A stretch of DNA of 17,101 nt from Candidatus Hydrogenedentota bacterium. GTDB taxonomy: Bacteria > UBA8481 > J006. The position numbers were made by a program, and so were the translations under genes. The notes under the pieces are model-generated. The model did no database searches. It saw only the letters and a list, made by a program, of their open reading frames with translations, and had not been told where the DNA came from. The stretch's first letter is position 1, and the number at the start of each line of letters is the position of its first letter. Positions 1 to 17,101 of the stretch are shown piece by piece. Where the stretch lies: NCBI GenBank assembly GCA_003697085.1, contig RFFU01000009.1, forward strand, positions 1 through 17,101, given 5' to 3'.

Positions 1-2
1 CG

Positions 3-3000
3 ATGCTCCTCGACGAATCCTCACCACCCGCTCCGCTCCGCGTCGCTCGAGACCACGAGAGATCACGAGAGAGGTTAATTTATGCTTCAAGAAACACACA
101 CTCTTCTCCAATCTCTGTGTCCTCTTGTGCCCTCTGTGGTGAAAATTCTTCGGATCGATCTGTCGTAACCGTCGGTCCGTCCGTTGCGCTTCTTTCGGCT
201 CATCTTGCGACAAGCCTGATCATCCAGACCCTGATCACACAAACCGGCGGCGTCACGGTGGAATACCAGGATGCCTTCGGGAACAAATCCTCTTACAGCG
301 GATCCGGCACCGTCACGATCAATGGCAAGACGTTCAACGTTACGATCACGAACGGCCGGGTGACCATCCCGCTGTCGGAACTGTCGGCCAAAGGCGTGAG
401 CGCTCCGTACAGGCTCGGCGCCGCCACAGCGGCCGGCAAATCGATGAAAGTCGAACAGTCCTCGGCATCTGCGTCGACGGAAAAGAAATCCGGATCCCGC
501 CGCAGTGATGATCTCAACTTCACCTATCTCTACCAAGGCAAGCAGAGAACCGCCAGGGAAGCCAGAAATAACGAAGAACTTCGTCAGGCGCTCTGCTCCA
601 TCCCGGAGGTCAACGACGCCTGGCCCTTCACCTGCGGCCGCGTCTGCGAGGATGATCCGGACTATCAATTCGTGCTCAATAGCGGAAAAGAAGTGGGTTG
701 CGCCTGGATCACCCAGAACGCGGGTAAGACCGCCATAAGGAGGGAGAAATACGCTGATTACAGTTCTGGAGGAATAACGGTCCGCGAGGCCTGTCCGGTC
801 TCCATGAACTATTGCTTCTCCGAAGTGAAGGTCGCAAAAGCGAGTGCGACGAAACTCATCGTATCCTCGACGAGTCCGACCGATGCCAAAGCGGGCGAAA
901 AGTTCGCCACGGCCGAAAAGCCCCTCAAGGTTGAACTGCGCGACAAGGACGGGAATGTCGTCACGACCGCCACCGGCAAGGTGAAGGTCGAGAAGATTTC
1001 GGGCGACGGAACGCTTACGGGCGATCTCGAGGCGACGGCCGAAAAAGGCGTCGCCAACTTCAAGAACCTCTCAATCGACAAGGCCGGGACCTACAAACTC
1101 AAGTTCACATCTGGCGATCTCACGCCGGCCGAGGCAACGATCACTGTCACCAAGGCGTCGGGAACCATCCAACACAAGCCTGAAGCCAATCCCTACGCTC
1201 CTTGGGATTTCGGGCTTTTCATCGAGCCCGCGTCGCCCAAGGCCGGCGACAAGGTCCGCTTCCGGATCAAGGGCCGGGCCTCGTTCACGGAGGACTTCAA
1301 GGAACTGGCCGGCTTGGGCGGAACAACGCCTGACAAGATCGTCAAGGTTACGGTTAGCGATTCTTCGGGCCGGGTCATTGCGACAATCACCGACGGAACG
1401 CTTTCGTCCGACAACTTCCTAACCTCCGCCTGGACGGTGCCGAAGGACATCGCGGACGGACTCTACACGGTCAAAGGCTATCTGATCACGCGGCCGTCGA
1501 TGGCCGACAAGACGTTCCGAATCGGACCGAAGACAACGAACACACTCAGGGTTACTGTTTTGAGAGGTCCGCTGACCTTTGTTGATAAAAACGGTAAAAA
1601 GCGCACGCTCAAGGATGGCGAGACGTATCCGGCGGATTCGAAGAAGAACAAAAACGGCAATGACGACGCCCAAAAGAAACTCGAGAAATTCGCGAAGAAA
1701 GCTCAGAACCAGAACGGCGGCAATAAGAAGAAACCATCTCTCGCGGCTGGCGGCGGATGGTCCCTGGGAACCCCCGAGTCCGCTCTGAACGGCAAACTCA
1801 CCATCAAATCGCGCCCGTCATCGGTGCCCCCGGGCGGCACGATGGATATCCTCCTTTCGGGAGACACCTCGACCATCGGGTTGCTGACTCAGTTACTGCC
1901 ATACACCGATAATTACAACAGGCTGGTGCTTGCTCGTGAGCACAAGCTTGACCTGTCTGGAAAAAAGCTCGTTTTGGTGAATTCCCGCTCCTCTGATCGC
2001 GAAATACTTGTTACAGCACGCTTGCCGCAAGACGTCACGCCGGATCAGGGTGATTATTACGTGACCGTTGTTATGGTGGACCTTCTTGGCTACACCGCAC
2101 CATTCAAGATCAAGGGCACGCCGGCGGCGGCTCAGATGAGGCGGGAAGCGTTGCGGAAGAAGGTTGATCTTGTGCTCAAGGGACTTTTTGAGTCGTACGA
2201 GAATGAAAGTCCGTCCGGGTTTATGCAGTACATTTCGTCTTCATTCTCGGGGACCGCCGATAACCTCATTGCGCTTTCGTACTCCACGCTTCAGCCGAGT
2301 ATCGAGCAGGATTTCCGTAACTTCTACGACATCGATTTCGACTGGACGGTCAATGCCGTCCGTGAATACGGTTCGAAAGTCGAGGTGGAACTGACCTGGT
2401 TTGAACGGTACAAGGACGAGACGGGCAGTAATGCCGGGAAGGAGACGAAGCGACTCTCCCAGACATCGACATTTGACTTCGATAACACCGGCGGGGTTCT
2501 GAAACTCTCCACATGGAACGGCGCGGCGCCGTTCGGCCTGGCGCCTCCAGGCGGGATCTTCACGAAGCAAGCCGGCGCCGAGACGACGACCGTCACGACT
2601 TCCGGAAGCGGCGGCGGTGGAGGCGGCAGCGGCTGCCCGACCGGTGAACTCTGCATCACTGCCGATACAACAATCGTGTCGAACCTCTCGATCGGAACAG
2701 CCGGGACCTACACAAAGGTCACCGTCTCCGCCGGCGTCGTCGTCACGATGAGCGCGGGAACGAAGATCGATCTTCAATCGGGCGGAACGCTCGACATTGG
2801 ATCCGGAGCGAAGCTTCAGGGAACCGGCGGAGCGGGAAGCTGGACGGGACTGGTGATCCAGGGCGGAACATTGACACAGCAGGGAACGCTCACCATCGAC
2901 GGCGCAACGAACGCCATCGAACTGACGGCCGGGGCTAGCCCCACCGTAACTCAATCCGGCGCGTTGACGCTGACGAACTTCTCGACACGAGGTATCAAGG

Positions 3001-5165
3001 CCGGGGCAAGCGGGTCGCTGACACTCTCCAGTGTGAACGCATCGGGAGCGGGCATTATCGTCGAATCGACGGGCGCAGCGTTGACATTGACATCTCCGAC
3101 GATTGCGACAACCGGAACGACCGCCGGTACCTTCTCCGGCGGAAGTGCGGTAACGATCTCGAATGGAACAATTACCGGCGGTTTGGCATTCACTTCCACC
3201 GGAGCATCCAGTATCTCGAATACGACGCTCACCGGCGGGACGAATAACATCACCCAGAGCGCGGGATCGTTGACGCTCTCGAGTTGTACGCTCTCCGGCG
3301 CGACGGGAACACCGCTTTCGATTACCGGCGGTACAGCGGCGACATTGACGTCAACGAACGTGACTTCCACAACGGCGACCTCGGCTAGTTTCGGCGGTGC
3401 CGGAACCTTGACCGTGACGGGCGGAACCTTCACGGGATCGGTGATCTTCAACACCTACTCCGGGACAGGAAACTTCTCACCGACGGGCGTGACCGGCGGT
3501 GGGAACATCATCGATCTGCAGAATATGACGGGAACACTAACCATGACCGGAACAACGTTGACCTCGTCCGGCGCCGCCACGCGCGGCGTAGCCTTCACAA
3601 GCGGCTCGGGAACGATGAATCTTTCGGGCATTACTACGGCCGGAAACATCACGACGGAGATCGAGAACGGCGCGGCATCGACCGGAACGATCAACATCTC
3701 CGGAACCAATAACCTGAACGCAACCTCGACTACCGGAATTCTTTCGGATGCCGGAACGATTTCGCAGACCTCCGGTTCCATCGCCATCGCCTCAGCCACG
3801 ACCGGAATCAGCGTCACCGGCGGTTCCGCATCCTTCTCCGGCGTATCGTTCTCGGCGATCGGGACAACGCCTCTGGCCGTCACGGGCGGCACGGCGTCGG
3901 TAAGCAATTCGACGATCTCCGGCGGAACGAACAACGTTACGCAAACCGCGGGAACACTGACCCTGACAACCTGTACCCTGACCGGCGCAACCGGAACACC
4001 GCTTTCGGTCACGGGCGCCACGGCCACAACTCTGACCACGCCGACGGTGACTTCCACCACGACAACCTCGGCCAGTTTTGGTGGGGCCGGAACCTTGACC
4101 GTGACGAACGGAACTTTCACGGGCTCGGTGGTCTTCAGTTCGTACTCGGGTTCCGGAAACTTCTCACCGACAAGCGTTACGGGCGGCGGGAACATCGTCG
4201 ATCTCCAGAACTTCACCGGTACGCTGACCATGACCGGAACCGCACTGACGGCCTTCGGCGCGACAGACGGCGGTCTGGTCTTCACGTCCGGCTCGGGAAC
4301 GGTCAACGCCTCGGGAATATCGACGACCGGATCGATCAACAACACCGGATCATCCGCGGCGATTATTATGGCGGCGGGAGTCTCCGGAACCGTGAATTTG
4401 AGCGGCGCCAACGCCTTCGGAACGACGCTTTCGAACGGGATCATCGTGGATGGCGGAACGGTCCAGAGCGCCGCGGGTTCGACGGCTCTTGCGGGAGTCA
4501 CGGGCGACGGGATCAAGATCACCTCCGGGACAGTGAATCTGTTCGGCGTCTCGATGATGGCTGCCGGCGCCAATTCCTATCTGACGGCCACGGGAGGAAA
4601 CACGACTCTGAACACGGCAGGATTCACGGGAGCGGTAACGTCGGGAATTGTCCAGAGCGGTGCGGCAAGCGTGACGCTCACCAACTCCAGTGTGGACGGT
4701 TCGTCAGGCGCAGTCGTCGCCGTCACGGGTAGCGGAAACACGACGCTGACGAACACGGTTCTGACGGGCGGCGGCGCGGGAGCGGACGGTCTGACATTCG
4801 GGTCCAGCGGCGCGCTAAGCATCTCCGGCGGCGGAGTCGGCGCGAATCAGAACGACGGTGTCGTGATTTCATCCGGAAGCGCCACTATTTCGAACGGAGC
4901 GACGATCAGCCTGAACGCAAACGGAGTCAACGTGACCGGGGCGGTGACGGTGAACCTGACCAACGCGAATCTGACGACGAATTTCGGCCTCGGGGTAACC
5001 GGAATTCCGGGAGCAACCATCAATCTCGATGGATGTTATATTGCCGATAACAACGGCGAATTCGGCCCGACGCTCGATACCAGCGTCCCGACGGACCTGG
5101 GCGGCTTCAACCCTCAATACGACAACGTGGATTCGGTGACGAACCCGAGCGCAATTCCGAACTGA
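3..5165 (+). CDS. Giant secreted/surface protein: Ig-like and NTF2-like segments plus long beta-helix
   Basis: The frame is open to the left edge and gives up to 1720 residues. The first ~50 codons run through repeat-like DNA (see 115-141), so the true N-terminus is uncertain; in-frame GTG codons lie at 117 and 258. Segments by residue of this frame: a beta-rich stretch (~85-150); a domain with six cysteines (~168-276); a Big-type Ig-like domain (~279-386) with the usual '...GVANFKNLSIDKAGTYKL' ending; further beta sandwiches (~396-520 and ~593-703) split by a Lys/Asn/Gln-rich linker (~543-577); a segment (~707-843) whose pattern suggests an NTF2/SnoaL-like fold; a glycine linker (~868-876); then ~840 residues of Thr/Ser/Gly/Asn-rich parallel beta-helix repeats. 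Within the helix ~145 residues are duplicated. No sorting signal, autotransporter barrel or PEP-CTERM is visible at the C-terminus. The likely role is an extracellular adhesin or structural protein; the ligand is unknown. The gene is certain, the function is not. Confidence 0.8.
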   Translation: MLLDESSPPAPLRVARDHERSRERLIYASRNTHSSPISVSSCALCGENSSDRSVVTVGPSVALLSAHLATSLIIQTLITQTGGVTVEYQDAFGNKSSYSGSGTVTINGKTFNVTITNGRVTIPLSELSAKGVSAPYRLGAATAAGKSMKVEQSSASASTEKKSGSRRSDDLNFTYLYQGKQRTAREARNNEELRQALCSIPEVNDAWPFTCGRVCEDDPDYQFVLNSGKEVGCAWITQNAGKTAIRREKYADYSSGGITVREACPVSMNYCFSEVKVAKASATKLIVSSTSPTDAKAGEKFATAEKPLKVELRDKDGNVVTTATGKVKVEKISGDGTLTGDLEATAEKGVANFKNLSIDKAGTYKLKFTSGDLTPAEATITVTKASGTIQHKPEANPYAPWDFGLFIEPASPKAGDKVRFRIKGRASFTEDFKELAGLGGTTPDKIVKVTVSDSSGRVIATITDGTLSSDNFLTSAWTVPKDIADGLYTVKGYLITRPSMADKTFRIGPKTTNTLRVTVLRGPLTFVDKNGKKRTLKDGETYPADSKKNKNGNDDAQKKLEKFAKKAQNQNGGNKKKPSLAAGGGWSLGTPESALNGKLTIKSRPSSVPPGGTMDILLSGDTSTIGLLTQLLPYTDNYNRLVLAREHKLDLSGKKLVLVNSRSSDREILVTARLPQDVTPDQGDYYVTVVMVDLLGYTAPFKIKGTPAAAQMRREALRKKVDLVLKGLFESYENESPSGFMQYISSSFSGTADNLIALSYSTLQPSIEQDFRNFYDIDFDWTVNAVREYGSKVEVELTWFERYKDETGSNAGKETKRLSQTSTFDFDNTGGVLKLSTWNGAAPFGLAPPGGIFTKQAGAETTTVTTSGSGGGGGGSGCPTGELCITADTTIVSNLSIGTAGTYTKVTVSAGVVVTMSAGTKIDLQSGGTLDIGSGAKLQGTGGAGSWTGLVIQGGTLTQQGTLTIDGATNAIELTAGASPTVTQSGALTLTNFSTRGIKAGASGSLTLSSVNASGAGIIVESTGAALTLTSPTIATTGTTAGTFSGGSAVTISNGTITGGLAFTSTGASSISNTTLTGGTNNITQSAGSLTLSSCTLSGATGTPLSITGGTAATLTSTNVTSTTATSASFGGAGTLTVTGGTFTGSVIFNTYSGTGNFSPTGVTGGGNIIDLQNMTGTLTMTGTTLTSSGAATRGVAFTSGSGTMNLSGITTAGNITTEIENGAASTGTINISGTNNLNATSTTGILSDAGTISQTSGSIAIASATTGISVTGGSASFSGVSFSAIGTTPLAVTGGTASVSNSTISGGTNNVTQTAGTLTLTTCTLTGATGTPLSVTGATATTLTTPTVTSTTTTSASFGGAGTLTVTNGTFTGSVVFSSYSGSGNFSPTSVTGGGNIVDLQNFTGTLTMTGTALTAFGATDGGLVFTSGSGTVNASGISTTGSINNTGSSAAIIMAAGVSGTVNLSGANAFGTTLSNGIIVDGGTVQSAAGSTALAGVTGDGIKITSGTVNLFGVSMMAAGANSYLTATGGNTTLNTAGFTGAVTSGIVQSGAASVTLTNSSVDGSSGAVVAVTGSGNTTLTNTVLTGGGAGADGLTFGSSGALSISGGGVGANQNDGVVISSGSATISNGATISLNANGVNVTGAVTVNLTNANLTTNFGLGVTGIPGATINLDGCYIADNNGEFGPTLDTSVPTDLGGFNPQYDNVDSVTNPSAIPN
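115..141 (+). repeat. CTCTGTG-type short periodic repeat at the apparent gene start
   Basis: CTCTGTGTC, CTCTTGTGC and CCTCTGTGGTG follow one another with a period of about nine bases. This is a variant of the TTCCGTG blocks seen at 7358-7460. On the opposite strand it reads as Thr-Thr-Glu-Gly-Thr-Arg-Gly-His, a peptide pattern typical of spurious open frames over this kind of repeat. A related CTCTCGTG pattern occurs on the other strand at about 48-75. Its presence argues that the DNA before ~140 is intergenic and that the large protein starts after it. Confidence 0.5.
3216..4337 (+). repeat. Internal duplication in the beta-helix region (copies 3216-3650 and 3903-4337)
   Basis: Two segments of about 435 bases lie exactly 687 bases (229 codons) apart. 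They encode near-parallel sequences that share, in order, 'GGTNN', 'SGATGTPLS', 'TSASFGGAGTLTVT', 'GNFSPT', 'VTGGGNI' and 'FTSGSGT'. The offset stays constant, so there are no indels between the copies. The 84 codons between the copies are not part of the match. This looks like an in-frame segmental duplication that lengthened the beta-helix by whole turns. Confidence 0.85.
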
Positions 5166-5273
5166 ATCCAAATCCACCGGTCTGCTCTCACGCCAGCCGC
5201 CGCGCCGGCCGGTCGGAAGAGCAGGAAGTCCAACTTGTGCTTGATCCACCGCTGGTTTAGGTTATTTTCTGGA

Positions 5274-5906
5274 ATGAACGGACATTATGATACCCGTTTC
5301 TTAAGAGAGAAATACCGCGTCACCGGTTATCTCTACGATCTTCTGGACGCCCCCTGGGAACGCATCTATCGCCGGCTCCGGCCCGAAATCCTTTCAGGAA
5401 TGTCAGGAAGGATTCTCGAGGCGGGATTCGGCACGGGCCGAAACGCCGAACACTATCCCGCGGGGGTCGAAGTCGTTGCCTTCGATCTGAGCGAATCGAT
5501 GCTTCGCTTTGGAAAGAGGCGCGCCCGCGTATCCAGCGCCGCCCCGCGGCTTCTCCAGGCCGATGCCCTGCGCCTCCCCTTCCCACCGAATACCTTCGAC
5601 TTCTACATCGCAACCTTCCTCTACTGCGTCCTCCCCGATGCTCTCCAACCTCGAGCCCTCCGAGAAATGATCCGCGTTCTCAAGCCGGGGGGGCGATTTC
5701 GGCTGCTCGAAATTCTCTACTCCAAAACTCTTCGGATCCGCCTGCGCCAAAAATTCTTCGCCCCCTTCGTCAAAACCGTTTACGGGGCACGTTTTGACCG
5801 AAAGACGACCGCGTTCCTCGATGAAATCTCCCAAGTCCAGGTTCTCTCGCACCGCTTTCTCCACAAGGATACTCTGCTGCTGATCGAAGGATGCGTCCTC
5901 GAATAA
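5274..5906 (+). CDS. Class I SAM-dependent methyltransferase (Methyltransf_11 type)
   Basis: 210 residues from ATG 5274; an in-frame TTG at 5235 is less likely because it would add a non-homologous N-tail. The SAM-binding motif I is 'ILEAGFGTGRN', followed by the acidic end of beta-2 'VVAFDLSESML', motif II 'LQADALRLPFPPNTFDF' and the post-motif 'VLKPGGRFRLLE'. This is the standard order for UbiE/type-11 small-molecule methyltransferases. The substrate cannot be read from the sequence. The protein has no membrane segment or signal peptide and should be cytosolic. It follows the giant surface protein by 108 bases and converges on upp. An imperfect stem (5183-5189 with 5219-5225) lies in the gap before it, without a T-run. 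Confidence 0.85.
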   Translation: MNGHYDTRFLREKYRVTGYLYDLLDAPWERIYRRLRPEILSGMSGRILEAGFGTGRNAEHYPAGVEVVAFDLSESMLRFGKRRARVSSAAPRLLQADALRLPFPPNTFDFYIATFLYCVLPDALQPRALREMIRVLKPGGRFRLLEILYSKTLRIRLRQKFFAPFVKTVYGARFDRKTTAFLDEISQVQVLSHRFLHKDTLLLIEGCVLE

Positions 5907-5985
5907 AACGAGGAGGGAAAAAGGCCCGTCCGAAAATCCCGAGTCGCCGCGACCGGCGGCAACGATCAGGTCTTGCGGTCCGACT

Positions 5986-6609
5986 CTAAGTACCGAAAAA
6001 TCGATCTCCCGCGTCGCCCAACCCGGGCACGATAAATTTCCTGTCGTTCAATTCGGGATCCAGTGCCGCCGTGATAATCGGAACGTCCGGATGGGCTTTT
6101 CGTACTCGATCGACTCCGGCCGGAGCGGCGATCACCGAAACGAGCCGGATCGATTCCGGCTTTCGCTCCTTGATCCTCGCGATCGCGTATTCCGCCGAAC
6201 CTCCCGTCGCCAGCATCGGATCGAGCACGAAGACATCCGTGCCTTTGAGACTTTCCGGCCCTGAAATGTGATATTCGATGGGGCGAAAAGTCGTTTCGTC
6301 CCGGTAGGCGCCGATCAACCCGACGCGGGCATGCGGAAAGACTTCCAAGGCTCCTTCCAAAAGGCCCAACCCCGCCCTCAGAATCGGATAGAGGACGATT
6401 TCGTTTCTCAGATGCAGCGCGTCCGCGGTTCCCAGAGGCGTCTCCACGGTTCCTGAAACCGTCGGCAATCCCCGGGCCGCTTCGTACACGAGAAACGGCG
6501 CCAGAGACTTCATCGCCGTGCGGAACTCCGAGGGTGAAGTTCCGGCATCTCGTAGAATGCGGATCCTGTCGGAAACGACCGGATGCTCGGGAATATGAAG
6601 ACCCGTCAC
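5986..6609 (-). CDS. upp: Uracil phosphoribosyltransferase
   Basis: 207 residues, the usual length for Upp. The enzyme converts uracil and PRPP to UMP in pyrimidine salvage. Diagnostic motifs are 'PILRAGLGLLEG' (75-86), the PRPP loop 'VLDPMLATGGSA' (128-139) and the C-terminal uracil-binding 'IVPGLGDAGDRFFGT' (193-207). The start chosen is GTG at 6609. It shares the four bases GTGA with the stop of rpiB and sits seven bases after a GGAGG, giving the family-like N-terminus MTGLHIPEHPVV. The in-frame ATG at 6630 would add seven residues and overlap rpiB more. The gene is co-transcribed with rpiB and probably translationally coupled to it. A small GC stem (5943-5960) lies in the gap after the stop. 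Confidence 0.96.
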   Translation of the reverse strand: MTGLHIPEHPVVSDRIRILRDAGTSPSEFRTAMKSLAPFLVYEAARGLPTVSGTVETPLGTADALHLRNEIVLYPILRAGLGLLEGALEVFPHARVGLIGAYRDETTFRPIEYHISGPESLKGTDVFVLDPMLATGGSAEYAIARIKERKPESIRLVSVIAAPAGVDRVRKAHPDVPIITAALDPELNDRKFIVPGLGDAGDRFFGT

Positions 6610-7100
6610 GACCTCGCCTCCGTCTTCCATCCCCGTTCCCGCTCTTCCGCTTCTCCATTTTCGTCCAATTGCCTTACGCGGCGCGCGTGGCGCCCGCCGG
6701 CAAACGGTGTCTCGAGAAAGATTTCGACCATCGTCCACGCCGTTTCCGGTTCCAGAAACCGGCCCGGTAGAACAAGAATGTTGGCATCATTGTGCTCGCG
6801 CCCCAGCCGCGCCAACTCCGGACTCCAGCAGAGCGCCGCGCGGATCCCCGGGATCCGGTTCGCCGAAATACTCATTCCGATCCCGGACCCACAAATGAGA
6901 ATTCCTCGAACCTCCTCGGTCGAATCGGCGGCCGCGGCAAGGAGAGCGTGTGCCACGGCGCGGCCGATCGGCGGATAATCCACCGACTCCCCCGTTTCCG
7001 CACCGAACCGTTCAACGCGAAACCCTCGTTCTTCCAAACGGCGCACCAGTTCGCTCTTCAACGAAAACCCGGCATGGTCGCTTCCAATCAGGATTCTCAT
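6606..7100 (-). CDS. rpiB: Ribose-5-phosphate isomerase B (RpiB/LacAB family)
   Basis: 164 residues from ATG 7100. It interconverts ribose 5-phosphate and ribulose 5-phosphate. Family motifs are present: 'GSDHAG' (6-11), 'DYP' (41-43), the catalytic cysteine loop 'CGSGIGMSI' (70-78), 'NRIPGIRAAL' (81-90) and 'HNDANILVLPGR' (103-114). Cys70 and His103 correspond to the active-site Cys/His of the family. The last ~20 residues are charged (EEREREG-like) and longer than in many homologues. It is first in a two-gene unit with upp. The pairing makes sense because ribose 5-phosphate is the precursor of the PRPP that Upp consumes. Longer in-frame extension upstream runs into repeat DNA and is not believable. 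Confidence 0.95.
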   Translation of the reverse strand: MRILIGSDHAGFSLKSELVRRLEERGFRVERFGAETGESVDYPPIGRAVAHALLAAAADSTEEVRGILICGSGIGMSISANRIPGIRAALCWSPELARLGREHNDANILVLPGRFLEPETAWTMVEIFLETPFAGGRHARRVRQLDENGEAEERERGWKTEARS

Positions 7101-7261
7101 CGCACCACCATCTTCTTCTCTCCCGCCGGAATAATCAACAACCTCTCTACCTTCCGAAATGGTATTCCCCCATTCGAAAAAGTAAAACGGTATCCGCAAG
7201 CGCGCAGCCCCGCCGGACACCCCCGCCCTGGCCGGATTCGTGCTCGGGCTTCGCTTACCTT

Positions 7262-7277
7262 CAGGCACGACGCCTGC
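7262..7277 (+). repeat. Degenerate copy of the GCAGGCA-nGA-TGCCTGC hairpin repeat
   Basis: CAGGCACGACGCCTGC forms a five-base stem and matches the better copies at 10218-10234 and 10779-10795. All three copies have CTCCC or TTCCC shortly after the palindrome. It belongs to a dispersed intergenic family within this window. Confidence 0.5.
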
Positions 7278-7357
7278 ACTCCCCGGGGCTCCCCCTTTTT
7301 GCTCTTGGCCTTGCCCCTGCCCTCTTCCTTTTGCCTTTTGACTTTTGCTTTTCTTCC

Positions 7358-7460
7358 TTCCGCGTGTTCCGTGTGTTCCGTGGTTTTCTTCCCTTCCGTA
7401 CTTTTCCGTGTTTTCCGTGGTTTTCTTTCGCCTCCGTGTTTTTCCGTGTCTTCCGTGGTT
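7358..7460 (+). repeat. Tandem TTCCGTG blocks (three ~37-base units)
   Basis: Three consecutive units each contain TTCCGTG words spaced about nine bases apart and end in TTCCGTGGTT, which begins at 7376, 7413 and 7451. The spacing between unit ends is 37 and 38 bases. On the minus strand it translates into a Thr-Thr-Glu-(Asn/Asp/His)-Thr-Glu pattern, the signature of spurious open frames over this element. From memory, similar blocks are common between genes in diverse uncultivated bacteria; I cannot name a function. Confidence 0.8.
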
Positions 7461-7535
7461 CCCTTCCTCAAAAACCTTCCCGGAAAATCCGTTTCGCCGT
7501 TGTCGAACGAACCGCTCTCGGATAACCTTCCCCCT

Positions 7536-10034
7536 ATGGTTGCTTTGATCGCGGAAACATACCAACCCTTGATCCTATTTCTGTTGGCGTTTCAGTACGT
7601 CTTCGTGAACCTGGCGTTTTCGACGTACACGCAGAACATCGTTTTGATCAAGGACCTCTCGGCGCCTCTCTTCTCCATGCTGATCCTGATCGTCTGGATC
7701 ATCGGAGACTTGGCCAAGGAGGGGCGCTGGCGTCTTCCCCGTCATCCCATCGTCCCCCCTATGGTGGCCGCGTTGCTCTACTGGGGAACGACGGTCTTCT
7801 TTTCGCCAGTGACGGCCGCCAGCATCGAGGAGTGGGGAATGTTCGCTTCCTACTTCGTCCAGACCTGGGCGCTGATCCGTTTTCTCGAAACCGATGAGCA
7901 ACTCCGCACTCAAATGTTCTGGGTGATCCTCTGCAATATTGCCGTCACGGGCTACGGTCTGAGCCAGATGATGGGCCAGGACCTTTTGGTCAACCTCGGC
8001 CTCATTCCGAATTGGGGAAACGACGTCTTCGTCTCGACTCACGGAAACACGAATTTCCTCGCAGGCTACATCGTCACGACGTTTCCCGCTTTGATCGGCT
8101 ACTGGTTCGTTACCAACAATATCGCCTGGCTTCTCCTCCTTCCACCGTTGATTCTGCTGAATCTCGTTGAGGTCCAACATTCGGATGCCCGCGGGGCCTA
8201 TATTGCGACGGCGGTTGTGTTGTTCGTAATGGTAGTTGGGATGTTGGCCAACCTGCGCCAACTCACGTCACTCAAGGAGCGTTGGCGGCGTATCATTCTC
8301 GGAACCGCGGCTGCTCTGGCTGTCGTCGGCGCTCTTCTCCTCGGCGTCATTTATCCCGATCGAGTGGAAAAAATGCTGACGGACATCAAGGTACAGGTTG
8401 ATTCGATGAAAGGCCTTCAAGGTCACTGGACGAATCGAGCGAGGTTGATCTTCTGGCAAACCGGCATCGACGGTGGCCGGTACAATCCATGGTTCGGCCG
8501 AGGGATCGGCGGGTTCAACTATTACATGCCGGAATTTCGCCCCCCCTGGTACCACCGTTGGGGTGTTTCGCACAACACGATGCATTCCCACGATGAATAC
8601 TTCGAGATGTTTATGGAGACGGGCGTCATCGGTTTGGCCTGTCTCCTCTGGATTATGCTTCATTATCTGATCATCACACTTTCGGACGCTTTTCGTCATC
8701 GGCGTCATCTGCTCTTTCCCCTGATTTTTTGCGGTTCCTTCGGCCCCTGGGCCGTTTGGATCCAGTCACTCTTTGATGTCGAGACACGATGGACAGGAAA
8801 TGCCGTTACGATCTGGTACACGGTAGGCCTGATCTTGGCGGCGGGAACACTTCCTCTGCGAGAACCGCAAACGGCTCTCCTTGCGACCCAAACGGCCGAA
8901 GAAGAACCGCGGGCACGGCGGCGGAACCCGCGGGCACGACGGGAGCCGCTCTACACACCCTCGCCGTACCTCCCCTACGTAGCCAGCCTTCTTTGTCTCG
9001 CGTTCGCCTTCTACTGCGTCAAGGCTTACCATTATTGGATGGCCGACCACTATCTACGGGAAAATATGGCCTACACCGACTACAACATCGGTAATAGCAA
9101 GATGAATGCCTTGAAAGCGGCGGAAAAGGCCCGTGAATACTCTTATACCAATGTCTCCAACTATTACAAATTGGCTTATACCTATCTTCAGGCAGGAAAC
9201 GGCTTCAAGGCCCTGGAGAGTTATCGCATTCTGCAATCTTTTGCGCCGAACTATGCCCAAATCCATATCAATCTCGCCTATCTCGACGACCGGCTCGGAT
9301 ATCGGGCCGCGTCGGCTTGGGAGCGGGACCGAGCCGCCTTAATCGAACACAACGGCCGCAACCACCGCGACGCCGCGAATTACTGGCTTCAACTCAGTTA
9401 TCCGAATCGCGCTCTCTCCCACCTCTACCTCGCGTCCCTCATCGAACGTGATCGGACCGACGGCTCCTATTTCTTCTGGTATATGCAGGACGAAATCAAT
9501 ACCGACCTCGCCCAGGTTCTCCAATCGATTGGAAGACTAAACGAGGAAGTCGAGGACGCGCTGGAACGCGCACTGAACTTCAACCCCGGAAACGTCCGCG
9601 CCGCCGTGATGCTCATCAGACTCTATAAGCGCACGGGAAGACCTCAAAAAGCGGCACAACTGCTCGATAACGTCATCGCGATGACCTCGCCAAGGACACC
9701 GGAAGGCTTGATACTTCGTGCTCTGAAGTTCGTTGAAGACGGCGATTATTTCGAGGCTTTGCAGGCTCTCGAACCAGCAGTTCTCGCTCTTAAACCCGTC
9801 AAGAAACCGAATATCAGTCCCGAGCAAGGCTTTCTTACAAACACGATCCTCGAGCTACTACAGAAAATCTTCTCCGCGAATATTGACCGTGTTACGTGTA
9901 TGAAATTGGCCGGATGGGTTTACGCTTCCCAGGGACGATTGCGGGAAGCGGAACAATTTCTCACCCAAGCGTATCAGGCATCACGGAATCCCGACATCGC
10001 CGAGCTCATCGGACAGCTCAAGGCTTTGAAATGA
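7536..10034 (+). CDS. O-antigen ligase (Wzy_C) family membrane protein with C-terminal TPR domain
   Basis: 832 residues from ATG 7536; upstream in-frame codons lie in repeat DNA. About ten hydrophobic segments span residues ~11-440. They include the Wzy_C/O-antigen-ligase core with 'SDARGAY' (216-222), then a large loop with 'NPWFGRGIGGFNYYMPEFR' (317-335) and 'HNTMHSHDEYFEMFMETGVIG' in part (346-366). This is the Arg- and His-bearing periplasmic loop typical of the family. An Arg/Pro-rich linker (~455-475) and one further membrane segment (~478-498) lead into TPR-like helices (~540-830). WaaL-type enzymes transfer undecaprenyl-linked glycans to lipid A-core; relatives polymerise polysaccharide or glycosylate proteins. 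The TPR fusion suggests protein partners. No glycosyltransferase cluster flanks it, so the substrate is open. No Shine-Dalgarno site is visible before the ATG. Confidence 0.85.
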   Translation: MVALIAETYQPLILFLLAFQYVFVNLAFSTYTQNIVLIKDLSAPLFSMLILIVWIIGDLAKEGRWRLPRHPIVPPMVAALLYWGTTVFFSPVTAASIEEWGMFASYFVQTWALIRFLETDEQLRTQMFWVILCNIAVTGYGLSQMMGQDLLVNLGLIPNWGNDVFVSTHGNTNFLAGYIVTTFPALIGYWFVTNNIAWLLLLPPLILLNLVEVQHSDARGAYIATAVVLFVMVVGMLANLRQLTSLKERWRRIILGTAAALAVVGALLLGVIYPDRVEKMLTDIKVQVDSMKGLQGHWTNRARLIFWQTGIDGGRYNPWFGRGIGGFNYYMPEFRPPWYHRWGVSHNTMHSHDEYFEMFMETGVIGLACLLWIMLHYLIITLSDAFRHRRHLLFPLIFCGSFGPWAVWIQSLFDVETRWTGNAVTIWYTVGLILAAGTLPLREPQTALLATQTAEEEPRARRRNPRARREPLYTPSPYLPYVASLLCLAFAFYCVKAYHYWMADHYLRENMAYTDYNIGNSKMNALKAAEKAREYSYTNVSNYYKLAYTYLQAGNGFKALESYRILQSFAPNYAQIHINLAYLDDRLGYRAASAWERDRAALIEHNGRNHRDAANYWLQLSYPNRALSHLYLASLIERDRTDGSYFFWYMQDEINTDLAQVLQSIGRLNEEVEDALERALNFNPGNVRAAVMLIRLYKRTGRPQKAAQLLDNVIAMTSPRTPEGLILRALKFVEDGDYFEALQALEPAVLALKPVKKPNISPEQGFLTNTILELLQKIFSANIDRVTCMKLAGWVYASQGRLREAEQFLTQAYQASRNPDIAELIGQLKALK

Positions 10035-10110
10035 TTTGCCCTGTTTTTGACGATCACGAGCCGGCCCGCCCAGCACGCCCGGCCCGAAAGAATCCCGCAA
10101 TAACGGGTGC

Positions 10111-10235
10111 ATGGCGAAAAACGGGCACCTCTTTCCGAATCGTATCGGTCCACTCCTGGGCGAAACCCTGCATATGATCGGGGGGGCCGAAAGGTAACCC
10201 TCTCCGAGCCCATTATTGCAGGCACGATGCCTGCC
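10111..10235 (+). repeat. 125-base dispersed direct repeat, copy 1
   Basis: Aligns without gaps to 10672-10796 at about 80 percent identity by hand count. It ends in a perfect 7-base inverted repeat, GCAGGCA-CGA-TGCCTGC (10218-10234). On the minus strand both copies can be read as 'GFAQE-TDTIR--VP--RH', so the changes spare one frame. No start codon, length or context supports a protein. Confidence 0.75.
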
Positions 10236-10323
10236 AGCCAGCAGGCGGGCCTGCGCTCCCAGGAATGTCTGTTTGGCTAAATTTGACCTTGCCCAAAATT
10301 TGCCATATACCCCGTAAGAACGG

Positions 10324-10361
10324 AAAAAAGGAGCGAAAGCGAAGGGGAATCCCGTCCCCCT
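10324..10361 (-). terminator. Possible terminator of the small basic protein gene
   Basis: On the minus strand AGGGGGA (10355-10361) can pair with TTCCCCT (10343-10349). A run of six T follows at 10329-10324, but 13 bases beyond the stem, which is far for a Rho-independent terminator. It is the only candidate downstream of the gene at 10477. Confidence 0.3.
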
Positions 10362-10476
10362 GACTCGGATTCTCCTTCCGCCATTTTATCGTTTCCCCCC
10401 GCCTTCGTCGGTATCCTCCGTGATCCCGCGCTGAACCACCTTTCCGAAAAACTCGTACGATGCTCCGGCGAGAAAA

Positions 10477-10572
10477 TTACCGTTTCTTCTTCTTGTGGCG
10501 GTCCCGTTTGCGCTTTTTCCGGCGCTTGTGATTCGCCATCTTTCGTCTAAGACGTTTCTTACCGCAAGGCAT
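10477..10572 (-). CDS. 31-residue basic protein resembling bS22/COX24 (AURKAIP1-type) ribosome-associated proteins
   Basis: An ATG at 10572 to TAA at 10477 encodes MPCGKKRLRRKM-ANHKRRKKRKRDRHKKKKR, in which 21 of 31 residues are Lys or Arg. The order 'P-GKKR-R-KMA-HKR-K---RHKKKK' matches, from memory, a family of ~30-residue bacterial proteins annotated as AURKAIP1/COX24-domain proteins, related to mycobacterial small-subunit protein bS22. An AAGGAG lies ten bases before the ATG, and a -10-like TATGAT at 10637-10632. Such a protein would bind rRNA in the small ribosomal subunit. It is too short for usual gene callers. A competing longer frame over the same DNA (10386-10724) has no family resemblance. 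The alternative, chance low complexity, is unlikely given the phased motif and ribosome-binding site. Confidence 0.75.
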   Translation of the reverse strand: MPCGKKRLRRKMANHKRRKKRKRDRHKKKKR

Positions 10573-10631
10573 TCTTGACACGCTCCTTGATCAACTTTTC
10601 TCCTCCTTCTTTCCGGGTGAAACACCTTTCT

Positions 10632-10637
10632 ATCATA
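10632..10637 (-). promoter_or_regulatory. -10-like TATGAT upstream of the small basic protein gene
   Basis: TATGAT on the minus strand lies 60 bases before the ATG at 10572. The nearest TTGCGC is only 12 bases upstream of it, so no properly spaced -35 is evident. Repeat copy 2 begins 35 bases further upstream. Confidence 0.25.
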
Positions 10638-10671
10638 AGCTTCACGCCCGCGCAAGTCCGGGTTGGATGCA

Positions 10672-10796
10672 ATGGCGAATAATGGGCACCTTTTGCCGAA
10701 TCGTGTCAGTCTGCTCCTGGGCAAAACCCCGCATAGGGTCGCGGCGGCCGAACGGTGATCCTCTACGAACCCGTTTTGGCGGGCAAGATGCCTGCG
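10672..10796 (+). repeat. 125-base dispersed direct repeat, copy 2
   Basis: This is the second copy of the element at 10111-10235, at a constant offset of 561 bases. Its terminal hairpin is GCGGGCA-AGA-TGCCTGC (10779-10795), where one A-T pair has become a G-T wobble while the rest of the stem is kept. It ends 60 bases short of the small membrane protein operon and starts 100 bases upstream of the bS22-like gene. Confidence 0.75.
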
Positions 10797-10807
10797 TTCC
10801 CAGGGGG

Positions 10808-10855
10808 AAAAACCGTGTCTTCCGGAACCGCACCCGATTTCCGGGGCCGAAATCG
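10808..10855 (-). terminator. Possible terminator of the four-gene operon
   Basis: Directly after the stop of the last gene the minus strand can form CGATTTC/GAAATCG (10855-10849 with 10841-10835, seven pairs). Alternatively it can form CCGGAA/TTCCGG (10844-10839 with 10827-10822), followed nine bases later by TTTTT at 10812-10808. The two stems are mutually exclusive. It is plausible as a transcript end but not a textbook terminator. Confidence 0.35.
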
Positions 10856-10856
10856 T

Positions 10857-11078
10857 CTAATCGAAGCTCTTCATTCCTTTCTTCAAGATGAGAATAATCG
10901 CCGTGATTCCAAGAATCATCCCCCAGAAAGTATAGGCGGCGGCATCCTCGCTCAAGGGCCGTCCTGTATAGGCCCCGAAGGTGGAGTTGATGATCGTGGC
11001 CGCGATGGACTTCATAAAACCCCAAACCGTCCCGACAACCTTGAGAAACATCCGCGCCAATGACTCAAAAAACGCCAT
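10857..11078 (-). CDS. Small membrane protein, family not recognised (73 aa)
   Basis: ATG 11078 is preceded by GGGGAGGTGA five bases away, a very strong ribosome-binding site. A GTG nine bases upstream falls inside that site and is rejected. The N-terminal half is amphipathic with evenly spaced Phe, Met, Leu and Lys. A clear membrane segment (~50-66, 'FWGMILGITAIILIL') is followed by 'KKGMKSFD', so by the positive-inside rule the C-terminus should be cytosolic. It overlaps the upstream gene's end by 14 bases, which implies coupled translation. It is the last gene of the operon. I do not recognise the family; size and shape would suit an accessory subunit of a membrane complex. Confidence 0.75.
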   Translation of the reverse strand: MAFFESLARMFLKVVGTVWGFMKSIAATIINSTFGAYTGRPLSEDAAAYTFWGMILGITAIILILKKGMKSFD

Positions 11079-11307
11079 CGCGGTCACCTCCCCGGTAATA
11101 CGAAATTCTCACTGAGAGAAACGCCAAGCCGTAAGACGTCAGAACGAAAACCGGCCCGAGGAACGCCGGAAGATTCTCAGCGAAAGTGTCAACCCGAGTC
11201 AACAGCCCCTCTCCGGCCAAGAATAGAACCCCCGTGGCGGCAAGCCCGGCTCCGGCAACCGCCTTCCGAACAGACCCGCCGCTCACAATCGCCCCTCTTC
11301 TCACCAT
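11065..11307 (-). CDS. Small two-helix membrane protein, family not recognised (80 aa)
   Basis: ATG 11307 overlaps the end of the TPR gene by seven bases; the GTG directly after it would give the four-base GTGA overlap and is equally possible. A basic N-terminus (Arg3, Arg4, Arg14, Lys15) precedes two hydrophobic segments (~17-35 and ~46-66), then a charged tail 'YYRGGDRDGVF'. This predicts both ends in the cytosol. Its end is overlapped by the next gene. The tight packing on both sides supports a real operon member. Its function is unknown. Confidence 0.7.
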   Translation of the reverse strand: MVRRGAIVSGGSVRKAVAGAGLAATGVLFLAGEGLLTRVDTFAENLPAFLGPVFVLTSYGLAFLSVRISYYRGGDRDGVF

Positions 11308-11873
11308 CCCGCAAGAATCAATCGCGCAACGCGGTGGAGCCGTTCGGAAGAGGGATCAAGAACCCGCGCCCGCTCCAATGCCGCGACAGCGGCCTTCTTC
11401 CTGCCCAGGCGAAATTCCACGAGAGCGATATCGATCTGCAATTCTGGGTCGCCCTCCCGAAACCGCGCCAAGTCCCGATATACGGCCAAAGCCTTCCGGT
11501 AATCTCCCGTTCGGAAATAAATCAAGGCTTCCAAAAATCCGGCTTCGGCAAGAAAGGGATCCAGTTCGCGGCCGCGAGCGGCTTCCTCAACGGAACGCGC
11601 CCAAAGATCGCTCCGAAGTTCGCGGACACGATCGCCCCAAGAATACAACGCGCGCGCGAGTCGCAGGTGACCTTCCGCCGCATACGGCACCTTCTCAACC
11701 GCTTCCTCATAGGCTGAAACCGCTAAAGCGAATTCTCCGGCGGCCAAATGCGCGTCTCCGTGGCGCAAAGACTCTGAAAACCCCGTATCCACAGCCCCGC
11801 TTCCATACGGATGCGCGGAAACTCCGAAGGCAAATACCAGCAGACAGACCCCCGCAATCACCGTTCTTTTCAC
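11301..11873 (-). CDS. Exported TPR-repeat protein
   Basis: 190 residues from GTG 11873, which follows AGGAGG by nine bases and starts directly at a good signal peptide: 'MKRTVIAGVCLLVFAFGVSA', with cleavage likely after Ala20. An ATG at 11930 would put 19 charged residues before the signal and overlap the previous gene. The mature part contains four TPR-like helical pairs (~32-65, 66-105, 110-140, 145-178), including 'AEAGFLEALIYFRTGDYRKAL' in part and 'IALVEFRLGRKKAAVAALERA' in part. There is no lipobox cysteine at the cleavage site. It is likely periplasmic and a protein-protein scaffold. It lies 40 bases after the cNMP-fold gene and overlaps the first small membrane protein gene, so the three products after it are probably made together. 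Confidence 0.85.
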   Translation of the reverse strand: MKRTVIAGVCLLVFAFGVSAHPYGSGAVDTGFSESLRHGDAHLAAGEFALAVSAYEEAVEKVPYAAEGHLRLARALYSWGDRVRELRSDLWARSVEEAARGRELDPFLAEAGFLEALIYFRTGDYRKALAVYRDLARFREGDPELQIDIALVEFRLGRKKAAVAALERARVLDPSSERLHRVARLILAGW

Positions 11874-11913
11874 TCGTTCCTTCCTCCTCGAACCTTCTTT
11901 CCCCTCCGGACAC

Positions 11914-12411
11914 TCACTTCTTATCGGCATTTCCGTGCAGGATCTGCGACAATTCCCTGTTCACTCTGCTCAAACGATAACAGAGGACCTTGTTGATCGC
12001 CTGAATGATCTTGAAAGCCAGCGTCGGATCCTCCAAAACGATCGAATCGAAATGATTGCGATGGAGAAGATAGAGGGACGCGGGGCCATCCGCCTCGGCC
12101 GTGGCCGAATGCGTCGTCCCCATCAGAAAGGCGATCTCACCGATGATGTGACCCGTGCTCAGATGCGTGAGAATGTTCCGCGTTCCATCCTCGTTCTCGA
12201 TCACGATCCGTATGCGCCCACTTTTTATGATATAAAGCGTCTGCCCCTCTCCCCCCTGCTCGAAGAGAACCTCGTCCGGAGCCAGTTCCCGCTCTTCGAG
12301 ATGCTCGTAAAGCAGCTGAACCTCCGCATTCGTGAGAAAATCGAGCATCTCGTCGAAGCGCGGAAGTTCCTCGGCCGTCAGTAAGGCCCCTTTTTTGTCC
12401 TCGTCTCCCAT
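11914..12411 (-). CDS. Cyclic-nucleotide-binding-fold protein without DNA-binding domain
   Basis: 165 residues from ATG 12411, which has AAGGGCGGA just upstream; ATG 12426 and TTG 12483 are alternatives. Residues ~24-145 form a CAP-family sensor domain: 'LAPDEVLFEQGGEGQTLYII' (43-62), 'GRIRIVIENEDGTRNIL', then the phosphate-binding cassette 'GHIIGEIAFLMGTTHSATAEA' in part (87-107). Glu92 of the cassette is present, but the usual Arg before Ser/Thr-Ala is His101. The ligand may therefore differ from cAMP/cGMP, or binding may be lost. After the sensor comes only a dimerisation-type helix (~129-160), with no winged helix, so it is not a CRP-type transcription factor by itself. It heads the operon and is divergent from a diguanylate cyclase gene. 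Confidence 0.88.
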   Translation of the reverse strand: MGDEDKKGALLTAEELPRFDEMLDFLTNAEVQLLYEHLEERELAPDEVLFEQGGEGQTLYIIKSGRIRIVIENEDGTRNILTHLSTGHIIGEIAFLMGTTHSATAEADGPASLYLLHRNHFDSIVLEDPTLAFKIIQAINKVLCYRLSRVNRELSQILHGNADKK

Positions 12412-12760
12412 TCCGCCCTTAATCATTGACCAACTCGCCGGAAAAGTAAAGCGACTTTCAAACGTTAAATCAGCGTCCGTCAATCCCCCCCCACGACTGC
12501 CGCACCTTTCCTGCCGTCCGGTAGGCGGCGCGGCCGAGGAGCCGCGCTTCCCGTTTTTCTCCCTTTGCCTTATACGACTCGCAGGAATCCGATCCTAAAT
12601 TTCCACGCGAATTTCATCAAACCTCCCCTCGTTACCACCGATAAGGAGGAAAGAAAGCGGTCGATCACCGCAAGTTTCTTCTTCGCGGACCTCTCAAAAA
12701 AACCGCCGCGGAAGGGCTCGGAGGAGAAAGCCGAAGATGAGAAAGTGAGGAACGTCTGAA
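12412..12760. other. Divergent control region between the cNMP-fold operon and the diguanylate cyclase
   Basis: No credible gene is present. A 64-residue frame ending at 12759 has no ribosome-binding site at its TTG and is low-complexity. A strong AAGGAGG (~12644-12650) is not followed by a start codon at a useful distance. The region must hold promoters for both flanking genes; I found no pair of -35/-10 boxes good enough to call. Confidence 0.5.
12528..12557 (+). terminator. Terminator-like hairpin in the divergent control region
   Basis: GCGCGGC-CGAGGA-GCCGCGC (12528-12547) is a perfect seven-base GC stem with a six-base loop. It is followed after five bases by TTTTT (12553-12557). It points rightward, but no rightward gene ends here. 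If functional it could attenuate the cyclase transcript or insulate the operons; it may equally be another intergenic repeat. Confidence 0.4.
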
Positions 12761-14149
12761 ATGTTGGCCAAGATGAAATCCCGTCTCAAAATGCTTTTCC
12801 CGAACGGATTCCGTTTCCCCGAAACGGCCGGGGACCGCGTTCGTCTTCTCCTTGAAGCCCTCAGTTTCCGAATTCGGATGCGCGTTCAAAACCTCGGCCG
12901 CCTCCTTCTCGAACGCTTTCTCCACAAACCCGGCCTCGTCCTCAATTCGGTTGAAATCGCCCTCGGATTGCTTCTCTTCGCCGCTGGATTGAATTTCCTG
13001 GAGACTCCGGTCTCTCCGAAGGCGCTCCTCTTCCTTCTGCTCGCCCTCCTCCTCCTCTCTTACCGCCGCTTTCTCACATTCTTCCTCCGCGCCACGAACC
13101 AGAATATCTCACCCCTCGACCAAAACATCGAACGGCTCTTTACGAACCGAAAGATTCTCGCCAACCAGATCGACGATCTCGCCGCGATGCGCGAAGTCGC
13201 TCTCGCCGTCAGCTCCATCCTCGATTTCAACGAGATGATCCGTTCCATCCTGACTCTGATGACCGATCACTTCGGCGTTCAAAAAGCCCTCCTGTATATC
13301 GCGGACACGGAGGAAACGGAGTTGAAGGTCGTGGGGGCCCGTATCTTCCGGAAGGATGTTCCGATCGAACGGGTTTTGCAAAAAAAGTTTCCGTTCGGTA
13401 CGGGTCTCGTGGGCGAAGCGGCGGAGCAAAGGCGGGAACGGACGGATTGCCGACCGGACCGGGGAATCGCGGCGGCGATCCCTCTCATCGCGAAAAGCCG
13501 CGTCATCGGCGTGCTCAAACTCAGTGATCCCGATCCCGAAATCTTGTCCGAAGAGGAATTCCGCAGACTCAGGACGATCTCAGCCTCACTCGCCGTCGCG
13601 CTCGAAAACGCCCGACTCTACAAACTGGCCGTCACCGACGGACTCACGGGGCTCTTCGTCCATCGCCACTTCCAACACCGTCTTCAGGATGAATTCGTCC
13701 GGAGTCGCCGGTATGGAACGCCCTTGGCTCTGCTTTTGACCGACATCGACCACTTCAAGAAATTCAACGATACCCACGGCCACCGAACCGGTGACGCCGT
13801 TCTGAGGCAAATCGCGAAATTGCTGCAAAGGGAAGCGCGGGAATCGGATATCGTCTGCCGCTACGGCGGAGAAGAGATGGCGATCATCTGCCCGGAGACG
13901 AGATTGAGCGGTGCGCGGCAACTGGCCGAACGCATCCGATCCGCCGCCGACCGAACGACCTTTCGAGACGCGGATGGGAAGCCCGGTCTGCACGTGACGC
14001 TCTCCATCGGTCTCGCCACGACCTTCACGCCCGGCGTTCATGACCGGTATCGACTCATCGAGGAGGCCGATGCGGCGCTTTACGAAGCCAAGAAGGCCGG
14101 CCGGAATCGCGTCGTCGCCGCGCCGGAGATTCAGGCGGCTCCCGCGTAA
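12761..14149 (+). CDS. Membrane-anchored GAF-GGDEF diguanylate cyclase
   Basis: 462 residues from ATG 12761, with GAGGA nine bases upstream. An amphipathic basic N-terminus (1-58) precedes two membrane segments (62-80 and 88-109) with almost no periplasmic loop, then a GAF sensor (~147-286) and a GGDEF domain (~288-453). Catalytic features are complete: 'TDIDHFKKFND' (Asp328 for metal, Asn336), signature 'GGEEM' (369-373) and an RxxD inhibitory I-site 'RESD' (360-363) exactly five residues before it. It should make c-di-GMP from two GTP and be subject to product inhibition. The GAF domain implies control by a cytosolic ligand, not a periplasmic one. The final Met instead of Phe in the signature is a tolerated variant. 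It converges on the antiporter gene with 16 bases between stops. Confidence 0.93.
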   Translation: MLAKMKSRLKMLFPNGFRFPETAGDRVRLLLEALSFRIRMRVQNLGRLLLERFLHKPGLVLNSVEIALGLLLFAAGLNFLETPVSPKALLFLLLALLLLSYRRFLTFFLRATNQNISPLDQNIERLFTNRKILANQIDDLAAMREVALAVSSILDFNEMIRSILTLMTDHFGVQKALLYIADTEETELKVVGARIFRKDVPIERVLQKKFPFGTGLVGEAAEQRRERTDCRPDRGIAAAIPLIAKSRVIGVLKLSDPDPEILSEEEFRRLRTISASLAVALENARLYKLAVTDGLTGLFVHRHFQHRLQDEFVRSRRYGTPLALLLTDIDHFKKFNDTHGHRTGDAVLRQIAKLLQREARESDIVCRYGGEEMAIICPETRLSGARQLAERIRSAADRTTFRDADGKPGLHVTLSIGLATTFTPGVHDRYRLIEEADAALYEAKKAGRNRVVAAPEIQAAPA

Positions 14150-14165
14150 AAAAATTCGCCTTCCC

Positions 14166-15095
14166 TCATCGCATCAAGAAAAAAACGTAAAGGAGATAAC
14201 CGGCCAACATCACCCCGCCCGTCTTGCGCCCCACGCGCCGTTTCCGAAGGACCGTCAACCATAGAACGAGAGTAATGACCAGCATCAACGGGTAATCCAG
14301 AAACACGATCTTTTTTTCGACCGAAAACGGGTGAAAGAGCGCCGTAAACCCCAGGATATTGAGAAGGTTGAAGATATTCGAGCCGACGACGTTTCCGAGT
14401 ATGATATCGCTTTCCTTCCGGATCGACGCGGCCACCGATGTCGCCACCTCCGGAAGACTCGTTCCGACGGCCACCAGCGTCAAGCCGATTACCCGCTCGC
14501 TGATCCCGACGTGGCGCGCGATCGCGACCGCCCCGGCCAAAAAGCGGTTTGCTCCGAAGAGAAGAGCCGCTAGGCCCACCCCGGCCACGAGGAGCCCGAT
14601 ACCGACCGAGAACCCCGATTCGACTTCGGGTTCCGCCTCCCGGCGCTCCCTTTTCTCCAGATAGACCGAACCGCCCAAAACGAAGAAGAAGGCCGAAACG
14701 AGCAGCAGACCATCGCCCCGCCCGATCTCTCCGTCCATTATCAGCCCCCATATCGCCGCCGTCGCCGCAAAGAGCACGGGAAATTCTCTCCGCAACGACT
14801 TCTCGCCCACGGGAACGATCGAAAAAAGCGCACTTCCCCCGAGAATCAGAAGAATATTGCAGACGTTCGAACCGACCACGTTTCCCATTGCGATGGTCGG
14901 GTTCCCGCGAAAGGCGGCCGTAAGTGAAACGGCGAGTTCCGGCGCCGATGTGGCGAAGGCCACAACCGTTAAACCGATCACGATCTTCGATACCCTCAAA
15001 CGCGCCGCGATAGACACCGACCCCTTGACCAACCATTCCGCGCCCAGCCACAGCCCGAGAAACCCGATTCCGACATTGAACCACGAGAAGAACAT
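14166..15095 (-). CDS. CaCA-family Na+/Ca2+ antiporter (YrbG-like)
   Basis: 309 residues, about ten membrane segments, and the two inverted alpha repeats that define the family. Alpha-1 is 'VAFATSAPELAVS...GNVVGSNVCNILLILG' (~45-86, Glu53, Asn77) and alpha-2 is 'VAVGTSLPEVATS...GNVVGSNIFNLLNILG' (~208-249, Glu216, Asn240). The two conserved acidic residues bind the transported cation. A charged cytosolic loop (~147-161, 'EKRERREAEPEVES') joins the halves, as expected from gene duplication. It would exchange Ca2+ for Na+ (or H+/K+) across the inner membrane. The ATG at 15095 has only a weak GAG upstream. It is divergent from the HTH-receiver regulator gene, with a 156-base control region between them. 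Confidence 0.94.
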   Translation of the reverse strand: MFFSWFNVGIGFLGLWLGAEWLVKGSVSIAARLRVSKIVIGLTVVAFATSAPELAVSLTAAFRGNPTIAMGNVVGSNVCNILLILGGSALFSIVPVGEKSLRREFPVLFAATAAIWGLIMDGEIGRGDGLLLVSAFFFVLGGSVYLEKRERREAEPEVESGFSVGIGLLVAGVGLAALLFGANRFLAGAVAIARHVGISERVIGLTLVAVGTSLPEVATSVAASIRKESDIILGNVVGSNIFNLLNILGFTALFHPFSVEKKIVFLDYPLMLVITLVLWLTVLRKRRVGRKTGGVMLAGYLLYVFFLMR

Positions 15096-15173
15096 GATGC
15101 CGTCTCGAAGTGTAACGAAAAATGGTCTTCCTGTGTTAAGATTCCCCCTCGCCTTCCCCTTCGCAATCAGCAG

Positions 15174-15203
15174 TTGAAACAGTGCTCAAAATGTGTTTAT
15201 GCT
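15174..15203 (+). promoter_or_regulatory. Sigma-70-type promoter of the HTH-receiver gene
   Basis: TTGAAA (15174-15179), an 18-base spacer and TATGCT (15198-15203) match the housekeeping consensus well. They lie 48 bases before the ATG at 15252. The in-frame TTG at 15174 that could extend the protein is the -35 box itself, which argues for the downstream start. Just after the -10, CGTTC-CTC-GAACG (15209-15221) is a small inverted repeat near the expected transcription start, a possible operator. Confidence 0.6.
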
Positions 15204-15251
15204 TTCTCCGTTCCTCGAACGAGTCAGGGGGGAGAAGGGCGGACACGAGAG

Positions 15252-15833
15252 ATGACGGACGTTTTCGACGAGTTCGACATCCCGAAGAACCGTTTTCTCA
15301 CGTCGTACCAGATCTCCCGCTGCCTCGGAACGGCCATCTCCACCGTCAATTACTGGATCGATCAAGGAAGACTCAAGGGTTTTCGGACGCCCGGGGGGCA
15401 TCGCCGGGTTCGGCGAAAGGATCTTCTCGAGTTTCTCCAAAAATACCACTATGTCCCCGGTGGAAAGAAGGAACGAACGATCCTGGTGGTGGACGATGAC
15501 GCCTCACTACGCCGCGCCTTGGGCCGGCTCATCAAATCTCAAAAGATTCCCGCAAAAATATGCTACGCGGAGGACGGCTTCTCGGCCGGAATCCAACTTC
15601 TTTCAGAAGAGCCCTCCGTCGTAGTCCTCGATATTCATCTTCCGGGAATCGACGGGTTCAAGATTATGAACCAAATTCGAAGGCTCAAGGATCCGCCGGC
15701 CGTCATCGCAATTTCCGGAGAATCCAATGCAGCGCTTCGCCGCAAGGTTCTCGAAAACGGGGCCGCCGAGTTTTTCCCAAAACCGTTCGACAAGAAAGCA
15801 TTCATCGAAACGATCAAACGCCTCCTGGATTGA
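15252..15833 (+). CDS. Response regulator with N-terminal MerR/excisionase-type HTH and C-terminal receiver
   Basis: 193 residues from ATG 15252. Residues ~15-65 are an excisionase/MerR-like DNA-binding domain: 'FLTSYQISRCLGTAISTVNYW' in part (15-35), then 'GRLKGFRTPGGHRRVRRKDLLEFL' in part (39-62), where the 'PGGHRR' wing is diagnostic. Residues 75-193 are a full receiver: acidic pair Asp81/Asp82, phospho-acceptor Asp127 in 'VVVLDIHLPGIDG', Ser155 and Lys177 in 'FFPKPF'. The domain order is the reverse of common OmpR/NarL regulators. It should bind DNA in a phosphorylation-dependent way. No histidine kinase is in the window, so it is an orphan here. Its last 20 bases overlap the tail of dsbD on the other strand. 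Confidence 0.92.
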   Translation: MTDVFDEFDIPKNRFLTSYQISRCLGTAISTVNYWIDQGRLKGFRTPGGHRRVRRKDLLEFLQKYHYVPGGKKERTILVVDDDASLRRALGRLIKSQKIPAKICYAEDGFSAGIQLLSEEPSVVVLDIHLPGIDGFKIMNQIRRLKDPPAVIAISGESNAALRRKVLENGAAEFFPKPFDKKAFIETIKRLLD

Positions 15834-17101
15834 CCCGGATCCTCTTTCGATAGCGGGACAGACGTTCGAGAAATTCCTTCTTCCCTTCCGCCCCGACCAA
15901 TCGCAATTCCCGAATCTCTCGTCCGGTGGAGTCGAAGAAAAGCATCGTGGGCACGCCGGCCACGCCGTATTTTTCGAGCCATCGGCGAACCGGGGACGGA
16001 GGCGTATTCGTAACATCGATCCGATAGAGGGAGATTCCGGCGGCTGCGCGCGCCACCTCCTTGTCCGAAAAGACCGAATGCTCCATCTCCAGACAGGGAA
16101 CACACCACTGGGCGAAAACATCGACGATGTGAGCCCCTCGTTCTTCATCGGTGCGTTCCGCGTCCCACGGTTGAAAGACCAGGGAAGGAGAAGAGGGATG
16201 ATATCGGAGGAGGAAAGCCCCGGTCAGAAAGAGCAGGATTCCTACTGCGATTCGCCCCCCCCGAAAGAGCCGTCGGCCGGGCGCGGAATCGACGGCCAAC
16301 CAGAGCCCTCCCAAGCAAAGAATCGTTCCGGCCACGGCAAGGGCGCGATCCACTCCGATGATACCCAGGAGCGGGTAGACCGCTCCGAGGAAGAGGAGGA
16401 TCGCGAAGAAACGTTTGATCCAGTTCAACCACGGTCCTGGTTTCGGAAGGCGAGCGACGGCGGAGGAGAGATAACCGAGAAGCGCCAGGGGCGCCGCCAT
16501 TCCCAATCCGACGGCCGCGAAGGCCTTCACGCCGAAACCGAAGTCCTTCTGCTGGGCGACGAAGAGAAAAAGCCCTGCGAGAAACGGACCGACGCAAGGA
16601 GCCGCCACGACCCCCGCCGTCACGCCCAACAGGACCGCACCGGGAATTCCCGAACGGATATCGAGATTCGGAAGACCGGGCAGCCTCAGTTCGAAAACCC
16701 CCAGGCTCCAGAATCCCAAAAGAACCATAACGACGGAGACGAAGACGAGGACCAGCGGATGACTCATTACGGCTCCGAACAGGGACCCGGTAACCGCCGC
16801 CAGCGCCCCCACGAGGGCGAAACTGGCGGCGAGTGAAAGGGCGTAGACGGTCGCGAGGCCGACGCGGCGAAGCCTTCCCCCACCGGACTCCGCCTCCCCC
16901 ACCCCCGTACCGAAGAAGCCGACCGTCACCGGAATCAACGGATAGACACAGGGAGTCAGATTCAGCGCCATACCCAGCCCAAAGAGAATCAGAAAGGCCA
17001 CGAGGCCGCCTTTTCGAATCTTCTCCGCATACCGAAACTCCTCCGCGGAGGTCTCCCCTGTTCCCAGATCTTTCCATTCTTTCTCCGGCGGTGCCTTCGG
17101 C
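15814..17101 (-). CDS. dsbD: Thiol:disulfide interchange protein DsbD (5' end outside the window)
   Basis: The frame is open through the right edge, so 428 residues of the C-terminal part are visible; a GTG at 17001 is internal, not the start. The visible part begins with a charged linker, then about eight to nine membrane segments with the two membrane cysteines in 'NLTPCVYPLIP' (Cys51 of the visible part) and 'AAPCVGPFLAG' (Cys169). Their spacing is close to that in E. coli DsbD. A periplasmic thioredoxin-like domain follows with 'AQWCVPC' (Cys333/Cys336) and a cis-proline 'GVPTMLFF'. DsbD passes electrons from cytosolic thioredoxin across the inner membrane to periplasmic thiol proteins. 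The N-terminal alpha domain, if present, lies beyond 17101. The last residues 'RKRIRVNPGGV' are encoded antisense to the regulator's stop region. Confidence 0.95.
   Translation of the reverse strand, partial: PKAPPEKEWKDLGTGETSAEEFRYAEKIRKGGLVAFLILFGLGMALNLTPCVYPLIPVTVGFFGTGVGEAESGGGRLRRVGLATVYALSLAASFALVGALAAVTGSLFGAVMSHPLVLVFVSVVMVLLGFWSLGVFELRLPGLPNLDIRSGIPGAVLLGVTAGVVAAPCVGPFLAGLFLFVAQQKDFGFGVKAFAAVGLGMAAPLALLGYLSSAVARLPKPGPWLNWIKRFFAILLFLGAVYPLLGIIGVDRALAVAGTILCLGGLWLAVDSAPGRRLFRGGRIAVGILLFLTGAFLLRYHPSSPSLVFQPWDAERTDEERGAHIVDVFAQWCVPCLEMEHSVFSDKEVARAAAGISLYRIDVTNTPPSPVRRWLEKYGVAGVPTMLFFDSTGREIRELRLVGAEGKKEFLERLSRYRKRIRVNPGGV

Follow-up and report, generated by a model that had tools for sequence, protein, structure and literature searches.

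The small ribosomal protein bS22 is known from solved ribosome structures, in which it occupies a pocket of 16S h2, h27, h44 and h45 and contacts 23S H67/H68, so that the subunits gain a further bridge close to the decoding region (PMC10618245, PMC10085706, PMC6133939). It has been linked to mitochondrial mS38 (PMC6582356), and the mitochondrial mS38/COX24/AURKAIP1 proteins, as well as eL41/aL41, occupy an analogous pocket (PMC10618245, PMC10085706, PMC6582356), although eL41 is tied to bS22 by position and shape alone. Within the family, a figure of 37% has been given for Cutibacterium acnes bS22 against Flavobacterium johnsoniae bS22 (PMC10085706). The bS22 gene of Borrelia burgdorferi is an essential-gene candidate that had formerly gone unannotated as a ribosomal protein, and the paper on the Borrelia ribosome foresaw that such bS22 finds would follow (PMC10618245). 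The bS22 family, its ribosomal location and its escape from annotation have all been published before, and the 31-codon gene described here is a new member of this already known family in a sparsely sampled phylum.

The 31-codon frame and its resemblance to bS22

The window, by which we mean the whole 17,101-nucleotide stretch of Candidatus Hydrogenedentota DNA that was analysed, has on its minus strand an ATG...TAA frame at 10572–10477. Translation confirmed the earlier note's reading of this frame and gave a product of 31 residues plus stop, MPCGKKRLRRKMANHKRRKKRKRDRHKKKKR. The Shine-Dalgarno-like AAGGAG that the note had pointed to is likewise present, at 10588–10583 on the minus strand and 10 nt 5′ of the ATG, and GGAG/AGGAGG-like sites lie at a similar distance upstream of most of 8 homologues from other genomes. 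Within the gap around the frame (10035–10856), the window ORFs included no second convincing gene and no sigma-70-type promoter was found, and there was no Rfam match anywhere in the window. The gene is present as one copy in the source genome. Its product had been described as almost purely Lys/Arg, a slight overstatement for a strongly basic peptide in which Lys/Arg make up 20 of the 31 residues (65%). A helix was predicted over residues 5–30 (mean pLDDT 92.7) from single-sequence input, a result that any Lys/Arg-rich peptide would be expected to give. The product is thus, as expected of bS22, ~28–35 aa long, strongly basic and predicted to be helical.

When the product was compared with all PDB chains by phmmer, the matches were exclusively to bS22 or AURKAIP1/COX24-domain ribosomal proteins, namely B. 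burgdorferi bS22 (8fmw_V, E 5e-5), an AURKAIP1/COX24 domain-containing protein (9i5v, E 1e-4) and F. johnsoniae S22 (7jil, E 2e-4). All three alignments were ungapped and ran end to end over residues 1–28/30, a full-length homology to structure-verified bS22 at E 5e-5 to 2e-4. A 12-sequence profile returned the same three entries from the PDB at E 2e-14 to 4e-13, values that are partly by construction as these chains are rows of the profile; outside the profile, a mitochondrial mS38 chain (8a22) scored E 0.049, and the Mycobacterium / Cutibacterium bS22 proteins were not recovered in the PDB by this profile. Over the 12 aligned sequences 12 of 31 columns are invariant, and every one is kept in the product, which also carries the phased motif MPxGKKR...K...HKxxK.....RHKK.

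Borrelia bS22 (8FMW, bb0822; PMC10618245) is similar in its MPCG start, its ungapped alignment at 61% identity, its Lys/Arg content (61%, versus 65% for the window product) and its former lack of annotation; it differs in having a GUG start, in coming from another phylum, and in that its placement on the ribosome is experimental whereas ours is by homology. F. johnsoniae bS22 (7JIL, Bacteroidota) has 30 aa, the pattern MPxGKKRxRxK..xHKRxK...RHKKKK and 63% identity, but carries Ser at position 3 where the window product has Cys. Among the matches listed, Bacteroidota copies mostly do not have Shine-Dalgarno sites, whereas the window gene has one. The Mycobacterium and Cutibacterium (Actinobacteria) proteins are likewise small basic helices, reported to lie in that ribosomal pocket (PMC10085706, PMC6133939), but C. 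acnes bS22 has 33 aa and the Actinobacteria type is more distant in sequence. Mitochondrial mS38 is usually longer than the window protein.

A chance Lys/Arg-rich frame in GC-rich intergenic DNA could look like bS22 through composition only, and this frame is indeed short, extremely biased in composition and adjacent to dispersed repeats. However, ungapped BLOSUM62 scores against the three solved bS22s were 106–113, whereas 3000 shuffles for each of these three sequences gave means of 43–47 and a maximum of 74 (z ~11), never coming near the observed score. Similarly, the real peptide matched 9 of 41 genomes and one scrambled peptide of like composition matched 0 of 41. Together these results show that the match to bS22 lies in residue order, and not in Lys/Arg content alone.

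The HMM check proposed in the earlier note did not pass, as Pfam COX24_C (PF08213) gave the product 7 bits, below its gathering cut-off of 23 bits. Yet the same model scored one of the three structure-verified bS22s at 11.8 bits and did not match the other two, and no NCBIfam model rose above its cut-off for the product or for the three solved proteins. Because verified bS22s fail too, this outcome is uninformative on membership; the COX24_C model does not represent this bacterial bS22 branch. That these models fall below cut-off for the branch is partly why the gene was overlooked, and gene finders tend to miss genes this short. Since neither Pfam nor NCBIfam catches this branch, many genomes are probably without a bS22 annotation.

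Codon conservation and gene order in a second genome of the phylum

The other genome of the phylum in the compared set (G001) belongs to the same order and a different family, and both of the two genomes carry the bS22 gene. The G001 copy, MPCGKKRLKHKMATHKRRKKRRANRHKNKKV, is 77% identical to the window copy with its frame intact. Over 30 codons, 11 are identical, 12 synonymous and 7 amino-acid-changing, and the nucleotide differences fall 3/5/16 on the three codon positions, placing 16 of 24 on the third. With one genomic copy, this is the pattern of a single-copy gene under purifying selection. The earlier note had suggested looking in relatives for kept codons with synonymous changes, which is what G001 has; the opposite outcomes it named, an absence of conserved-codon homologues or a broken frame, were not seen there. 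In G001 the frame, the stop and the gene order are all kept and the changes are third-position-biased, so the chance reading is already refuted by codon conservation, and we give it practically no weight. The intact 77% copy with its third-position-biased changes, the synteny and the matches to solved ribosomal proteins together place the frame beyond chance.

We also considered an overlapping 112-aa TTG ORF (10386–10724, minus strand, other frame), of which the 31-codon frame might be the shadow. It is longer and open, and tblastn gives it a weak match of 41 residues in G001 (E 0.002). However, that match is its sole notable one in G001 and falls on the bS22 gene, no counterpart of it is among the listed G001 ORFs of ≥50 aa, and the codon-position bias fits the bS22 frame. 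We therefore rejected the 112-aa ORF as a real gene, reading its G001 match as a shadow of bS22 conservation, and consider it exceedingly improbable that it is the coding frame. The bS22/COX24-like identity put forward earlier is supported both by the matches to 8fmw, 9i5v and 7jil and by codon conservation within the order, and on this sequence evidence 10477–10572 (minus strand, 31 codons plus TAA) is, with high confidence, a real gene encoding ribosomal protein bS22.

The window and G001 share the order GGDEF (divergent), cNMP-binding, TPR, two small membrane-type proteins, bS22 and uracil phosphoribosyltransferase. In the window, where the cluster genes are on the minus strand, the first is a cyclic-nucleotide-binding-domain protein (11914–12483; Pfam PF00027, E 9.6e-21; 69% identical in G001), followed by a TPR-repeat protein (11301–11930; Pfam TPR; 41%, same place in G001). 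Next comes a small hydrophobic protein (11065–11307) for which tblastn gave no match in G001, its correspondence to a similar-sized ORF at the same place being by place and size only, and then the small membrane-type protein directly before bS22 (10857–11087), whose counterpart directly before bS22 in G001 is 31% identical. The uracil phosphoribosyltransferase gene (5986–6618, minus strand; NCBIfam upp; 69% identical) is next after bS22 in G001 and stands apart from it here.

In G001, bS22 starts 37 nt behind the membrane-protein gene, at the end of the conserved cluster, and this spacing suggests that it is probably the last gene of an operon there. In the window, bS22 is parted from the upstream cluster by one copy of a dispersed repeat (10655–10810, plus strand), and a second copy (10111–10234, plus strand, 81% identical to the first) stands with other genes between bS22 and the uracil phosphoribosyltransferase gene; both copies lie outside the bS22 gene. 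The repeat is ~130–150 nt long and is also seen at loci L010–L029; genome-wide it has 41 or more matches (145 first-look candidates), and its consensus contains GCATGGCGAAAAATGGGCACCTTTTGCCG...GCAGGCAAGATGCCTGCGCTCCCAGGAA. The isolation of bS22 in the window is a local rearrangement, with the upstream cluster as the likely ancestral operon. The gap of about 820 bases reported earlier is real (822 bases, between ORF ends at 10034 and 10857), but the gene is free-standing only locally, as a dispersed repeat parts it from an operon whose end it probably occupies in G001. In G001 (L171), copies of a short unit, GGAATGGCGTGTAGGGGCAGACCTATGTGTCTGCCC, lie directly past the bS22 stop at ~3350–3500, so that repeats are gathered at the bS22 site in both genomes. 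Elsewhere in the window, an ORF at 3–5165 (plus strand; 1720 aa from the listed start) has a Gly/Ser/Thr-repeat-rich C-terminal half with a beta-helix-like look and a 300-nt internal direct repeat at 3219 and 3906 (77%).

Predicted place on the ribosome

From the solved homologues we infer both the location and the role of the product on the ribosome. As bS22, it would be the bacterial counterpart of mitochondrial mS38/AURKAIP1/COX24 and most likely a basic helix on the small subunit, the helix being bent in solved homologues. This helix would be buried in the 16S h2/h27/h44/h45 pocket under the decoding region and would extend to 23S H67/H68 as an extra bridge between the subunits. In this position it would help to hold h44 and the subunit joint stable while translation proceeds.

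According to one report, free C. acnes bS22 inhibits bacteria as well as translation in a cell-free system (PMC10085706), and the window gene is not part of a ribosomal protein operon. Both points would suit a peptide derived from bS22 that works mainly off the ribosome, for example as an antimicrobial or nucleic-acid-binding peptide. However, the product keeps every invariant family column, the gene is single-copy in its genome, and neither a secretion signal nor an exporter neighbour was seen in the sequence; moreover, Borrelia bS22 is ribosome-bound and its gene an essential-gene candidate (PMC10618245). We consider a mainly extra-ribosomal job very unlikely. As a ribosomal protein, bS22 is an additional ribosome component for this phylum, of which the compared set has two genomes.

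Distribution across Bacteria

The bS22 profile matched 33 of 98 genomes, each from a different family, with one copy apiece; the count is approximate, since a few of these are weak matches or show a stop within the matched frame or the frame around it. Over all genome sets searched, bS22 is single-copy in every genome with a match. A degenerate DNA pattern for the phased motif found at least 118 loci in named genomes, all reading as bS22 frames of ≤35 codons, a few of them as shorter frames of 17–24 codons. Among the matches listed, titled records come from Bacteroidota, Ignavibacteria, Chlorobiota, Neomarinimicrobiota, Cloacimonadota, WOR-3, Spirochaetes and one PVC-group genome. Beyond the phyla for which it has been published, bS22 is common and by no means an exception. 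The suggestion that this copy would extend the family to this lineage therefore stands insofar as the phylum gains a member, but the family was already widespread (33 of 98 genomes).

It is possible, though we hold this only tentatively, that bS22 is an old ribosomal protein across much of Bacteria, systematically unannotated, lost from some lineages, that of E. coli among them, and forming one ancient family with mS38. The wide but uneven spread of bS22 offers a way to ask which features of translation accompany its presence or loss. A contig titled as a Streptomyces griseus MAG (CALPIT020000020.1, L045) has a Bacteroidota-type bS22, which is likely a sign of contamination or a mislabelled bin.
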